Below, in pieces: positions 1 to 64,000 of a stretch of 64,000 nt of DNA (its first letter is position 1; each line of letters begins with the position of its first letter). The DNA lies in NCBI RefSeq assembly GCF_036227405.1, contig NZ_CP109473.1:2480001-2544000 (forward strand), given 5' to 3'. Below the pieces are notes generated by a model. It was not told where the DNA came from. It ran no database searches and worked only from the letters and a program-made list of their open reading frames with translations. Both the position numbers and the translations under genes were made by a program. The DNA is from Streptomyces sp. NBC_01460. Lineage in GTDB: Bacteria > Actinomycetota > Actinomycetes > Streptomycetales > Streptomycetaceae.

Positions 1-608
1 GCGGCCGCAGGGTCCGTCCGCGGGGCGGCCGTCGCCGGGCGGGCGGCGGCCATCGCGGCGCGGACCTTCGCCGCGCCCGCCGCAGCGTCGCCGGGCGGGC
101 CGGACGGGGGCTGCGGCTCCGGGAGGACCAGGGTGCGCGTCGTCTCCATGTCGGCCGTCGAGGCCGCCGGGTCCCACTGCTCGCCCCGCCTGCCCGCGTC
201 CATCGCCTCGTTGGCGAGCCGGTCGGCGTGCTTGTTCTGCGCGCGCGGGATCCACTCGTACGTGACGGAGGAGGCGGGCAGGATGCCCGCGGCCTCCGCG
301 GCGAGCGGCTTCATGTCGGGGTGCTTGATCTTCCAGCGGCCCGACATCTGCTCGACCACCAGCTTGGAGTCCATCCGGACACGCACCTCCACGGGCGTGT
401 CCGGGAACAGCTCCTTCACCGCCTTGAGACCGGCGATCAGCCCCTTGTACTCGGCGACGTTGTTCGTCGCGACCCCGATGTACTCGGCGGCCTCGGCGAG
501 CGTCCCGCCGTCGAGGGGGTCGATGACGCACGCGCCGTAGCCGGCGGGTCCCGGGTTGCCCCGGGAACCACCGTCGGCCTCGACGACCAGGCGGCGGGGA
601 GCGGTCAT
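1..608 (-). CDS. RNase H domain protein, bifunctional RNase H/acid phosphatase type (3' part missing)
   Basis: The N-terminal 202 residues are visible; the gene runs off the left edge. Residues 1-135 form a type I RNase H domain: the first acidic residue sits in VVEADGGSRGNPGP, followed by NNVAEYKGL, RMDSKLVVEQMSG and QNKHADRLANEAM, which carry the other carboxylates and the handle-like region. It should cleave RNA in RNA/DNA hybrids. After residue 140 comes an Ala/Pro-rich linker; in actinobacterial relatives this leads to a CobC/phosphoglycerate-mutase-like acid phosphatase domain, which here would lie outside the window (inference). The ATG overlaps the stop of the zinc-ribbon gene (TAATG), so the two are translationally coupled. 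Confidence 0.9.
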   Translation of the reverse strand, partial: MTAPRRLVVEADGGSRGNPGPAGYGACVIDPLDGGTLAEAAEYIGVATNNVAEYKGLIAGLKAVKELFPDTPVEVRVRMDSKLVVEQMSGRWKIKHPDMKPLAAEAAGILPASSVTYEWIPRAQNKHADRLANEAMDAGRRGEQWDPAASTADMETTRTLVLPEPQPPSGPPGDAAAGAAKVRAAMAAARPATAAPRTDPAA

Positions 609-1351
609 TACAGGCCCGACTCCGACGTGCGGACCAGGATGCGGTGGCAGTTCTCGCAGCGCAGCACGGTGTCGGGGGACGCGGACTTCACGTCGTTGAC
701 CTCGGTGATGTTCAGCTCCAGGCGGCAGCCCTCGCAGCGGCGCTGGTAGAGCCGGGCCGCGCCGACGCCGCCCTGCTGGGCGCGCAGCTTGTCGTAGAGC
801 TTGAGCAGGTCGGCGGGGACGGCCCCCGCGACGACCTCTCGGTCCTTGGCCACGGTGGCGGCCTCGGCCTCGAGCTCCTGGGTCGCGGCGTCACGACGGG
901 CGGTGGCGTCGTCGACCTTGGCCTGCACGGCGGCGACCCGCTCGGTCAGCTCGGCGACGCGCTCCTGGGCGGACTCGCGGCGCTCCATGATCTCGAGGAC
1001 GACGTCCTCCAGGTCCCCCTGGCGCTTGGCCAGCGAGGTGATCTCGCGCTGCAGGCTCTCCAGGTCCTTCGGCGAGGAGACCGCGCCGGAGTCGAGCCGC
1101 TGCTGGTCGCGGACGGCGCGCTGGCGCACCTGGTCGACGTCCTGCTCCGCCTTGGTCTGCTCGCGGGTGGTGTCGCTCTCCTCGGTCTGCGAGGCGACGA
1201 GCAGGTCGCGCAGCTGCGCGAGGTCGCTGCCCAGCGAGTCGAGCTCGGCGTGCTCGGGAAGCGAGGTGCTCCGGTGCGAGAGCTGCGACAGACGTACGTC
1301 GAGTGCCTGGACTTCGAGGAGTCGGATCTGGTCGGCGGGCGCGGCGTTCAG
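608..1351 (-). CDS. Zinc-ribbon, coiled-coil protein (C4-type, CT398-like)
   Basis: A 247-residue protein with a long Gln/Glu/Arg-rich coiled coil (about residues 25-180, heptad-like, with the conserved stretch DSGAVSSPKDLESLQ) and a C-terminal C4 zinc ribbon made of CEGCRLELN and CENCHRIL. This architecture is the widespread DUF164/zf-RING_7 family, whose exact role is unclear; a nucleic-acid or RNA-processing scaffold is a common guess and the RNase H neighbour fits it. The start is CTG, the only codon placed right after the Nif3-like gene: its CTG overlaps that gene's TGA as CTGA. The family normally begins with Asn-Ala-Ala-Pro here, which supports this unusual start. Confidence 0.9.
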   Translation of the reverse strand: MNAAPADQIRLLEVQALDVRLSQLSHRSTSLPEHAELDSLGSDLAQLRDLLVASQTEESDTTREQTKAEQDVDQVRQRAVRDQQRLDSGAVSSPKDLESLQREITSLAKRQGDLEDVVLEIMERRESAQERVAELTERVAAVQAKVDDATARRDAATQELEAEAATVAKDREVVAGAVPADLLKLYDKLRAQQGGVGAARLYQRRCEGCRLELNITEVNDVKSASPDTVLRCENCHRILVRTSESGL

Positions 1352-2184
1352 TTGGGGGCTCCAGAAGAGTGGTGGGTGGTCCAGGGGTCGGTGACCTGCT
1401 TCGAGACATGGACCCGCAGGTCCCATCCGTGGCGGTCGGACAGTGCGTCGAGCTGCGCGGCGGCCTGCTCGCACCAGGGCCATTCGGTGGCCCAGTGTGC
1501 GGCATCGACGAGGCCGAGCGGCGAGTGCTGGACGGCCTCGGAGGCCGGGTGGTGGCGCAGGTCGGCGGTGAGGAAGGCGTCCACACCGGCGGCGCGTACG
1601 GCGTCGAAGAGGCCGTCGCCGGAGCCGCCGCTCACCGCGACCCGGCGCACGACCGCGTCCGGGTCGCCGGCCAGCCGGATGCCCTGCGCGGTGGCGGGCA
1701 GCCGGGCGGCGGCGCGGGCGGCGAAGTCGCGGAGGGACTCGGGGTGGTCGAGCTCGCAGATCCGGCCGAGGCCGCGGCGGCCCTCGGTGTCGGTGGCGTC
1801 CGGCACCAGCGGGCCCGTGACCCGCAGGTCCAGGGCGCCGGCGAGGGCGTCGGAGACGCCGGGGTCGGCGGTGTCGGCGTTGGTGTGCGCGACGTGCAGG
1901 GCGATGTCGTGCTTGATGAGCCCGTGCACGACCCGGCCCTTGAAGGTGGAGGCGGCGACCGTCGTCGTACCCCGCAGATAGAGCGGGTGGTGGGTGACGA
2001 TCAGCTGGGCACCGAGGGCGCGGGCCTCGTCCGCGATCTGCTGGACGGGGTCGACGGCGAAGAGGACCCGGTCGATCTCCGCCGAGGGATCGCCGCAGAC
2101 CGTGCCGACGGCGTCCCATCCTTCGGCCCGCTCGGGAGGCCAGAGGGCGTCGAGCTCGGCGATGACTTCAGACAGACGGGGCAC
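1348..2184 (-). CDS. Nif3-like dinuclear metal centre protein
   Basis: A 278-residue member of the Nif3/YbgI (DUF34) family, a toroidal protein with a two-metal site. Metal-ligand motifs are visible: THHPLYLRG near residue 70, HTNADTADPGVSD near residue 100, and the C-terminal DAAHWATEWPW with the paired His and Glu. The family has been linked to GTP cyclohydrolase I type 2-like activity and metal handling, but its biological role is unsettled. I chose GTG 2184, giving PRLSEVIAELDALWPP as in relatives, rather than a longer frame. It is the first gene of a three-gene operon with the zinc-ribbon and RNase H genes, each junction being an overlap. Confidence 0.9.
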   Translation of the reverse strand: MPRLSEVIAELDALWPPERAEGWDAVGTVCGDPSAEIDRVLFAVDPVQQIADEARALGAQLIVTHHPLYLRGTTTVAASTFKGRVVHGLIKHDIALHVAHTNADTADPGVSDALAGALDLRVTGPLVPDATDTEGRRGLGRICELDHPESLRDFAARAAARLPATAQGIRLAGDPDAVVRRVAVSGGSGDGLFDAVRAAGVDAFLTADLRHHPASEAVQHSPLGLVDAAHWATEWPWCEQAAAQLDALSDRHGWDLRVHVSKQVTDPWTTHHSSGAPN

Positions 2185-2268
2185 GGGGGAAAGGCTACCT
2201 GTCCGCCACGCCCCGCCGCCCCTGGCCGCCGGACCCCGCACGGGGGGAACGGCGGCCGGTGCGAATCG

Positions 2269-2457
2269 TTACGCGACGAGGTCGGCGCGGAGGTCGTCCA
2301 GGACCAGGTTCGCCGAGGTGACTCCGAGGCCCAGGACGGCCGCCTTCTTGTCGCCGCCCGTGGCGTCGTCCGTCGCGGCGGCGCCGCACGCCGAGAGCGA
2401 GAGGGCGGCCGCCACCGCGAGACCGATCGCGGCGGCGCCGCGGCGTCTGAAGGACAT
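2269..2457 (-). CDS. Very short lipoprotein, possibly a remnant of an iron-siderophore binding protein
   Basis: Only 62 residues: a twin-basic leader (MSFRRRG), a hydrophobic stretch, a lipobox LSACG with the Cys at about residue 24, then about 38 residues. The ribosome site GGAG lies 7 bases before the ATG. The leader looks like that of ABC substrate-binding lipoproteins, but the mature part is far too short for one. An iron-box-like sequence lies 36-54 bases upstream of the start. It may be a complete small lipoprotein or the 5' remnant of a ferric-siderophore binding gene; I cannot tell from sequence alone. Confidence 0.6.
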   Translation of the reverse strand: MSFRRRGAAAIGLAVAAALSLSACGAAATDDATGGDKKAAVLGLGVTSANLVLDDLRADLVA

Positions 2458-2492
2458 GTTCTGCTCCGGTCCGGGTCGTACACAGGAAATTC

Positions 2493-2511
2493 TTAGGGAA
2501 GGCTCACCTTG
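2493..2511 (-). promoter_or_regulatory. Iron-box-like operator (DmdR/IdeR type)
   Basis: The plus strand reads TTAGGGAAGGCTCACCTTG, matching the 19-base DtxR/IdeR/DmdR consensus (TTAGGTTAGSCTMACCTAA) at about 15 positions, including the whole right half GGCTCACCT. It lies just upstream of the tiny lipoprotein gene on the minus strand, where an iron repressor would block transcription. Calling it an operator is inference. Confidence 0.55.
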
Positions 2512-2655
2512 GATGCATAGGGAATACACAGCACAGTCACCCTTCCCTCCGCAGGGGAACCAGGGCATCGGCACCCTTATGTGTGAAGTGACGTGGCTCG
2601 TGTTGTCCGGTGGGGTGTCCGAAACCTAGCTTCGGTAGCCGGAGGTGACCGGACC

Positions 2656-4206
2656 ATGACTGCCTGTGCCATCGAGGACAAGACCACCGGAGTCGCAGGG
2701 GTGGCCGCGACGGCCGAACCCGCACCCGGGCCCGCTGAACCGGACGGGCCGGACGGACCGGGAGAACCCGGCGCCACGGGTGCGTCGGACGAGGGCGCGG
2801 ATCCGGTCAGAGCGGTGCCGCCCGACCGGAGCACCGATCCGGCGGCACCGGACGACCCGGGGAGGCCGGCTGCCGACCCGGGGACGCCGGGCGCCGTGGC
2901 CGGTCCCGGCGCGCGGGCCGCGTACGGAGAGGCCGCCGCAGTGCCTCCCCTCCCTTCCGTCCCTCCGCTCCCGCCTGTTCCTCCCGTCCCGTCGGCACCG
3001 CCCACACCGCCGCCCTCCCTCGCGCGGACGGAGGAGCCGCCCCGCCCGGCGGACGAGGAGACCGGCCCGGCGGACGAGGAGACCAGCTCCACCGCACGGC
3101 CCCGCCCCGTACCGCCCCCGCTCACGATCGCCGCCGACCACTCGTACGCGGCGCGGCTCACCGCGACCGGGGAGTCGGCCGAGCCGGCCTGGTTCCCCGA
3201 GCGCTGGACCCTCGACGGGCCCGAGCCCTACGCCGTGCGCCTCCCCCTCGACCGGCCTGAGCGGGCCGGCTCCGACGTGCTGCCGCTCTCGGACGGGCGG
3301 GTCCTGATCCGGCGCGAGGTGGCGGCCGGCCGGCACACGTTCTCGCTGCTCTATCCGACCGGGCCGGGCACGGGCGAGCTGCCCCTGGGGGGACTCGACT
3401 GCCCGGAGCTCACACTCCTGCCCCCCTCCCCGGACGGCATGAGCGCCTTCGCCCTGCTCCCCGGCACCCGCTCCACCGGCGTCTGGCTGGTGGCCGGCGG
3501 GGCGTTCGGCCCGGAGCACGTCGCCGACGTCCCGGGGCGCTGTTCGGGCGGCACCTGGCTGGACCGCGAGGGCCGGCTGCTCGCACTGGACCGGCAGATG
3601 CCCGGGGGCGGCCCCGTGAAGGCGGTCGTCGTGGACCTGGAACGCGACGGCGAGGTGACCCCGCTGCTGCAGATCGCCCCGGAGAGCAACGACCGCCTGC
3701 TGCTGGCCGACCCCGACAGCGGCCTGCTGCTGGTCCGCTCGGACGCGCCCGGCCAGGACCGGCTCGGCTGGGGCGTGCTCGGCAGCTGCCTCCCGGTGCG
3801 GTTCCCGGAGTGCCTGCGCGTGCCGGACGCGACGCTGACCCCCTTCGCCGTCCAGCCGGGCCAGATGCTGATGCCGGAGAGCTGCGCCGTGGCGCTGCGG
3901 ATCGACGGGCCGGCGGGCAGCTGGGTGGGGCTGTGGCGCCCGGCGGGGCGCCGGCTGCACCAGTTCGCGGCGCCCGGCGGATGGGCCGCCGGATCCGGGT
4001 TCTGGACCCGGGACGGCGTGCTGCACCTGCCGTACGCGCAGGAGGGCGCGCCCTGTGCCGTGGCGCTGCTGGAGGCTCCCGTGGACGAGCCCCACCAGGC
4101 CGTCGCGAACGGAACGGACGCGTCCGCAGCCGCCCCGGTTCCCGCCGCGTGCAGACCCGTCCCTCTGGGGCAGGCGCCTCTCACCGGGCGCACCGCACCT
4201 GGATAA
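2656..4206 (+). CDS. Hypothetical protein: Pro/Ala/Gly-rich N-terminus and beta-propeller-like C-terminal domain
   Basis: 516 residues. Residues 1-150 are low complexity (Pro, Ala, Gly, Asp/Glu), with runs such as PPLPSVPPLPPVPPVPS; the rest is a globular domain of repeated beta-rich units (for example GRVLIRREVAAGRHTFSLL, GTWLDREGRLLALD, PDSGLLLVRSD) that look like propeller blades. No signal peptide or membrane segment is seen, so it is probably cytoplasmic. The start is set by GGAGGTG, 8 bases before ATG 2656. I do not recognise a function. It is followed by the 58-residue gene, whose probable -10 element overlaps this gene's stop codon. Confidence 0.75.
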   Translation: MTACAIEDKTTGVAGVAATAEPAPGPAEPDGPDGPGEPGATGASDEGADPVRAVPPDRSTDPAAPDDPGRPAADPGTPGAVAGPGARAAYGEAAAVPPLPSVPPLPPVPPVPSAPPTPPPSLARTEEPPRPADEETGPADEETSSTARPRPVPPPLTIAADHSYAARLTATGESAEPAWFPERWTLDGPEPYAVRLPLDRPERAGSDVLPLSDGRVLIRREVAAGRHTFSLLYPTGPGTGELPLGGLDCPELTLLPPSPDGMSAFALLPGTRSTGVWLVAGGAFGPEHVADVPGRCSGGTWLDREGRLLALDRQMPGGGPVKAVVVDLERDGEVTPLLQIAPESNDRLLLADPDSGLLLVRSDAPGQDRLGWGVLGSCLPVRFPECLRVPDATLTPFAVQPGQMLMPESCAVALRIDGPAGSWVGLWRPAGRRLHQFAAPGGWAAGSGFWTRDGVLHLPYAQEGAPCAVALLEAPVDEPHQAVANGTDASAAAPVPAACRPVPLGQAPLTGRTAPG

Positions 4207-4318
4207 ACTCTGGCCCGGGCTACGCAGCCGTTCCGCGCGGGCGCCGACGGTGACCGCGTCGGGAGGGCGGCAGGGCCGCGACACACACGTAAGCGATTGC
4301 AACGGGGAGACTTCCCAC

Positions 4319-4495
4319 ATGTCTGAAGCCCGAACCGACACGACCCAGACGCGTCCGCCCCGGGCGGACACGGAACGGGCCGAAGCCGGCGGCTACGGAA
4401 AGCACCGAGGAGGCGCATCCGCGGAGAGCGTGACCGCAGAGCCGCACGGCCGTCACCGCCGCCCCTCCGAAGGGGGTGGCAGCGCGGCAGCCTGA
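4319..4495 (+). CDS. Small hydrophilic protein of 58 residues
   Basis: Begins MSEARTDTTQTRPP and is very polar, with two similar basic patches, GKHRG and PHGRHRRP. No hydrophobic segment, so a small soluble, perhaps nucleic-acid-binding, protein. A GGGGAG site lies 10 bases before the ATG; TAAACT at 4203-4208 would be a good -10 box, giving a leader of about 100 bases. A strong hairpin follows the stop codon, which supports a real, separately transcribed unit. Function unknown; I recall similar short proteins in other Streptomyces but cannot verify that here. Confidence 0.6.
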   Translation: MSEARTDTTQTRPPRADTERAEAGGYGKHRGGASAESVTAEPHGRHRRPSEGGGSAAA

Positions 4496-4506
4496 CCCGC
4501 TCCGCA

Positions 4507-4555
4507 CGACACCGAGGGCCGTCGCAGCCACCTGGCAGCGGCGGCCCTCGTGTCG
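4507..4555 (+). terminator. Hairpin terminator after the 58-residue gene
   Basis: Inverted repeat with arms CGACACCGAGGGCCGTCG and CGGCGGCCCTCGTGTCG around a loop of about 13 bases, 12 bases after the stop codon. No U tract, as usual for high-GC actinomycetes. Confidence 0.7.
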
Positions 4556-4651
4556 TACGGCGACGCACCGCCCCCAACAGCCCGCGCACCCATGACATTT
4601 GTCCTCGTGGACTCCGTACACACGCCCCTGCTGCGGGGAACGCCCGGCCCG

Positions 4652-4657
4652 TAGCGT
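4652..4657 (+). promoter_or_regulatory. -10 box of a leaderless ABC exporter message
   Basis: TAGCGT ends 7 bases before ATG 4665, and no Shine-Dalgarno sequence precedes the ATG, so transcription probably starts at the A of the start codon. Confidence 0.5.
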
Positions 4658-4664
4658 CGTCGTC

Positions 4665-5609
4665 ATGACACGGACGACGGGGACCAAGGAGAACGGACCC
4701 GCGGTGGAGTTCACCGCGGTGGTCAAGACGTTCGGCCGGGCGGGGAGCACCGTCCGGGCGGTCGACGGTATGGATCTCATGGTGGGGCGCGGCGAGACCG
4801 TCGCCCTGCTGGGCCGCAACGGGGCGGGGAAGTCGACGGCCATCGGTCTGCTGCTCGGCCTGAACGAGCCCGACTCGGGCACGGTGCGCCTCCTCGGCCG
4901 CGCCCCCGGGCGGGCGGTCCGCGCGGGGCTGGCCGGGGCCATGCTCCAGGACGGCCGTCCGATCCCCCGGGTGACGGTCGGTGAGCTGGTCCGCTTCGTC
5001 GCGTCCCTCTACCCGCGCCCGCTGCCCGTGGCCGACGCGCTGGCCCTCGCGGGGGTGACGGAGTACGCGGGCCGGCGTGTGGACAAGCTGTCCGGTGGTC
5101 AGATCCAGCGCGTCCGGTTCGCCGTCGCGCTGGCCGGCGACCCCGAACTGGTGGTGCTGGACGAGCCGACATCCGCGCTGGACGTGGAGGCGAGGCGGGC
5201 GTTCTGGACGTCGATCCGGTCCTTCGCCGAACGCGGCAACACCGTCCTGTTCTCCACCCACCATCTGGAGGAGGCCGACGGGAACGCCGACCGGATCGTG
5301 GTCCTGCACGGAGGCCGGGTCGTCGCGGACGGCAGCGGCGAGGCGATCAAGCGGTCGGCGGGCGGCGGTCTGGTCTCCGTCGACCTGGCGGGCCGCCCGG
5401 CCGCGGGGCTCGAGTCGCTCCCCGGCGTGCTGGGCGTCGAGGTGCGCGGGGGCCGTGCCCTGCTGCGTACGGACGACTCGGACGCGACGGTCGTCGAACT
5501 GGCGCGGATCGGCGCGGTACGCGGTCTCCAGGTCGGCAGGGCCACCCTGGAGGACGCGTTCCTCTCCCTCACCGCACCGACCACCGACCGAGTGAAGGAG
5601 GCCGCGTGA
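4665..5609 (+). CDS. ABC exporter ATP-binding protein
   Basis: 314 residues of the DrrA/NodI-type ATPase. Walker A is GRNGAGKST near residue 53, the ABC signature KLSGGQIQR near 140, Walker B LVVLDEPTSALD near 160, and the switch His in FSTHHLEE near 188. The C-terminal 80 residues are the regulatory tail seen in drug/peptide exporters. It should power the permease encoded immediately downstream, to which it is coupled through a TGATG overlap. The start ATG has no ribosome site but sits 7 bases after a TAGCGT box. The kinase gene that follows suggests a bacitracin/antibiotic-stress type module (inference). Confidence 0.93.
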   Translation: MTRTTGTKENGPAVEFTAVVKTFGRAGSTVRAVDGMDLMVGRGETVALLGRNGAGKSTAIGLLLGLNEPDSGTVRLLGRAPGRAVRAGLAGAMLQDGRPIPRVTVGELVRFVASLYPRPLPVADALALAGVTEYAGRRVDKLSGGQIQRVRFAVALAGDPELVVLDEPTSALDVEARRAFWTSIRSFAERGNTVLFSTHHLEEADGNADRIVVLHGGRVVADGSGEAIKRSAGGGLVSVDLAGRPAAGLESLPGVLGVEVRGGRALLRTDDSDATVVELARIGAVRGLQVGRATLEDAFLSLTAPTTDRVKEAA

Positions 5610-6331
5610 TGTTTCCCTACATCGCACTCGAGATCCGGCGTACCCTGCGGGATCCCACGTTCCTGATCTTCGGGACGGGCATGCCGGTGATGATGTATCT
5701 GCTCTTCACCAATGTCGGCGGGAGCGACGGCTATGACGACTGGAAGGCCGCGTCGATGGTCGGCATGGCGGCGTACGGGGCACTCGGCTCCGCCATGGCG
5801 ATCGGTACGGGCATCGCGTCGGACAAGTCCCTGGGCTGGCTCCAGCAGTTGAGGATCACACCGCTGGACCCGTGGCGCGCCGTGACGGGCCGGGCGATCA
5901 GCGGTTCGGTGACGGTCCTGCCGACCGTCCTGGCGGTGCTGCTGGCCGGGGCGCTCGTCAACGGGGTGCGGCTGGCGGTCTGGCAGTGGGTGGCGCTGGT
6001 GCTGCTGCTGTGGATCGGCGCGCTGCCGTTCACCCTGCTCGGCATCGGCAACGGGTACCGGCTCACCCCGCAGGGCACCGGTGTGGTCAACGTGGCCTGT
6101 CTGATGGGCTTCGCGCTCGTCGGCGGGCTCTGGTTCCCCCTCGGCGTGCTCCCCGGGTGGCTGCGCGCCGTCGGCGGGTTCACCCCCGCGCACGGGTTCG
6201 CCGACCTGGGCTGGTCGACGATCGCCGGGCACGCCCCAGGTGCCGGCTCCGTGGCCGTACTGGGCGGGTGGCTGCTGCTGTTCGGCGGCTACGCCGTGCT
6301 GTCCTACCGTCGGTCGGCGAGGACCGTGTGA
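5609..6331 (+). CDS. ABC-2 type exporter permease
   Basis: 240 residues with six predicted membrane segments, including one near residue 20 (FLIFGTGMPVMMYLLF) and a C-terminal one (VLGGWLLLFGGYAVLSY). It forms the channel with the upstream ATPase. I chose ATG 5609 because AAGGAG lies 8 bases upstream, a better distance than for GTG 5606. The stop overlaps the GTG of the sensor kinase (GTGA), so ATPase, permease and kinase are one operon. Confidence 0.92.
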   Translation: MFPYIALEIRRTLRDPTFLIFGTGMPVMMYLLFTNVGGSDGYDDWKAASMVGMAAYGALGSAMAIGTGIASDKSLGWLQQLRITPLDPWRAVTGRAISGSVTVLPTVLAVLLAGALVNGVRLAVWQWVALVLLLWIGALPFTLLGIGNGYRLTPQGTGVVNVACLMGFALVGGLWFPLGVLPGWLRAVGGFTPAHGFADLGWSTIAGHAPGAGSVAVLGGWLLLFGGYAVLSYRRSARTV

Positions 6332-7536
6332 GTGGAGTGACCGTGTCCAGGAAGACGATCAGGAAGACGAAGAAGAAGTACGGGCGGCCCGGTCCGCCCG
6401 GCCCCTACGCCCTGCTGCCCACGCTGCTGATGGGGCTCGGCGCGTTCTCCAACCTCTGGCAGGGCGAGACCTCGAACCCCTGGGTCGGCGGCCTGGGGCT
6501 GCTGGCCTTCAACTCCCTCTACATCTCCGTGGTGTTCCGGGGTTTCGACAGGAGGCGGCGGGAGAGCGCCACGTCCTATGTGCTGCTGGCCGCCATGGCC
6601 GCCCTCACCTTCGGCCTCGCGATCGGCTACGGCGGCAACTGGCTGCTGTTCTTCCCCCTGCTCTCACTGGCCTGCGGCACGATCCTGCGCGGACGGCGGC
6701 TCGGCGTCGGCCTGTTCGTCCTGGCGGGATGCGCGTGCGCGGTGGCCGTGTGGCGCGGCGACCACGTCTCGGAACCGTGGACCATCGGCTACGGGACCTT
6801 CATCTCGGGGGCCGTGACGGCCGCGATCCTCACCCTGTCCGAGACGGTGACGGAGCTCCGCGCGACCCGGCAGGAGCTGGCCCGGAACGCCGTCGAGCAG
6901 GAGCGGCTGCGCTTCTCGCGCGATCTGCACGATCTGCTCGGCCACACCCTGTCGGTCGTGGTCGTCAAGTCGGAGGCGGCGCGCAGGCTCGCTCCGCACG
7001 ACATCGACGCGGCGATCGCGCAGGTCACGGACATCGAGTCCGTGGGCCGTCAGGCCCTCACCGAGATCCGCGAGGCGGTGACGGGGTACCGCGAGGGCAG
7101 CCTGGCCACCGAGCTGGACCGGGCCGGACCGGTGCTGGCCGCCGCCGGGATCGAGGCGGCCGTCCACCGCTCGGGCCCGCCGCCCGGTCCGCAGGCCGAC
7201 GCGCTGCTGGGCTGGGTGGCGCGGGAGGCCGTCACCAACGCGGTGCGCCACAGCGGCGCGGCCCACTGCGAGTTCGTCCTTGACTCCACATCCGAACGGG
7301 TCCGGCTGACCGTGACGGACGACGGCGCCGGCCCGGGGGATCCGGAGGGCCCGGTGCGCGGTACGGGGCTGAAGGGCCTGGCCGAGCGGCTGGCCGCCGC
7401 GGGCGGTTCCCTGGAGTCGGGCCCCGGGCCGGACGGCGGCTTCGCCGTGACGGCGGAGCTGCCGGCGGACGCGGGAAGCGGCACGGAGGGCGCCACCGGC
7501 ACGGCAAGCGGCTCCAGGCGCCGGGACCGCTGCTGA
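6328..7536 (+). CDS. Sensor histidine kinase, NarL/DesK type
   Basis: 402 residues. A basic N-terminus (RKTIRKTKKKYGR) leads into four or five membrane segments (about residues 25-165), a HisKA_3 dimerisation domain with phospho-acceptor His in RDLHDLLGHTLS (about 200), and a HATPase_c domain with N box REAVTNAVRHS and G box TGLKGLAERL. It should phosphorylate the response regulator at 7651. There is no extracellular sensor domain, so it likely senses within the membrane or through the exporter it is co-transcribed with, as in DesK- or LiaS-like intramembrane sensors (inference). GTG 6328 overlaps the permease stop; GTG 6337 and 6343 are alternatives. Confidence 0.92.
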   Translation: MSGVTVSRKTIRKTKKKYGRPGPPGPYALLPTLLMGLGAFSNLWQGETSNPWVGGLGLLAFNSLYISVVFRGFDRRRRESATSYVLLAAMAALTFGLAIGYGGNWLLFFPLLSLACGTILRGRRLGVGLFVLAGCACAVAVWRGDHVSEPWTIGYGTFISGAVTAAILTLSETVTELRATRQELARNAVEQERLRFSRDLHDLLGHTLSVVVVKSEAARRLAPHDIDAAIAQVTDIESVGRQALTEIREAVTGYREGSLATELDRAGPVLAAAGIEAAVHRSGPPPGPQADALLGWVAREAVTNAVRHSGAAHCEFVLDSTSERVRLTVTDDGAGPGDPEGPVRGTGLKGLAERLAAAGGSLESGPGPDGGFAVTAELPADAGSGTEGATGTASGSRRRDRC

Positions 7537-7638
7537 CGTAGGCCCGACCGGGCGGCCGGACCGCTGCCGGCGGACGCCGACGGACGCCCGACCGGGCCCG
7601 GCGGCGGCGTCAGGGCCTCCGTCAAGCATCCGGCGGCC

Positions 7639-7644
7639 TACGCT
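7639..7644 (+). promoter_or_regulatory. -10 box of a leaderless response regulator message
   Basis: TACGCT ends 6 bases before GTG 7651, with no ribosome site between. The 114-base gap from the kinase gene therefore probably holds a separate promoter for the regulator. Confidence 0.45.
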
Positions 7645-7650
7645 GACCCC

Positions 7651-8292
7651 GTGGACGAGATGCCGCAGGACCACCGCCCCACCGGATCGGTACGCATTCT
7701 GCTCGCCGAGGACCAGGGCATGATGCGCAGCGCGCTCGCCCTGCTGCTCGGGATGGAGCCGGACTTCGAGGTGGTCGCCCAGGTGGCCGACGGGGTGGGG
7801 ATCGTGGACGCGGCGCTCCTGTCCCGCCCGGACGTGGCGCTGCTGGACATCGAACTCCCGGGCCGCAGTGGCCTGGACGCGGCCGCGGATCTGCGTACGG
7901 AGGTCCCGGACTGCCGGGTGCTGATCCTGACCACCTTCGGCAGGCCGGGCTATCTCCGGCGAGCCATGGAGGCCGGGGCCTCGGGCTTCCTGGTGAAGGA
8001 CGGCCCGGTCGGGGACCTGGCGAAGGCGATCCGGCAGGTGCTGGGCGGCGAGACCGTGATCGATCCGGCGCTGGCCGCCGCCGCCCTGGGCGCGGGCCCC
8101 AGTCCCCTGACGCCGAGGGAGCGGGACGCGCTGAACGCCTCCGTGGACGGCGCGACGGTCGCCGACATCGCGGCGAAACTGAGCCTGTCGGAGTCCACGG
8201 TCCGCAACTACCTCTCCTCGGCCATCGGCAAGACCGGCACCCGCAACCGCATGGAGGCGATGAGGGCGGCCCGCGGGCAGGGCTGGCTCTGA
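7651..8292 (+). CDS. Response regulator, NarL/LuxR type
   Basis: 213 residues. The receiver domain has the acidic pair in LLAEDQGMM, the phospho-acceptor Asp in ALLDIELPG (about 68) and the conserved Lys in FLVKDGP (about 116). The C-terminal LuxR helix-turn-helix is LTPRERDALNAS...VADIAAKLSLSESTVRNYLSSA. It is the partner of the kinase just upstream and likely controls the ABC exporter genes. It has its own probable leaderless start. The gene ends in a hairpin shared with the convergent MFS gene. Confidence 0.93.
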   Translation: MDEMPQDHRPTGSVRILLAEDQGMMRSALALLLGMEPDFEVVAQVADGVGIVDAALLSRPDVALLDIELPGRSGLDAAADLRTEVPDCRVLILTTFGRPGYLRRAMEAGASGFLVKDGPVGDLAKAIRQVLGGETVIDPALAAAALGAGPSPLTPRERDALNASVDGATVADIAAKLSLSESTVRNYLSSAIGKTGTRNRMEAMRAARGQGWL

Positions 8293-8309
8293 CGGCACCC
8301 GGTGCGCCG

Positions 8310-8332
8310 GCCTCCGCCCCGCCGGGGGAGGC
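8310..8332. terminator. Short hairpin between convergent genes
   Basis: GCCTCC/GGAGGC-type inverted repeat (with CCCC/GGGG extension) between the convergent response regulator and MFS genes; could serve both strands. Confidence 0.4.
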
Positions 8333-8338
8333 GGGCCC

Positions 8339-9853
8339 TCAGGCCTCCGGGGCGTGCAGCGCCGGCGTCACGGGCTCCTCGCCGGACCGGTCCGGCCGTC
8401 CCCCGTCCGGTGCGCCCGGACGCGCCGCCGCCTTCGTACGGCTGCCCGGCAGCCAGAGCAGCATCATCGCCGCCCCGGCCACGAGCACGACGGTGGCCGT
8501 GCGGAAGGCAAGGGCGTATCCGGCCGTGATCTCGGCGGCCCCGTCGGATCCCCCGGTACGGGCCGCGGCGACGGTGGAGAGCACGGCGAGACCCAGCGCG
8601 CCGCCCATCGTGCGGGAGGTGTTGACCAGTCCGGAGACGAGTCCGGCGTCGCCGGGTGCCGCGCCGGAGGTGGCGAGTGTGGCCAGTGGGGTGGAGGCCA
8701 GTCCGGATCCGGCCATCATCAGGATGCCGGGGAGGCAGACCGAGGTGAGGTAGGAGCCGTGCACGCCCATGGTGGACTGCCAGCCGAAGCCGGCGGCGGC
8801 GACCAGGACACCCGCCACGGCCAGGGGTTTGGCGCCGGTCCTGGCCATGATTCCGGGGGCGGCCTTCGAGCCGGCGAAGACGGCGACGGACGTCGGCAGC
8901 AGGGCGAGGCCCGCCTGCAGCGGTGTGTAGCCCAGGATGTTCTGGGCGTAGACGGTCATGAAGTACCACATGCCGAACGTCGCCGACCCCAGCAGCATCA
9001 TCGAGACGTTCCCCGCCGAGACGGCGCGCACCCCGAGCACCCGCAGCGGCATCAGCGGGGCGGCCGCCCGGGATTCCGCCAGGACGAAGACGCCGAGCAG
9101 GGCCAGGCCGCCCAGCAGGGGCACCAGGGTGGGGGCGGCGGTCCAGCCGGAGGCCTCGGTCTGCACGATGCCGTACGCCGTCGTCGCCAGGCCCGCCGTG
9201 ACGAGCACCGCGCCCAGCAGGTCCACCCGGCGCCGGTCGCCCGCACGGCCCTCGGCCAGCCACACCGCCGCGCCCGCGAGGACGAGGGCGCCGATCGGCA
9301 CGTTGATGAGCAGGACCCACCGCCAGGAGAGGGCGTCGGTGAGCACCCCGCCGATCAGCCCGCCCGCCGCTCCGCCGCCCGCGCCGACCGCCATCCAGGT
9401 GCCGATCGCCCGGGTCCGCGCGGGTCCCTCGGGGACGGCGGCGGTCAGGATGGTGAGCGTCGCCGGGGAGAGCACGGCGGCACCGAGCCCCTGACCGGCG
9501 CGGGCCGCGAGGAGCTGCCACCCCTCCTGGGCGAGGCCGCCGGCCAGCGAGGCCGCGGTGAAGAGGCCGAGCCCGGTCAGGAACATGCGCTTGCGCCCGT
9601 ATATGTCCGCGGCTCGTCCGCCGAGCAGCATGAAACCGGCGAAGGCGATCGAGTAGGCGTTGACGACCCACTGGAGTCCGGGGCCGCTCAGGCCCAGGTC
9701 GGTGCGCATGGAGGGCAGCGCCACGTTGACGACGGAGACGTCGAGGACGACGAGGAACTGGCCGGTGCAGGCGGCGGCGACCACGGCCCAGGTGCGGGTT
9801 CTCGATCGGGCGGGCGGCCTCGTGGGCCTGGAGTCGTCAACCATGGGTGTCAT
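8339..9853 (-). CDS. DHA2-family MFS drug exporter (14 membrane segments)
   Basis: 504 residues. The start of the first segment is WAVVAAACTGQFLVVLDVSVVNVALPS, with the DHA2 motif LDVSVVNVALP; motif A-like GRAADIYGRKRMF follows. The length and about 14 hydrophobic segments fit the EmrB/QacA proton antiporters that export drugs or cationic compounds. The start is ATG 9853 or ATG 9844; neither has a strong ribosome site. It is divergent from a second MFS gene with a 245-base gap, and no regulator gene lies beside it. Confidence 0.9.
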   Translation of the reverse strand: MTPMVDDSRPTRPPARSRTRTWAVVAAACTGQFLVVLDVSVVNVALPSMRTDLGLSGPGLQWVVNAYSIAFAGFMLLGGRAADIYGRKRMFLTGLGLFTAASLAGGLAQEGWQLLAARAGQGLGAAVLSPATLTILTAAVPEGPARTRAIGTWMAVGAGGGAAGGLIGGVLTDALSWRWVLLINVPIGALVLAGAAVWLAEGRAGDRRRVDLLGAVLVTAGLATTAYGIVQTEASGWTAAPTLVPLLGGLALLGVFVLAESRAAAPLMPLRVLGVRAVSAGNVSMMLLGSATFGMWYFMTVYAQNILGYTPLQAGLALLPTSVAVFAGSKAAPGIMARTGAKPLAVAGVLVAAAGFGWQSTMGVHGSYLTSVCLPGILMMAGSGLASTPLATLATSGAAPGDAGLVSGLVNTSRTMGGALGLAVLSTVAAARTGGSDGAAEITAGYALAFRTATVVLVAGAAMMLLWLPGSRTKAAARPGAPDGGRPDRSGEEPVTPALHAPEA

Positions 9854-10098
9854 ACTCGCAGGCGACTCGTGCCCCGTACATCGGTTTGCGGCCCCCCATC
9901 GGTCCCCCTGGGTCTCCACCTCCCGGCGTAGGACCTCTGCCGACTTCCCGGTTTTTACGCCGCGTTCACCGGAATATCGCGGGCGTACGGAAGCGTTCAC
10001 CATGCACACACTTGGCGGTCGGTGCTGCTTTCTCCGCGCCACCGCATGCTCCACCCGCTCACCCTTTCCCGTATTTCCCCTGCCCGGAGGCCACACGT

Positions 10099-11637
10099 AT
10101 GCGACGGACGACGAACGGACAGCAGGGGTCGCGCGCGGCGCTCCCCGACCCACGCAAGGGCAAGGGCGGCGGCGTCGTTCCCGTACTGGCGTTCGCGGGG
10201 ATCACCGTGGCGGTGATGCAGACCCTGCTCGTCCCCGTCATCAAGGACCTGCCGTCCCTGCTCGGCACCGACCCGGCGAACGCGACCTGGGTGATGACGG
10301 CCACCCTGCTCGCCGGAGCCGTCGCGACCCCGATCATGGGGCGGCTCGGCGATCTGTACGGCAAGCGGCGGATGCTGCTGGCCAGTCTCGCCGTGATGGT
10401 GGTCGGCTCGCTGATCTGCGCCTCCACCGACGACCTCGTGGTCATGATCGTCGGCCGGGCGCTCCAGGGCTTCGCCATGGGTGCGATCCCGCTGGGGATC
10501 GGCATCATGCGCGACGTGCTGCCGCGCGAGAAGCTCGGCTCGGCGATGGCCCTGATGAGCTCGTCCATAGGCGTGGGCGGCGGACTGGCCCTGCCCGCCG
10601 CCGCGCTCGTCGCCCAGCACGCCGACTGGCACGCGCTCTTCCTCGGCTCGGCCGCGCTGGGCGTCCTGGCCATGACCCTGACCTTCCTCGTCGTGCCGGA
10701 GCCCCCTCTGCGCGCACCGGGGCGTTTCGACCTCGTCGGCGCGCTGGGGCTCTCCCTCGGACTGGTCTGCCTGCTGCTGCCCGTCACCAAGGGCGGTGAC
10801 TGGGGCTGGACCTCTCCCCTGACACTCGGCCTGATCGGCGCGTCCCTGGTGATCCTGGTGCTGTGGGGACTGTTCGAGCTGCGCTCCCCGGCGCCGCTGG
10901 TCGACCTGCGCACCAGCGCCCGGCGCGAGGTGCTGCTCACCAACCTCGTCTCGATCATGGTCGGGGTCGCCTTCTACGCCGTCTCGCTGGTCCTGCCGCA
11001 GCTGCTCCAGCTGCCCGCGTCGACGGGCTACGGCCTGGGGCAGTCGATGGTGGTGGCGGGGCTCTGCGTGGCACCGCTGGGCCTGACCATGATGTTCGTG
11101 GCCCCGCTCTACGCGAGGATCTCCGCCCGCCGCGGACCGAAGGTCTCCCTGATGCTCGGCATGCTGATCATCGCCGTCGGCTACGGCGCGGGCCTCGGCC
11201 TGATGAGCGCCGCCTGGCAGACCGTGGTGATCGCGGTGGTGCTCGGGGCGGGGATCGGGCTCGCCTACTCCTCGCTCCCCGCTCTGATCATCGGGGCGGT
11301 CGACGCCTCCGAGACCGGTGCGGCGAACGGCCTGAACACGCTGATGCGGTCGATCGGCACCTCGCTGTCGAGCGCGGTGATCGGCATGGTGCTGGCGAAC
11401 ACCTCGGTGCGGATGGGCGCGGTGGACGTCCCCTCCATGGAGGGCTTCCGGACCTCGTTCATGATCGCCACGGGGGCGGTGCTCATCGGCCTCGTACTGG
11501 CCGCGTTCCTGCCGGCGCAGCGGAAGGCGCACCCCGTCCTGCTGGCCAGCAGCGCGGGCGACGCGCTCGCCGCGGCCGAGTCCGCCCCCGTGGCGGCGCC
11601 GGTCAGCGCGCCGGAGCGTCGAACCTCGGCTCCGTAG
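10099..11637 (+). CDS. MFS transporter, DHA2-like
   Basis: 512 residues with about 14 hydrophobic segments. Motif A is GRLGDLYGKRRMLL near residue 95 and motif C-like sequence follows (SIGVGGGLALPAAALV). The N-terminal 30 residues are basic and polar. It likely exports a drug or metabolite by proton antiport; the substrate cannot be read from sequence. CCGGAGG ends 8 bases before ATG 10099, fixing the start despite a longer open frame. The last 35 bases overlap the convergent peptidase E gene. Confidence 0.9.
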   Translation: MRRTTNGQQGSRAALPDPRKGKGGGVVPVLAFAGITVAVMQTLLVPVIKDLPSLLGTDPANATWVMTATLLAGAVATPIMGRLGDLYGKRRMLLASLAVMVVGSLICASTDDLVVMIVGRALQGFAMGAIPLGIGIMRDVLPREKLGSAMALMSSSIGVGGGLALPAAALVAQHADWHALFLGSAALGVLAMTLTFLVVPEPPLRAPGRFDLVGALGLSLGLVCLLLPVTKGGDWGWTSPLTLGLIGASLVILVLWGLFELRSPAPLVDLRTSARREVLLTNLVSIMVGVAFYAVSLVLPQLLQLPASTGYGLGQSMVVAGLCVAPLGLTMMFVAPLYARISARRGPKVSLMLGMLIIAVGYGAGLGLMSAAWQTVVIAVVLGAGIGLAYSSLPALIIGAVDASETGAANGLNTLMRSIGTSLSSAVIGMVLANTSVRMGAVDVPSMEGFRTSFMIATGAVLIGLVLAAFLPAQRKAHPVLLASSAGDALAAAESAPVAAPVSAPERRTSAP

Positions 11638-12331
11638 CCAGCAGCCCCGACACGTCGGATCCGGCCGCGAGCTCCCGCGGCCGGACACCGCGCGTGAACA
11701 GCCGGGCGGGACGGGCGCCCTGGACCGTCGCCACGCCCTCCCGCACCCGGAGCCAGGAACCCTCGCGCAGCCCGAGCACGGGGACGTCGTTCTCCTCGAG
11801 GAACTCGGTGAGCCGCTCCTCGCGGGTCTCCCCCTTGTGGGTGCTGGCCGGGTCCGGGTCCAGGTAGTGCGGGTTGATCTGGAAGGGGACCAGGCCCAGC
11901 GCGTCGAAGGACGGCGGCTGCACGATGGGCATGTCGTTGGAGGTCCGCAGGGTCGGCGCGGCCATGTTGGTGCCCGCGCTGGCGCCCATGTACGGCAGTC
12001 CGTCCCGCGCGGCGTCGCGCACCGCCTCGCGCAGGCCGGTGCGGTACAGGGCGTCCAGCAGCCGGAAGGAGTTGCCCCCGCCGATGAACACGGCGTCCGA
12101 GGCGGCGAGTTCGGCGGCCGGGTCGGCGTTCTCGTGGACGCCGCGCACCCGGATCCCGGCCGGCTCCAGGGCGCCCCGGACGCGCGCGGTGTACGCGTCG
12201 TGGTCGGCCAGCGCGTACGGCACGAAGGCGAGCCGGGCGTCCGCCGGGAGGAACGCGGTGACGGTGTCCAGAGCGTGTTCCAGATAACCGCGGCCGTACT
12301 GGGTGGAGTTGGAGAGCAGCAGCAGATTCAC
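11603..12331 (-). CDS. pepE: Peptidase E (alpha-aspartyl dipeptidase)
   Basis: 242 residues of peptidase family S51. The nucleophile Ser lies in YMGASAGTNMA (about residue 117); FIGGGNSF precedes it and the catalytic His is in QINPHYLD. PepE hydrolyses Asp-X dipeptides in the cytoplasm. The length matches the family (about 230-240). Start GTG 12331 has GAGGA 7 bases upstream. It overlaps the MFS gene by 35 bases tail to tail and is 55 bases downstream of the IclR gene on the same strand, so it may be co-transcribed with it. Confidence 0.92.
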   Translation of the reverse strand: MNLLLLSNSTQYGRGYLEHALDTVTAFLPADARLAFVPYALADHDAYTARVRGALEPAGIRVRGVHENADPAAELAASDAVFIGGGNSFRLLDALYRTGLREAVRDAARDGLPYMGASAGTNMAAPTLRTSNDMPIVQPPSFDALGLVPFQINPHYLDPDPASTHKGETREERLTEFLEENDVPVLGLREGSWLRVREGVATVQGARPARLFTRGVRPRELAAGSDVSGLLATEPRFDAPAR

Positions 12332-12386
12332 AGAGGTTCCTCGTGCGGTGGGAGCGGAGAGCCGGTCGGGCGGTACGGGTCGGTGG

Positions 12387-13214
12387 TCAGGCGCTACGGG
12401 GGCGTCCCGCGCGGGACCTGGGCCGCTGGGGCGGGTGGGTGAGCCGCTGCTCCAGCAGGTGCGCGGCGTGGCGCAGGGCGTCGAGCCGGTCCTCGGGCGC
12501 CCCCTGGAAGCGGTCCACGCCTCCGCCGAGGCTGAGGCTGCCGTAGGGCTCGCGGCCCAGGAACACCGGCACCGCGACGGTCGCGATCCCGGTGTCGTAC
12601 TCGCCGACGGTCCAGGCGTAGCCCTGGGCGCGGACCTTGAGGAACTCCTGTTCCAGGAGGTCCGGGTCGGTGACGGTCCGGTCGGTGAAGCGCGCCATGG
12701 GGCGGCCGCGGAAGAGCCGGTGGCGCTGGTCGTCGGGCAGGTACGCGTAGAACGACTTGCTGGTCGCCCCGGCGTGCGCCGGGTACAGCTCCCCGACGAG
12801 CGGGTAGTAGCGCAGCGGCCCGGTCTCGCCCTCCTCGGCGGCCACGCACCGCATGTGGAAGCTGTCGGGCAGGCAGAACAGGACGGTGTCGCCGGTGGTC
12901 CGGCGCAGCTCCTCCAGCACCGGCGCGGCGAGCAGCTCCAGCGACCCGGAGCGCTCCCAGAGCCGGCCGAGCCGCAGCACGGCGGGGCCGATGCGGTAGC
13001 GGCGGGTGACGGGGTCGGAGACCAGGAAGCCCCGGCCGGCGAGCGTGGCCAGCAGGCGCTGGGCGACCGAGGTGTCCCAGCCGAACTCCTCGGCGACCTC
13101 GGTGACGCCCCAGTCGGGACGGGTCCGCTCGAAGGCGAGCAGCACCAGGAGCGCCCGGTCGACGGTCTGCAGGGCCCCGGCGGGGGTGCGGCGGTCCAGA
13201 TCGAAGTCGGCCAT
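12387..13214 (-). CDS. IclR-family transcriptional regulator
   Basis: 275 residues. N-terminal winged helix-turn-helix (TVDRALLVLLAF, then WGVTEVAEEFGWDTSVAQRLLATLAGRGFL) and a C-terminal IclR effector domain (about residues 90-255) with GATSKSFYAYLP and FTDRTVTDPDLLEQEF. The last 15 residues are Arg/Pro-rich. It is divergent from the DUF1177/NCS1/M20 operon and is its likely regulator, responding to a substrate or breakdown product. ATG 13214 is preceded by GGTGAG at 9 bases; ATG 13223 is possible. Confidence 0.9.
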   Translation of the reverse strand: MADFDLDRRTPAGALQTVDRALLVLLAFERTRPDWGVTEVAEEFGWDTSVAQRLLATLAGRGFLVSDPVTRRYRIGPAVLRLGRLWERSGSLELLAAPVLEELRRTTGDTVLFCLPDSFHMRCVAAEEGETGPLRYYPLVGELYPAHAGATSKSFYAYLPDDQRHRLFRGRPMARFTDRTVTDPDLLEQEFLKVRAQGYAWTVGEYDTGIATVAVPVFLGREPYGSLSLGGGVDRFQGAPEDRLDALRHAAHLLEQRLTHPPQRPRSRAGRPRSA

Positions 13215-13365
13215 CAGCAGCATCTCACCATTCAGACCTGAATTGCAGATAACGGGAAACAGTTGCGTTCCACGGTAGCGGATCCCGAATGTTGCTCCAG
13301 CACCCCGCCCCGCGCTTCCCCGTGGTCGCGCCGGGCGGGTGTCCCGCTCCGGAGAAAGGCCCCCC

Positions 13366-14319
13366 ATGCTCAAGTACGTACTGGACATCGTCGAGCTGCT
13401 GGACGACCCGCAGGTCAGCGGCAAGTCCGTCGCCGGATACCTCGACTCCGTCGCCGGGGCCGCGGGCTCCGCGGCCGAGGTCACGACGGTCACCGGCGAC
13501 CGGGGGGCGACGGACTTCGTACTCGTCCGCATCCCGGGCACCCGCGGGCGCACCTCGGGCGGCGACGCCCGGACCCTCGGCGTGGTCGGCCGGCTGGGCG
13601 GCGTCGGCGCCCGGCCGGAGGTGACCGGGCTCGTGTCCGACGCCGACGGCGCGGCCTCGGCGCTCGCCACGGCCGCCAAGCTGCTGGACATGCGCCGCCG
13701 GGGCGACGCGCTCCCCGGTGACGTGATCGTCGCCACGCACATCTGCCCGAGCGCCCCGACCGAGCCGCACGACCCGGTCCCGTTCATGGGGTCCCCGGTG
13801 GACATCGCCACGATGAACCGGCACGAGGTCACCGGCGAGATGGAGGCCGTGCTCTCCATCGACACCACCAAGGGCAACCGGATCATCAACCACAAGGGCC
13901 TGGCCCTCTCGCCCACCGTCAAGGAGGGCTGGGTGCTCCGCGTCTCCGAGCAGCTCGGCGAGCTGCTCGCGGTGGTGACCGGTGAGCCGTTGGTCACGTA
14001 CCCCGTGACCACGCAGGACATCACCCCGTACGGTAACGGTGCACACCACATCAATTCGATCCTGCAGCCCTCCACCGCGACCGCCGCCCCGGTCGTCGGT
14101 CTGGCGGTCACCTCGGCCGCCGCGGTGCCGGGCTGCCAGACGGGCGCGAGCCACGAGACGGACATCGCCTCCGCCGCCCGGTACGCCGTCGAGGTCGCCA
14201 AGGCCTTCGGCGCCGGAACCCTGGACTTCCACGACGCGGTGGAGTTCGACAACCTCGTCACCCGCTACGGGTCGCTGGCTCACCTGCAGACCTTCGGCCG
14301 CACACCCCTGGAGTCCTGA
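13366..14319 (+). CDS. DUF1177 domain protein
   Basis: 317 residues, one full-length DUF1177 domain. Conserved stretches include DIVELLDDPQVSG, GDVIVATHICPSAPT, VPFMGSPVD, SIDTTKGNRIINHKGLA and GCQTGASHETDIA. The His/Asp/Cys-rich motifs suggest an enzyme, perhaps metal dependent, but the activity is not established. It is the first gene of an operon with an NCS1 permease and an M20 hydrolase (TGATG and ATGA junctions), so it most likely acts on the imported compound or its hydrolysis product. Start ATG 13366 follows GGAGAAAGG. Confidence 0.88.
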   Translation: MLKYVLDIVELLDDPQVSGKSVAGYLDSVAGAAGSAAEVTTVTGDRGATDFVLVRIPGTRGRTSGGDARTLGVVGRLGGVGARPEVTGLVSDADGAASALATAAKLLDMRRRGDALPGDVIVATHICPSAPTEPHDPVPFMGSPVDIATMNRHEVTGEMEAVLSIDTTKGNRIINHKGLALSPTVKEGWVLRVSEQLGELLAVVTGEPLVTYPVTTQDITPYGNGAHHINSILQPSTATAAPVVGLAVTSAAAVPGCQTGASHETDIASAARYAVEVAKAFGAGTLDFHDAVEFDNLVTRYGSLAHLQTFGRTPLES

Positions 14320-15710
14320 TGGCATCCGACAGCCGGGCCGCCGCCACGGCCCCCGAGGCCAAGAGCATCGGCAGCGACGACTACGCGCTCTCCCGGGTGC
14401 CGCGCGAGAAGCGCTTCGGCTTCTGGTCGATGCTCCTGCAGTGGCTGGCACAGTCCGGGTCGATCTCGCAGTTCACGCTCGGTGCCACCATCGGTGTCGG
14501 GATGACCTTCGGGGACGCCTTCCTCGCCTTCACCCTCGGCGCCGTGATCCTGGAGATCGTGATCTTCGCGATCGGTCTTGCGGGGATGCGCGAGGGTCTG
14601 GCGACCCCGATGCTGACCCGCTGGGTGGGCTTCGGCCGCAACGGCTCGGCGCTCGTCAGCTTCGTCATCGCGGTCAGTCTGGTCGGCTGGTTCGGCGTCC
14701 AGAACACGATCTTCGGCGACAGCGTCTCGGCGCTGGTCGGCGGCCCGTCCTGGATGTGGTGCGTCGTCGCGGGCATCGCCATCACCGCCCTGGTGATCTT
14801 CGGCTTCCGGTACATGGCCATGTTCGCGAAGATCGTCACCCCGCTCTTCTTCGCCATGGTCGCCTGGTCCGTCGTCACGACGCTGAACGACCACTCGCTC
14901 GGCGACCTGATGAGCTCGCCGCCGCCCGGTGAGACCATCCCGCTCGCGGTGGCCGCCACCGCGATCGCGGGCGGCTACATGACGGGTGCGATCGTCTCCC
15001 CGGAGATGACCCGCTACAACAGGAAGGGCTCGCACGTCTTCGTGCAGAGCGCCTCCTCGATGATCCTCTCCGAGTACATCGTCGGCATGGTCGGCGTGCT
15101 CCTCGGCCACCTGGTGAAGTCCAGCGAGGTCTCGCACATCGTGCTCTCCACCTCGGGCGCGTTCGGCGTGATCGTGGTCCTGATGTCCACCGCCAAGATC
15201 AACGACTGGAACCTGTACGGCTCCTCGCTCGGCGTCGTCAACTTCTTCCAGGTCGTCTTCGGCAGGCGGCTGCACCGCGGGGTCGTCACCGTCGCCCTCG
15301 GGGCCGCGGGCACCCTCCTCTCCGCGGTCGGCATCATGACCCACTTCACGGAGTTCCTCTCCCTGCTGGGCGTGATGATCCCGCCGATCGGCGGGATCAT
15401 CGTCGCGGAGTACTGGGTCGTGAAGCGGATGCGGCGGCCCCTGGACGAGACCCGTGAGGCACAGACGCTCCCCGCGACCTCTCCCACCTGGGTGCCGATG
15501 TCCCTGGCCATCTGGGTCGCCGCGTTCTGCGTCGGCAAGTTCTACGACGGCGGTATCCCGGCCCTCAACTCGCTGGCCACCGCCTTCCTGCTGTACTGCG
15601 TGCTCGGCCTGCTGGGCTGGATCAGGCCGTACGGCACCTCCACCCTGGACGACGACGCGCACACCCCCGCTCCCGCCGCCCACGTCACCACCCCGGCAGG
15701 AGCAGCATGA
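14319..15710 (+). CDS. NCS1-family permease (cytosine/purine permease type)
   Basis: 463 residues, about 12 membrane segments. Family features: the amphipathic N-terminal VPREKRFGFWSMLLQWLAQSGSISQF, GATIGVGMTFGDA, and the central GWFGVQNTIFGD. NCS1 carriers import nucleobases, hydantoins or related heterocycles with Na+ or H+. The neighbours (DUF1177, M20 amidohydrolase-type enzyme, IclR regulator) point to a ring-opened or N-acyl nitrogen compound as nutrient (inference). The ATG overlaps the upstream stop (TGATG) and the stop overlaps the next start (ATGA). Confidence 0.92.
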   Translation: MASDSRAAATAPEAKSIGSDDYALSRVPREKRFGFWSMLLQWLAQSGSISQFTLGATIGVGMTFGDAFLAFTLGAVILEIVIFAIGLAGMREGLATPMLTRWVGFGRNGSALVSFVIAVSLVGWFGVQNTIFGDSVSALVGGPSWMWCVVAGIAITALVIFGFRYMAMFAKIVTPLFFAMVAWSVVTTLNDHSLGDLMSSPPPGETIPLAVAATAIAGGYMTGAIVSPEMTRYNRKGSHVFVQSASSMILSEYIVGMVGVLLGHLVKSSEVSHIVLSTSGAFGVIVVLMSTAKINDWNLYGSSLGVVNFFQVVFGRRLHRGVVTVALGAAGTLLSAVGIMTHFTEFLSLLGVMIPPIGGIIVAEYWVVKRMRRPLDETREAQTLPATSPTWVPMSLAIWVAAFCVGKFYDGGIPALNSLATAFLLYCVLGLLGWIRPYGTSTLDDDAHTPAPAAHVTTPAGAA

Positions 15711-17014
15711 GCATCGTCCCCGCTTCCGAAGAGGCCCAGGAGGAGGCCGTCGGCCTCTGCGCCGAGCTGATCCGCTTCGACACCTCCAACCCGACGAGCG
15801 ACGAGAGCGCGGCGGCGGACTGGGTCGTGGCCCGGCTCGCCGAGGCCGGCATCGACTCCGTACGGGTGGAGTCCGCCCCCGGCCGCGCCAACGTCATCGC
15901 GCGCATCGCGGGCTCCGACCCGGACCGGGGCGCCCTCCTGGTCCACGGCCACCTCGACGTCGTGCCCGCCGACGCCTCCGAGTGGCAGGTGCCGCCGTTC
16001 TCCGGTGAGATCCGCGACGGCTACCTCTGGGGGCGCGGCGCGATCGACATGAAGGACACGGTCGCGGTCGTGCTGGCCACCGCCCGGCACTTCGCCCGGA
16101 CCGGGATCCGGCCCGCACGCGATCTGGTCCTCGCCTTCCTCGCCGACGAGGAGGCGGGCGGGAAGTTCGGCGCGCACTGGCTGGTCGAGCACCGTCCCGA
16201 GCTGTTCGCCGGGGTCACCGAGGCGATCGGCGAGGGCGGCGGCTTCTCCTTCGCCCTCGACGACACCCGGCGGCTGTACCCGATCGAGAACGCCCAGCGC
16301 GGGATGGCCTGGATGGAGCTCACCGCCACGGGCCGGGCCGGCCACGGTTCCTCCCCCAACGACGAGAACGCGGTCACCGACCTCGCCGAGTCCCTCACCC
16401 GCATCGGCCGCGAGACCTTCCCGGTCCGGCTGATCGAACCGGTCCGCGCCCTGCTCCAGGAGGCCGCCCGGCTGTACGGCGTCGCGTTCGACGAGGACGA
16501 CATCGAGGGCACGCTGTCCCGGCTGGGGCCGGTGGCGGACTTCATGCAGGTGGTGCTGCGCAACTCCGCCAACCCCACCATGTTCTCGGCGGGTTACCAG
16601 ACCAACGTGATCCCGGGGAAGGCCACCGCCCGGGTCGACGGCCGCTTCCTTCCCGGCCACGAGCAGGAGCTGATCGACACGATCGACCGGCTGCTGCTGC
16701 CCTCCGTCAGCCGCGAGTGGGTCAACCACGACATCGCGATGGAGACGGCGTTCGAGGGTCCGCTGGTCGACGCGATGTGCGACGCGGTGCGCGCCGAGGA
16801 CCCGGACGGCCACCCCGTGCCCTACTGCAACCCCGGCGGCACCGACGCCAAGGCGTTCACCCACCTGGGCATCCGCTGCTTCGGCTTCAAGGGGCTCAAG
16901 CTCCCGCACGACCTGGACTACGGCCGGCTCTTCCACGGCGTGGACGAACGCGTCCCGCTGGAGGGCCTGCGCTTCGGCGTCCGGGTCATGACCCGACTCT
17001 GGCAGAGCTGCTGA
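15707..17014 (+). CDS. M20-family metallohydrolase (ArgE/DapE type)
   Basis: 435 residues. Zinc ligands and catalytic residues are in place: HGHLDVVPAD (His, with catalytic Asp two residues on), GRGAIDMKD (bridging Asp), ADEEAGGKFG (catalytic Glu and zinc Glu) and the C-terminal LFHGVDER His. The dimerisation insert with GHGSSPN is present. The family removes acyl groups from amino acids or hydrolyses N-carbamoyl compounds; the exact substrate is open. Last gene of the DUF1177 operon; a perfect 13-base-pair hairpin follows. Confidence 0.92.
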   Translation: MSIVPASEEAQEEAVGLCAELIRFDTSNPTSDESAAADWVVARLAEAGIDSVRVESAPGRANVIARIAGSDPDRGALLVHGHLDVVPADASEWQVPPFSGEIRDGYLWGRGAIDMKDTVAVVLATARHFARTGIRPARDLVLAFLADEEAGGKFGAHWLVEHRPELFAGVTEAIGEGGGFSFALDDTRRLYPIENAQRGMAWMELTATGRAGHGSSPNDENAVTDLAESLTRIGRETFPVRLIEPVRALLQEAARLYGVAFDEDDIEGTLSRLGPVADFMQVVLRNSANPTMFSAGYQTNVIPGKATARVDGRFLPGHEQELIDTIDRLLLPSVSREWVNHDIAMETAFEGPLVDAMCDAVRAEDPDGHPVPYCNPGGTDAKAFTHLGIRCFGFKGLKLPHDLDYGRLFHGVDERVPLEGLRFGVRVMTRLWQSC

Positions 17015-17067
17015 CCTGACCCGGCAGCCTCGGCCAGGGGCCTGCCCCGACCCGGGCCCACCCCACC

Positions 17068-17104
17068 CGTACGCCCCCGCCGACCTGTGTCGCGGGGGCG
17101 TACG
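17068..17104 (+). terminator. Hairpin terminator after the M20 operon
   Basis: Perfect inverted repeat CGTACGCCCCCGC / GCGGGGGCGTACG with an 11-base loop, 54 bases past the M20 stop codon and before the methyltransferase gene. Confidence 0.8.
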
Positions 17105-17150
17105 GCACGATGGGACGCCGTCCGATCCGCCGCCCCACCAGGAGGAACCC

Positions 17151-17822
17151 GTGGCCGCCGAGCCCGCCGAGCCCGCCGAGCCCGCCCGTCCCGAGCCGGA
17201 TGTCCTCGCCGCCTTCGAGGCCGCCAAGGGATTCATGCCGGTCCGCGAAGGGCTCGCGCTGTACGCCGCCGCCGTCGAGGCCGCCGCGTCCGGGCTGCCG
17301 CTCCTGGAGGTCGGCACGTACTGCGGGCGGTCCGCGATCCTGCTGGCCGCCGCCGCCCGGGCGGCCGGGGTGACGGCCCTGACCGTCGACCACCACCGGG
17401 GCAGCGAGGAGCAGCAGCCCGGCTGGGAGTACCACGACCCCTCGGTCGTCGACCCGGAGATCGGTCTGATGGACACCCTCCCGACGTTCCGGCGCACGCT
17501 GCACCGGGCGGGCCTGGAGGAGCACGTGGTGGCGCTCGTCGGGCGTTCCCCGCAGGTCGCGGCGGTGTGGGGCGGGCAGCTCGGCCTCGTGTTCATCGAC
17601 GGCGGGCACACCGACGAACACGCGAACGGCGACTACGAGGGCTGGGCGCCGAAGGTGGCCGACGGCGGACTGCTCGTGATCCACGACGTGTTCCCCGACC
17701 CGGCCGACGGCGGACAGGCCCCCTACCGCGTCCACCAACGCGCCCTGGCGTCAGGGGCGTTCACCGAGATCTCGGTGACGGACTCACTGCGCGTCCTGCG
17801 GCGTACGGGGACGGGGATCTGA
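17151..17822 (+). CDS. Class I SAM-dependent methyltransferase, O-methyltransferase type
   Basis: 223 residues. Motif I is LLEVGTYCGRSAILLA near residue 50, the acidic motif II is LTVDHHRG, and VFIDGGHTDEHANGDYEGW resembles the metal/substrate site of the Methyltransf_24 group. Small-molecule substrate unknown. The N-terminus carries a repeated Ala-Glu-Pro unit encoded by three 9-base repeats (from about 17155). GTG 17151 follows GGAGGA by 4 bases. It is 22 bases upstream of the amidase gene, which seems to have its own promoter. Confidence 0.85.
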   Translation: MAAEPAEPAEPARPEPDVLAAFEAAKGFMPVREGLALYAAAVEAAASGLPLLEVGTYCGRSAILLAAAARAAGVTALTVDHHRGSEEQQPGWEYHDPSVVDPEIGLMDTLPTFRRTLHRAGLEEHVVALVGRSPQVAAVWGGQLGLVFIDGGHTDEHANGDYEGWAPKVADGGLLVIHDVFPDPADGGQAPYRVHQRALASGAFTEISVTDSLRVLRRTGTGI

Positions 17823-17832
17823 GGGCCACGGA

Positions 17833-17838
17833 TAGCAT
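17833..17838 (+). promoter_or_regulatory. -10 box of a leaderless amidase message
   Basis: TAGCAT (within GATAGCAT) ends 6 bases before GTG 17845; no ribosome site precedes the start. Confidence 0.5.
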
Positions 17839-17844
17839 CGCGAC

Positions 17845-18774
17845 GTGCGCCACGACGACTCCCCTCCCCCCACCCCGCGCCCGGGCAGGCCCCGAAGGCC
17901 CGCTCTGGCCGCCGCGGCGCTGGCAGGCGTCTGTCTGACCGCCGCAGGCTGCGCGGGCGACGGCGGATCCGCCGACGGGCCCGCGACCGCGTCCCGGCCG
18001 GCGTCGTCCGCGCCGCCCTCCTCCTCTTCGCCCCGGCGTTCAGCGGATCCGGACGCGAGCCCGTCGACGGGCCGCACGTCCGGGGAGCCCCTGCCACAGG
18101 GCCCGCTCACGGGGCGCACCGTGGTGATCGACCCCGGGCACAACCCGGGGAACCGCGACCACACCCGGGAGATCAACGCCTCGGTGGACATCGGCACGGG
18201 GCGCAAGGAGTGCGACACCACGGGCACGGCCACCGACTCGGGTTACGCGGAGGCCCGGTTCACCCTCGACGTCTCCCGCCGGCTGCGCACGCTGCTGGAG
18301 GCGCGGGGCGCGAGGGTCGTCCTGACCCAGGACGGGGACCGCCCCTTCGGCCCGTGCGTCGACGAACGCGCGCGGATCGGCAACGAGGAGCGGGCCGACG
18401 CGGTGGTCTCGGTCCACGCGGACGGTTCCGCGGCCGGCAACAGGGGATTCCACGTCATTCTCCCCGCAGCCGTGAACGGCGGCGACGTCGACACCGCGAA
18501 GATCGTGGCCCCTTCGCGTGAACTGGGGGAACGGATCGCAGGGAATTACGTACGCGTCACCGGAAGTGCCCCCTCCAATTACATCGGCGGAGGCACCGGG
18601 CTGGACACCCGTGACGATCTCGGCGGCCTGAATCTCTCGACCGTGCCCAAAGTGTTCATCGAATGCGGCAATATGCGTGACCCGAAGGACGCCGCCCTGC
18701 TGACCGATGAGGGCTGGCGCCGGAAAGCGGCTCTCGGTATCGCCGAGGGCATCGGCAGCTATCTGGAGAAGTAG
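17845..18774 (+). CDS. N-acetylmuramoyl-L-alanine amidase lipoprotein (Amidase_3)
   Basis: 309 residues. Residues 1-38 are a basic leader, hydrophobic segment and lipobox TAAGC; a Ser/Pro/Ala linker follows to about residue 85. The Amidase_3 domain has zinc ligands in VVIDPGHNPG, the Glu in YAEARFTLD, the His in VSVHADG and the catalytic Glu in FIECGNMRD. It should cut the amide between muramic acid and the stem peptide while anchored outside the membrane, acting in wall turnover or division. An insert with Cys (KECDTTGT, FGPCVDER) may form a disulphide. Confidence 0.92.
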   Translation: MRHDDSPPPTPRPGRPRRPALAAAALAGVCLTAAGCAGDGGSADGPATASRPASSAPPSSSSPRRSADPDASPSTGRTSGEPLPQGPLTGRTVVIDPGHNPGNRDHTREINASVDIGTGRKECDTTGTATDSGYAEARFTLDVSRRLRTLLEARGARVVLTQDGDRPFGPCVDERARIGNEERADAVVSVHADGSAAGNRGFHVILPAAVNGGDVDTAKIVAPSRELGERIAGNYVRVTGSAPSNYIGGGTGLDTRDDLGGLNLSTVPKVFIECGNMRDPKDAALLTDEGWRRKAALGIAEGIGSYLEK

Positions 18775-18959
18775 TTCTGCACGGATGGTGGCGACATCGG
18801 GGGGATAGCCGGTCCGAGGTCCGGGCAGCATCACAACCCGCCCGGGCAGACGATAGATTCATCCGTACGATGGGGAGCCGCCCCCGAGCTTCGCGCCGTA
18901 CCCGCCGTCCGGCGGCATCGACGACCGCCCCGACGATACGACCGACTAAGGACCTTCAC

Positions 18960-19802
18960 GTGAATATCCGATCCCTCACTCGAGGCGACGGCGTGGTGAT
19001 CGGAGCAGCGGTCGTGCTGTTCATCGCCTCTTTCCTCGACCTCTCCGGCTACGACTGCCCCTCGGGCGTGGACTGCTCGGGCTTCAGCGCGAACGCCTGG
19101 GACTCGCTCTCCATCCTCATGGGCATCTACCTGGCCGGCATCATCGGCGCCGCGCTGCTGATCGTCAGCCGCGCGATGCCGGGCCGCAAGGTGGTCGGCT
19201 TCGAACTGGGCCAGTTCGGGGCCGCGTTCACCGTGTACGCCCTGTGGACCATGTTCTGGACGATCATCGACGCGGGTGACGCGGGCGCCGGCCTGATCCT
19301 GGGTCTGCTGGCCACCCTCGTGCTGGCCGGCGGCGCCGTGGCCACCCCGCTGGTCCCCGCCCTCAAGGCCCCGCTGCTGGGCGCACCGCGCCCGGCGCAG
19401 CCCGTGCAGCCGGCCTACGGCCAGCAGCCCGCCCAGGGCTACGGCTACCCCGGTGGCCAGCAGCAGTTCGGCGCGCAGCCCGGTCAGCCGCAGCCGTACG
19501 GTGCCCAGCCGGGCCAGACCGGCCAGCAGCCCGGCCAGTCCGGTCAGCCGGAGCACCAGCAGGCCGCGCAGCAGGCGCCGCAGAGCGGTGGCGCGCCGGC
19601 CGGCGACTTCACTCCGTTCTGGTTCGCGGTGCCCGTGGCGCGTCCGCTGTACGGCGAGGACGGCGCTCCCAACCCGATCGCCGAGCTCGCGCCGGGCACG
19701 TGGTACCTCGCGGTCGAGCAGCGCGGTCCCGGGCTCATCGCCCAGACGCAGGACGGCCGTCGTGGTGTCCTCCAGGACACCACGGGCATCCAGCGCGGCT
19801 GA
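18960..19802 (+). CDS. Membrane protein with four membrane segments and a Gln/Gly/Pro-rich linker
   Basis: 280 residues. Four hydrophobic segments (about 12-30, 50-70, 80-105, 108-130) are followed by about 80 residues rich in Gln, Gly, Pro and Tyr with repeated GQP/AQPGQ units, then a compact C-terminal domain of 60 residues (FTPFWFAVPVARPLYGED, GTWYLAVEQRGPGLIAQ). The membrane part resembles DUF5336-type proteins. The C-terminal domain may bind a protein partner; function unknown. Start GTG 18960 has AAGGA 7 bases upstream, so I reject the 30-residue upstream extension. A long perfect hairpin ends the unit. Confidence 0.82.
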   Translation: MNIRSLTRGDGVVIGAAVVLFIASFLDLSGYDCPSGVDCSGFSANAWDSLSILMGIYLAGIIGAALLIVSRAMPGRKVVGFELGQFGAAFTVYALWTMFWTIIDAGDAGAGLILGLLATLVLAGGAVATPLVPALKAPLLGAPRPAQPVQPAYGQQPAQGYGYPGGQQQFGAQPGQPQPYGAQPGQTGQQPGQSGQPEHQQAAQQAPQSGGAPAGDFTPFWFAVPVARPLYGEDGAPNPIAELAPGTWYLAVEQRGPGLIAQTQDGRRGVLQDTTGIQRG

Positions 19803-19810
19803 TCCGACGC

Positions 19811-19852
19811 ACGCCGATGGCCCCCGCCCGCAAGGGTGGGGGCCATCGGCGT
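19811..19852. terminator. Strong bidirectional hairpin terminator
   Basis: Arms ACGCCGATGGCCCCCGCCC and GGGTGGGGGCCATCGGCGT pair over 19 positions (one G-T) with a 4-base loop, between two convergent genes. Confidence 0.9.
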
Positions 19853-19874
19853 GTCCGGGGAGCCGGGGCGGTGC

Positions 19875-20654
19875 TCAGCCGAAGGACGACCTGTCCAGCC
19901 AGAAGTCCAGGAGCCCCCGGTCGCCGAGGACTTCGAGCCCGCCCTCGTCGGGCTTCTGCCTGCGGTTGAACGCCAGCATCAGCCCGGTCAGCGGACCCCG
20001 CAGGGCCACGGTCGCCTTCGCGTGGGCGTGGCGCCAGGTGAAGCCGTCCTCACCGAACTCGATCAGCCACTCCGCCCCCGGCACATCCGTGGCGTGCAGG
20101 TGCAAGGACCGTCCCCCACCGCTCAGTTCGGCCGCCTCCGGGTCGCCCTCCGCCTGGGCGAAGGCGACGATCTGCAGCCACTCGGTGATCGTGTCGGCGG
20201 CCAGGTCGGGGGCCACCTCGTACGCCGTCCCCGTGGCCAGGGCCGCGTCCGCCCGGTGGACGGCGGTCTCGTGGGCCATGCGCCGGGCCCAGAACGCGGT
20301 CCGGCGTTCCCAGGCCCAGGTCCAGACCCCCGTGTCCGGGCCCGCCTCGCGCAGGGCCTCCGCGGTCGCGGCGGCGCCCTCCGCCAGCCAGGCGCGGAGA
20401 GCGGCCGCGTCACCGCCGGCCGGACCTCCGGTGCCCGGCACCTGGTCGTCGGGGACCTCGTCGGCCGCCCTGCGGCGGACGATCTCTCCGGCCCAGCGGT
20501 GTGCGCCGCCGACGTGGAGGACGAGTTCGCGCAGGTTCCAGTCGGGGCAGGTGGGAACCCTCCGGGACAGGCCGGCGTCCGTGATCAGCGCGCCCAGGCG
20601 GTCGGTCTGGGCGACGATCTCGTCGCAGTAGCGCGCGTGCGCGAGGTGGGTCAT
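19875..20654 (-). CDS. Maleylpyruvate isomerase family mycothiol-dependent enzyme (DinB-like)
   Basis: 259 residues. N-terminal DinB/MDMPI four-helix domain with the metal-binding His residues in RELVLHVGGAHRWAGE and RRMAHETAVHRADA; C-terminal MDMPI_C-like domain (about 170-255). Members use mycothiol or act as S-transferases and detoxification enzymes; the specific reaction is unknown. TAGGGT at 20661-20666 (minus strand) lies 6 bases before ATG 20654, suggesting a leaderless message. Confidence 0.87.
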   Translation of the reverse strand: MTHLAHARYCDEIVAQTDRLGALITDAGLSRRVPTCPDWNLRELVLHVGGAHRWAGEIVRRRAADEVPDDQVPGTGGPAGGDAAALRAWLAEGAAATAEALREAGPDTGVWTWAWERRTAFWARRMAHETAVHRADAALATGTAYEVAPDLAADTITEWLQIVAFAQAEGDPEAAELSGGGRSLHLHATDVPGAEWLIEFGEDGFTWRHAHAKATVALRGPLTGLMLAFNRRQKPDEGGLEVLGDRGLLDFWLDRSSFG

Positions 20655-20694
20655 CCTCGCACCCTATGCGGCGTACGACGGCTCTCCCAGTGGA

Positions 20695-21252
20695 TTATCC
20701 GCTCAGCTGCGAGGCGGACGGGACCTTGTTCCGTACCTCGGCGCCCGCGCTCTTCCCGGCGTCCTTGACGCTGTCGATGACGCTCTCGAACGCCCCCACC
20801 TCGCCGGCGCCCGGCTCGCCCCTGGTCATCCTGGTGACCACGTCCTTGAGCGACGCGATCCCGGCGGTCAGCGGTGCGACGGCCTTCGCGAGGAGCGGGT
20901 CGCCCTTGGCGTTGTCCTCCGCGGCCTTGAGCCGGTTGTACGTGAACGCCCCCGCGACGCCCGCCTTGACCATCGCGAAGGTCCGCCCGTCGGCGCCCTT
21001 CTTGAACGTGCCGGCCCGGTAGGGCTTCACGATCCACTGGTACGCCGCCCCCGCCGCCAGGCCCGCGTTCGCCACGAAGCGCGCCTTGGCCCACTTCTGC
21101 TGCTGGGCCGACGTCGTGGGGCCGGGGCTCGCGGAACCCGCTGCCTGCGTGCCGCCGTCGTCGTCGTCACCGCAGGCGGTGGCCCCCGCCAGCAGGGCGC
21201 AGGACAGCAACAGCGCCACGAGAAACCGGCGGGTGGGTGCGGAACGGGGCAC
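20695..21252 (-). CDS. Hypothetical lipoprotein
   Basis: 185 residues. Signal peptide with lipobox GATACG (Cys about 27) followed by an Asp run and a Gly/Ser/Pro linker. The mature domain is Lys/Ala-rich and helical (KWAKARFVANAGLAAGAAYQWIVKPY, FAMVKAGVAGAFTYNRLKAAEDNAKG), and could be a membrane-associated helical bundle. GGGAGG lies 6 bases before GTG 21252. I know no function for it. Confidence 0.8.
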   Translation of the reverse strand: MPRSAPTRRFLVALLLSCALLAGATACGDDDDGGTQAAGSASPGPTTSAQQQKWAKARFVANAGLAAGAAYQWIVKPYRAGTFKKGADGRTFAMVKAGVAGAFTYNRLKAAEDNAKGDPLLAKAVAPLTAGIASLKDVVTRMTRGEPGAGEVGAFESVIDSVKDAGKSAGAEVRNKVPSASQLSG

Positions 21253-21392
21253 GACGGGCCTCCCTGACCGGGGTCTTCACGGTGAGTGACGTGAGCCGGC
21301 ACTCCTCGTCAGGCTCACCCGTGCGGGAGACGGGCGCCACCCGGTGCACGCCGGACGGGTTTCACCCTCGGTAAAGCGGCAATCCGGAGAGC

Positions 21393-21686
21393 ATGTCTCC
21401 CAGATCAGGTTCAGGAAGCAGTACCGCCGCACGCGTCATAGCCGTCGTCGCGGACATCATGGCATTCATCATCATTCTGTGGATCCTGATGTACCTGCTC
21501 GACGCCAACCGGGGCAACGACCTGGTCCAGTGGGTCCAGGACTCCGCCCACTGGCTCGCCGGCTGGTCGTACGACCTGTTCACCTTCGACGAAGCGTGGG
21601 CTCGCGTCGTCACCGGCTACGGTCTCGCCGCAGTCGTCTATCTGTTCATCGGTCACGCCATCGCGGGCCGGGTCCGCCGCCACTAG
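21393..21686 (+). CDS. Small membrane protein with two membrane segments
   Basis: 97 residues with two hydrophobic segments (IAVVADIMAFIIILWILMYLL and the C-terminal VVTGYGLAAVVYLFIGHAIAG) joined by a Trp-rich loop (WVQDSAHWLAGW). Ribosome site GGAGAG immediately precedes ATG 21393. The gene ends 12 bases from the convergent toroid gene. Function unknown. Confidence 0.75.
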   Translation: MSPRSGSGSSTAARVIAVVADIMAFIIILWILMYLLDANRGNDLVQWVQDSAHWLAGWSYDLFTFDEAWARVVTGYGLAAVVYLFIGHAIAGRVRRH

Positions 21687-21698
21687 GGCCTGCCCGCA

Positions 21699-22787
21699 CT
21701 AGCGGGCCGGCTCCTCACGGCAGCAGTCCGGGTCCAGTCCGGCCGGCAGCCGTTCGCCGCTGAAGACCGCGGTGGTCGCCTCGTCCCCACCGAGCGCGGC
21801 CACCGCGAGCAGCAGCGAACCGGCCGTCCAGGTGGTGAGCTCCTCGGGCCATATGGCCCGTTCGCCCTCGAAGACGTACCCCGTCCAGTACAGGCCGCCC
21901 TCGGCCCGCAGGTGCTGGATGGACTGGAGGACCTCCAGGGCCCGGTCCGACTCCCCCGTCACCCAGAGCGCCAGGGCCAGTTCGCAGCTCTCGCCGCCCG
22001 TGACCCAGGGGTTGGGGAGGACGCAGCGCACTCCGAGGCCGGGCACCACGAAGCTCTTCCAGCCGTCCTCGATCCGCCGTGTCGCGGCGGCGCCGGTGAC
22101 CGCGCCGCCGAGGACCGGGTAGTACCAGTCCATCGAGTAGCGGCTCTTGTCCAGGAAGCGCTCGGGGTGGCTGCGGATCGCGTGGCCGAGCGCACCGGTC
22201 GCCAGCTCCCAGTCCGGCTGGGCCTCCTCGCGCTGTTCCGCCAGCGCCAGCGCGCAGCGCAGCGCCTGGTGGACGGAGGAGGAGCCGGTCAGCAGGGCGT
22301 CGGTGACGGGCGTGCCGTCGGCCTCGCGCTTCCAGCCGATCTCGCCGCCGGGCTGCTGGAGCCGCAGCACGAACTCGATCGCGGCGTAGACCGTCGGCCA
22401 CATCCGGTCGACGAAGGCGTCGTCCCCGGTGGCGAGGTAGTGGTGCCAGACGCCGACGGCCACGTAGGCGCAGAAGTTGGTCTCGCGCCCCAGGTCGGTC
22501 GGCCGCTCCGGGTCGCCGTCGTGGTAGGCGGCGTACCAGGAGCCGTCCTCGTTCTGGTGGCGGGCCAGCCAGGCGTAGGCGCGGGCGGCGGCCTCGTGCT
22601 CACCGGCCGCGTCCAGGGCCATCGCGGCCTCGGTGTGGTCCCACGGGTCGAGGTGGTGGCCGCGGAACCAGGGCAGCGCCCCGTCCTCGCACTGCACGGA
22701 GAGCAGCGCGGCCACGGTCTCGGCCGCCTGCTCCGCGGTCAGGACGCCCGGCAGGACCAGGTGTTCGGTCTGCTCGGGTGTGCTCAC
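21699..22787 (-). CDS. Alpha/alpha-toroid protein (prenyltransferase- or glycosidase-like)
   Basis: 362 residues, all helical, with the repeats of an (alpha/alpha)6 barrel: PWDHTEAAMALDAAGE, YAWLARHQNEDGSWY, TNFCAYVAVGVWHHYLATG, FVLRLQQPGGEIGWKRE. Such folds occur in terpene cyclases, prenyltransferases and several glycoside hydrolases; the Trp/Asp/Glu-rich loops look more like a sugar-binding barrel to me (inference). No signal peptide, so cytoplasmic. GTG 22787 overlaps the stop of the methyltransferase gene (GTGA). It is the last gene of the GT4/methyltransferase operon, so it probably acts on the same glycan or lipid. Confidence 0.8.
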   Translation of the reverse strand: MSTPEQTEHLVLPGVLTAEQAAETVAALLSVQCEDGALPWFRGHHLDPWDHTEAAMALDAAGEHEAAARAYAWLARHQNEDGSWYAAYHDGDPERPTDLGRETNFCAYVAVGVWHHYLATGDDAFVDRMWPTVYAAIEFVLRLQQPGGEIGWKREADGTPVTDALLTGSSSVHQALRCALALAEQREEAQPDWELATGALGHAIRSHPERFLDKSRYSMDWYYPVLGGAVTGAAATRRIEDGWKSFVVPGLGVRCVLPNPWVTGGESCELALALWVTGESDRALEVLQSIQHLRAEGGLYWTGYVFEGERAIWPEELTTWTAGSLLLAVAALGGDEATTAVFSGERLPAGLDPDCCREEPAR

Positions 22788-23515
22788 GCCTCGGCCTTCG
22801 GCAGGTGCGGCTTGGTCGCGTACGCCACGAAGCTCTTGCCGACGACCGGGTTGAGCAGCTGCTCGGCGACCCGGGTGGCCAGCGGCTTCTTCATGATGTC
22901 CCAGACCAGCAGCTTGTGGTAGGCCCGCACCGGCAACGCCTTCTCGTTGTCCACACCGAAGGCGCACTTCAGCCACCAGTAGGGGCTGTGCAGCGCGTGG
23001 GCGTGGTGGGTCCCGTAGGGCTTGAGGCCCGCTTCCCGGATCCTGCCGAGGAGTTCGTCGGCCTTGTAGATGCGGATGTGGCCGCCCTCGACCTCGTGGT
23101 ACGCGTCGGAGAGCGTCCAGCAGACCTTCTCGGGGCCGTAGCGGGGCACCGTGATCGCGATCCGTCCGCCCGGCTTCAGCACGCGGACCATCTCGGCGAG
23201 GACGCCCTTGTCGTCCGGGATGTGCTCCATGACCTCGGAGATGATCACGACGTCGAACGAGGCGTCGGGGAACGGCAGGTTGAGCGCGTCGCCCTCCATC
23301 GCGGTGGCGGTCGCGCCCGCGGGCGCCTCACCGGCCTCCTTCATCGCGGCGAACCACTTCGCGACCTCGCGGATCTCCTCGCCGTTCTGGTCGAGGGCCA
23401 CCACCTGGGCGCCGCGCCGGTAGCACTCGAAAGCGTGCCGGCCGGCGCCGCAGCCCAGATCGAGCACCCGGTCGCCTGCGGCGAGCGGGAAGCGGGTGAA
23501 GTCGACGGTCAGCAC
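22784..23515 (-). CDS. Class I SAM-dependent methyltransferase (Methyltransf_11)
   Basis: 243 residues. Motif I VLDLGCGAGRHAFE near residue 17, motif II VVALDQNGEE, motif III EGDALNLPFPDASFDVVI, post-motif LKPGGRIAITVP. The C-terminal third (KADELLGRIREAGL, THHAHALHSPYWWLKC) is a substrate lid rich in aromatic residues. It resembles the sugar O-methyltransferases found in mycobacterial polymethylated polysaccharide clusters (from memory, unverified). GTG 23515; it sits between the GT4 and toroid genes, coupled to the latter by overlap. Confidence 0.88.
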   Translation of the reverse strand: MLTVDFTRFPLAAGDRVLDLGCGAGRHAFECYRRGAQVVALDQNGEEIREVAKWFAAMKEAGEAPAGATATAMEGDALNLPFPDASFDVVIISEVMEHIPDDKGVLAEMVRVLKPGGRIAITVPRYGPEKVCWTLSDAYHEVEGGHIRIYKADELLGRIREAGLKPYGTHHAHALHSPYWWLKCAFGVDNEKALPVRAYHKLLVWDIMKKPLATRVAEQLLNPVVGKSFVAYATKPHLPKAEA

Positions 23516-23567
23516 GGGGGCCTGCCTTCGAGGTCGGAGGTACGGGTTCCGGGGGCCACGGGGACGC

Positions 23568-24881
23568 TCACCTGCGGGCTCCCCGGGCGGCGATCGACTG
23601 ACGGTACAGCTCGACGGTGCCGAGCGCGGCCCTGGCCCAGGTGAAGTTGGCCAGCACCCGGGCGCGGCCCGCCACACCGAGGCGGGCGCGCAGCTCACGG
23701 TCGCCGAGCAGCCGGGCGAGCGCGGCGGCCAGGGCGCTCGCGTCGCCGGGCGGGACGGCCAGGCAGGTCTCCCCGTCGGGCCCGGCGACCTCGGGGATCG
23801 CGCCGCCGGTGGTGGCCACCAGCGGGGTCCCGGTGGCCATGGCCTCGGCGGCGGGGAGCGAGAAGCCCTCGTACAGCGAGGGGACGCAGGAGACCTGGGC
23901 GCTGCGGACCAGGTCGACGAGCTCGGCGTCGCTGATGCCCTTGACGAACTCGACGGCGTCCTGGAGTCCGTAGCGCTCGATGGCCTGGGCCACGGGGCCG
24001 TCCTCGGCGCGCCTGCCGACGACGACGAGGTGCGCCGCCGGGTTCTCGGTGCGGAGCTTGGCGAGCGCCTCCACGAGGTGGACGAGGCCCTTGAGGGGCA
24101 CGTCGGCGCTGGAGGTGGTGACGATGCGGCCGGGGACCTCGGCGACCGAGGGGTCGGGGGACCAGAGGTCGGTGTCGGCCCCGATGTGCACGACGTGGAC
24201 GCGGTCCCGGCGGACCCCGAGGTGCTCGGTGATCTCCTGCTGGGAGGAGCCGGAGACGGTGAGGACCGACGGCAGGCGGCGGGCGACGCGCTTCTGCATG
24301 CGGGTGAAGGCGTACCAGCGGCGCACGGACAGGCGGCGGCGCCTCGACTCCGCCGCGTCCAGGTCCAGTCGGCGGTCGACGGTGATCGGGTGGTGGATCG
24401 TGGTGACGAGGGGCGCGCCGAGGTCCCCGAGCAGGCCGTAGCCGAGCGTCTGGTTGTCGTGCACGACGTCGAAGTCGCCGCGCCTGGCGAGGAGATGGCG
24501 CCGGGCCCGCAGGCTGAAGGTGAGGGGCTCGGGGAAGCCGCCGGTCCACATGGTGGCGACCTCGGCGAGGTCGATCCAGTCGCGGTACTCACCGCGCCCG
24601 GGGGTGCGGAACGGGTCGGGCTGGCGGTACAGGTCGAGGCTCGGCAGCTCGGTGAGCGGGACGCCCTCGTCGAGTACGGGGTAGGGCTGGGCGCCGATCA
24701 CCTCGACGCTGTGGCCCAGCCGGGCCAGCTCGCGGCCGAGGTGGCGGACGTAGACGCCCTGGCCGCCGCAGAAGGGATTGCCCTTGTACGTCAGGAGAGC
24801 GATGCGCAACGGCCGCTCACCGTCGGTGCCCGGCGCACCACCGCCCGCGAGGGGGCCTGACTCTATGGCCTCAGCGGTCAC
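23568..24881 (-). CDS. GT4-family glycosyltransferase
   Basis: 437 residues, GT-B fold. The N-terminal domain has the Gly-rich loop YKGNPFCGGQGVYVRHLGREL near residue 40; the C-terminal nucleotide-sugar domain has GRIVTTSSADVPLKG, HLVVVGRR and the E-x7-E signature PSLYEGFSLPAAEAMATG near residue 340. It should transfer a sugar from a nucleotide donor in the cytoplasm with retention. GTG 24881 is preceded by AAGGGGG. First gene of a three-gene operon whose promoter overlaps a KstR-type operator 55-68 bases upstream. Confidence 0.9.
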   Translation of the reverse strand: MTAEAIESGPLAGGGAPGTDGERPLRIALLTYKGNPFCGGQGVYVRHLGRELARLGHSVEVIGAQPYPVLDEGVPLTELPSLDLYRQPDPFRTPGRGEYRDWIDLAEVATMWTGGFPEPLTFSLRARRHLLARRGDFDVVHDNQTLGYGLLGDLGAPLVTTIHHPITVDRRLDLDAAESRRRRLSVRRWYAFTRMQKRVARRLPSVLTVSGSSQQEITEHLGVRRDRVHVVHIGADTDLWSPDPSVAEVPGRIVTTSSADVPLKGLVHLVEALAKLRTENPAAHLVVVGRRAEDGPVAQAIERYGLQDAVEFVKGISDAELVDLVRSAQVSCVPSLYEGFSLPAAEAMATGTPLVATTGGAIPEVAGPDGETCLAVPPGDASALAAALARLLGDRELRARLGVAGRARVLANFTWARAALGTVELYRQSIAARGARR

Positions 24882-24935
24882 ACTCGGCCCCCTTCTCACT
24901 GCGTTTTCGCCGGAGCGTAACCGGTCGCGCTAATC

Positions 24936-24949
24936 TAGAACAAGTTTCA
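24936..24949. promoter_or_regulatory. KstR-type operator between divergent promoters
   Basis: TAGAACAAGTTTCA fits the mycobacterial KstR consensus TnnAACnnGTTnnA at every fixed position. On the minus strand it abuts TAGATT, a likely -10 box of the GT4 operon; on the plus strand it lies 164 bases before the regulator start. Binding by the adjacent TetR protein is inference. Confidence 0.65.
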
Positions 24950-25112
24950 GACTCGTTCGTTCAACACGCACCGAATCTACCGGCAGGTAGCGTCGGCGTG
25001 ACGGCCGGATCAGGTGATTCACGCCACGACGGACGCCCTGGCCGGATGTGCGCGCCCGGAAGCCGGCGGCCGGACGGACAGATAACGGGTTCTCCCTTTT
25101 TGGATGGGGCAG

Positions 25113-25718
25113 ATGACAGCGGAAGCCAGGCCGGCAGCGAGTCCCCTGACGGAGCGCCAGGAGGCCCGTCGGCGCGGCATCCTGCGGGCGGGCGCGCAGC
25201 TCGCCGGACGGGGCGGTTTCGAGGCCGTGCAGATGCGTGAGGTGGCCGACGCCGCCGGGGTCGCCCTGGGCACGCTCTACCGCTACTTCCCCTCCAAGGT
25301 CCACCTGCTGGTCGCGATCATGCAGGACCAGCTCCAGAGTCTGCAGATCACCCTCCGCAGGCAGCCGCCCGCCGGGGACGACGCCGCCCAGCGGGTCGCC
25401 GAGACCCTGATGCGGGCCTTCGGGGCACTCCAGCGCGATCCGCACCTGGCGGACGCCATGGTGCGGGCGCTGACCTTCGCCGACCGGGGGGTCAGCCCCG
25501 AGGTGGACGCCGTCTCCCGGCTGACGACGGCGATCGTCCTGGACGCGATGGGGCTGGAGGACCCCACGCAGGAGCAGTTGTCGGTGGTCCGCGTCATCGA
25601 GCACACCTGGCACTCGGCGCTGATCACCTGGCTGTCGGGCAGGGAGTCGATCGCCCAGGTGAAGCGGGACATCGAGACGGTCTGCGGACTGATCGGCCGG
25701 CAGGCCGCCGAGGGCTGA
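25113..25718 (+). CDS. TetR-family regulator, KstR-like
   Basis: 201 residues. The helix-turn-helix region GGFEAVQMREVADAAGVALGTLYRYFPSKVHLL closely matches what I recall of mycobacterial KstR, the repressor of sterol catabolism that is released by a steroid-CoA; the effector half keeps KstR-like positions (ADAMVRALTFADRG, WHSALITWLSGR). It should repress the divergent GT4 operon and itself through the site at 24936. No sterol genes are in view, so its ligand here is probably another lipid or isoprenoid CoA (inference). ATG 25104 is an alternative start. Confidence 0.88.
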   Translation: MTAEARPAASPLTERQEARRRGILRAGAQLAGRGGFEAVQMREVADAAGVALGTLYRYFPSKVHLLVAIMQDQLQSLQITLRRQPPAGDDAAQRVAETLMRAFGALQRDPHLADAMVRALTFADRGVSPEVDAVSRLTTAIVLDAMGLEDPTQEQLSVVRVIEHTWHSALITWLSGRESIAQVKRDIETVCGLIGRQAAEG

Positions 25719-25871
25719 CCGGCCCCGCGGCGGACACGCGCCGGGACCTGCCCATGTGCGGTGCCCACACCGGCCCCCGGCCAGGTGGGGTGCCCTGCAC
25801 CATGTCGACGGCGCCACGGTGTTCGTACGGTTCGGCCCACATCACCCGAACCCTGCCGAGGAGCCGGTCAC

Positions 25872-27110
25872 ATGCGTCGCAGAGCCGTAGCCACCGTCCA
25901 CAGAAGAACCCTGACCGCGGCCGTGCTCGGCGCCACCGGTCTGCTCCTGGTGGGCTGCACCGCCGCCGGACAGGCGGGCGGCTCCGGGTCCGGCAGCGGG
26001 TCCAAGGCCGACGAGGCCGTGAAGGTGGGGCTCGTCTACTCCCGTACCGGGCTGCTCGCCGCCTACGGGAAGCAGTACCGCGACGGGTTCATGGCCGGCC
26101 TCGACTACGCGACGAAGGGCACCGGCAAGGCGGACGGCCACCCCATCGAGGTCACCGAGCAGGACGACGCGGGCGACCCCGGCAAGGCGGTGTCCGCCGC
26201 GAAGAACCTGATCGGCAAGGGGTACAAGGTGCTGGCCGGCACCACCGACTCCGGGGTGGCGCTCCAGATGGCCCCGCTGGCCGCCCAGAACAAGGTGCTG
26301 TACGTCAGCGGCCCGGCCGCCACGGACGCCGTGACCGGGGTCAACGCGTACACCTTCCGCTCCGGCCGGCAGTCGTACCAGGACATCCTCACCGCGGGCA
26401 CCATGCTCGGGGACCCGAAGGGCAAGAAGGTCACCGTCCTCGCGCAGGACTCCACCTTCGGCCAGGCCAACGTCGCCGCCGTCAAGGCGGTCCTGGGCGC
26501 CGAGGGGGCGAAGGTGGGCTCCGTGCTGGCTCCGCCCAGCGCCACGGATCTGACGCCGTTCGCCCGCCAGGTCAAGGCGGGCCGACCCGACCTGGTCTTC
26601 GTCGCCTGGGCGGGCGCGACCGCCCCCGCGCTGTGGACGGCGCTGGACCAGCAGGGTGTGCTGAGCGCCGGAAAGGTCGTCACCGGACTGGCGGGGACGG
26701 CCTCGTACCCGGTCTTCGGGGCGGCCGGGGCGAAGGTCTCCTTCCTCGCGCACTACTTCCCCGGCGCCGGCGGCGGCAACGCCGTGGAGAAGGCCATGCT
26801 CGACGGCGTCGGGAAGGAGGGCGGCACCCCCGACCTGTTCAGCACCGACGGGTTCACCGCGGCGCAGATGATCGTGCGGGCCGTCGAGGAGGGCGGTGCC
26901 ACCGACACCGGGGCGATGGCGAAGGCCCTGGAGGGCTGGAGCTTCGACGGGGTGAAGGGCGAGCAGCGGATCCGCGCCGAGGACCACGCGCTGCTCCAGC
27001 CGATGTTCACCGCGAAGCTGAGGGGCACCGGCGCCGCGGCGAAGCCCGAGCTGGTGAGCACGGAGCCGGCCGACGCCGTGGCACCGCCCGCGAAGCCCTC
27101 GGCGGGCTGA
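25872..27110 (+). CDS. Branched-chain amino acid-type ABC substrate-binding lipoprotein
   Basis: 412 residues. Leader MRRRAVATVHRRTL, hydrophobic segment and lipobox LLLVGC (Cys about 30), a Gly/Ser linker, then a periplasmic-binding-protein type I (LivJ/Peripla_BP_6) fold: VKVGLVYSRTGLLAAYGKQ, GTTDSGVALQMAPLAAQNK, FTAAQMIVRAVEEGG. It captures a small amino acid, amide or aromatic compound outside the membrane for the LivHMGF-like proteins that follow. GAGGAG lies about 9 bases before ATG 25872. The ligand is not readable from sequence. Confidence 0.92.
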   Translation: MRRRAVATVHRRTLTAAVLGATGLLLVGCTAAGQAGGSGSGSGSKADEAVKVGLVYSRTGLLAAYGKQYRDGFMAGLDYATKGTGKADGHPIEVTEQDDAGDPGKAVSAAKNLIGKGYKVLAGTTDSGVALQMAPLAAQNKVLYVSGPAATDAVTGVNAYTFRSGRQSYQDILTAGTMLGDPKGKKVTVLAQDSTFGQANVAAVKAVLGAEGAKVGSVLAPPSATDLTPFARQVKAGRPDLVFVAWAGATAPALWTALDQQGVLSAGKVVTGLAGTASYPVFGAAGAKVSFLAHYFPGAGGGNAVEKAMLDGVGKEGGTPDLFSTDGFTAAQMIVRAVEEGGATDTGAMAKALEGWSFDGVKGEQRIRAEDHALLQPMFTAKLRGTGAAAKPELVSTEPADAVAPPAKPSAG

Positions 27111-27113
27111 CCC

Positions 27114-27905
27114 GTGCACGCACCCGGCACCGCCGCCGCGCGGGAGGAGGGGGCACGGGCGGGCGCTCCCGTGCTCCGACTGGACGGACTGGGCTGGCGC
27201 GTCGGCGGGGCGACCATCGTCGAGGACGTCACCTTCGCCGTCCGTGAGGGCGAGTTCCTCGCCTTCATCGGGCCCAACGGGGCGGGCAAGACCTCCCTGT
27301 TCAACCTGGTCAGCGGGATCGTCCGGCCCACCGCCGGCACCCTCGCGCTGGACGGCGCGGACCTGACCGGCCTGCCCGTGCACACCCGTGCGCGGCGCGG
27401 GATCGGCCGGACGTTCCAGACCTCCAGCCTCTGGCCCGGCATGACCGTGGCCGAACACGTCCGGCTGGCCGCCCAGGCCCGGCACGGCGGCTCGCACCGG
27501 CTGTGGCGGCGCGCGTCCCCGTACACCGCCGAGGTGGCCGGCGTGCTGGAGCGCACCGGCCTCGGCCACCGCGCCGGGGCGACGGCGGCGGAGCTCTCGC
27601 ACGGCGAGAAACGCAAGCTGGAGCTCGCGGTGCTGCTGGTGGGCGAGCCCCGGCTCATGCTGCTCGACGAGCCGATGGCGGGGGTGAGCGCCGAGGAGGT
27701 GCCCGCCCTCACCGAGCTGATCCGCACCCTGCACCGCGAGGAGGGCCGCACCGTGCTCATGGTCGAGCACCACATGGACGTCCTGCTGGACCTCGCCGAC
27801 CGGCTCGCGGTGATGCACCACGGCCGTCTCCTCGCCCTGGACACCCCTGCCGCCGTGACCGCCGACCCGGTCGTCCAGCAGGCCTACCTCGGGGAGGGAC
27901 TGTGA
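27114..27905 (+). CDS. HAAT ABC transporter ATPase, LivG type
   Basis: 263 residues. Walker A GPNGAGKTS near residue 52, the signature reads LSHGEKRKLELA (near 160) as in LivG proteins, Walker B RLMLLDEPMAGVS near 180, switch His MVEHHMDVL near 215. The BCA_ABC_TP_C tail (VVQQAYLGEGL) is present. It pairs with the LivF-like ATPase next to it to drive import. GTG 27114 is 3 bases after the binding protein stop and the gene overlaps the next by GTGA. Confidence 0.92.
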   Translation: MHAPGTAAAREEGARAGAPVLRLDGLGWRVGGATIVEDVTFAVREGEFLAFIGPNGAGKTSLFNLVSGIVRPTAGTLALDGADLTGLPVHTRARRGIGRTFQTSSLWPGMTVAEHVRLAAQARHGGSHRLWRRASPYTAEVAGVLERTGLGHRAGATAAELSHGEKRKLELAVLLVGEPRLMLLDEPMAGVSAEEVPALTELIRTLHREEGRTVLMVEHHMDVLLDLADRLAVMHHGRLLALDTPAAVTADPVVQQAYLGEGL

Positions 27906-28645
27906 CGGCGCCCGCGCTGCTCGTCGTACGCGGCCTGCGGGTCCTGATCGGCGGCCGGCACATCCTGCACGGCGTGGACCTGGAGGTGGCACGCCAGGGC
28001 GTGACCGCGCTGCTCGGCCGCAACGGGGCCGGGAAGACCACGACCGTACGCGGCATCCTCGGGCTGGTGCCGCGCGAGGGAAGCGTGCTCCTCGACGGCG
28101 AGGAGACCGTGGGCCTGCCCACGCACACCCTGGTCCGCCGGGGCGTCGGCTACGCCCCCGAGGACCGGGGGGTCTTCGCCGGCCTCACCGTCGCGGAGAA
28201 CCTGCGGCTGGCCGAACGCCGGGGCGCCGACGGTCCCGCGTACGACCTGGTCCACGAGCTCTTCCCCGAACTGAAGCTTCGCAGGGCGCAGTTGGCCGGG
28301 ACCCTGTCCGGGGGCCAGCAGCAGATGGTGGCCATCGGCCGCACCCTGCTCAACGGCAACCGGCTGATCATCGCCGACGAGCCCACCAAGGGCCTCGCCC
28401 CCAAGGTCGTCACCGAGGTCGCCAAGGTCCTGGAGCGGGCCGCGGAGGCGGTGCCCGTGCTGCTCGTCGAACAGAACCTCGCCGTCGTCCGCCGGCTCGC
28501 CGGGCACTGCGTGGTGCTCGCCGACGGAAGGACGGCCCACCGGGGCGACGCCGCCGGACTGCTGGGCGACGCGGAGGCCACCCGCCGGCTGCTCGGCGTG
28601 GGCCACGGCCCGCTCGCCCCCCACACCGCGGAGGCGGATTCCTGA
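27902..28645 (+). CDS. HAAT ABC transporter ATPase, LivF type
   Basis: 247 residues. Walker A GRNGAGKTT near 41, signature TLSGGQQQMVAIGRTLL near 140, Walker B LIIADEPTKGLAP near 163, switch region LLVEQNLAVV. Second ATPase of the importer. Starts with GTG overlapping the LivG stop and ends in TGATG with the permease gene, showing one tightly coupled operon. Confidence 0.92.
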   Translation: MTAPALLVVRGLRVLIGGRHILHGVDLEVARQGVTALLGRNGAGKTTTVRGILGLVPREGSVLLDGEETVGLPTHTLVRRGVGYAPEDRGVFAGLTVAENLRLAERRGADGPAYDLVHELFPELKLRRAQLAGTLSGGQQQMVAIGRTLLNGNRLIIADEPTKGLAPKVVTEVAKVLERAAEAVPVLLVEQNLAVVRRLAGHCVVLADGRTAHRGDAAGLLGDAEATRRLLGVGHGPLAPHTAEADS

Positions 28646-29532
28646 TGTCCACCATCGTGCTGCTCACCATGACCGGACTCGGTCTGGGGGCGCTCTACTT
28701 CCTCGTCGCGTCGGGGCTCTCACTGATCTTCGGCCTGATGGACGTGCTCAACTTCGCCCACGGGGCGCTGCTCTCCGTCGGGGCGTACGGCACCTGGTGG
28801 GCGGCGTCCGGCCACCTGCCGGGCGCGGGCCCGGGCGGCTGGGGCTTCGCCCTGGCGGTCCTGTTCGGGACGGCTGTGGGCACGCTCGCCGCCGTCGTGC
28901 TCGAACTGGCGGTCGTACGGCCCCTGTACACCCGGCCGCGTGAGCAGGTGCTCGCCACGGTCGGGGTGGGGCTGGCCGTGCCCGCCCTGCTGTCGGGGAT
29001 CTGGGGGTCCGACGCCCGGACCTTCCCTGGCCCCGAGGCGCTGTCCGGCACCTTCGGGCTGCTGGGCGCCGAGGTGCCGGTCAACCGGCTGGTGCTGATC
29101 GCCGCGGCGGTGGCCGTCCTGGTCGCGCTACGGCTGTTCCTCGGCCGGACCCGGCACGGCCTGGTCGTGCGGGCCGGGGTCGAGGACCGCGCGATGGTGA
29201 CGGCCCTGGGCATCGACGTCCGCACCGCGTTCACGCTGGTCTTCGCGATCGGCGGCTGCGCCGCGGCGCTGGGCGGGGCGCTCGGCGGGCTGTACTTCGG
29301 CTCCGTCGATCCCCGGCAGGGCACCTCGCTGCTGATCTTCGCGTTCGTCGTCGTGGTCACGGGCGGCATGGGGTCGGTGACCGGGGCCGCCGTGGCGGCC
29401 GTCGTGATCGGCCTCGTCCAGCAGTTCGCCAACTACTACACCGCAGCGGGCCTCGGCGACCTGGCGGTCGTCGTCCTGCTCGCCGCGCTGCTGCTCGTCC
29501 GGCCGCGCGGACTGACCGGGAGGCTCGCGTGA
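28645..29532 (+). CDS. HAAT ABC transporter permease, LivH type
   Basis: 295 residues with about eight membrane segments. Family motifs: SLIFGLMDVLNFAHGALLSVGAY near residue 30 and GGMGSVTGAAVAAVVIGLVQQ near 240. The ATG overlaps the previous stop; the gene overlaps the LivM-like gene by GTGA. Forms the membrane channel with LivM. Confidence 0.92.
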   Translation: MSTIVLLTMTGLGLGALYFLVASGLSLIFGLMDVLNFAHGALLSVGAYGTWWAASGHLPGAGPGGWGFALAVLFGTAVGTLAAVVLELAVVRPLYTRPREQVLATVGVGLAVPALLSGIWGSDARTFPGPEALSGTFGLLGAEVPVNRLVLIAAAVAVLVALRLFLGRTRHGLVVRAGVEDRAMVTALGIDVRTAFTLVFAIGGCAAALGGALGGLYFGSVDPRQGTSLLIFAFVVVVTGGMGSVTGAAVAAVVIGLVQQFANYYTAAGLGDLAVVVLLAALLLVRPRGLTGRLA

Positions 29533-30617
29533 GCACCGCCACCACACCCGCACCCGCCGCCGTGACCGCGGCGCCGGGGCGCGACAGGCACCGGCTGCTG
29601 CGCTGGTGGCCGGCCGCCGTCCTCGTGCTCCTGGTCGTCGCTCCCTACAGCGCGCTTCCCGTCCCCGGACTGCTGGACGGTCCGGTCGGCAGCCCGGGGA
29701 GCCTGCAACTCCTCGCGACCTGCCTGCTGTTCGGCGCCCTCGCCACGGGGTACGACCTGCTGCTCGGCCGCACGGGGCTGCTCTCCTTCGGGCACGCGCT
29801 GTACTTCGCGGCGGGCAGCTACGCCACCAACATGTTCCTGCTGGAGGCGGGCCTGCCGTTCCCCGTGGCGGCGCTCCTCGGCCTGTGCTCCGGCACCCTG
29901 CTCGCCCTGGTGCTGGGCTCGGTGAGCCTGCGGGTCACCGGGATCGGCTTCTCCATGGTGACGCTCGCCTTCGCCCAGGCCGGCTCGATCCTCGTCTCCC
30001 GCGACCCGGGCGGCTTCACCGGTGGCGAGGAGGGCAGGGCCGCTCCGGCGGAGCTGCTGCCGTCCTGGCTGGTCGGGATCGACCACACGGCGAATCTGTA
30101 CTGGATCGCGCTCGCCTACCTCGTCCTCACCCTCGCCGTGGTCCGCTGGGCGGTGCGCTCCCCCACCGGCCGGGTCTGGGAGGGCATCAAGGAGAACGAG
30201 CGCAGGGTCGAGGTGCTGGGGCTGCGGCCCTACGGCTTCAAGCTGACGGCCTTCGTCCTCGCGGGGGCGCTGGCGGCGGCAGGCGGGCTCGTCCACCTGC
30301 TGCTGACCGGTGGCTCCACGCCGCAGACGACGACCTCCGACTTCACCCTGTCGCTGCTGGTGATGGTGGTGCTGGGCGGATCCGGTACCCGCTGGGGCCC
30401 GATGGTCGGCGGCATCCTCTACACCTGGGCGGACCACCGGCTCGGTGACCTCGCCGGATCGGGCGCGGTCTCCGACCTGCCCGCGGTCCTGCGCGTGCCG
30501 CTCTCCCAGCCGCTGTTCCTGCTCGGGGTGCTGTTCGTCGCCGTGGTACACCTGCTGCCCGGCGGCCTGGCCCGGCTGCCGTCCCGTCTGCGCAGGACCC
30601 GTGAGGAGAACCGATGA
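29529..30617 (+). CDS. HAAT ABC transporter permease, LivM type
   Basis: 362 residues, about nine membrane segments. The LivM signatures are LLGRTGLLSFGHALYFAAGSYA near residue 80, RVWEGIKENERRVEVLGL near 215, and the Gly-rich VVLGGSGTRWGPMVGG near 285. Basic N-terminus, cytosolic tail RLRRTREENR. Coupled by overlap on both sides; completes a five-gene importer. Confidence 0.92.
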   Translation: MSTATTPAPAAVTAAPGRDRHRLLRWWPAAVLVLLVVAPYSALPVPGLLDGPVGSPGSLQLLATCLLFGALATGYDLLLGRTGLLSFGHALYFAAGSYATNMFLLEAGLPFPVAALLGLCSGTLLALVLGSVSLRVTGIGFSMVTLAFAQAGSILVSRDPGGFTGGEEGRAAPAELLPSWLVGIDHTANLYWIALAYLVLTLAVVRWAVRSPTGRVWEGIKENERRVEVLGLRPYGFKLTAFVLAGALAAAGGLVHLLLTGGSTPQTTTSDFTLSLLVMVVLGGSGTRWGPMVGGILYTWADHRLGDLAGSGAVSDLPAVLRVPLSQPLFLLGVLFVAVVHLLPGGLARLPSRLRRTREENR

Positions 30618-31507
30618 TCCCGTACGAGGAGATACGCGTCCCCGTCACCGGCGGCGAACTGGCCGCGCTGCGCTGGCCCGCCGGGGGGACCGGCGCCCCG
30701 GTGGTGGTGGCCCTGCACGGCATCACGGCCAACGCGCTGTCCTGGGGCGCGGTCGCCCGCGCGCTGGCCGGCCGCGTCACCCTGGTCGCCCCGGACCTGC
30801 GCGGCCGGGCCGGGAGCGCGGGGCTGCCCGGCCCGTACGGCATCGCCGCCCACGCGGACGACGCGGCCGCCCTCGCGAAGGGGGTCGGTGAGGGCGGCCC
30901 CGTGGTCCTCGCCGGCCACTCGATGGGGGCGTTCGTCGCGACCCTCGCGGCGGTGCGGCACCCGGACCGCTTCGGCGAACTGGTCCTCGTGGACGGCGGG
31001 TTCGGCTTCCCCGCCCCCACCCACCTGTCGGCGGACGAGCTGCTGACGGCGGTGATCGGGCCGGCCATGGACCGGCTCTCGATGACGTTCCCCGACCGGG
31101 AGGCCTACCGGTCGTTCTGGCGGGCCCACCCCGCGTTCGGCGGCGAGGGCTGGTCCCCGGAGGTGGACGCGTACCTCCAGCGCGACCTGACGGGCACGGA
31201 AGGGGCGATGCGCTCGGGCTGCCTGCTGGAGGCGGTCCGCACGGACGGGGTGGGCCTGTTCCAGGCGGAGGTGCTCGCAGCCGTACGCGAACTCCCGGTG
31301 TCCGCCACGCTTTTGTGGGCCCGACGGGGGCTCATGAACGAGGAGCAGGGGCTCTACGACGAGACCCGGCTGGCCGCCGCGGGCCAGCCGGACACCAAGG
31401 TCCTGGCGGTACCCGTCGAGGATGTCAACCACTACACCGTGCTGACGGGCGACAAGGGCGCCCGCGCGGTGGCCGACGCCCTGCTGCGGGCGGCCGTCCC
31501 GCACTGA
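30614..31507 (+). CDS. Alpha/beta hydrolase
   Basis: 297 residues. Oxyanion region VVALHGITANALSW, nucleophile elbow LAGHSMGAFVATL (Ser about 100), and a late catalytic His in DVNHYTVLTG (about 276). Acid residue likely in LLWARRGLMNEEQG region. No signal peptide. ATG overlaps the LivM stop (ATGA), so this enzyme is the sixth gene of the transporter operon and probably hydrolyses the imported ligand, such as an ester or amide. Reaction not known. Confidence 0.88.
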   Translation: MIPYEEIRVPVTGGELAALRWPAGGTGAPVVVALHGITANALSWGAVARALAGRVTLVAPDLRGRAGSAGLPGPYGIAAHADDAAALAKGVGEGGPVVLAGHSMGAFVATLAAVRHPDRFGELVLVDGGFGFPAPTHLSADELLTAVIGPAMDRLSMTFPDREAYRSFWRAHPAFGGEGWSPEVDAYLQRDLTGTEGAMRSGCLLEAVRTDGVGLFQAEVLAAVRELPVSATLLWARRGLMNEEQGLYDETRLAAAGQPDTKVLAVPVEDVNHYTVLTGDKGARAVADALLRAAVPH

Positions 31508-31514
31508 GCGCTCC

Positions 31515-31550
31515 GGGCGGCCGGGGCCCTACGGGGCGTCCCGGCCGCCC
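31515..31550. terminator. Bidirectional hairpin between convergent genes
   Basis: Perfect arms GGGCGGCCGGG and CCCGGCCGCCC with a 14-base loop just after the hydrolase stop; it overlaps the last codons of the convergent regulator gene. Confidence 0.75.
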
Positions 31551-33511
31551 CCCAACAGGTGCAGGCGCAGCGCCAGCTGGAGCTCCAGGGCGCGGTCGGG
31601 CTCGTTCCAGTCACGCCCCAGCAGCACCTGGATCCGGTCGAGGCGCTGCACCACGGTGTTCACGTGCACGTGCAGTTCGTCCTTGGCCCGGATCAGGCTG
31701 CCGCCCGCGCCGAAGTACGCCCGGAGGGTCCTCACGAGATGGGTGCCGCGCCGCTCGTCGTAGCGCAGCAGGGGGCCCAGCACGGCGGTGACGAAGCCGT
31801 CGACGTCCTTGGCGTTGCCCAGCACGACGCCCAGGAAGCCGAGTTCGTCGACGCAGGCGCCCTCTCCCTCCCGCCCCAGCACCCGTAGGGCGCGCAGGCA
31901 GCGCGCGGCCTCGGCGTAGGCGGCGGCCAGTGCGCGGGCGCCGCCCGCGGGGCCCGTGCCGGCGACGGTGACGGGCGCCTGGACGAGGTGGCCGAGCTGC
32001 GCCGCCGCCGCGCGCGCGGCGTCCCCGGCGTCGGACGGTGAGCGGCCGTCGCAGTCGATGAGCAGCACGACGGTGCCCGCGTGCTCGGCGCTCACGCCGT
32101 GGATGTCACCGCCGAACAGGTACCGCATCGCGGCGCCGCCGAGCTTCTCCCGGGCCGCCGCCTCCGCCACCAGCAGCAGGTGCGGCCGGTCCAGGTCGAT
32201 GCCGAGTCTCCGGCCCCGCTCGGCCAGCCCCGCGGGATCACGCTCCGGGTCGCCGAGCAGGTCGCTGATCAGCTCGCCCCGTATCCGGTTCTCGGTCTCG
32301 GCGACCGTGCGGCGCAGCAGCAGGAGGAGCCCGGTGACGACGGCGGCGCGTTCGAAGAGCCGCCGGTCGGAGTCGTCGAGCCGGCCGGGCCGGTGGAGCA
32401 CCAGGCCGGCGAGGAGTTCCTGCCCGGCGAGCACCGCGCAGATCCAGCGGCCGTCGCGGTGCACGGCGCGCGCCCCGTGGCGGGACTCCTCGGCGGTCGC
32501 GACGAGCCAGCCGGCGTCCATGCTGTCGGCGGCGAGGCCCGAGCCGTCGGGCCGTACGGCGGCCAGCGGGCGCCCGCCCGGGTCGTGGATGGTCAGGGGG
32601 CTGTCGAGGAGTCCGGCGACGGAGACGGCGACGTCCTTCACGTCGCCCCCGCGCAGCACCAGGTCGGTGAGCCGGTCGTGGGCCTCCTCGGCGCGCCGCA
32701 TGGCGGCCGAGTGCGCGCGGACGGCGGCGTTGGCCTCGGCCAGTTCGGCGTTGGCCCCGGCGAGTTCCGCCAGGGCGGTCCGGGTGTCGTCCAGGGCGCG
32801 GGCGGTGTCGATGGCGATGGCGGCGTGTGCGGCGAGCGAGCAGAGCAGGGCCACCTCGTCGGGGCTGAAGACCCGCGCGGCGCGGTCGGCCGCGAAGAGG
32901 ACGCCGATGACCTTTCCCGTACCGCCCCGGCTGGAGCCGAGGAGCAGGGGGACGCCGAGGATGGCGACGAGGCCTTCGTCCAGCACACCGGCGTTGATGT
33001 TGCGGGTGTGGCGGAAGCGCTCGTCCGTGCGGTAGTCGGGGGTCGCGTAGGGGCTGGCGGTCTGCGCCACCAGTCCGCCGAGCCCTTCGCCCAGTTCGAG
33101 GCGTAGCCGCTGGAACAGGACGGACACCGACCCGTCGGTCACCCGCATGTAGGTGTCCCCGGCCTCCTCGTCGGGGAGCGTCAGATAGGCGGTGTCGGTG
33201 CCGAGCAGCATCCTGGCCCGCCGCACGATCGCCTTCAGCACGTCGTCCAGGTCCCGGGAGGCCGCCAGGTCGCCCGCCGTGTCGAAGAGGGCGGTGAGCT
33301 GGAGCTCCCTGCGCCGGTGCTGGCGCAGGGCGCCCCTGATCCGCAGGGCGGTGGCGGCCGCCCGCTCCACCTCGGCCAGTTCGGCCGGGGAGACACCCGC
33401 GGCCCTGGCCTCCGAGGTGACGGCGCCCAGCTCCTCGGCGGGGGCGTCGTCGGCCAGCAGGTCGAGGAGGCGCGCCAGGAGGGGCGCCGCGGCGGGGGGC
33501 GGTTCAGACAT
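31529..33511 (-). CDS. GAF domain / PucR-CdaR type transcriptional regulator
   Basis: 660 residues. Order: short N-terminal helical region, GAF domain (about 75-240, with ADRAARVFSPDEVALLCSLAAHAAIAI), a coiled linker (LAELAGANAELAEANAAV), a PucR-like middle domain (280-500) and a C-terminal HTH_30 (AYFGAGGSLIRAKDELHVHVNTVVQRLDRI, about 610-640). Such proteins activate catabolic genes in response to metabolites. It lies 58 bases downstream of the 3-hydroxybutyrate dehydrogenase gene on the same strand and divergent from the PHB depolymerase, so it likely controls those genes; the GAF domain would bind the signal (inference). Confidence 0.88.
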   Translation of the reverse strand: MSEPPPAAAPLLARLLDLLADDAPAEELGAVTSEARAAGVSPAELAEVERAAATALRIRGALRQHRRRELQLTALFDTAGDLAASRDLDDVLKAIVRRARMLLGTDTAYLTLPDEEAGDTYMRVTDGSVSVLFQRLRLELGEGLGGLVAQTASPYATPDYRTDERFRHTRNINAGVLDEGLVAILGVPLLLGSSRGGTGKVIGVLFAADRAARVFSPDEVALLCSLAAHAAIAIDTARALDDTRTALAELAGANAELAEANAAVRAHSAAMRRAEEAHDRLTDLVLRGGDVKDVAVSVAGLLDSPLTIHDPGGRPLAAVRPDGSGLAADSMDAGWLVATAEESRHGARAVHRDGRWICAVLAGQELLAGLVLHRPGRLDDSDRRLFERAAVVTGLLLLLRRTVAETENRIRGELISDLLGDPERDPAGLAERGRRLGIDLDRPHLLLVAEAAAREKLGGAAMRYLFGGDIHGVSAEHAGTVVLLIDCDGRSPSDAGDAARAAAAQLGHLVQAPVTVAGTGPAGGARALAAAYAEAARCLRALRVLGREGEGACVDELGFLGVVLGNAKDVDGFVTAVLGPLLRYDERRGTHLVRTLRAYFGAGGSLIRAKDELHVHVNTVVQRLDRIQVLLGRDWNEPDRALELQLALRLHLLGGGRDAP

Positions 33512-33569
33512 GTGCGGCCATCGTTCTTCCGGCTTCCATCGTTCTCCGGGCTTCCTGGGTCGGTCGGGT

Positions 33570-34355
33570 TCAGTTGGCGGTCCAGCCGCCGTCCATCGTG
33601 AGGGAGCTTCCGGTGATGTGTCCCGTGCCGGGTCCGCACAGCCACAGCACGGCTCCGGCCACGTCGCCGGGTTCGATCAGCGACTTGAGGGCACTGCGCT
33701 CCAGCAGCACCCGGCCCACCACCTCCTGCTCGGAGATGCCGTGGCTGCGGGCCTGGTCCGCGATCTGGTCCTCGACCAGGGGGGTGCGGACGTAGCCGGG
33801 GCTGACGCAGTTGCTCGTCACCCCGTGCGGCGCCGCTTCGAGTGCGACCACTTTGCTGAGCCCCTCCAGTGCGTGCTTGGCCGAGACGTAGGCCGACTTG
33901 TAGGGGCTGGCGCGCAGCCCGTGCACGGACGAGATGTTGACCACGCGGCCCCAGCCGCGTTCGTACATGCCGGGGAGCGTGCGGCGCAAGATGCGGAACG
34001 GCGCTTCCACCATGACGCGCTGGATCAGCGCGAAGCGGTCCGGCGGGAACTCGTGCACAGGCGCCACGTGCTGCAGCCCCGCGTTGTTGACCACGATGTC
34101 CGCGTCGGCGGGCAGCCCGTCCACCGCCTCGGCCACGGAGAGGTCGGCCACCCAGGCCGTCCCGCCGATCCGTGCCGCGAGGCTCCTGGCGGCGTCGCCC
34201 TGCTTGTCCACCACGTGCACATGGGCTCCGGCGGCGGCGAGCGCCTCGGCGCAGGCCAGTCCGATGCCGCTGGCGGCCCCGGTGACCAGGGCGGTGCGCC
34301 CGGCGAGGGCCGCGGGGGCGAGGGGGTCGTGCTGGGGGGTCCGGGAAGTCTGCAT
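33570..34355 (-). CDS. 3-hydroxybutyrate dehydrogenase (short-chain dehydrogenase)
   Basis: 261 residues, classical SDR. NAD-binding TGAASGIG near residue 26, NNAG (VVNNAGLQHVAP) near 90, catalytic Ser in NISSVHGLRAS, Tyr-x3-Lys in SAYVSAKHALEG, and the C-terminal HITGSSLTMDGGWTAN. The sequence GLQHVAP and the C-terminal RSHGISEQEVVGRVLL region fit D-3-hydroxybutyrate dehydrogenases, which oxidise 3-hydroxybutyrate to acetoacetate. It is divergent from a secreted PHB depolymerase that would supply this substrate. ATG 34355 has no clear ribosome site; an upstream GTG (34364) is possible. Confidence 0.88.
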   Translation of the reverse strand: MQTSRTPQHDPLAPAALAGRTALVTGAASGIGLACAEALAAAGAHVHVVDKQGDAARSLAARIGGTAWVADLSVAEAVDGLPADADIVVNNAGLQHVAPVHEFPPDRFALIQRVMVEAPFRILRRTLPGMYERGWGRVVNISSVHGLRASPYKSAYVSAKHALEGLSKVVALEAAPHGVTSNCVSPGYVRTPLVEDQIADQARSHGISEQEVVGRVLLERSALKSLIEPGDVAGAVLWLCGPGTGHITGSSLTMDGGWTAN

Positions 34356-34640
34356 GGGCGTCACCGTAAGGATGTCGCCGCCCGCATCACACGGGGTCGG
34401 TGCACACACCCCGGGGCGGCCGCATGGTGGCGGCGTACATGGTGCGGTCCGGCCTGGCCGCCGCGCGTCCGGCACGCCCGGGGCGGGCGCAGAGGGAACG
34501 CAAGGGGAGCGCCGCACACAGCGGTGGGCGGCGGATGTCCGCCTGCCACATGGGCGGCTCCGCCTGCGGCTCGTAGGTTCCGGCAGCAGCTCCCCACGCC
34601 CTTCCCCCCCCTTCCGCACGTCCGATGAGGAGGCCCCACC

Positions 34641-36125
34641 GTGCGCCCACCGATCCTGCGACGCCTGCTCCGCCGCGTCGCCTCCGTCGCCGTCTGTGCC
34701 GTGCTGCCGCTGCTGACCGCGCATCCGGTCTCCGCGGCGCCCGCGGCCCCGGCGGCCGCCGGACTCCAGCAGGTCACCGGCTTCGGCTCGAACCCCGGCA
34801 ACCTCCAGATGTTCACGTACACCCCCGACACCGTGGCCGCGGGCGCTCCGCTCGTCGTCGCCCTGCACGGCTGCACCCAGTCGGCGAACGCCTACTACAC
34901 CAACTCGGGCTGGCCGAAGTACGCCGATCTCTGGGGCTTCGACGTCGTGTTCCCGCAGACCACCTCGGCGAACAACGCGCTCTCCTGCTTCGGCTGGTTC
35001 GACCAGGCGGAGAGCACGAGGGGCAGGGGCGAGGCCGCGTCCGTCGTGCAGATGGTCGAGTACGCGAAGAAGACGTACGGATCCGACGGCCGCCGGGTCT
35101 ACGTCACCGGCCTCTCGGCGGGCGGCGGGATGACCGCCGACCTGCTGGCCGCCTACCCGGACGTCTTCGCCGGCGGTTCGGTGGCCTCCGGGCTGCCCGC
35201 CCAGTGCGCCACCAGCCAGGCCGCCGCGTCCGCCTGCCAGACGGGGCCGCAGAAGCTCTCGGCCGCCCAGTGGGGCGACAAGGTCCGCGGCTCCTACCCG
35301 GGCTGGACCGGCCCCTGGCCCCGGGTGGCGATCTGGCAGGGCACCTCGGACTACACCGTCTACCCGGCCAACGCCACGGCCCTGCGCGACCAGTGGACCG
35401 ACGTCTGGGGCATCGGCCAGACCCCGTCCAGCACCCAGAGCCTGCCCGGCGGCACCACCCGGAGCGTCTACGCCGACGCGTCGGGGAAGCCCGCCGTGGA
35501 GACCTTCTCGGTGTCCGGCATGGGACACGGCCTGCCGGTGAGCCCGGGGTCGGGCGCCGACAGCTGCGGGTCGACGGCCGCCTACTTCCTGAACACCGTC
35601 TGCTCGTCCTACCACACGGGCGTGTTCTGGGGACTGGACAAGGGCGCCCCGGGCGGTGGGGACGGCCTGCCCGCCCCGGCCGGCCTGAAGGTCACCGGGG
35701 TCACGGACAGCACCGCCTCACTGGCGTGGAACGCGGTCACGGGCGCGGCCTCCTACGCGGTGTACCGCGACGGGACGAAGGTGACCACGACGGCCTCGGC
35801 CTCCTTCACGGACACCGGGCTGACCGCCGGCACCTCCTACCGCTACTCCGTGACCGCGACGGACTCCTCCGGGACCGCCGGCGCGGGCTCGGCCGCGGTG
35901 ACCGCGACCACCTCGGGCGGTACGGCACCCGCGCGGTGCTTCACGGCGACGAACTACGCCCATGTGACGGCGGGCCGGGCGCACACCTCGGGCGGTCACG
36001 CCTGGGCGAACGGTTCGGACCAGGACATGGGGCTGTACAACGTCTTCGTCACCCACACCCTCAGGGAGTCACCGGCGGGCCACTTCGTGATCGCCGACTC
36101 CGGCTGTCAGGCCGGGTCCGCGTAG
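34641..36125 (+). CDS. Secreted PHB depolymerase with FN3 linker and C-terminal binding domain
   Basis: 494 residues. Signal peptide (basic MRPPILRRLLRR, cleavage after about VSAAPA), then an esterase PHB-depolymerase domain (about 40-335) with the oxyanion sequence VVALHGCTQSAN, lipase box TGLSAGGGMTAD (Ser about 156) and His in SGMGHGLPV. A fibronectin type III module (about 345-430) and a C-terminal 60-residue substrate-binding-like domain (CFTATNYAHVTAGRAH, GLYNVF) follow. It should digest extracellular polyhydroxybutyrate to 3-hydroxybutyrate. GAGGAGG lies 8 bases before GTG 34641. The 3' end overlaps the convergent lipoprotein gene by 19 bases. Confidence 0.92.
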   Translation: MRPPILRRLLRRVASVAVCAVLPLLTAHPVSAAPAAPAAAGLQQVTGFGSNPGNLQMFTYTPDTVAAGAPLVVALHGCTQSANAYYTNSGWPKYADLWGFDVVFPQTTSANNALSCFGWFDQAESTRGRGEAASVVQMVEYAKKTYGSDGRRVYVTGLSAGGGMTADLLAAYPDVFAGGSVASGLPAQCATSQAAASACQTGPQKLSAAQWGDKVRGSYPGWTGPWPRVAIWQGTSDYTVYPANATALRDQWTDVWGIGQTPSSTQSLPGGTTRSVYADASGKPAVETFSVSGMGHGLPVSPGSGADSCGSTAAYFLNTVCSSYHTGVFWGLDKGAPGGGDGLPAPAGLKVTGVTDSTASLAWNAVTGAASYAVYRDGTKVTTTASASFTDTGLTAGTSYRYSVTATDSSGTAGAGSAAVTATTSGGTAPARCFTATNYAHVTAGRAHTSGGHAWANGSDQDMGLYNVFVTHTLRESPAGHFVIADSGCQAGSA

Positions 36126-36613
36126 CCGGCCCTGACCTTCCCGGGCAGCTCGCAGCCGTCCTCGACGGCGGTGAGCGACACGGTCCACCCGGCGCTCTCC
36201 GCTGCGTAGTACCTCGCGTACACCTTCCAGCCGCGCTTGGCGAGGGTGCGGTAGGTGACGTCCCGCTCGGCATGGCTGGAGACGATCTCCCAGTCGTGCT
36301 GCCGGAGCCGCATCACCGTCGCCTCGAACGCGCCGGCGGCGTCCGCCGCCGGCGCGTAGCCCGTCCAGGGCGCCACGCACGTGTGCCAGTCACCCTTCGG
36401 GAGTCCGGCTGCGGAGGTGTCCCCGGGCGGCAGGCCCGCCGCCCGGGCGAAGCCCTCTATCTCGTCGGCGACCGTCCCCGCGGTGAGCGGGGGGAGGGGG
36501 ACCCGGGTGGCCTTCGGCACCGTCCCGGTCTCCTCCACGAGACCGCAGCCCGCCGTCACCGTCATGCATCCGGCCGCCACCGCGGCGACGGCCGCCGTCC
36601 TTCGTCTGCGCAC
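36107..36613 (-). CDS. Hypothetical lipoprotein
   Basis: 168 residues. Basic leader MRRRRTAAV, hydrophobic segment, lipobox VTAGC (Cys about 23). The mature part is a small alpha/beta domain with two Cys (HTCVAPW and EDGCELPG) and a repeated strand pattern (VTYRTLAKRGWKVYARYYA, GWTVSLTAVED). Function unknown; surface exposed by its lipidation. GTG 36613. It overlaps the end of the PHB depolymerase gene on the other strand and is divergent from the B12 operon. Confidence 0.8.
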   Translation of the reverse strand: MRRRRTAAVAAVAAGCMTVTAGCGLVEETGTVPKATRVPLPPLTAGTVADEIEGFARAAGLPPGDTSAAGLPKGDWHTCVAPWTGYAPAADAAGAFEATVMRLRQHDWEIVSSHAERDVTYRTLAKRGWKVYARYYAAESAGWTVSLTAVEDGCELPGKVRAGYADPA

Positions 36614-36759
36614 TGCTGATTCCCACCAGGTCGTTCCTCCCCCACGGGCACGCGCCCATGTGACCCCCGCGGGAGTTTCGCACGGGCCCTGACCTGCTGG
36701 GAAGGCCCTTCACCGACGGGGTGCGGCTGTCCGCCCGGAGAGGTCCGGAGACGCCCCGG

Positions 36760-36765
36760 TAGAGT
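36760..36765 (+). promoter_or_regulatory. Probable -10 box of the B12 operon
   Basis: TAGAGT lies about 25 bases before the conserved riboswitch core; no convincing -35 box is seen upstream. Confidence 0.4.
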
Positions 36766-36770
36766 GGGAG

Positions 36771-36870
36771 GCTCGTCATCATGCCCGTACAGGGGGAAGC
36801 CGGTGCGAATCCGGCGCCGACCCTTCCCCGCGCGCTCGGCCCAGCTCGAGCAGGGGAAACCCCATTCGAG
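36771..36870 (+). ncRNA. Cobalamin riboswitch-like leader
   Basis: Positions 36792-36823 carry the core of the cobalamin riboswitch: an AGGGGGAA stretch, then a GCCGGTGCGAATCCGGC stem-loop, then GCCGACCC closing the outer stem; the loop GGTGcgAATCC matches the consensus. A second hairpin (CTCGA ... TCGAG enclosing GGGGAAACCCC) at 36846-36870 precedes the likely ribosome site GAGAGG and could be the expression platform that hides it. The classical B12 box (AGYCAGGAGACCUGCC) is not evident, so this is a variant or I misjudge the 3' boundary. The downstream ECF genes support the call. Confidence 0.75.
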
Positions 36871-36884
36871 AGGCCCAGCCCTTC

Positions 36885-38144
36885 ATGTCCGTACGCCGCC
36901 GCGCGGCCGCGCTCGCGCTCACCGCCGTGCTCTGTGGAGCGGCCGCCCCGGTGGCGGTCGCCGCGCCGAGTCCCTCCCCGTCCCCCGCCACGCCGGACCT
37001 CCCGGCCGGGCTGTACGGCACCAAGGACCCGACGTACGACGGGGTCTGGCGCCAGTCGCTCGCGTTCCTCGCCCAGAAGGTCGAGCTGGTCACCCCCGCC
37101 ACGAAATCGGTCGACTGGCTCGTCGGCCAGCAGTGCGCCGGCGGTGCCTTCGCCGCCTACCGTGACGCGTCCGCGCCGTGCGACGCCAAGACCGTGGCGG
37201 ACACCAACGCCACGGCGGCGGCGGTCCAGGCCATGGTCGAACTCGGTGTGCACCGCGAGGTCGTGGACAACGGGGTCAGCTGGCTGAAGTCCGTCCAGAA
37301 CAAGGACGGCGGCTGGAGCTACAACCCGGGCGGCCCGAGCGACGCCAACTCCACCGCCGTCGTGACCGGGGCGCTGGCCCGGGCGGGCGTGCCGCTCGCC
37401 GATGTCACCACGGCGGACGGGAAGACCCCGTACACCGCGCTCCAGAGCTTCGCGCTGCCCTGCGGGGGCGAGGACGGCGGGGCGTTCGCCTACCAGCCGG
37501 ACAAGAAGGGCGAGCTCACCGCCAACGCGGACGCCACGGCGGCCTCGGTGATCGGCGCGATGGGCAAGGGCATGGCCGCGGGGAACTCCAACGCGGTGAA
37601 GGCCCCCGTCTGCCACGAGGGCACCGGCCTCACCGTCGAGCAGACCGCGCAGAACGGCGCCTCCTACCTGGCGAAGGCGCTCGCCGGGTCCGGGCACCTG
37701 GACCTGCCGCCGATGCCGGGCGCCGAGAAGTCCGACCCGCAGCCCGACTTCGGCAACACCGCCGACGCCGTCGTGGCGCTGGCGGCGGCCGGCCACAAGG
37801 ACAAGGCGGCCGGGGCGGTCACCTACCTGGAGAAGCACGCGCAGGGCTGGGCGAAGGAGGGCGGCCCCGCCGCCACCGCGCAGCTGGTGCTCGCCGTCCA
37901 CGCGACCGGCGGCGACGCGCGTGACTTCGGCGGCGTCGACCTCGTCAGGCAGCTCAACGCGACGGGTCCGGCCCCCGCCGCCACCGCCGTGCCCTCGCCC
38001 ACCGCGACGGCGCCGTCGAAGCCCGCGGACACGACCAGCGACGACGAGGGCCTCGGCCTCTGGTGGATCATCGGCATCGGTCTCGCCTTCGGCGCGGGCA
38101 TCGGCTTCCTGCTCAGCGGACGCCGGAAGAACCAGCAGCTGTGA
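36885..38144 (+). CDS. Surface-anchored squalene-cyclase-like alpha/alpha-toroid protein of the B12 operon
   Basis: 419 residues. Signal peptide (MSVRRRAAALALTAVLCG, cleavage near VAVAA), an alpha/alpha-toroid domain with prenyltransferase/squalene oxidase-type repeats (SVDWLVGQQCAGGAF, GVSWLKSVQNKDGGWSYN, NTADAVVALAAAGH), a Thr/Pro/Ala linker, then a C-terminal membrane helix (LWWIIGIGLAFGAGIGFLL) and basic tail. Four Cys in the ectodomain could form two disulphides. Animal intrinsic factor and transcobalamin use the same alpha/alpha toroid to hold B12; with the riboswitch and ECF genes this suggests a cell-surface B12 binder (inference). First gene of the operon. Confidence 0.85.
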   Translation: MSVRRRAAALALTAVLCGAAAPVAVAAPSPSPSPATPDLPAGLYGTKDPTYDGVWRQSLAFLAQKVELVTPATKSVDWLVGQQCAGGAFAAYRDASAPCDAKTVADTNATAAAVQAMVELGVHREVVDNGVSWLKSVQNKDGGWSYNPGGPSDANSTAVVTGALARAGVPLADVTTADGKTPYTALQSFALPCGGEDGGAFAYQPDKKGELTANADATAASVIGAMGKGMAAGNSNAVKAPVCHEGTGLTVEQTAQNGASYLAKALAGSGHLDLPPMPGAEKSDPQPDFGNTADAVVALAAAGHKDKAAGAVTYLEKHAQGWAKEGGPAATAQLVLAVHATGGDARDFGGVDLVRQLNATGPAPAATAVPSPTATAPSKPADTTSDDEGLGLWWIIGIGLAFGAGIGFLLSGRRKNQQL

Positions 38145-38830
38145 GGCGCCCGCTGGGCACGGCGGCGCTGCTCCTCCTCGTGGGCGCCGTCCTCGCCGTG
38201 CTGGGCGCGGGGAGCGCGCAGGCGGCCGGGTACCGCTACTGGTCGTTCTGGGAGGGCGACGGCGGGAAGGGCTGGACGTACGCCACACAGGGGCCGTCCG
38301 TCGTCCGGCCGGACGACGGCGCGGTGCAGGGCTTCCGCTTCTCGGTGAGCGAGGACTCCCAGGACTCGGCGCAGCCGCGCCGCGCCCCGGACTTCGGGGC
38401 CGTCTGCGCGGGCACCCCGGCGAAGGACGGCCGGAAGCGGGTGGCGCTGGTCGTCGACCCCGGCACGCCCGCGGACGCCCCCGCCGGCGAGAGGCCGCCC
38501 GCGCTGCGCACCGCCTGTGCCCAGGTGGCGCCGGACGCGAGCACGGCGGAGGCCCTCGCCTCGGTGGCGAAGCCGCTGCGGTACGACGGTTCCGCGATGC
38601 TCTGCGCGATATCCGGCTATCCGCGCTCGGGCTGCGGTGAGCAGACCGGGGACGGCGGGTCCGGAAAGGCCACCGCCACGGACGGGCCGTCCCCCTCCGA
38701 CGAGGACGCCACGACCGGCGGCGACAGCGAAGGCTCCGGCGGCGGCCCGTCGGCCGGTGTGCTGACCGGCGTCGGCGCGGTGCTCGTGCTGGGTGTCGCC
38801 GCAGTGCTCCAGGCCCGCCGCCGCCGATGA
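38141..38830 (+). CDS. SCO2322-family surface protein
   Basis: 229 residues. Signal peptide (VRRPLGTAALLLLVGAVLAV, cleavage near SAQAA), then a small domain beginning GYRYWSFWEGDGGKGWTYA, three Cys (AVCAGT, TACAQV, MLCAISGYPRSGCG makes further ones), a Gly/Ser/Thr/Glu linker and a C-terminal membrane helix with RRRR end. The opening YWSFW...W.YA recalls the beta domain of DUF4430/transcobalamin proteins, but that is only an impression. It has the same signal-ectodomain-linker-helix plan as the preceding protein and overlaps it (GTGA), so they may act as a pair. Confidence 0.85.
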   Translation: MRRPLGTAALLLLVGAVLAVLGAGSAQAAGYRYWSFWEGDGGKGWTYATQGPSVVRPDDGAVQGFRFSVSEDSQDSAQPRRAPDFGAVCAGTPAKDGRKRVALVVDPGTPADAPAGERPPALRTACAQVAPDASTAEALASVAKPLRYDGSAMLCAISGYPRSGCGEQTGDGGSGKATATDGPSPSDEDATTGGDSEGSGGGPSAGVLTGVGAVLVLGVAAVLQARRRR

Positions 38831-39972
38831 CCCGCTCCACCGGCCCGGCCCGGCTCCGCCCTGCCCTGAGCGCCCCCCGGGCGACCCGGGCCAACGCCGT
38901 GCCGGCCGGGGCCTGGTGGCTGTGGGCGCTCGGGCTGGCGACGGCCGCGTCCCGGACGACCAACCCGCTGCTGCTCGGGCTGCTGGTGGGGGTGGCCGGC
39001 TACGTGGTGGCGGCGCGCCGCACGGACGCCCCGTGGGCCCGGTCCTACGGGGCGTTCATCAGGCTGGGGCTGTTCGTCGTCGCCGTCCGCCTCGTCTTCT
39101 CCGTCGTCCTCGGCTCCTCCGTGCCGGGCACGGACACCCTCTTCACGCTCCCCGAGGTGCCGCTGCCCGGCTGGGCTCAGGGCATCAGGATCGGCGGCCG
39201 GGTCACCGGGGAGCAGCTGGTCTTCGCCCTGTACGAGGGCGCGAAGCTGGCCGCGCTGCTGATCTGCGTCGGGGCGGCCAACTCCCTTGCCAACCCCGCC
39301 AGACTGCTGAAGTCGCTGCCCGGCGCGCTGTACGAGGCCGGGGTCGCCGTCGTCGTCGCGATGACGTTCGCGCCGAACATGGTCGCCGACGTGGCCAGGC
39401 TGCGCACGGCCCGCCGGCTGCGCGGCCGTCCGACCGGCGGGATCCGGGCGGTGCTCCAGATCGGGCTGCCCGTACTGGAGGGCGCCCTGGAGCGCTCGGT
39501 GGCCGTGGCGGCGTCGATGGACGCGCGCGGCTACGGCCGCACCGCGCAGGTCCCGCCCGCCGTCCGCCGCACCACCCATGTGCTCACGCTCGGCGGGCTG
39601 CTGGGCGTGTGCGCGGGGACGTACGGACTGCTGGCCGCGCAGGGCGCCGCCCACGGGCTGCCGCTGCTGCTGGCCGGGCTGGTGGCGGCGCTGGCCGGGC
39701 TCCGGCTCGGCGGGCGCCGCTCGGTCCGCACCCGCTACCGCCCCGACCGGTGGGACGTGCGCGCCTGGCTCGTCGCCGCGTCGGGCGCGGCCGTCGCGGC
39801 GGCGATGATCCGGGCGGGCGCCGTCGATCCGGACGCCCTGCGCCCCGGTGTCGTGCCGCTCACGGCTCCGGTCCTTCCCCTGTGGCCGGCCGCCGCCGTA
39901 CTGATCGGGCTGCTGCCCGCCGTGGTGGCACCGCTGCCCCCTTCCCCCTCGGACTCCAAGGAGCGCCCATGA
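38827..39972 (+). CDS. ECF transporter transmembrane (T) component, CbiQ-like
   Basis: 381 residues. Membrane segments at both ends of the central coupling region; the family signature is seen as an Ala-Arg-Gly motif, MDARGYGRT near residue 235, within a cytosolic region that contacts the ATPases, and MTFAPNMVADVARLRTARRLRG upstream. It joins the S component to the ATPase. The last 110 residues add extra membrane segments beyond the usual CbiQ length (about 225-270), which is unusual. ATGA overlap with both neighbours. Confidence 0.9.
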   Translation: MTRSTGPARLRPALSAPRATRANAVPAGAWWLWALGLATAASRTTNPLLLGLLVGVAGYVVAARRTDAPWARSYGAFIRLGLFVVAVRLVFSVVLGSSVPGTDTLFTLPEVPLPGWAQGIRIGGRVTGEQLVFALYEGAKLAALLICVGAANSLANPARLLKSLPGALYEAGVAVVVAMTFAPNMVADVARLRTARRLRGRPTGGIRAVLQIGLPVLEGALERSVAVAASMDARGYGRTAQVPPAVRRTTHVLTLGGLLGVCAGTYGLLAAQGAAHGLPLLLAGLVAALAGLRLGGRRSVRTRYRPDRWDVRAWLVAASGAAVAAAMIRAGAVDPDALRPGVVPLTAPVLPLWPAAAVLIGLLPAVVAPLPPSPSDSKERP

Positions 39973-41684
39973 TCCGGTTCGAGCAGGTCTCGGTGCGGTA
40001 CGAAGGCGTCGAGCGCCCCACCCTGTCCGAGGTCGACCTCACGGTTCCCGAGGGCGAGCTGGTGCTCGTCGTCGGCCCGTCCGGTGTCGGCAAGTCGACT
40101 CTGCTGGGTGCCGTGTCCGGTCTCGTGCCGCACTTCACCGGCGGGACGCTGACGGGGCGGGTGACGGTCGGCGGCCGGGACACCCGTACGCACAAGCCGC
40201 GTGAACTCGCCGATCTGGTCGGCACGGTGGGCCAGGACCCGCTGGCCCACTTCGTGACGGACACCGTCGAGGACGAGCTGGCGTACGGCATGGAGTCGCT
40301 GGGCCTCGCCCCGGACGTCATGCGGCGCCGGGTCGAGGAGACCCTGGACCTGCTGGGCCTCGCCGAGCTGCGGGACCGGCCGATCGCCACGCTCTCCGGG
40401 GGCCAGCGGCAGCGGGTCGCCATCGGTTCGGTCCTCACCCCGCACCCCAGGGTGCTGGTCCTCGACGAGCCGACGTCCGCCCTGGACCCGGCCGCGGCCG
40501 AGGACGTCCTGGCGGTGCTCCAGCGGCTGGTGCACGACCTGGGGACGACGGTGCTGATGGCCGAGCACCGCCTGGAGCGTGTCGTGCAGTACGCCGACCA
40601 GGTCCTGCTGCTGCCCGCGCCGGGCACCGCACCGGTGATGGGCCGGCCGGCCGACATCATGGCGGTGTCGCCCGTCCGGCCCCCGGTCGTGGCCCTGGGC
40701 CGGCTGATGGGCTGGGATCCGCTGCCGCTGTCGGTGCGCGACGCACGGCGCAGGGCGGTGGACCTGCGGGAGCGGCTGGCCGACGTGGAGCCGCCGCCGC
40801 GCGCGGCCCCGGCCGATGTCCTGGTGGCCCCGCTGCCCGCGCCGGCCACGCCCCGGCCCGGTCTTCTCGGCCGGCTGCTGGGCCGCCGCCCGCACACCGT
40901 CCCCGCCGAGCCGCTGAAGGACGGCGGCGCCACCCGGGTCGAGGGGCTCGGGGTGCGGCACGGGCGGGTCCAGGCGCTGCGCGGGGTCACCCTGTCCGTC
41001 GTACCGGGCGAGACCGTCGCCCTGATGGGCCGCAACGGCGCGGGCAAGTCGACCCTGCTGACGACGCTCGTCGGGATGACCGCGCCGACCACGGGCTCCG
41101 TCCTCGTCGGCGGTCTGGAGCCGTCCCGCACCCCGCCGCGCGACATGGTGCGCCGGGTCGGGCTCGTCCCGCAGGAACCGCGCGACCTGCTGTACGCGGA
41201 CACGGTCGCGGCCGAGTGCGCGGCGGCGGACTCCGACGCTGGCGCGCCTGCGGGCAGTTGCCGGGCACTGGTCTCGGAGCTGCTGCCCGGGGTGCCGGAC
41301 GACGTCCACCCCCGGGACCTCTCCGAGGGGCAGCGGCTCGCGCTGGCCCTCGCCCTGGTGCTCACCGCCCGGCCCCCGCTCCTCCTCCTGGACGAGCCGA
41401 CGCGCGGCCTCGACTACGCGGCGAAGGCCCGGCTCGTCGGCGTACTGCGGCGGCTGGCCGGTGAGGGCCACGCGATCGTCCTCGCCACGCACGACGTGGA
41501 GCTGGCGGCGGAGCTGGCGGACCGGGTGGTGATCCTCGCCGACGGTGAGGTCGTCGCGGACGGGCCGACCCGGCAGGTCGTGGTCTCCTCCCCCGCGTTC
41601 GCCCCGCAGACCTCGAAGATCCTCAGGCCGCGGGAGTGGCTGACCGTGTCCCAGGTGCGTACGGCCCTGGAGGGACTCGCGTGA
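39969..41684 (+). CDS. ECF transporter ATPase, two ABC domains fused
   Basis: 571 residues holding two full ATPase domains, equivalent to EcfA1 and EcfA2 in one chain. Domain 1 (1-240): Walker A GPSGVGKST, signature LSGGQRQRVAIG, Walker B VLVLDEPTSALD. Domain 2 (320-560): Walker A GRNGAGKST, signature DLSEGQRLALALA, Walker B LLLLDEPTRGLD, switch ATHDVELA. The linker between them is Pro/Arg-rich. The second signature has Glu for the second Gly (LSEGQ), as in many ECF ATPases. Coupled by ATGA and GTGA overlaps. Confidence 0.92.
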   Translation: MIRFEQVSVRYEGVERPTLSEVDLTVPEGELVLVVGPSGVGKSTLLGAVSGLVPHFTGGTLTGRVTVGGRDTRTHKPRELADLVGTVGQDPLAHFVTDTVEDELAYGMESLGLAPDVMRRRVEETLDLLGLAELRDRPIATLSGGQRQRVAIGSVLTPHPRVLVLDEPTSALDPAAAEDVLAVLQRLVHDLGTTVLMAEHRLERVVQYADQVLLLPAPGTAPVMGRPADIMAVSPVRPPVVALGRLMGWDPLPLSVRDARRRAVDLRERLADVEPPPRAAPADVLVAPLPAPATPRPGLLGRLLGRRPHTVPAEPLKDGGATRVEGLGVRHGRVQALRGVTLSVVPGETVALMGRNGAGKSTLLTTLVGMTAPTTGSVLVGGLEPSRTPPRDMVRRVGLVPQEPRDLLYADTVAAECAAADSDAGAPAGSCRALVSELLPGVPDDVHPRDLSEGQRLALALALVLTARPPLLLLDEPTRGLDYAAKARLVGVLRRLAGEGHAIVLATHDVELAAELADRVVILADGEVVADGPTRQVVVSSPAFAPQTSKILRPREWLTVSQVRTALEGLA

Positions 41685-42553
41685 GCGCCGGGTCCGCCCG
41701 TCCGGTGCGGCTCGGACCCCGGGCCGTGGCCGCGCTGGTCCTGGTCAGCGCGGTGGGGCTGGTCGCGTTCGGCTGGCCGCTGCTGGCCGGGGCGGACTCC
41801 GGTCTCGCCCACGCCGAGGACGCGCCGTGGCTGTTCGCCGCGCTGCTGGTGCTGCTCGTCGGGGTCGTCGTCGCGACGATCGCGGACTCCGGTCTGGACG
41901 CGAAGGCCGTCGCGATGCTGGGGGTCCTCGCCGCCGTCGGCGCGGCGCTGCGCCCGCTGGGCGCGGGGACGGCGGGGCTGGAGCCGATGTTCTTCCTGAT
42001 GGTGCTGAGCGGCCGGGTGCTGGGCCCCGGCTTCGGCTTCGTGCTCGGATCCGTGACCATGTTCGCCTCGGCGCTGCTGACCGGCGGCGTCGGGCCGTGG
42101 ATGCCGTTCCAGATGCTGTCGATGGGCTGGTTCACCATGGGCGCCGGCCTGCTGCCGGGCCCGGACCGGCTGCGCGGCCGGGGCGAGCTGCTGATGCTGG
42201 CGGCGTACGGGTGCGTGGCGGCGTTCGCGTACGGCACGGTGATGAACCTGTACGGCTGGACGATCGTGCCGGGGCTCGGCTCGGGCATCTCCTTCGTCGC
42301 GGGCGACCCGCTCCACGAGAACCTGGTCCGCTTCCTCGCCTACTGCACCGCCACCTCGCTCGGCTGGGACCTGGGCCGGGCCGTCCTCACGGTGGCCCTG
42401 ACCCTGGCCGTCGGGCCCACCCTGCTCCGGGCCCTGCGCCGTGCCACCCGCCGCGCCGCCTTCGACGCGCGGGCGGACTTCGACGCGCGGGCGGACTTCG
42501 ACGCACGGGCGGGCGTCGACGTGCGGGCGGACTCCGGGGTCCGCGCGGAGTGA
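41681..42553 (+). CDS. ECF transporter S component, probably for cobalamin
   Basis: 290 residues with about six membrane segments (for example VAALVLVSAVGLVAFGWPLLAG, LFAALLVLLVGVVVATIA, FMVLSGRVLGPGFGFVLGSVTM-type segment at about 105-130, YGCVAAFAYGTVMNLYGW). It is the substrate-binding membrane subunit; the riboswitch points to cobalamin (a CbrT-like role, inference). The extreme C-terminus is a hexapeptide repeat (FDARAD and variants, five units) encoded by an 18-base tandem repeat, not part of the fold. GTG 41681 overlaps the ATPase stop; its stop is one base from the convergent quiC-like gene. Confidence 0.88.
   Translation: MSAGSARPVRLGPRAVAALVLVSAVGLVAFGWPLLAGADSGLAHAEDAPWLFAALLVLLVGVVVATIADSGLDAKAVAMLGVLAAVGAALRPLGAGTAGLEPMFFLMVLSGRVLGPGFGFVLGSVTMFASALLTGGVGPWMPFQMLSMGWFTMGAGLLPGPDRLRGRGELLMLAAYGCVAAFAYGTVMNLYGWTIVPGLGSGISFVAGDPLHENLVRFLAYCTATSLGWDLGRAVLTVALTLAVGPTLLRALRRATRRAAFDARADFDARADFDARAGVDVRADSGVRAE
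42461..42550 (+). repeat. 18-base tandem repeat encoding a hexapeptide tail
   Basis: Five consecutive 18-base units; the first two are identical (TTCGACGCGCGGGCGGAC), the third differs at 2-3 positions, the fourth and fifth diverge further. They encode FDARAD, FDARAD, FDARAG, VDVRAD, SGVRAE at the end of the S component. Confidence 0.9.
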
Positions 42554-42554
42554 G

Positions 42555-44348
42555 TCAGTCCGCCCGGGCGTGCTGGGCGGCGAGCCTGACGGGGGCGTTC
42601 CTGGCCCCGTATCCGTCGTAGCCGCCGGTGCGCTCGACGAGCTCGAAGAAGACACGGCCGGTCGTCACGGTGTAGCAGTGCCGGAACTCCCCCTTCTCGT
42701 CCCGGTCGTGGAGGATGCCGAGCTCGCGGTAGGTCTCCAGCTCCCCCGGGGCGAACGCGTAGCGCGCGTCCAGGTCGTCGTAGTAGTTGGCGGGGACCGG
42801 CAGCAGCCTGGCCCCGGCCGCGAGGGCGCGGCGGACCGTGGTGACGAGGTCGTCGGTGACCAGCGCCACGTGCTGGGGGCGTCCCCCGCGGCCCGGGTCC
42901 TCCGTGGGCGAGGCCCCCACGCCGAGCGCGATGCGCACGGTGCCGGCCTCGTTGCTGGCGGCGCGGCTGCGGAGCAGGCCGTACGGGTCGGCGAGGTCGA
43001 CGCTCGCGTGGGGGCGGAGGCCGAGCACCCCGCGGTGGAAGAGGGTCGCCTCGTCGAAGTGGTGCCAGGGCTGGGTCAGCGCGACGTGGTCGACGCGGGT
43101 GATCCCGATGGGTGCGGGGGTGTGCGCGGCGGGTACGAAGTCACCGGTCCATCCCGTGGCGCCCGAGCGGTCGGTGGCGCAGAAGAAGAACGCGGTGCCG
43201 TCGGGTGCGGCCACCGCGTCGAGCGGCGCGTCCCGCGGGGCGCGGCGCCGGGGCAGGACCGGGGCGAGCAGTGACTCGGCCCGCGCGGAGGCTCCCGCCG
43301 GGTCGGGGCTCTCCAGGCCGACCGCGGTGAGCGCGGGCTCCGGACGGCGACTGCCGGTGTCGGTGTTGAGCAGGATGCGGGCCTCGCCCTGCTCCCAGAG
43401 GTCCACGGGCTTCCCCGCGTGCCGGGCCGTGCGGGCGAAGCCGAGCGCGGTCAGCAGGGGCGCGATCCTGGCGGTGTCCGCGGCGGCGATCTCCACGAAG
43501 GCGAAGCCGGTGGGCACGACCGGGGCCGGTGGCTCGGCCAGGCCCGCGGCCTCCTGGAGCAGCGTCAGCGAGCGCCGGGCGTCGACCGCGGTGCGGCCCG
43601 CGTCCGCCTGGCGGAAGACGTCGTTGAACACCTCCAGGGACAGCGGCCCGTCGTATCCGGCGCGGACGGCGGCGCGCACCAGACCGGTGACGTCGAGGTC
43701 GCCCTGGCCGGGGAAGCAGCGGTGATGACGGCTCCACTGCAGCACGTCCAGGGACATCTGCGGGGCGTCGGCGAGCTGGAGGAAGAAGATCTTGTCCCCC
43801 GGGACGGACTCGATCCCCGAGACGTCCGATCCCCTGGCCAGGATGTGGAAGCTGTCCAGGCAGACCCCGAGGGCGGGGTGGTCCGCGGCCTCGACGATGC
43901 GCCAGGCGTGGTCGTACGTGCTCACGTGGCGGCCCCACGCCAGCGCCTCGTACGCGACGCGGATGCCGTACCCCTGCGCGAGGTCCGCGAGCCGGTGCAG
44001 CTGTTCGGCGGCGAGGGCGTCGTCGTCGACGGCGTACGGCGACACGCTGGAGCAGACCAGGACGGTGTCGGCGCCGAGCCGCCGCATCAGCCGGAACTTG
44101 TGCTCGGCGCGCCGCAGATTGCGGGCGAACTCGTCGGCGGGGACGGCCTCGATGTCGCGCATCGGCTGGAACAGGTCGACGGTCAGCCCGAGATCGGCGA
44201 CCAGGTCCCGGATCTCCTCCGGGCCGAGGGGACTTCCGATCAGGTCGTTCTCGAAGATCTCGACCCCGTCGAAGCCGGCGCGTGCCGCGGCGGTCAGTTT
44301 CTCGGTGAGGGTTCCGCTGAGCGAGACGGTGGCGATGGACGTGCGCAT
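42555..44348 (-). CDS. quiC: QuiC-like 3-dehydroshikimate dehydratase fused to an HPPD-like domain
   Basis: 597 residues. N-terminal TIM-barrel of the sugar phosphate isomerase/epimerase superfamily (1-275) with metal ligands in VAYEALAWGRH, CLDSFHILARG and SLEVFNDVFRQ, as in AsbF/QuiC dehydratases that make protocatechuate. The C-terminal half (290-597) has two VOC modules like 4-hydroxyphenylpyruvate dioxygenase, including RVDHVALTQPWHHFDE, PQHVALVTDDLV and FFELVERTGGYDGYG (His, His, Glu-type ligands kept). The fused form is known from Pseudomonas QuiC1; what the second domain does is less clear. Last gene of the quinate/shikimate operon. Confidence 0.9.
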   Translation of the reverse strand: MRTSIATVSLSGTLTEKLTAAARAGFDGVEIFENDLIGSPLGPEEIRDLVADLGLTVDLFQPMRDIEAVPADEFARNLRRAEHKFRLMRRLGADTVLVCSSVSPYAVDDDALAAEQLHRLADLAQGYGIRVAYEALAWGRHVSTYDHAWRIVEAADHPALGVCLDSFHILARGSDVSGIESVPGDKIFFLQLADAPQMSLDVLQWSRHHRCFPGQGDLDVTGLVRAAVRAGYDGPLSLEVFNDVFRQADAGRTAVDARRSLTLLQEAAGLAEPPAPVVPTGFAFVEIAAADTARIAPLLTALGFARTARHAGKPVDLWEQGEARILLNTDTGSRRPEPALTAVGLESPDPAGASARAESLLAPVLPRRRAPRDAPLDAVAAPDGTAFFFCATDRSGATGWTGDFVPAAHTPAPIGITRVDHVALTQPWHHFDEATLFHRGVLGLRPHASVDLADPYGLLRSRAASNEAGTVRIALGVGASPTEDPGRGGRPQHVALVTDDLVTTVRRALAAGARLLPVPANYYDDLDARYAFAPGELETYRELGILHDRDEKGEFRHCYTVTTGRVFFELVERTGGYDGYGARNAPVRLAAQHARAD

Positions 44349-44368
44349 GTCGGTCCTCCTGCGGTGGT

Positions 44369-45232
44369 TCAGCGCGCCGACGTGAGGGCGGCGATGTCGG
44401 CGAGCATCCGGGCGGTGTCGGGTTCGCGGCCGGTGAAGAGCCGGAAGGAGTCGGCGGCCTGGTAGACGGCCATGCCTCCCCCGTCCAGGGTGGGGCAGCC
44501 CAGGAGGCGGGCGGTACGGACGAGGGCGGTCTCCAGCGGCCGGTAGACGACCTCGGCGACCCAGAGTCCGGGGTGCAGCAGGTCGGCGGGGAGCGGCAGT
44601 CCGGGGTGGGCGGCCATGCCGATGGGTGTGGCGTTGACCAGGCCGTCGGCACCCGCCGTCCGGTCCGCGATGTCCAGGAGGTCCGCGGAGGCGGCACGGC
44701 CGGGGCCGAAGTGCCGGTCGAGGGAGGCCGCGAGGGCGGCGGCCCGCTCGGGGACGGCGTCCAGCACGGTGAGCCGCCCGGCGCCGAGACCGAGGAGGGC
44801 GTGGGCGACGGCGGCTCCGGCTCCGCCGGCCCCCAGCTGCACCACCCGTTCCAGCGGGGCGTCGGGCAGACCGCGCGCGAAGGAGGCGGCGAAGCCGGTC
44901 ACGTCGGTGTTGTGGCCGATCGCCCGGTCGCCCTCGAAGACCACGGTGTTGACCGCGCCGAGCGCCTCGGCCTGCGGCGACAGCGCGTCGAGGTGCGCGA
45001 GGACCTGCTGCTTGCACGGGTGGGTGATGTTGAGGCCGTCGTAGCCCATGGCGCGTGCGGAGCGGACGAGTTCTCCCGTCCGCTCCGGCGGGACACCGAG
45101 CGCGGCGATGTCGATGAGGCGGTAGAGGTAGCGCAGCCCCTGCCGGTCCGCCTCCCGCTCGTGGAGGGCGGGGCTGAGCGAGGGGGCGATCCCGGAGCCG
45201 ACGAGGCCGACGAGGTACGAGTCCGGGCTCAC
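44369..45232 (-). CDS. Shikimate/quinate dehydrogenase (AroE family, catabolic type)
   Basis: 287 residues. Substrate loop [12 protein letters not shown] with the Ser pair, catalytic Lys in [10 protein letters not shown] (the THP form is typical of catabolic quinate/shikimate dehydrogenases; biosynthetic AroE usually has VTIPYK), catalytic Asp in HNTDVTGF and nucleotide loop [14 protein letters not shown]. Asp after the second strand ([10 protein letters not shown]) favours NAD over NADP. It should oxidise quinate to 3-dehydroquinate or shikimate to 3-dehydroshikimate. GTG 45232 overlaps the aroQ stop. Confidence 0.9.
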
Positions 45233-45699
45233 CGGTTCTCCTCCAGGAGCCGGGCGAGGTGGGTGAGCGCCAGGGCGTATCCATGGGCTCCCGCCCCGCA
45301 GATGACGGTGTCGGCGACGGCCGAGACGTGGCTGTGGTGGCGGAAGGCCTCCCGCCGGTGGATGTTGGAGAGGTGGACCTCCACGACGGGCAGCTCCACG
45401 GCGGCGAGCGCGTCGCGGACGGCGACGGAGGTGTGGCTGTAGCCGGCGGGATTGATCACGATGCCCCGGTGCGCGGTGCGGGCCTCGTGGACGGCGTCGA
45501 TCAGCACACCCTCATGGTTGCTCTGCCGGCAGTCCGCGCGCAGGCCCTGGGCCGCCGCGGTGCTGCGGCAGAGCTCGTCGATGTCGGCCAGGGTGTCCTT
45601 GCCGTACACCTCGGGCTCACGCAGGCCGAGCAGGTTGAGATTGGGACCGTTCAGCACGAGGACGGGGACACCCGGGGGCGGGACCGGTGGATTCGGCAT
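45229..45699 (-). CDS. aroQ: Type II 3-dehydroquinate dehydratase
   Basis: 156 residues, usual length for the family. Signature [20 protein letters not shown] (catalytic Arg and Tyr), substrate loop [17 protein letters not shown], and catalytic His in [17 protein letters not shown]. Converts 3-dehydroquinate to 3-dehydroshikimate; the context (quiC-like gene, TetR, permease) shows a catabolic copy. First gene of the operon, with the operator-like sequence centred 36 bases upstream of the ATG. Confidence 0.94.
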
Positions 45700-45721
45700 C
45701 GTTCACTTCCCGTGGACATCG

Positions 45722-45748
45722 ACTTAATGTACGGACTGGTTAGTTAGT
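45722..45748. promoter_or_regulatory. Operator copy 1 upstream of aroQ
   Basis: Minus strand reads CTAACTAAC-CAGTCCGTACATTAAG; it shares CTAACTAAC, GT, CGT and CATTA in register with the sequence at 46711-46734. It overlaps the probable aroQ promoter (TACATT as -10). Binding by the adjacent TetR protein is inference. Confidence 0.6.
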
Positions 45749-45812
45749 CATACCGAAAGTCGGACGCCGAGGGAAGCCCCCGGGCCGGATCGGCAGCCCG
45801 GAACACCGGCTC

Positions 45813-45818
45813 TAGAAT
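45813..45818 (+). promoter_or_regulatory. -10 box of the tetR gene
   Basis: TAGAAT, 35 bases before ATG 45853; a good match to the actinomycete -10 consensus. Confidence 0.45.
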
Positions 45819-45852
45819 CGCGAGCACGCACCGCCTGCCGCGAAGGATCCGG

Positions 45853-46515
45853 ATGACCAGCACCGAAGGACCCGCCCAGCCCGCCGTGCGGACCCGCGAC
45901 GCGGCGCGCACCAAGGACGAGATCCTCACCGTGGCGACGCGCGAGTTCGCCCGCATCGGCTACGCGGGCGCGCGGGTCGACGAGATCGCCTCCCTCACCC
46001 GCACCACGAAGCGGATGATCTATTACTACTTCGGCGGCAAGGAGCAGCTGTTCACCGCGGTCCTGGAGCGGGCGTACAGCCGGATCCGGGAGGCCGAACA
46101 GCTGCTGGACGTCGAGCACCTCGACCCCGTGGCGGCGGTCCGCCGGCTGGCCGAGGTGACCTTCGACCATCACGAGGAACACCCGGACTTCATCCGCCTG
46201 GTCAGCATCGAGAACATCCACGAGGCCGAACACATCGCCGCATCGGCCGAGTTGAGCCGCATCGGCTCACCGGCGATCGAGGTGCTGGGGCGCATCCTCG
46301 ACACCGGTCGCGCGTCCGGGCTGTTCACGGCGGACGTGGACGCCGTGGACCTGCACGCGATGATCAGCTCCTTCTGCTTCTTCCGCATCGCGAACAGACA
46401 CACCTTCGGCGCGCTCTTCGGCCGCGACCTGGTGGAGAGCGGCCGGCGCGAGCACTACCGGACCATGCTGGGCGACATGATCATCGCCTACCTCACGGCC
46501 GACCGGGCGGCCTAG
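45853..46515 (+). CDS. TetR-family regulator of the quinate/shikimate genes
   Basis: 220 residues. Helix-turn-helix at about 20-65 (ILTVATREFARIGYAGARVDEIASLTRTTKRMIYYYFGGKEQLF), then a TetR_C-type effector domain with VSIENIHEAEHIAAS and AMISSFCFFRIANRHTF, typical of regulators answering to aromatic or hydroaromatic acids. It lies between the aroQ operon and the permease gene, and the same sequence element occurs upstream of both, so it likely represses both until quinate, shikimate or protocatechuate binds. AAGGA precedes ATG 45853. Confidence 0.9.
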   Translation: MTSTEGPAQPAVRTRDAARTKDEILTVATREFARIGYAGARVDEIASLTRTTKRMIYYYFGGKEQLFTAVLERAYSRIREAEQLLDVEHLDPVAAVRRLAEVTFDHHEEHPDFIRLVSIENIHEAEHIAASAELSRIGSPAIEVLGRILDTGRASGLFTADVDAVDLHAMISSFCFFRIANRHTFGALFGRDLVESGRREHYRTMLGDMIIAYLTADRAA

Positions 46516-46518
46516 GAT

Positions 46519-46541
46519 CCTGCCCTTCCCGGAAGGGCGGG
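46519..46541 (+). terminator. Hairpin after the tetR gene
   Basis: Arms CCTGCCCTTCC and GGAAGGGCGGG with a very short loop, 4 bases past the stop codon. Confidence 0.6.
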
Positions 46542-46665
46542 ACGGCCGGACGGACCGGCGGACGACGCCTCCGGGCAGGGCGCGCACATCCTCCCGGTCC
46601 GGCTTCCGCGCCGCTCGCACCCCCCGCGTCCGCACGCGTCGGTGACGCGGATCCCGTGCGAACCC

Positions 46666-46671
46666 TTGACA
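46666..46671 (+). promoter_or_regulatory. Perfect -35 hexamer upstream of the permease gene
   Basis: TTGACA matches the -35 consensus exactly; no good -10 box is found at 17-18 bases, so the call is weak. It lies 40 bases upstream of operator copy 2. Confidence 0.35.
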
Positions 46672-46710
46672 CGCGCCTCAACTGCTCGCACCATCCGTAG
46701 CCATCCGCAA

Positions 46711-46734
46711 CTAACTAACTGGTGCGTTCATTAG
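46711..46734. promoter_or_regulatory. Operator copy 2 upstream of the permease gene
   Basis: CTAACTAAC-TGGTGCGTTCATTAG, the second copy of the element seen before aroQ; it lies 53-76 bases before GTG 46787. Confidence 0.6.
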
Positions 46735-46786
46735 CCGGATCCGCTCGCCCCTCCCCCGCACGGAACGTCCCCCGAAGGAGCCCGAC

Positions 46787-48151
46787 GTGACCGCTCACGA
46801 CCCTGCCTCCGGTCCCCCACCCCGGTCGGCGGCCCAGCCCCGCAAGGCCGCGCTCGCCGCCTGGATAGGCAGCGCGCTGGAGTACTACGACTTCTTCATC
46901 TACGGCAGCGCGGCGGCGCTGATCTTCCCGAAGGTCTTCTTCGACGAGTCCGACCCGGCCGACGCGACCCTGATGTCGCTGGCCACCTTCGGCGTCGCCT
47001 ACGCGGCCCGTCCGGTCGGCGCGCTCTTCCTGGGGCACGTCGGGGACCGGCTCGGCCGCAAGAAGATCATGGTCTTCACGCTGATGCTGATGGGCCTCTC
47101 GACCTTCCTCATCGGCTGTCTGCCCACCCGTGACCAGATCGGCGGGGCCGCACCCGTCCTGCTCGTCCTCCTCCGCGTCATGCAGGGCATCTCCGCGGCG
47201 GGTGAGCAGGCCAGCGCCAACTCCATGAGCCTGGAACACGCGCCGCAGGACCGGCGCGGCTACTTCACCAGCTTCACCATCAACGGGACCCAGGCCGGCC
47301 AGCTCATCGCGACCCTGGCCTTCATCCCGGTCGCCGCCCTGCCCGAGGAACAGCTCCTCTCGTGGGGCTGGCGCATCCCGTTCTGGCTGAGCGTCGCCGT
47401 CGCCGTCACCGGGTACGTCATCCGCCGCACCCTGGAGGAGACCCCGGTCTTCACCGAGCAGGCGGCGACCGAGGGCGTGGCGAAGATGCCGCTGGCCGTG
47501 CTCCTGCGCGACCACTGGGCGGACGTGCTGCGGGTCGTCGCGGCCGCCGTGATCGCCACCGTCAGCACGATCTTCACCGTCTGGGCCCTGTCGTACGCGA
47601 CCAGCGACGCGGTCGGCCTGAGCCGCACCGGCATGCTGTGGGTCGGCGCCCTGGCCAACGTGGTCGCCCTGTTCACCATCCCGCTGTGGGCACGGCTCTC
47701 CGACCGGATCGGCCGCCGGCCGGTCTTCCTGACCGGCGCGATCGGCAGCGCGGTGGTGATGCCGCTCTACCTGTGGGCGATATCCACCGGCAGCTTCCCC
47801 CTGGTGCTGATCACGGGCGTGCTGGTCTTCGGCGTGGTCTACAGCGCGGCCAACGGCATCTGGCCCGCCTTCTACGCCGAGATGTTCCCCACCCGGGTCA
47901 GGCTCTCGGGCATGGCGATCGGCACCCAGACCGGCTTCGCCATCGCCGGGTTCGCCGTGGCCTTCGCCTCGCAGATCGCCGGACCCGACGGCGACAACTG
48001 GGCCGGTGTCGCGCTCTTCGCCGCCGCGCTCTGTGTGCCGCCGGTCGTCGCGGCGCTCTCCGCGCGCGAGACGGCCCACGTGGAGACGGAGCACCTCGGC
48101 GAGCCCAGCGGCGAGAGGGCCGTGAAGGCCGGGGTGTCGGTCGAGGCCTGA
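46787..48151 (+). CDS. MHS-family MFS permease, likely shikimate/quinate importer
   Basis: 454 residues, 12 membrane segments. Metabolite:H+ symporter signatures: AWIGSALEYYDFFIYGSAAAL near residue 35, GHVGDRLGRKKIMV near 90 (motif A), and GWRIPFWLSVAVAVTGYVIRRTLEETPVF near 215. ShiA and related carriers for dicarboxylates or shikimate share this layout. The shared operator and position beside the quinate operon make quinate/shikimate the likely substrate. AAGGAG lies 8 bases before GTG 46787; a perfect hairpin follows the gene. Confidence 0.9.
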   Translation: MTAHDPASGPPPRSAAQPRKAALAAWIGSALEYYDFFIYGSAAALIFPKVFFDESDPADATLMSLATFGVAYAARPVGALFLGHVGDRLGRKKIMVFTLMLMGLSTFLIGCLPTRDQIGGAAPVLLVLLRVMQGISAAGEQASANSMSLEHAPQDRRGYFTSFTINGTQAGQLIATLAFIPVAALPEEQLLSWGWRIPFWLSVAVAVTGYVIRRTLEETPVFTEQAATEGVAKMPLAVLLRDHWADVLRVVAAAVIATVSTIFTVWALSYATSDAVGLSRTGMLWVGALANVVALFTIPLWARLSDRIGRRPVFLTGAIGSAVVMPLYLWAISTGSFPLVLITGVLVFGVVYSAANGIWPAFYAEMFPTRVRLSGMAIGTQTGFAIAGFAVAFASQIAGPDGDNWAGVALFAAALCVPPVVAALSARETAHVETEHLGEPSGERAVKAGVSVEA

Positions 48152-48169
48152 CCGACAACACCTTCCCTG

Positions 48170-48214
48170 CCGAAGGGGTGCGGGGAGGGGTCTCCCCTCC
48201 CCGCACCCCTTCGG
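48170..48214 (+). terminator. Very strong hairpin terminator
   Basis: Perfect inverted repeat: CCGAAGGGGTGCGGGGAGGG paired with its exact complement around a loop of a few bases, 18 bases after the permease stop. Confidence 0.92.
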
Positions 48215-48228
48215 CCCCTCCGCGGGCG

Positions 48229-50271
48229 TTACGCCTTGCTGCCCGCCGGTTCGGGTGCTGCCTGCCCGGCGGCGTCCCCGGCCGCACGCTCCGGCGGCCC
48301 GGCCTCCCCCGTACCGGCCAGCAGCCTCCGCGGCCCGGCCAAGGCGTACGTCAGCCCGAAGCCCGCGGCCACGACCGCCGCGCCGCCGACCGCGTCCAGC
48401 ACCCAGTGGTTGCCCGTGGCGACGATGGCGGAGACCGTGAACAGCGGGTGCAGCAGCCCCAGGACCTTCATCCACGTCTTCGGCGCGAGCAGCAGGATGA
48501 CCACTCCGCACCACAGGGACCAGCCGAAGTGCAGCGAGGGCATCGCCGCGTACTGGTTGGTCATCGCGGTCAGCGCCCCGAAGTCGGGGCTGTCGAGGTC
48601 CTGCACCCCGTGGACGGTGTCGATGAAGCCGAGTCCCGGCATCAGGCGCGGCGGTGCCAGCGGGTAGAGCCAGAAGCCGAGCAGGGCGAGGACCGTGGCG
48701 AAGCCGATGGAGGTGCGGGCCCAGCGGTAGTCCGAGGGGCGGCGTACGTAGAGCACCCCGAGGATCGCGAGCGGCACGATGAAGTGGAACGTCGAGTAGT
48801 AGTAGTCGAAGAAGTCGCGCAGCCACGGGACGGTGACGACCGCGTGGTTGGCCCAGTGCTCGATGTCGATGTGCAGCCACTGCTCGGCGGAGTGGATCTG
48901 ACGCCCGTGCGCCTCGGCGGTGCCGCGCCCGGCGGTCGCCGCCAGCCGGACCTGCGCGTACGCGGAGTAGACGACCCGGATGAGCAGGAGTTCGAGCAGC
49001 AGGTTGGGGCGGCTGAGCACCCGCCGCCAGAACGGCAGCAGCGGCACCCACGCGACCCGTGCCGGCACCGGCTCCGCGTACTCCGTGGGGATAGCCCGCC
49101 GCCAGTGGGGCGAGGTGCGGGGCAGGAAGGGCACGGCGACGGCCGCGCCGAGCGCGGCGACGAGCAGCACGTTGTCGCGCACGGGAAGGACCACACCGAC
49201 GTTCGGCAGCAGCATCTTCCCCGGCAGGGTGAGGACGAGCACCACGACCGCGGGCCACACCAGCCGGTCCGCGGCCCGGGTGCCGACGCGGCCGACGACG
49301 GCGAGCAGCACCCAGAGCAGCTGGTGCTGCCAGGCGGTGGGTGAGACGGCGACGGCGACGCAGCCCGTGACGGCGACGGCCAGGAGCAGCTGCCCGTCCC
49401 GGGCGTAGCGGACCGCGCGGCGCAGCCCCAGGACGACGACGGTGGCGGCCAGGGCCAGGAACAGCACGATCTCCAGGGGGCCTTCGAGCCCGAACCGCAG
49501 CAGCGCGCCGTGCAGGGACTGGTTGGCGAGGCTGTCCGGGCGGTCGCCGAGTCCGGCACCGGCGAGGTGGTGCACCCAGTAGGCCCAGGAGTCACGCGGC
49601 ATCACGACCCAGGCCAGGGCCGTACAGACGGCGAAGGTGACGCCCCCGCTCACGGCGGCCCGGCGTCTTCCGGTGAGCCAGAACAGGACGGCGAAGAGCA
49701 GGACGGCCGGCTGGAAGGCCGCGGCGACACCGGTCAGCACACCCGGGAGGCGTTCACCCCGCAGCGCGAAACAGGCGAGGAGCACCAGCAGGACCGGCAG
49801 GATGCTGGTCTGGCCCAGGAACAGGGTGTTGCGGACGGGCAGCGACACCATCAGCAGGGTGATCGCCACGGGCGCCGCGAGGAAGGCGGTGCGCCGGCTC
49901 ACCGGTGCGGGCAGGGCCCGGACGGCGACGTAGCCGAGCAGGGCGACGAGCAGCAGGGACCCGAAGGTCCACACGACGCCCAACGCCTCTTCGGCCGAGA
50001 CCGTCAGCGGCTTCAGCACCAGCCCGGCGAACGGCGTCCCGGTGAAACGGCCGGGGTCGTACAGGGACCCCGCCATGTGCAGGACGCCGGTCGCGCCGGT
50101 CCAGGTCTCCAGGTCGGTGAGGCGTTCACCGGGCGGTGTCCGCAGCACCACCGCCACCTGCCGCACCGCCAGGACCCCGACGAGCAGCCAGAGGACGGCT
50201 CTGGCCACCGCGGCCCTCGCCCCCGGATCCGCCGCCGCGTCCCCCCGCACACTGCGCTCCACATCAGTCAC
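48229..50271 (-). CDS. Bifunctional GT87 glycosyltransferase / PAP2 phosphatase-like membrane protein
   Basis: 680 residues. Residues 20-400 are a GT-C type polytopic domain of the GT87 family (arabino/mannosyltransferase-like), with the luminal acidic loop LTDLETWTGATGVLHMAGSLYD and AWVVMPRDSWAYWVHHLAGAG. Residues 430-650 are a PAP2-superfamily domain with active-site His in MPSLHFGWSLW and GNHWVLDAVGG, of the inositolphosphotransferase (AUR1-like) subtype. The fusion implies transfer of a sugar from a polyprenyl phosphate donor and cleavage or exchange of a lipid phosphate at the outer face (inference). Start GTG 50271. Confidence 0.88.
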   Translation of the reverse strand: MTDVERSVRGDAAADPGARAAVARAVLWLLVGVLAVRQVAVVLRTPPGERLTDLETWTGATGVLHMAGSLYDPGRFTGTPFAGLVLKPLTVSAEEALGVVWTFGSLLLVALLGYVAVRALPAPVSRRTAFLAAPVAITLLMVSLPVRNTLFLGQTSILPVLLVLLACFALRGERLPGVLTGVAAAFQPAVLLFAVLFWLTGRRRAAVSGGVTFAVCTALAWVVMPRDSWAYWVHHLAGAGLGDRPDSLANQSLHGALLRFGLEGPLEIVLFLALAATVVVLGLRRAVRYARDGQLLLAVAVTGCVAVAVSPTAWQHQLLWVLLAVVGRVGTRAADRLVWPAVVVLVLTLPGKMLLPNVGVVLPVRDNVLLVAALGAAVAVPFLPRTSPHWRRAIPTEYAEPVPARVAWVPLLPFWRRVLSRPNLLLELLLIRVVYSAYAQVRLAATAGRGTAEAHGRQIHSAEQWLHIDIEHWANHAVVTVPWLRDFFDYYYSTFHFIVPLAILGVLYVRRPSDYRWARTSIGFATVLALLGFWLYPLAPPRLMPGLGFIDTVHGVQDLDSPDFGALTAMTNQYAAMPSLHFGWSLWCGVVILLLAPKTWMKVLGLLHPLFTVSAIVATGNHWVLDAVGGAAVVAAGFGLTYALAGPRRLLAGTGEAGPPERAAGDAAGQAAPEPAGSKA

Positions 50272-50477
50272 GCTGCGCCGACCCTCCCGTTCGCATGCAC
50301 TGTCCCTTCAGCCCGGGTATGTGCGGATGAAGCCTCCCATTGCCCTCTCGGGCAGACCCAATCAACCCCCACTTCGCCTGACTGTCACCACCGATTTGCC
50401 GAAAGAATGCCCGAATACCGTCGGGTGGCCCGACGGGGGCGGTTCCGGCGGGCTCCGTTTCCGGGCCCCGGCGGGGG

Positions 50478-51569
50478 TCAGTCCTCGTACCGGGGGACGT
50501 CCGCCTGCCAGCCCACGAAGAGGGGGACGTCCTCGGTGCCGTCCAGGACGACGACGCCGAAGGGCCGGTCGAACGCGAGGTGTCGCACCGTCCGCGGGCG
50601 CGGGGCGGCGGACCGGGTGGCCACGACCGTGACGGCCGCGGCCTCCACCCCCGCCTCGGCGATCTTCACGACCGTCTCCTGGACCACCTCCGAGAGGTGG
50701 AGGGGCACGGACGAGAGGCCGGAGAGGTCCGCCGCGGCGGGGTCGGTCGCGAGCCGCACGCCGAGCGCCGGCAGCTGTCCGGTGACTCGCACCTTTGTCC
50801 GCAGGGTGAAGCGGGGCAGCGCGAACGTCACCGTGTCGGCCTCCACCGGAGCGCGTGATTCCTCGGGCGCCCACGCCGACGGCAGGACCTGTGCGGCTCC
50901 CTCACCAGGCTCCCCGAGGACGAATCTGACCCGCGCCGGCGGAGCGCCGTCCGCCTCCCGCCGGCAGCGCAGCTCGACGACGTGCGCGCCGGACGCGGTC
51001 CACACGTCCCGCCGGGGCACCGTCGCGTGCATGGTCGCGACCGGCACGCCGGCGCCCGTCGCGTCGGTGAAGGGGGCGTCGCGGGTGAGGGCCGCGTCGA
51101 AGGCCGCTTCCCAGGACGTCTTCAGGGCCAGCACGTTGACGAGGGCGAGCGCGACGTCGTCGCCGAGGTCCAGCGGCAGCCGCTCGATCAGGCCCAGGGT
51201 CCGCTCGCGCACCCACGCGTCGATCCCGGCGGCGTCGACCGGCCCGGACGGGACGTCCGGCAGCGACGCCACGTACGCGGGACGGAGCGGCGCCGTGTTC
51301 CACACCCGGGTCGCCACGACCGGCGCGCCGGTGCGCCCCCAGTCCCGTGCCGCATCCGTCACCACCGCCGCGGCCTCCTGTCCGGCGACTCCGAGCAGGG
51401 CCCGCAGTTCCGCCGCCGTCCGGGTACGGGCCCCCACCGCGACGGCGGTCAGGGCGAGCCACAGCCCGGCGGGCGAGCACACGAAATCGCCGCCGGGCCG
51501 CTCCAGCTCCCGTGTCCACCGCTCCCCGAGCCGCTGCACCACTGTCGCCCTGCCGGTGTCCCGCATCAT
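50478..51569 (-). CDS. Serpin-family protease inhibitor
   Basis: 363 residues, slightly shorter than typical serpins (370-390). Helix and sheet landmarks: FVCSPAGLWLALTAVAVGA near residue 30, LVNVLALKTSWEAAFD near 145, SEVVQETVVKIAEAGVEAAA near 300, and the C-terminal FDRPFGVVVLDGTEDVPLFVGWQ. The hinge EAGVEAAAVT fits inhibitory serpins (small residues at P12-P9), so it may trap a Ser or Cys protease; the reactive loop continues VVATRSAAP, giving a probable P1 near Arg/Ser/Ala. No signal peptide, so the target would be internal unless exported otherwise. ATG 51566 or GTG 51584 are alternative starts; AGGGGG supports 51566-51569. Confidence 0.87.
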   Translation of the reverse strand: MMRDTGRATVVQRLGERWTRELERPGGDFVCSPAGLWLALTAVAVGARTRTAAELRALLGVAGQEAAAVVTDAARDWGRTGAPVVATRVWNTAPLRPAYVASLPDVPSGPVDAAGIDAWVRERTLGLIERLPLDLGDDVALALVNVLALKTSWEAAFDAALTRDAPFTDATGAGVPVATMHATVPRRDVWTASGAHVVELRCRREADGAPPARVRFVLGEPGEGAAQVLPSAWAPEESRAPVEADTVTFALPRFTLRTKVRVTGQLPALGVRLATDPAAADLSGLSSVPLHLSEVVQETVVKIAEAGVEAAAVTVVATRSAAPRPRTVRHLAFDRPFGVVVLDGTEDVPLFVGWQADVPRYED

Positions 51570-51615
51570 CGCTGCCCCCTGCACTTATTGGTTCGTCGTC
51601 CGGTCGTGCGACAGC

Positions 51616-51621
51616 CAGAAT
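51616..51621 (+). promoter_or_regulatory. -10 box of a leaderless GNAT message
   Basis: CAGAAT ends 6 bases before ATG 51628 and no ribosome site lies between them. Confidence 0.4.
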
Positions 51622-51627
51622 GACCCC

Positions 51628-52104
51628 ATGACCTGGACCGTGGCCCCCGAACGCTTCGACAGCCCCGACGCCGCCCTGCTGCTCCGCGACTACTACGACG
51701 AGGTGGCGAGCCGCTACTGGGGCCGTCCCGCGACCACGGAGGAGATCGACGACGGGCTGAGGGACGACGGCGTCGACCGGCTCGCCCCGCCCACCGGTGC
51801 GTTCCTGGTGGGCCGCTACGGGAGCAAGCCGGCGGGCTGCGTCGGCCTGCGTCTGGTCGACGCGGCGACGGCCGAGCTGACCCGGGTGTTCGTCCGGCCC
51901 GCCTTCCGCTCGACGGGCGGCGGGGGCCTGCTGCTCGCGGGCATCGAGGAAGCGGCGCGGGCGTACGGGGTGCGGTGGGTCCGCCTCGACACCCGGAACG
52001 ACCTGGTGGAGGCGCGCGGCCTGTACGCGAAGCACGGGTACGGGGAGGTCCCGGCGTTCAACCAGGACCTCTACGCGGAGCACTGGTTCGCCAAGGAGCT
52101 CTGA
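51628..52104 (+). CDS. GNAT-family N-acetyltransferase
   Basis: 158 residues. Acetyl-CoA binding region RVFVRPAFRSTGGGGLLLAGIEEAARAYG near residue 95 (R/Q-x-x-G-x-G/A form), then WVRLDTRNDLVEARGLYAKHGYGEVPAF, the usual C-terminal strand and helix. N-terminal helical part (LLLRDYYDEVASRYWG) is like that of other small GNATs. Substrate not known. It is divergent from the serpin gene. Confidence 0.9.
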   Translation: MTWTVAPERFDSPDAALLLRDYYDEVASRYWGRPATTEEIDDGLRDDGVDRLAPPTGAFLVGRYGSKPAGCVGLRLVDAATAELTRVFVRPAFRSTGGGGLLLAGIEEAARAYGVRWVRLDTRNDLVEARGLYAKHGYGEVPAFNQDLYAEHWFAKEL

Positions 52105-52126
52105 GTCCGCTCGGCGGGGCGGCGGT

Positions 52127-52217
52127 CGGCCCGCCGAGTGGTCCCGGGCGGGGCGGTCAGCCCGCCGAGTGGTCCGGGCGGGGCGGTCAGCCCGCCGAGT
52201 GGTCCGGGCGGGGTTCG
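52127..52217. repeat. Three tandem 30-base repeats at the 3' end of the MFS-winged helix gene
   Basis: Unit CAGCCCGCCGAGTGGTCCGG followed by GCGGGGCGGT, present three times (first copy with one extra C and one change, last copy diverging in its final bases). Each unit contains a TCA, which is the stop codon of the minus-strand MFS gene in the third unit. Confidence 0.9.
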
Positions 52218-54232
52218 GGCATGTGCGGCCGCTCCCTGCTCGACCCGCTCACCTCGGCGGAGAGCTCCGACACCAGGCGGACCAGGTCGGTGGGCCGGTC
52301 CGGGCCCCACCAGTCGCCCAGCAGCTCGGCCAGCGACTCCTCACGGGCCTGGGAGAGCCGCACCACGGCCTCCGCGCCCCGCTCGGTGAGGACCAGCTGC
52401 ATCCCCTCACGCCGGGCGTAGCCCTCTCCCTCCACCTGCCGGGCGGCCGAGGTGATCACCCGCAGCGGCACGGGGGCGACCTCGGCCAGCCGGCCGGGCT
52501 CGACGGTGCCGTGCCGTTTGATGCGCAGCAGCAGCCAGCTGGCGGCGGGCTGCAGGTCGTACCCGGCCTTCGCCGTGATCTTCTCGTAGATCTCCCGGCG
52601 TCCCTCCCGGGTGGCGAGCACCGACAGGGCGCGGGCGCACTCGTCGTACGAGGAACGCTGGACCGGGTTCGAGGCCAGCGTCTCACTGGTGTCGGGGGCC
52701 GTCACCGAGCCGCGCAGAGGTTCCTCCTTGAGGAACCAGGCGAAGACGAACGCGACGAGGACGACGGGGATCGCGTAGAGGAAGACGTCGGTGATCGAGG
52801 TCGAGTACGCGCTGAGGACCGAGGGGCGCAGATCCGCCGGGAGCCTGCCGATCGCCCGGGGGTCGGCGGCGAGGGCGCCCGCGTCGACACCGGGCGGAAG
52901 CGCACGGCCGCTGAGGGCGTCCTCGAGTTTGCCGGTCAGCCGGTTGGTGAAGACGGTGCCGAAGACGGCCACGCCGAACGACGCGCCGATGGACCGGAAG
53001 AAGGTCGCGCCGGACGTGGCGACACCGAGGTCCTCGTAACCGACGGAGTTCTGCACGATCAGCACGAGCACCTGCATCACCAGGCCGAGTCCGGCGCCGA
53101 AGACGAAGAAGCAGAGGCTCATCGTCCAGGTGGAGCTGTTCTCGGAGAGGGTGTGGAGCAGGAGCAGGCCGACGGCGGTGAGGGCGGTGCCCGCGATCGG
53201 GAAGACCTTCCAGCGGCCCGTGCGGCTGACGATCTGGCCCGAGGCGGTCGAGGTGATCAGCAGGCCGAACACCATCGGCAGCATGTGCACACCGGACAGG
53301 GTCGGAGTGATCCCGTGGACGACCTGGAGGAAGGTAGGCAGGTAGGTCATGGCGCCGAACATCGCGAACCCGATGACGAAGCTGATGGCGGCGACGAGGC
53401 TGAAGGTCCGCATCCGGAACAGCTTCAGCGGCAGCACGGGCTCGGCCGCCCGGCGCTCGGCCGCGACGAACGCCACGAGCAGCACCACGGCGAGGACCGC
53501 GAGGGCGACGATCTGTGCGGAGCCCCAGGCCCAGGTGGTCCCGCCGAGCGAGGCGACGAGGACCAGGCAGGTGGCGACGGAGGCGATGAGGAAGGTGCCC
53601 AGGTAGTCGATGGTGTGCTTGGTGCGGCGGACCGGGATGTGCAGGGCCGCGGCGATCACGAGCAGCGCGACGATGCCGATGGGAAGGTTGATGTAGAACA
53701 CCCAGCGCCAGCTGAGGTGCTCGGTGAAGAGGCCGCCGAGCAGCGGTCCCAGGACACTGGTCACACCGAACACAGCACCGAACAGGCCCTGGTACTTGCC
53801 CCGTTCACGCGGGGAGACGAGGTCGCCGACGATGGCCATCGACAGCACCATCAACCCGCCGCCGCCGAGCCCCTGGAGGGCGCGGAAGCCGATCAGCTGC
53901 GGCATGTTCTGGGCCATGCCGCAGAGCGCGGAGCCGACGAGGAAGATGACGATGGCGGTCTGGAAGAGCTTCTTGCGTCCGTACTGGTCGCCGAGCTTGC
54001 CCCAGAGCGGGGTGGCGGCGGTCGCCGCCAGCAGGTAGGCGGTCACCACCCACGACAGGTGGTCCAGGCCGCCCAGCTCGCTGACGATCGTGGGCAGGGC
54101 CGTGGAGACGATGGTCTGATCGAGTGCGGCGAGCAGCATGCCGAGGAGCAGCGCGCCGATGGACACCAGGACATTTCGCCGGGACCGCCCCTCACCTGAG
54201 GCCAGGGGCGGCGGGCTCAACTGCTGGGCCAT
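52187..54232 (-). CDS. DHA2-family MFS exporter fused to a MarR-like winged helix
   Basis: 681 residues. Residues 25-525 form a 14-segment drug exporter (ALDQTIVSTALPTIVSELGG motif, GKLGDQYGRKKLFQ motif A, and ALCGMAQNMPQLIGFRALQG). After a linker (VTAPDTSETLASNPVQRSSY), residues 560-660 read as a winged helix of MarR type: REIYEKITAKAGYDLQPAASWLLLRIKRHG, GRLAEVAPVPLRVITSAARQVEGEGYARREG, LVLTERGAEAVVRLSQARE. A transporter carrying its own DNA- or protein-binding domain is odd and suggests feedback sensing (inference). GAGGAG lies 6 bases before ATG 54232; ATG 54238 overlaps it. Confidence 0.9.
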   Translation of the reverse strand: MAQQLSPPPLASGEGRSRRNVLVSIGALLLGMLLAALDQTIVSTALPTIVSELGGLDHLSWVVTAYLLAATAATPLWGKLGDQYGRKKLFQTAIVIFLVGSALCGMAQNMPQLIGFRALQGLGGGGLMVLSMAIVGDLVSPRERGKYQGLFGAVFGVTSVLGPLLGGLFTEHLSWRWVFYINLPIGIVALLVIAAALHIPVRRTKHTIDYLGTFLIASVATCLVLVASLGGTTWAWGSAQIVALAVLAVVLLVAFVAAERRAAEPVLPLKLFRMRTFSLVAAISFVIGFAMFGAMTYLPTFLQVVHGITPTLSGVHMLPMVFGLLITSTASGQIVSRTGRWKVFPIAGTALTAVGLLLLHTLSENSSTWTMSLCFFVFGAGLGLVMQVLVLIVQNSVGYEDLGVATSGATFFRSIGASFGVAVFGTVFTNRLTGKLEDALSGRALPPGVDAGALAADPRAIGRLPADLRPSVLSAYSTSITDVFLYAIPVVLVAFVFAWFLKEEPLRGSVTAPDTSETLASNPVQRSSYDECARALSVLATREGRREIYEKITAKAGYDLQPAASWLLLRIKRHGTVEPGRLAEVAPVPLRVITSAARQVEGEGYARREGMQLVLTERGAEAVVRLSQAREESLAELLGDWWGPDRPTDLVRLVSELSAEVSGSSRERPHMPEPRPDHSAG

Positions 54233-54371
54233 GGGCATCTCCTCGGGTCCGCTTCCCCCCATCCTGGCCGCTACGTGCCGTTATGGCCTGCCGAGCAGCG
54301 GTGACGGGCGTTGGGCTTCCCCGTGGCTGCCTGCATAATCGCAGGCAGTTCAAAGGGGAGGGGAACCCACG

Positions 54372-55427
54372 ATGACCGGACATATATGCCCGGAGTGCGG
54401 CGGCGAGCAGGGCGCGAGACCCGGAGCGGGGTGCGCCTGCGGAGCCGGCGGGGCCGAGCGGGCGGGGTGGGACGGCCGCCCGGCGGACGGGACCGCGGCG
54501 GCGGGAAGGGACGCCCGCACCGCGGAGATCGCCGCGGCCGAGGACTTCGACCCGCTGCGGATCAGGCCCTACGTGAGGCTGGACAGCGACACGGAGGACC
54601 ACGACGTCCCCGCGGCGGCCACGACGATGCCCCTGTTCCTCGACGGCGCGACAGCCGGAGCACCGGGGGCCGCCGGGGCGCCGGGGGCCGCGCGAGCACC
54701 GGGGGCGGGGCCGGGCGCCCTGCCCGATGCCGTCGTCACGGACGCCGTGGTCGCGGACGAGACGCACAGGCGCAGCGCCTCCGCCTACGCGGGTAGAGGA
54801 CCCGACCCCGTACAGCCGCGCCGTCGGCGGCCGTTCGCCGTGGTCGCCGTGGGGGCGGCCGTGGCCGCCGTGGTGGGCACGGCCGCCTTCGCGGGCGGCC
54901 TGTTCGACGACGAGGACACCCGGGACACGGCGCTGCCCGAGGTCACGACCAGCGCGCCGGACGCGAGCGGGGAGCCCGCGGCGTCGGTGTCCCCGTCCCC
55001 GTCGGCGCCCACCACGGCCGCGCCGTCCCGGTCGGCTTCGGCGTCGGCGTCCCCCTCGGCCTCCCCCACCGCCTCGACGAGCCCGTCCGCGTCGCCTTCG
55101 GCCACCGCTCCGGCCTCGCCGTCGCCCTCCGCGTCCGCGACGAAGGCGCCCACCACGGCAGCGGCGGTGCCGCCCGTCCAGGAGGTGTCGGCGGGCACGC
55201 TGCGGCGCGGGGACCACGGCGCGGAGGTCTCCGAGCTCCAGCGCCGGCTGCAGGAGATCTGGGTCTACCGCGGACCGGAGGACGGCACCTACTCGGAACA
55301 GGTGGAGCGGGCCGTCGCCGAGTACCAGCGGTGGATGTCGGTCGCCGGCGACCCGTCGGGCGTCTACGGCCCGGAGACCCGCCGCGCCCTGGAGTCCCAG
55401 ACGAGCGGCAGGGGGCGCCGGTCCTGA
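54372..55427 (+). CDS. Zinc-ribbon / membrane-anchored peptidoglycan-binding protein
   Basis: 351 residues. N-terminal cytoplasmic part with a Cys cluster (HICPECGGEQG, GCACGAGG) that could bind zinc, then acidic and Ala/Gly-rich sequence, one membrane helix (FAVVAVGAAVAAVVGTAAFAGG, about 160-180), a long Ser/Pro/Ala/Thr stalk (195-265) and a C-terminal PG_binding_1 domain (LRRGDHGAEVSELQRRLQEIWVY ... GVYGPETRRALESQ). It links the cytoplasm to the wall; function unknown. GGAGGGGAA precedes ATG 54372. Confidence 0.85.
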   Translation: MTGHICPECGGEQGARPGAGCACGAGGAERAGWDGRPADGTAAAGRDARTAEIAAAEDFDPLRIRPYVRLDSDTEDHDVPAAATTMPLFLDGATAGAPGAAGAPGAARAPGAGPGALPDAVVTDAVVADETHRRSASAYAGRGPDPVQPRRRRPFAVVAVGAAVAAVVGTAAFAGGLFDDEDTRDTALPEVTTSAPDASGEPAASVSPSPSAPTTAAPSRSASASASPSASPTASTSPSASPSATAPASPSPSASATKAPTTAAAVPPVQEVSAGTLRRGDHGAEVSELQRRLQEIWVYRGPEDGTYSEQVERAVAEYQRWMSVAGDPSGVYGPETRRALESQTSGRGRRS

Positions 55428-55477
55428 GGGCCCGGATCCGGCACGAGGAGGGGCCCGGGAGGCCCCCGGCCCCCGGA

Positions 55478-55507
55478 TTGGCGTTTCGGCGCCCGTTTTT
55501 GTATCGT
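55478..55507 (+). promoter_or_regulatory. Promoter of the hairpin RNA
   Basis: TTGGCG (55478-55483) and TATCGT (55502-55507) separated by 18 bases; predicted start near 55513, exactly at the foot of the hairpin. Confidence 0.5.
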
Positions 55508-55512
55508 GGAGG

Positions 55513-55567
55513 AACAAAGTAGCCTCCGCCCGTTCACCCTGACCGGCGGGCGGGGCTACTTGTTTTT
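55513..55567 (+). ncRNA. Short hairpin RNA or transcription attenuator
   Basis: AACAA-A-GTAGCC-T-CCGCCCG pairs with CGGGCGG-GGCTAC-TTGTT: about 18 base pairs with two bulged bases and a 14-base loop, followed by a T run (TTTTTC). It starts where the promoter at 55478 would begin transcription, so it could be a free RNA of about 55 bases, or an attenuator in front of the HAD gene. U-tract terminators are uncommon in such high-GC genomes, which makes this stand out. Confidence 0.55.
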
Positions 55568-55569
55568 CT

Positions 55570-55607
55570 TCACCGCAGTTTCCTCACCGCAGTTTTCTTC
55601 ACCGCAG
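55570..55607 (+). repeat. Three direct repeats of TCACCGCAG
   Basis: TCACCGCAG starts at 55570, 55584 and 55599, separated by short T/C-rich spacers, in the leader of the HAD gene. Confidence 0.8.
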
Positions 55608-55643
55608 CTGTGAGCTGTTCCCCCCGCGCTCTGGAGCATGCCG

Positions 55644-56306
55644 ATGTCGGCCACCGTCCTCGAAGCCCGCGCCCTCCTGTTGGACATGGACGGCACCCTC
55701 GTGAACTCCGACGCGGTGGTGGAGCGCTGCTGGCGCCGCTGGGCGCTCGCACAGGGGCTCGACCCCGAGGCGGCGCTCAAGGTGGTCCACGGCCGCCAGG
55801 GCTACGCGACGATGGCCGCCCTGCTGCCGGACCGCCCCATGGAGCAGAACTACGCCGAGAACCGGATCATGCTCGCCGAGGAGACCGCCGACACCGACGG
55901 CGTGGTGCCCATCGGCGGCGCCCCCGCGTTCATGGCGGCCATCGCCGGACTCCCGCACGCGCTCGTGACCTCGGCCGACGAGGCGCTCGCCCGGGCCCGG
56001 ATGACGGCGGCGGCCCTGCCGATGCCGGAGACCCGTGTCACCGCCGAGATGGTCGGGGCCAGCAAGCCGGACCCCGAGGGCTTCCTCAAGGGCGCGGCCG
56101 AGCTGGGCTTCGGTCCGGCGGACTGCATCGTCTTCGAGGACTCCGAGGCGGGCATCGCGGCGGGCCGTGCGGCCGGTATGCGCGTCGTGGGCGTCGGCCC
56201 GCGCGCGGCGGCCCTCTCCCCCGACGCCCACGTCGAGGACCTGACGCGGCTCCGGGTGGAAGCGGGCACGGACGGCTCGATCCGCCTGCACGTCGACGCA
56301 CGCTGA
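55644..56306 (+). CDS. HAD-superfamily phosphatase (subfamily IA)
   Basis: 220 residues. Motif I LLLDMDGTLVNSD (nucleophile and acid Asp), motif II ALVTSADE, motif III Lys in GASKPDPEGFLKG, motif IV VFEDSEAGIAAGRAAG. A helical cap of the IA type lies between motifs I and II (about 20-90, RQGYATMAALLPDRPM). Close in layout to sugar-phosphatases and glycerol-3-phosphatases; substrate not certain. GGAG lies 7 bases before ATG 55644; ATG 55638 is too near the ribosome site. Confidence 0.9.
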   Translation: MSATVLEARALLLDMDGTLVNSDAVVERCWRRWALAQGLDPEAALKVVHGRQGYATMAALLPDRPMEQNYAENRIMLAEETADTDGVVPIGGAPAFMAAIAGLPHALVTSADEALARARMTAAALPMPETRVTAEMVGASKPDPEGFLKGAAELGFGPADCIVFEDSEAGIAAGRAAGMRVVGVGPRAAALSPDAHVEDLTRLRVEAGTDGSIRLHVDAR

Positions 56307-56447
56307 GCCCTCCTCCACCTGCTGGGCCACCTCGCGTACGGAGCCGACCGGCGTTCCCGGCCCACCGATGACCCGCGCCTCGCCGTGCGAGCGCACCCCG
56401 GGGCGGGCCCGGCCCCGTACGACCGCACCCCCCGCACGGGCTCGGGC

Positions 56448-57182
56448 TCAATCCCGGTGCAGCACTCCCCGCGCGATCAGCTCCAGCACCAGCGCGACGG
56501 CGACCACCTGCACCGCCATCAGCGCCACCAGGACGAAGAGCTGCACGGCGCCCGCCTCCACCGGTGAGGCGCCGCCGAGCAGCATGCCCACGAAGGCCCC
56601 GGGCAGGGTGACGAGCCCCACGGTCCGGGTCTGGTCCAGCCCCGGCAGCAGCGCATCCGACGCCGCGGGGCGGGCGATCTCCAGCCGGGCGTCCCGGTCG
56701 AGCAGCCCGAGAGCCATCCCGGCCTCCACCTCCCCCCGCCGCGTCCCGAGTTCGTCGAGCGCGCGCCGTCCCCCGAGGACGGTCGCGGTGAGCGCGCCCC
56801 CGATGAGGATGCCCGTGACCGGGACGATCGCGATGCCGCGCGCCGGGAGGAGCCCGGTGAGCAGCAGCACCACGACCACGGGCACGACCCCGGCGCCGAT
56901 CGGTAGCGCGGCCCACCACCAGGTGCGGTTGGGCGTGACCCGCCGGCCCGCGGTGCGCACCGCGACCGCGAACATCAGCGCCAGGAAGCCGAGCAGGGGG
57001 CCCGGGGAGCGCACCACCCAGCCGATGAGCAGGGAGACGGCGGCCAGCTGGACCGCGGCACGCAGCCCGGCGACGGCGATCTCGCGGGACCGGCCGAGCG
57101 AGGCCCACGCGGCGACGGCCACGGCGAACACCAGGAGCACGGCGAGCACGACGCCGAGCGCGGGACTGACCGGAAGCAGCAC
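56448..57182 (-). CDS. FetB/UPF0014-family ABC permease
   Basis: 244 residues, about seven membrane segments. Family signatures: SREIAVAGLRAAVQLAAVSLLIGW near residue 35, VTGILIGGALTATVLGGRRAL near 120, and LLPGLDQTRTVGLVTLPGAFVGMLLGGASP near 180. FetB with the ATPase FetA is reported to export iron and to help against peroxide stress in E. coli. No FetA-like ATPase gene is adjacent here. GTG 57182 sits 6 bases after TAGGGT, suggesting a leaderless message. Confidence 0.87.
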   Translation of the reverse strand: MLLPVSPALGVVLAVLLVFAVAVAAWASLGRSREIAVAGLRAAVQLAAVSLLIGWVVRSPGPLLGFLALMFAVAVRTAGRRVTPNRTWWWAALPIGAGVVPVVVVLLLTGLLPARGIAIVPVTGILIGGALTATVLGGRRALDELGTRRGEVEAGMALGLLDRDARLEIARPAASDALLPGLDQTRTVGLVTLPGAFVGMLLGGASPVEAGAVQLFVLVALMAVQVVAVALVLELIARGVLHRD

Positions 57183-57413
57183 GCGGCCACCCTAGGGGGT
57201 GCGTCCCGACCGGCCCCGAACCGCCGATTCGTCAACCCCGCTCCTCGAACAGTCTTCGGACGGGACGTCAGAGCTATCGTCCTACCCCTTGATGTGACGT
57301 GCGCATGTCGCCACTCTGTTACCTGGCGACCACCCCACCGAAACCCGGCGCCGTCACGATGGCCTGGCCGCGCAGGTCGCTGCTCAACATCCCCCCACAT
57401 CAAGGGAGTTCAC

Positions 57414-58058
57414 ATGTCCGGTATCTACGCGCGTCGCATAGCCGTCGTCGCCGCCTCGGCCGCGCTCGCCGCAACCACCGGGCTTCTCACGGCCCCCACC
57501 GCCCAGGCCGCGATGCCCACCCCGGTCAGCGCCTCGACCGCCCGTTCGTACCTGAGCGCGCTCACCGTCTCCACCGAGGGCTCCTCCTCCGGCTACAGCC
57601 GCGACAAGTTCCCGCACTGGATCACCCAGTCGGGAGCCTGCAACACCCGTGAGGTGGTACTGAAGCGCGACGGCTCCGGTGTCGTCCAGGACTCCGCCTG
57701 CGCCGCGACCAGCGGCAGTTGGTACTCGGAGTACGACGGGGCCACCTGGACCGCAGCCGCGGACCTGGACATCGACCACATGGTCCCCCTCGCCGAGGCC
57801 TGGCGCTCCGGCGCCAGCGGCTGGACCACCGCCCAGCGCCAGTCCTTCGCCAACGACCTGACCCGCCCTCAGCTCATCGCCGTCACCGACAACGTCAACC
57901 AGTCCAAGAGCGACCAGGATCCGGGCGAGTGGCTCCCGTCGCGCACGGCCTACCGCTGCACCTACGCCCGCGCCTGGGTGCACGTGAAGCACTACTACGG
58001 CCTCAGCGTCGACTCCACCGAGAAGACCGCCCTGCAGTCCGTCCTCAACGGCTGCTGA
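57414..58058 (+). CDS. Secreted HNH endonuclease family protein (DUF1524)
   Basis: 214 residues. Signal peptide (MSGIYARRIAVVAASAALAATTG, cleavage after AQAA, about 32), then a nuclease domain with the HNH-type active site in DLDIDHMVPLAEAW (catalytic His about 120) and Asn-rich LIAVTDNVNQSKSDQDP (about 165). Three or four Cys (ACNTRE, SACAAT, YRCTYAR, NGC) suit disulphides outside the cell. It may degrade DNA in the medium for phosphate or in competition. AAGGGAG lies 5 bases before ATG 57414. Confidence 0.9.
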   Translation: MSGIYARRIAVVAASAALAATTGLLTAPTAQAAMPTPVSASTARSYLSALTVSTEGSSSGYSRDKFPHWITQSGACNTREVVLKRDGSGVVQDSACAATSGSWYSEYDGATWTAAADLDIDHMVPLAEAWRSGASGWTTAQRQSFANDLTRPQLIAVTDNVNQSKSDQDPGEWLPSRTAYRCTYARAWVHVKHYYGLSVDSTEKTALQSVLNGC

Positions 58059-58149
58059 CCGCCCTCCCGCCCCGGCGGGCCTACCCGCCCTCCTCCGTCG
58101 TTCCGTACCCTACGGAGCCACCGGTGACGGCGACGCGAGGAGGGCACAC

Positions 58150-59826
58150 ATGGCCGGGCTACGCCTGGGACCACTGCTGAGGTACGTCGACTGGGAGACG
58201 GGCTCCCGGGCGACGGTCTGGGTGGAGGCGAGCAGGCCCTGCACGGCGGAGGTCCGCTGCGCGGACGGCGCGGCGGGCACTTCCCCGACCTTCGCGATCG
58301 AGGGGCACCACTACGCCCTGGTGGTGGTGACGGGCCTGACGGCCGGCTCGACCACGCCCTACGAGGTACTGCTCGACGGCCGCCGCGTCTGGCCGCCCGA
58401 GGACTCCCGCTTCCCGCCCAGCACCATCACGACCCCCGCGGTACCGCGGCCGGACGAGGCGGGCCCGGTCCGGGTCGCCTTCGGCTCCTGCCGCTGGGCG
58501 GCTCCGCCCGCCCACGGGCACGACGCGATCGGCCCGGACGCGCTCGACACCCTGGCGGTCCGCCTCGCCGCCGACCCCGAGGCCGTACGCCCCGACGTCC
58601 TCCTGCTGCTCGGCGACCAGGTGTACGCGGACGAGACCTCGCAGGCCACCCGGAAGCGGCTCGCGACGCGCCGCGACCTCAAGGAGGCGCCGGGCGCCGA
58701 GGTCGCGGACTACGAGGAGTACACCCACCTCTACGACGAGTCCTGGCGCGACCCGGACGTGCGGTGGCTGCTGTCCACGGTCCCCAGTTGCATGATCTTC
58801 GACGACCACGACGTCGTGGACGACTGGAACACCAGCGAGGCCTGGGTCCGGGACATGCGCGACACCCCCTGGTGGCACGAGCGGATCGTCAGCGGGCTCA
58901 TGTCGTACTGGGTCTACCAGCACCTGGGCAACCTCTCCCCCGACGCCCTGGAGGCCGATCCCGTCTACGCGGCCGTACGCGGCGTACCGGACGGCACGGA
59001 GACCCTGCGCGGCCACGCGGCGGCCGCCGACGCCGACCCCACCCGGACCCGGTGGAGCTACCGGCGTGTTTTCGGCCGAGTACGGCTGCTGATGGTGGAC
59101 ACCCGGGCCGCCCGGGTCCTCGACGAGGGGCAGCGGTCGATGCTCCGCGACGAGGAGGCCCGGTGGCTGCGCGACGAGGTGCTCACGGACCCCGGCGCGT
59201 ACGACCATCTGCTGATCGGCACGTCGCTCCCCTGGCTGCTGCCACCGCTCATACACGAGGCGGAGACCTGGAACGCGGCACTCTGCCGCGGCGAGCGGGG
59301 CGAGCGCTGGGCGCGCCGCGGCGAGAAGGTGCGCCGGGCCGGTGACCTGGAGCATTGGGCGGCGTTCCCGGATTCCTTCAACCGGTTGTCGGCACTCCTG
59401 AGGGAGGCGGGACGGGCCCACGAGGCCCCGGCGACGATATGCGTGCTCTCGGGCGATGTGCACCACGCGTACATCGCCGAACCCCAGTGGTCGGATTCCA
59501 CCCCGGAGGGCACTCCCGCCGCACACGTCCTGCAACTGACCTGCTCCCCCGTCCACAACTCCGTCCCCGGATACATGCGCGTCGGCTTCCGGTTCGGCTG
59601 GAGCCGGGCGGGCCGGTGGCTCGGACGCGCACTGGCGCTCCACGGGCGGACGGGAAGCCCTCCGATGCGCTGGCGGAGGACGGGTGGACCGTGGTTCGGC
59701 AACCAGCTCATGACCCTCGCGCTGCATGGCCGGAAAGCCGCGCTGACATTGGTTCAGGCCAGAGCAACACCCGCGGGGGCGCAGCTGGAGACCGTCCTGG
59801 AGCGCTCTCTGACCTCGAACGAATGA
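58150..59826 (+). CDS. PhoD-like alkaline phosphatase family protein
   Basis: 558 residues. N-terminal beta domain (1-105, GSRATVWVEASRPCTAEVRC), then a metallophosphatase core with VAFGSCRW, LLLLGDQVYADE (metal Asp, near 160), MIFDDHDVVDDWN (near 220) and SGDVHHAYIAEP (near 435). Unlike secreted PhoD it has no Tat or Sec signal peptide, so it may act in the cytoplasm. Substrate unknown, probably a phosphodiester. GAGGAGGG precedes ATG 58150. Confidence 0.9.
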   Translation: MAGLRLGPLLRYVDWETGSRATVWVEASRPCTAEVRCADGAAGTSPTFAIEGHHYALVVVTGLTAGSTTPYEVLLDGRRVWPPEDSRFPPSTITTPAVPRPDEAGPVRVAFGSCRWAAPPAHGHDAIGPDALDTLAVRLAADPEAVRPDVLLLLGDQVYADETSQATRKRLATRRDLKEAPGAEVADYEEYTHLYDESWRDPDVRWLLSTVPSCMIFDDHDVVDDWNTSEAWVRDMRDTPWWHERIVSGLMSYWVYQHLGNLSPDALEADPVYAAVRGVPDGTETLRGHAAAADADPTRTRWSYRRVFGRVRLLMVDTRAARVLDEGQRSMLRDEEARWLRDEVLTDPGAYDHLLIGTSLPWLLPPLIHEAETWNAALCRGERGERWARRGEKVRRAGDLEHWAAFPDSFNRLSALLREAGRAHEAPATICVLSGDVHHAYIAEPQWSDSTPEGTPAAHVLQLTCSPVHNSVPGYMRVGFRFGWSRAGRWLGRALALHGRTGSPPMRWRRTGGPWFGNQLMTLALHGRKAALTLVQARATPAGAQLETVLERSLTSNE

Positions 59827-59871
59827 CCCTTTTCCGGCCACTCGACAGGATGTTGAACTTGCAAGCAATAG

Positions 59872-59890
59872 TGAGGTCACCCTAACCTGT
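59872..59890 (+). promoter_or_regulatory. Iron-box-like operator upstream of doxX
   Basis: TGAGGTCACCCTAACCTGT matches the DtxR/DmdR consensus TTAGGTTAGCCTAACCTAA at about 14 of 19 positions, including the full right half CCTAACCT. It overlaps a possible -10 box (TAACCT) paired with TTGCAA 18 bases upstream. Confidence 0.5.
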
Positions 59891-59938
59891 TGGGCCCCGA
59901 TCGGTTCACGTCCCCAGACCGAAGGAGCCCCACCTCCC

Positions 59939-60397
59939 ATGTCCATACGCCTGAACCGGGCCCAGCCCTATGCGCTCGGCCTCTTCCGCGTCGTCATCGG
60001 CTTCCTGTTCGCCTGCCACGGCGCCGCCTCGCTCTTCGGAGTCCTCGGCGGCTCCGCGGGAGGCGGCACCGTACCCGCCGGCACGTGGCCGGGCTGGTAC
60101 GCCGCGGTGATCCAGCTCGTCGGCGGCACCCTGGTCGCACTCGGCCTCGGCACCCGCATTGCCGCGCTGATCTCGTCCGGCTCGATGGCCTACGCGTACT
60201 TCAAGGTGCACCAGCCCGAGTCGCTGTTCCCCCTGCAGAACGGCGGCGAGGCCTCGGCGGTCTTCTGCTGGGCCTTCCTGCTGCTGGTCTTCACCGGCCC
60301 CGGCGCCGTGGCCCTGGACCGGCTGTTCTCCTCACGCGGCGGCTCCGCACGGGAGAGCGCACCCGCTCGCGAGAAGGCCCAGGCCGTCTCGGTCTGA
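59939..60397 (+). CDS. DoxX-family membrane protein
   Basis: 152 residues, four membrane segments. N-terminal motif ALGLFRVVIGFLFACHGAASLFG, then GWYAAVIQLVGGTLVALGLGTRIAALISSG, typical of DoxX. In mycobacteria DoxX joins superoxide dismutase and a sulphurtransferase in a membrane complex against oxidative stress. The C-terminus is polar and basic (ARESAPAREKAQ). AAGGAG lies about 12 bases before ATG 59939; an iron-box-like site lies 49-67 bases upstream, which would tie it to iron or redox control (inference). Confidence 0.9.
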   Translation: MSIRLNRAQPYALGLFRVVIGFLFACHGAASLFGVLGGSAGGGTVPAGTWPGWYAAVIQLVGGTLVALGLGTRIAALISSGSMAYAYFKVHQPESLFPLQNGGEASAVFCWAFLLLVFTGPGAVALDRLFSSRGGSARESAPAREKAQAVSV

Positions 60398-60414
60398 CCC
60401 GCCCGCTCCCCACG

Positions 60415-60447
60415 CCCCGGCCCCCCTCCTCCCGAGGGGGGCCGGGG
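60415..60447 (+). terminator. Hairpin terminator after doxX
   Basis: Perfect 14-base-pair arms CCCCGGCCCCCCTC and GAGGGGGGCCGGGG with a 5-base loop, 18 bases past the stop codon. Confidence 0.9.
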
Positions 60448-60585
60448 TCGTACGTGACCTGTGCGACATCCGCCGCCCGCCCGGCGAATACCAGGTGAAC
60501 CGGCTCAACGGCAGGCGTACGCTGTACAGCTGGCCCTGCCGCTCCTGCCGCTCCCCTGCGACGCCGCGGCGTCGCAAGGAACACA

Positions 60586-60613
60586 GATCACGGATCACGG
60601 ATCACGGATCACG
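60586..60613 (+). repeat. Four tandem GATCACG heptamers in the dedA leader
   Basis: GATCACG occurs four times without gaps, 17-45 bases before GTG 60631. Possibly slippage-prone; it lies in or next to the 5' untranslated region. Confidence 0.85.
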
Positions 60614-60630
60614 GGAACAGGGAGTAGAGA

Positions 60631-61293
60631 GTGCTCGAGAGTGTGGGTGCGCTGACCGGCAGCCCATGGATCTACGCGGTGGTCGCCCTCTCGGTACTCC
60701 TGGACGTCTTCCTGCCCGTCCTCCCCAGTGGCGTACTCGTGATCACCGCGGCCACGGCCGCGGCCGCGAGCACCACCACGGTCACGGCGGCGGCGGGTGA
60801 GGCGACCCGGCAGGTGCCCTCGCTCCTTGCGCTGACCCTCTGCGCGGCCACCGCCTCGGTCCTGGGCGACCTGGTCGCCTACCGCCTCGCCTGGCGCGGT
60901 GGCGACCGTCTCGACCGGGCCATCGCCCGGTCCCGGCGCCTCACCTCCGCGCAGGAGCGCCTCGGCGCGGCCCTGAGCCGTGGCGGCGGCGCGCTCGTCG
61001 TCATCGCCCGCTTCGCCCCGGCCGGCCGCTCCGTCGTCTCCCTGGGCGCGGGCGCGGCCCACCGCAAGGTGAAGGAATTCCTGCCCTGGTCGGCCGTGGC
61101 AGGGGTCGCCTGGGCGGTCTACAGCGTGGGCCTCGGCTACTTCGGCGGCCAGTGGCTGGGCGCGGGCTGGCTGGGCACGGCCGTCTCGGTCCTCGCCCTG
61201 TTCCTGGCGGGCGCACTGGCGGCACTCGTCGTACGCCGCCCGGCGCACGCCTCCTCCACGCCCCCCGTCACCGGAGCCCCGGCCGGGACCTGA
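60631..61293 (+). CDS. DedA-family membrane protein
   Basis: 220 residues with about five hydrophobic segments. Family signs: VFLPVLPSGVLVITAA near residue 28, RFAPAGRSVVSLGAGAAHRK near 125 (the conserved F-x-R-x-x-P-x-x-R-type motif), FLPWSAVAGVAWAVYSVGLGYFGG. DedA proteins act in lipid-carrier flipping and membrane homeostasis. GGAG lies 6 bases before GTG 60631. Basic/Ser/Pro C-terminus. Confidence 0.9.
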   Translation: MLESVGALTGSPWIYAVVALSVLLDVFLPVLPSGVLVITAATAAAASTTTVTAAAGEATRQVPSLLALTLCAATASVLGDLVAYRLAWRGGDRLDRAIARSRRLTSAQERLGAALSRGGGALVVIARFAPAGRSVVSLGAGAAHRKVKEFLPWSAVAGVAWAVYSVGLGYFGGQWLGAGWLGTAVSVLALFLAGALAALVVRRPAHASSTPPVTGAPAGT

Positions 61294-61309
61294 CGGCCCG
61301 GGCCGCCGC

Positions 61310-61531
61310 TCAGACCCGGGCGGCACCCCGTATCTCCAGGCCGTCCAGCAGCCGCTGGGTCGCCTCGGCGATCTCGGCCACGGCCCGGTCGAAGACCTCC
61401 TGGTTGTGCGCGGCGGGCGCACGGAAGCCGGAGACCTTACGCACGTACTGCAGGGCGGCGGCTCTCATCTCCTCCTCGGTGGCCTCTTCGGGGATGGCTG
61501 GCGGACGAAGCGTCTTGATGCTGCGGCACAT
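61310..61531 (-). CDS. DUF2277-family protein
   Basis: 73 residues. Starts MCRSIKTLRPP, the conserved opening of this family, and continues EEATEEEMRAAALQYVRKVSGFRAPAAHNQEVFDRAV. The Cys at position 2 and the RKVSGFR motif are family hallmarks. Function unknown. Start ATG 61531 with GGGAG immediately upstream; a longer open frame exists but starts outside the family pattern. The 92-base gap to the DUF1254/1214 gene shows no feature. Confidence 0.9.
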   Translation of the reverse strand: MCRSIKTLRPPAIPEEATEEEMRAAALQYVRKVSGFRAPAAHNQEVFDRAVAEIAEATQRLLDGLEIRGAARV

Positions 61532-61622
61532 GCTCCCAGTGTGCGCCGCACCACTGACAACGCACCCGAGGACGCATCCGAGCACCTGAGCACCTGACGG
61601 CTCGTCCTCAGACCTGCAGGGG

Positions 61623-62999
61623 TCAGGACGCCCCGGTCACCCGGGACGCCGGCCGGGCCTCCAGCCGCTCGACCGCCGGGACGACGTACTCCCCGTCCAG
61701 CACGGCCTGGCCGGGGAGGTGGAGCCGCAGCACCGGCCGGAAGGCACCGGCAGGGACCGGCAGCCAGTTCGCCGCCTCCTGAGGATCCTCGGGCCGCTCC
61801 GCGGACAGGTGCAGCGTCAGCGAGCCGTCGGCACCGTGCGCGAGCCCCGGCGTCCGCTTCCCGATGGCGTACCGGGCCGCCTCGTTCGCGACCAGGTGGC
61901 CCCCGGGGCTGTCGTACGCGGTCAGCGACCAGAAGGCCCGGACCGGTGGCGGCGGCGCGAGGCGCAGGACGTAGCGGTGGGCCCCGGTGAGGGGGCGGCC
62001 GCGGGAGTCGCGGGACGTCTCCGCGTACACCGCTTCGTACCCATGGGGCAGCCCGCGCTCCCGCCGCGCCGCCACCGCCCTGACCAGGTACGACGCCTCC
62101 CGGTCAGCGATCCTCCACTCCGGCGGACGGAGCGTGCCGACGCCGAGGTGGTCCACGTTGTAGTCCCGCAGGTGCGGAATCATCTGCCAGGCGCCCTCCG
62201 GGCCGCCGGGCGCCGGACGCCGGGCCGCCTCCTCCACCCGCAGCCTACCCAGCGCGAGCCCCCGCCCCAGGGCCCGCACGAGACGGGGCGCCGCCGACAC
62301 GTACGGCGAGATGCCCTCCTCCAGGAGCCCCAGGGGCTGGAAGCGGTCCTGGTACGCGCGATCGGCGGCGGAAGGCGGGAAGTCCGCCATCCACACCCGG
62401 AGCTCCTCGAAGAACCGCAGTTCCCCGGGGACCCCTGATTCCGTCGCCGGGAGCCCGGTCCGGTGGGCCCGGTCGCCCAGATGCGTGAGGGTGAGCTCCT
62501 GCTGGAGCGCCCTCACACGGGGCATGTCCTCGGGCCCGTCGCACGCGAGGCGGCCGACGACGGAGACGACGGAGGTCGGCGCGTCGATCACACCCGACAC
62601 CCCGTCGGGCACGGTGCCGGCCCAGCCGGGCGGCACGACCAGCCAGTCGCCCTCCGCCGTGCCGGTCGCCCGGGAGCCGAGATAGGCGAAGGCGTTGCTC
62701 CACGCGTCCACGAACTGCAGGACGTAGTAGGCGCCGGCGGTGTCCGGGACATGGAGCCGCACCGGCCCGCCGGACAGATCGAGCTGGGCGAGCGCGTCGA
62801 CGAGATCGGCCGGGGCGTACGGGACGTGCGTCCCGGGCGTGGCCGGCCCGTCCGCATGGGCGAAGTCGTTGAAGGGCGCGGGAGCGAGCGATCCGCAGCC
62901 CTCCTGGAGGCAGGCCTGGACCTCGGACAGCCGGCGGACGAGCGGCACCCCGTAGACGTACGCGTCGGCGGCCAGCGCCGTGAGCACGTCCGGCTCCAT
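61623..62999 (-). CDS. DUF1254/DUF1214 domain protein
   Basis: 458 residues. The N-terminal DUF1254 domain (1-170: DAYVYGVPLVRRLSEVQ, FNDFAHADGPAT, DAWSNAFAYLGSRATG) is followed by DUF1214 (about 320-440: FWSLTAYDSPGGHLVANEAARYAIGKRTPGL, SLTLHLSAERPEDPQEAANWLPVPAGAF). These two usually occur together; activity is not established. No signal peptide, although many relatives are exported. I prefer ATG 62999 (GGGGCGAGG upstream); GTG 63020 is 1 base after the stop of the upstream gene and is an alternative. Confidence 0.85.
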   Translation of the reverse strand: MEPDVLTALAADAYVYGVPLVRRLSEVQACLQEGCGSLAPAPFNDFAHADGPATPGTHVPYAPADLVDALAQLDLSGGPVRLHVPDTAGAYYVLQFVDAWSNAFAYLGSRATGTAEGDWLVVPPGWAGTVPDGVSGVIDAPTSVVSVVGRLACDGPEDMPRVRALQQELTLTHLGDRAHRTGLPATESGVPGELRFFEELRVWMADFPPSAADRAYQDRFQPLGLLEEGISPYVSAAPRLVRALGRGLALGRLRVEEAARRPAPGGPEGAWQMIPHLRDYNVDHLGVGTLRPPEWRIADREASYLVRAVAARRERGLPHGYEAVYAETSRDSRGRPLTGAHRYVLRLAPPPPVRAFWSLTAYDSPGGHLVANEAARYAIGKRTPGLAHGADGSLTLHLSAERPEDPQEAANWLPVPAGAFRPVLRLHLPGQAVLDGEYVVPAVERLEARPASRVTGAS

Positions 63000-63021
63000 G
63001 CGGCCTCGCCCCGGGTTCACG

Positions 63022-63450
63022 TCAGATGACCGGCTTCGCCCGGTGGGCGCACAGGGCCCAGATCACGAAGGTGTCGAGCGCGACGGAGATGATCGCCCAC
63101 ACCGGCTGGTACGGCAGCCAGACGAAGTTGGCGATCAGGTTCAGCGCGGCGAGCCCGATCCCCACGCCCCAGGCCCAGGCCGCGCCCTTGAGGATGCCCC
63201 ACCCGACGAACACCAGGATCACGCCGAGGACGAGGTGGATCCATCCCCAGGCGGTGATGTCGAATTTGAACGTGTAGTTGTTGATGCGCGTGTACACGTC
63301 GTCGGACGCGATGCCCGCGATCCCCTTGACGATGGAGAGGATGCCGTCGACGAGGAGCAGGACCCCCGCGAACATCACCCCGCCGGCAGCCCAGGGCCCG
63401 CCGGGGTCCGAGGGCCGCGAGGTGCCGGGTGCGGATGCTGACTGGGCCAT
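63022..63450 (-). CDS. DUF7144-like membrane protein
   Basis: 142 residues, four membrane segments: VMFAGVLLLVDGILSIVKGIAGI, then WIHLVLGVILVFVGWGIL, WAWGVGIGLAALNLIANFV and VWAIISVALDTFVIWALC. The short polar start and the loop ASDDVYTRINNYTFKFDITAWGW match the family seen in actinomycetes. Function unknown. GGAGGAG lies 5 bases before ATG 63450. It is just upstream of the DUF1254/1214 gene and may be co-transcribed with it. Confidence 0.87.
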   Translation of the reverse strand: MAQSASAPGTSRPSDPGGPWAAGGVMFAGVLLLVDGILSIVKGIAGIASDDVYTRINNYTFKFDITAWGWIHLVLGVILVFVGWGILKGAAWAWGVGIGLAALNLIANFVWLPYQPVWAIISVALDTFVIWALCAHRAKPVI

Positions 63451-63564
63451 GGGACTCCTCCACTCGACGAACCACCCCGCAGTACAGCGGGCAGATCCGA
63501 CCCTGTGCGCCCGTCTCCCCCACCACGACCCCGACGCACCCGTTCGGGTGACGGCACACCCTGC

Positions 63565-63909
63565 TCAGGGCGCTCCCACGGTGACGACCTGGCCCTGGGC
63601 GTCCACGGTGAGCGCGGCCCGCTCGACCTTGTTCGTCACCGCCAGGACCGCCCACACCACGCCCCAGACGCAGCACGAGAAGACCGTCAGGAAGGCGTGC
63701 AGCACATGGTTGACGGGCTGACCGCGCACCAGCACCGCCTGGCTCCCCGACCGCGACTCCACCCGCCACCCGGCCGCCACCCGCCGGCTCACGACCCAGT
63801 CGAGGATCAGACCCCGCTGCGTGGCGTCGGGAGCTCCTCCGCCCGCCCCGTAGTAGCCGGGGGGCGGCTCGAGCGACGCCTCGGGCCGGTGTGCTCCACG
63901 ACGCCTCAC
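63565..63909 (-). CDS. Small protein with one membrane segment
   Basis: 114 residues. A polar N-terminus with GYYGAGGGAP, then TQRGLILDWVVSRRVAAGWRVESRSGSQAVLVRGQ, a hydrophobic segment (HAFLTVFSCCVWGVVWAVLAV, about 75-95) and a short C-terminal strand pair. Unrecognised. GTG 63909 has GGAGG 8 bases upstream; GTG 63918, which overlaps the stop of the upstream gene, has no usable ribosome site. Confidence 0.7.
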   Translation of the reverse strand: MRRRGAHRPEASLEPPPGYYGAGGGAPDATQRGLILDWVVSRRVAAGWRVESRSGSQAVLVRGQPVNHVLHAFLTVFSCCVWGVVWAVLAVTNKVERAALTVDAQGQVVTVGAP

Positions 63910-63914
63910 GGGGC

Positions 63915-64000
63915 TCACCTCCAGGTGTCGAGATCTCCGCCTCGCCACTCGATCAACTCCGGCTGGTCCAGATCGATCTCGTCGACCCCCTGGGCGAACC
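63915..64000 (-). CDS. 3' end of an upstream gene (cut by the window edge)
   Basis: The frame ends in ...VDEIDLDQPELIEWRGGD LDTWR followed by TGA at 63915-63917. The acidic, Trp-containing C-terminus and the overlap with the next gene's possible start (GTGA) suggest a real upstream gene, but only about 28 residues are visible and nothing can be said of its function. Confidence 0.5.
   Translation of the reverse strand, partial: FAQGVDEIDLDQPELIEWRGGDLDTWR

What the first reader, a model, noticed from the sequence alone, without database searches (positions are those of the whole stretch)
36771..42553. B12-riboswitch-like operon pairing an ECF transporter with two surface-anchored capture proteins
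A cobalamin riboswitch core precedes five overlapping genes: a secreted, membrane-anchored alpha/alpha-toroid protein, a secreted, membrane-anchored SCO2322-family protein, then the T, fused A-A and S components of an ECF importer. Animal intrinsic factor and transcobalamin bind B12 between an alpha/alpha toroid and a small beta domain. The two surface proteins could be a split bacterial counterpart, tethered by helices and handing B12 to the S component. ECF importers normally lack a dedicated extracellular capture protein, so this would be a new kind of uptake machine in Gram-positive bacteria. The riboswitch, layout and anchors are seen; the B12-binding role is inference.
Basis: partly seen in the sequence, partly recalled or inferred. 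Interest (0 to 1): 0.85.

Follow-up and report, generated by a model that had tools for sequence, protein, structure and literature searches.

The report
Split bacterial transcobalamin with B12 importer
A Streptomyces operon appears to encode a bacterial version of the animal vitamin-B12 carrier, split into two membrane-anchored halves whose domains are each rearranged head-to-tail, that probably catches B12 outside the cell and passes it to an energy-driven importer.

Summary
In detail: five genes overlapping by 4 bases (36885-42553), SCO2321-family toroid, SCO2322-family protein, EcfT, fused EcfA-A, S component, behind a cobalamin-riboswitch core. RF00174 scores 20.5 bits, under its cut-off of 31.5: in this clade a hairpin repeat sits inside the aptamer and its 3' half is gone. 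Many other Streptomyces keep a full element, and 9 of 20 loci fetched across Actinomycetota have an above-cut-off B12 riboswitch directly upstream. The central guess is largely supported. A natural toroid-beta fusion of this family (P0254, pLDDT 88.5) has transcobalamin and intrinsic factor as its twelve best Foldseek matches, though with another domain orientation, and also matches the isolated human transcobalamin beta domain (TMt 0.67). The window proteins are those domains split apart, and each is circularly permuted (81 of 81 toroids, 80 of 80 beta domains in the Streptomyces loci), which hides them from Pfam. One protein joins part of an S component to a toroid. Novelty is less than claimed: toroid plus transcobalamin-like proteins beside CbiO/CbiQ genes were predicted to scavenge B12 in Gram-positives in 2007. 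New here: the actinobacterial branch, split and double permutation, and the broken switch. B12 binding is untested.

The parts
36769..36849 (+). Truncated cobalamin riboswitch (5' half with the GCCGGTGCGAATCCGGC core); RF00174 match at 36793-36862
36824..36870 (+). Hairpin repeat lying inside the former aptamer; the aptamer's 3' half and roughly 100 nt of leader found in relatives are missing after it
   Evidence: boundaries read from the alignment, approximate
36885..38144 (+). SCO2321-family protein: signal peptide, alpha/alpha toroid (circularly permuted), C-terminal membrane helix
37035..37541 (+). Piece of SCO2321 (residues 51-219) matching the C-terminal part of the canonical toroid
   Evidence: hmm 132-294
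37635..37964 (+). Piece of SCO2321 (residues 251-360) matching the N-terminal part of the canonical toroid
   Evidence: hmm 8-112
38141..38830 (+). SCO2322-family protein: signal peptide, beta domain (circularly permuted transcobalamin-type), GPS-CTERM-like membrane tail
38219..38383 (+). Piece of SCO2322 (residues 27-81) matching the C-terminal half of the canonical beta domain
   Evidence: hmm 72-126
38429..38647 (+). Piece of SCO2322 (residues 97-169) matching the N-terminal half of the canonical beta domain
   Evidence: hmm 6-75
38827..39972 (+). EcfT-like transmembrane coupling protein
39969..41684 (+). Fused EcfA-EcfA' ATPases
41681..42553 (+). ECF S component

Best explanation
The operon is a B12 (cobamide/corrinoid) import system of the ECF type with a dedicated extracellular capture pair. 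Two secreted proteins, each held by a C-terminal membrane helix, are the alpha/alpha-toroid and beta domains of a bacterial transcobalamin that has been split into two chains, each circularly permuted relative to the fused and animal forms. The likely mechanism: the toroid and beta domains close on a corrinoid at the membrane surface and deliver it to the S component, and EcfT with the fused EcfA-A drives transport. Shown here: operon anatomy, homology to natural toroid-beta fusions, the fold match of one such fusion to transcobalamin/intrinsic factor, the permutation, the phylum-wide riboswitch link, and a chain joining part of an S component to a toroid. Inferred: corrinoid binding, clamping between the two chains, hand-over to S. 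Most Streptomyces leaders examined keep a complete B12 riboswitch; in this window and its near relatives the aptamer is truncated at a repeat, so expression here is probably no longer repressed by B12 in that way.
For: Synteny: T, A-A and S homologues in 20 of 20 extended loci (19 genomes) across Actinomycetota, chosen for a beta-domain match; 16 of 20 also have a toroid. B12 link: above-cut-off RF00174 directly upstream on the same strand in 9 of 20 loci (L122, L124, L125, L127, L128, L129, L132, L134, L135) and in 8 of 12 Streptomyces loci tested, against 6 such elements in the whole 8.8-Mb own genome; of 20 genomes searched (the 19 hosts and the own genome) 15 have no CbiC/CobH match, 11 of 16 if only the well-assembled ones are counted, as expected for B12 auxotrophs. 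Capture pair: P0254 model (mean pLDDT 88.5, pTM 0.86) gives transcobalamin or intrinsic factor as Foldseek ranks 1-12 (E 1.5e-8 to 2.4e-7, 418-471 columns, i.e. both domains) and the isolated human transcobalamin beta domain at rank 50 (E 0.015, TMt 0.67, 3.3 A). Window proteins belong to the same families: toroid 6.5e-21 and 2.7e-12 for two swapped pieces, beta 2.8e-14 and 4.3e-13 for two swapped pieces. Rotating the window sequences in silico raises the single-domain score from 88.5 to 142.9 and from 43.4 to 75.7 bits. Swapped order in 81 of 81 toroids and 80 of 80 beta domains of the window plus Streptomyces loci. P0280 joins part of an S component (second half of the profile, 3.8e-18) to a toroid (5.6e-33).
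Confidence: 0.8

Rival explanations
1. The same architecture, but the physiological ligand is a B12 precursor or remodelling substrate (cobinamide, non-native cobamides) rather than cobalamin, salvaged by a B12-producing streptomycete.
For: Own genome has de novo pathway genes and other uptake candidates behind riboswitch leaders, so a salvage niche is plausible. PMC5997447 (passages seen) reports that ECF-CbrT carries both cobalamin and cobinamide.
Against: 15 of 20 genomes searched lack CbiC and would need a complete corrinoid or at least cobinamide; nothing here discriminates ligands.
Confidence: 0.3
2. The substrate is not a corrinoid: the operon imports another B12-linked solute (for example chelated cobalt) and the surface proteins are accessory or structural parts.
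For: The T component is most like CbiQ, 'cobalt transport protein'; a cobalt S component (CbiM, L082) is also behind a B12 riboswitch in this genome.
Against: The S component is PF12822-like rather than CbiM, the genome already has CbiM, and fused relatives of the accessory proteins have the transcobalamin two-domain architecture.
Confidence: 0.08
3. SCO2321 is a secreted terpene-cyclase-like enzyme and its operon neighbours are unrelated in function to B12.
For: Sequence and fold neighbours include squalene-hopene and drimenyl diphosphate synthases.
Against: Signal peptide and anchor; no DxDD acid motif in the toroid (read by eye; motif recalled); relatives are fused to beta domains or to part of an S component; riboswitch link.
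Confidence: 0.03
4. The leader in this window is still a working B12 riboswitch that uses the repeat's stem in place of the lost 3' half.
For: The repeat supplies GGAAACC, which cmscan aligns to the family's 3' consensus; the core is preserved in the near relatives; the model score of this clade (57-67 bits) overlaps that of some leaders that keep the 3' strand but have decayed cores (from 62 bits).
Against: The conserved stretch between core and 3' strand (CGCAGCCGTGA ... AGTCGGAATGCCC in relatives) is absent; 24 leaders with the 3' strand that were not used to build the model score 76-119 bits.
Confidence: 0.15

Closest known systems
Animal transcobalamin / intrinsic factor / haptocorrin
   Same: Two domains, alpha/alpha toroid and small beta domain; fused relatives have them in the same order (toroid then beta) and match by Foldseek over both
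   Different: In Streptomyces the domains are separate membrane-anchored chains and each is circularly permuted; about 11-17% identity to the fused relative P0254 and a different modelled domain orientation; ligand untested
Transcobalamin-like SLBB (DUF4430, PF14478) surface proteins with CbiO/CbiQ operons (PMC1796856, section 7 read)
   Same: Secreted or anchored toroid and beta-grasp proteins encoded with ECF-type genes; proposed B12 scavenging
   Different: Not detected by PF14478; split with both domains permuted; B12-riboswitch leaders shown here; the passages read place that clade in low-GC Gram-positives, planctomycetes and some euryarchaea. PF14478 itself does occur in 51 of 296 sampled Actinomycetota genomes
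ECF-CbrT B12 transporter of Lactobacillus delbrueckii (PMC5997447, passages seen)
   Same: ECF transporter for cobalamin and cobinamide, S component captures substrate
   Different: CbrT shares a module with other S components, and no surface capture protein is mentioned in the passages seen; here T, A-A and S are in one operon with two surface proteins; no sequence match to a solved S component
BtuG/BtuH surface B12-binding proteins of Bacteroides (search listings with abstract starts only: PMC6143338, PMC8941943)
   Same: Surface proteins that capture B12 ahead of an importer
   Different: Gram-negative, TonB-dependent importer, other folds (recalled)

Membership tests
Cobalamin riboswitch RF00174 (window leader) | Score above the family's gathering threshold | tested here: not met
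   20.5 bits against 31.5
Cobalamin riboswitch RF00174 (window leader) | Conserved GGTG-AATCC core | tested here: met
   Exact core at 36799
Cobalamin riboswitch RF00174 (window leader) | 3' half of the aptamer present | tested here: not met
   No 3' strand motif in the window; motif found in 68 of 81 leaders (63 without and 5 with the repeat; the 4 leaders without a core were not scanned for it)
Cobalamin riboswitch RF00174 (leaders of relatives) | Above threshold, and covarying stems | tested here: met
   8 of 12 Streptomyces loci; 47 cells changed on both sides against 13.3 in shuffles (0 of 500 reach it), 7 pairs with such a change against 5.3 (8 of 500 reach it)
Transcobalamin / intrinsic factor | alpha/alpha toroid domain | tested here: met
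   Window SCO2321 to canonical toroid E 6.5e-21 and 2.7e-12; fold shown on relative P0254
Transcobalamin / intrinsic factor | Small transcobalamin-type beta domain | tested here: met
   Relative P0254: isolated TC beta domain 5np4 TMt 0.67; window SCO2322 belongs to the same domain family by hhalign, permuted; the window's own model gave no PDB match
Transcobalamin / intrinsic factor | Toroid then beta domain in one chain | tested here: not met
   Two chains, both permuted; met in P0254 and 17 others
Transcobalamin / intrinsic factor | Pfam match PF01122 or PF14478 above cut-off | tested here: not met
   None in either window protein at E up to 1; no PF14478 in own genome at E up to 0.01; L128 fusion 16.1 bits to PF01122, cut-off 25
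Transcobalamin / intrinsic factor | Binds cobalamin between the two domains | not testable with these tools
   needs purified protein
ECF transporter with its own module (group I) | Two ECF-type ATPase domains | tested here: met
   PF00005 twice; TIGR04521 295 bits, under its equivalog cut-off of 330
ECF transporter with its own module (group I) | EcfT (PF02361) and S component (PF12822) | tested here: inconclusive
   19.7 of 25 and 29.4 of 30.7 bits; homologues of T, A and S together in 20 of 20 loci
CbrT-type S component | Sequence relation to CbrT | tested here: inconclusive
   Profile A7 matched only two unrelated PDB chains at E up to 10
Type II terpene cyclase | DxDD catalytic motif | tested here: not met
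   Absent from the toroid on reading the translation (motif recalled)

The most novel reading that the evidence does not exclude
Streptomyces carries, as a near-universal genus trait (95 of 101 genomes above cut-off), a split and doubly circularly permuted transcobalamin: two anchored chains that must come together around B12 and dock on an ECF S component, giving ECF importers a true substrate-binding-protein stage; the S-component/toroid chain P0280 is the same machine joined up.
Probability: 0.6. Interest if true: 0.82.

Novelty: new variant of a known kind. Interest (0 to 1): 0.72.

Why it matters
It would identify a B12 acquisition system present in nearly all Streptomyces sampled and scattered through Actinomycetota, explain two 'SCO' families of unknown function, and provide bacterial relatives of the animal B12 carriers in which the two ligand-gripping halves are naturally separate proteins. 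It also offers a clear natural case in which both domains of a two-domain binder have been circularly permuted, and a testable way for an ECF importer to use an external binding protein.

Tried and rejected
Rejected: terpene-cyclase role (secretion, missing motif, fusions). Rejected as sole evidence: Pfam DUF4430, which does not detect the family and compares only weakly by profile. Order-dependent structure searches with the permuted window SCO2322 model gave nothing; that says little for a permuted fold. PDB sequence search with the canonical beta profile gave only chance matches, likewise with the S-component profile. An early HMM set had the SCO2322 model contaminated by over-long reading frames and matched ATPases; it was rebuilt with trimmed sequences and only the latter is used. 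Offsets printed are 500 too large (script error); positions come. The automatic core choice for L007 picked a false core; searches show its true core (1 mismatch) followed by the repeat without the 3' half, so 9 of 81 leaders are of the window's type. In one search four loci (L018, L021, L023, L025) had no core with at most 1 mismatch; the model R1 still finds a degraded element there (43-77 bits). Six of the intact leaders scored (L041, L009, L034, L059, L006, L080) were used to build R1, so repeats the comparison with 24 that were not. The repeat scan over 81 sequences gave 15 matches (8 in riboswitch leaders, 7 elsewhere; the window's own copy has diverged too far to be among them), 0 for the reversed control; in the own genome it is not clearly multi-copy (4 matches including the window's with up to 3 mismatches, control 2; only the window's for its exact sequence). 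The toroid is built of repeats, so cross-register matches occur (hits 3-6); the strongest of the long collinear ones has E 3.6e-5. Two of the three rotation controls (L123, L136) were among the sequences behind the HMM; the third (L129) was not. Literature: 10 searches found no paper on SCO2321-2325 as a B12 system (one unrelated paper, search listing only) and, for the phrases, only PMC1796856 and a fish paper; subscription papers are mostly not held, e.g. Rodionov 2009 and Borovok 2006, and the latter's list of putative S. coelicolor B12 riboswitches, known to me only through PMC4991794 passages, may include this operon.
Full report
OBSERVATION. NCBI's family models name the first two SCO2321_fam (557 bits) and SCO2322_fam (227 bits); the others are a CbiQ-like T component, a chain with two ABC ATPase stretches, and an S component just under the PF12822 cut-off. 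Both surface proteins show an N-terminal signal and a C-terminal hydrophobic tail by eye. The SCO2321 family is above cut-off in 95 of 101 sampled Streptomyces genomes, so this is a near-universal trait of the genus.

THE RIBOSWITCH. The core is exact, but RF00174 reaches 20.5 bits only, under the threshold of 31.5. Eighty Streptomyces homologues (the best 80 of 456) show why. Of 81 leaders (window included), 63 have core and 3' strand without a repeat, 5 have both with a hairpin repeat between them, 8 have the repeat and no 3' strand, 4 have no core by the pattern and 1 (L007) was misassigned by the script and belongs with the 8. The window and its nearest relatives (L001-L005, L007, L030, 88-91% identity) are in the repeat-without-3'-strand group, and L036 (74%) too. 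Their core lies 83-91 bases before the start codon, against 163-288 in the leaders that keep the 3' strand (L007). The repeat also occurs elsewhere in these loci (7 of 15 matches are outside the leaders, control 0), though it is not clearly multi-copy in the own genome. Relatives pass Rfam's threshold in 8 of 12 loci tested; L001, L005, L010 and L067 did not. With a model made from 34 intact leaders, 24 intact leaders not used for it score 76-119 bits and the other 5 unused ones (L011, L012, L014, L020, L027, most with altered cores) 62-83; leaders with repeat and 3' strand 69-85; the window's clade 57-67; L036 17. The lowest intact-type scores overlap the window's clade, so the argument rests on the missing 3' half, not on the score alone. 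Stems of the relatives covary (47 cells changed on both sides against 13.3 in shuffles; 7 pairs against 5.3). So the operon was under a B12 riboswitch, and in this window it is probably broken.

PHYLUM-WIDE PICTURE. NF040672 matches 54 of 396 Actinomycetota genomes, 13 above cut-off. I extended 20 loci from 19 genomes. All 20 have T, A-A and S homologues, 16 a toroid (none in L120, L121, L122, L137). In 9 of 20 an above-cut-off RF00174 lies directly upstream on the same strand (L122, L124, L125, L127, L128, L129, L132, L134, L135); L136 has one on the opposite strand and L129 has three more. The own genome has 6 above-cut-off elements in 8.8 Mb, before genes for an ABC binding protein of the siderophore/BtuF type, CbiM, MetE, CbiB, NrdA and CobN (some of these frames are cut by the locus ends and score under the cut-offs). 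Of 20 genomes searched (those 19 and the own), 15 lack CbiC/CobH; counting only genomes at least 90% complete and at most 5% contaminated, 11 of 16 lack it. That fits B12 auxotrophs, whereas the two Streptomyces, G062, G204 and G134 have it.

CIRCULAR PERMUTATION. In four distant relatives (L121-L124) the Streptomyces SCO2322 profile matches in two pieces in the reverse order. Profile comparison of the Streptomyces family with 14 canonical-order relatives gives two swapped alignments, E 2.8e-14 and 4.3e-13. The toroid behaves the same way: SCO2321 residues 52-224 match the C-terminal part and 252-360 the N-terminal part of the canonical toroid, E 6.5e-21 and 2.7e-12, with the strongest long collinear alignment at 3.6e-5. 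All 81 toroids and all 80 beta domains of the window plus Streptomyces loci are swapped; toroids of 15 of the 20 extended loci align in one canonical piece. Rotating the window ectodomains at about residue 227 and 91 lifts the score from 88.5 to 142.9 and from 43.4 to 75.7 bits, while three canonical controls (two of them behind the HMM) peak unrotated. L120, outside Streptomyces, shares the permuted beta order. One Streptomyces genome (G171) holds both a permuted operon (L139) and a canonical-order one (L136).

FUSIONS. Toroid and beta domain are one chain in L126, L127 and L128 (one genus, Euzebya by the names of P0241 and P0244) and in 18 of the 40 proteins found with L128's protein. P0254 (469 residues) is little more than the two domains. 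P0280 joins a stretch matching the second half of the S-component profile to a toroid.

MECHANISM AND STATUS. Best reading: two anchored halves grip a corrinoid outside the membrane and deliver it to the S component, driven by T and A-A. Anatomy, homology, fold of the fused relative, permutation and riboswitch link are shown; binding, clamping and hand-over are inferred. The likely value in a B12-making streptomycete is salvage.

WHAT IS KNOWN. PMC1796856 (section 7 and passages read) described toroid plus transcobalamin-like SLBB surface proteins in operons with CbiO and CbiQ, proposed B12 scavenging, and noted that the hosts usually lack key B12 synthesis enzymes. In PMC1949818 the passages shown mention a permuted beta-grasp domain only for ubiquitin E1 enzymes. 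PMC4991794 (passages) says Streptomyces coelicolor has putative B12 riboswitches before eight further genes or clusters; three are named there and are not this operon, the rest I did not see. No paper on this operon was found in the searches listed under Tried and rejected. Hence a new variant of a known kind: actinobacterial, split, doubly permuted, riboswitch-linked.

Noticed in passing
window 36824-36870; L008, L037, L053, L055, L077 leaders: The same kind of hairpin repeat sits at the same point of the riboswitch (about 30 bases after the core) in several Streptomyces lineages, as if it inserts there repeatedly.
   Followed up: partly
L014, L054, L027, L018, L021, L023, L025 leaders: In these relatives (70-72% identity in SCO2321) the riboswitch core itself has decayed (for example GCCGGAGACCGTCCGGC), suggesting a further, separate loss of B12 control.
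   Followed up: partly
P0280 (536 aa): Chain joining part of an ECF S component to a toroid domain, named by its source as an ECF substrate-specific component.
   Followed up: partly
L129 (G204): Two toroid and two beta-domain genes and four B12 riboswitches within 15 kb.
   Followed up: no
L136 and L139 (G171): One Streptomyces genome carries both a permuted and a canonical-order version of the operon; a DUF4430 match lies near the canonical one (G171:C1:3658981).
   Followed up: no
L121, L122, L137: Operons with beta domain and ECF genes but no toroid nearby; L122 has a B12 riboswitch upstream.
   Followed up: no
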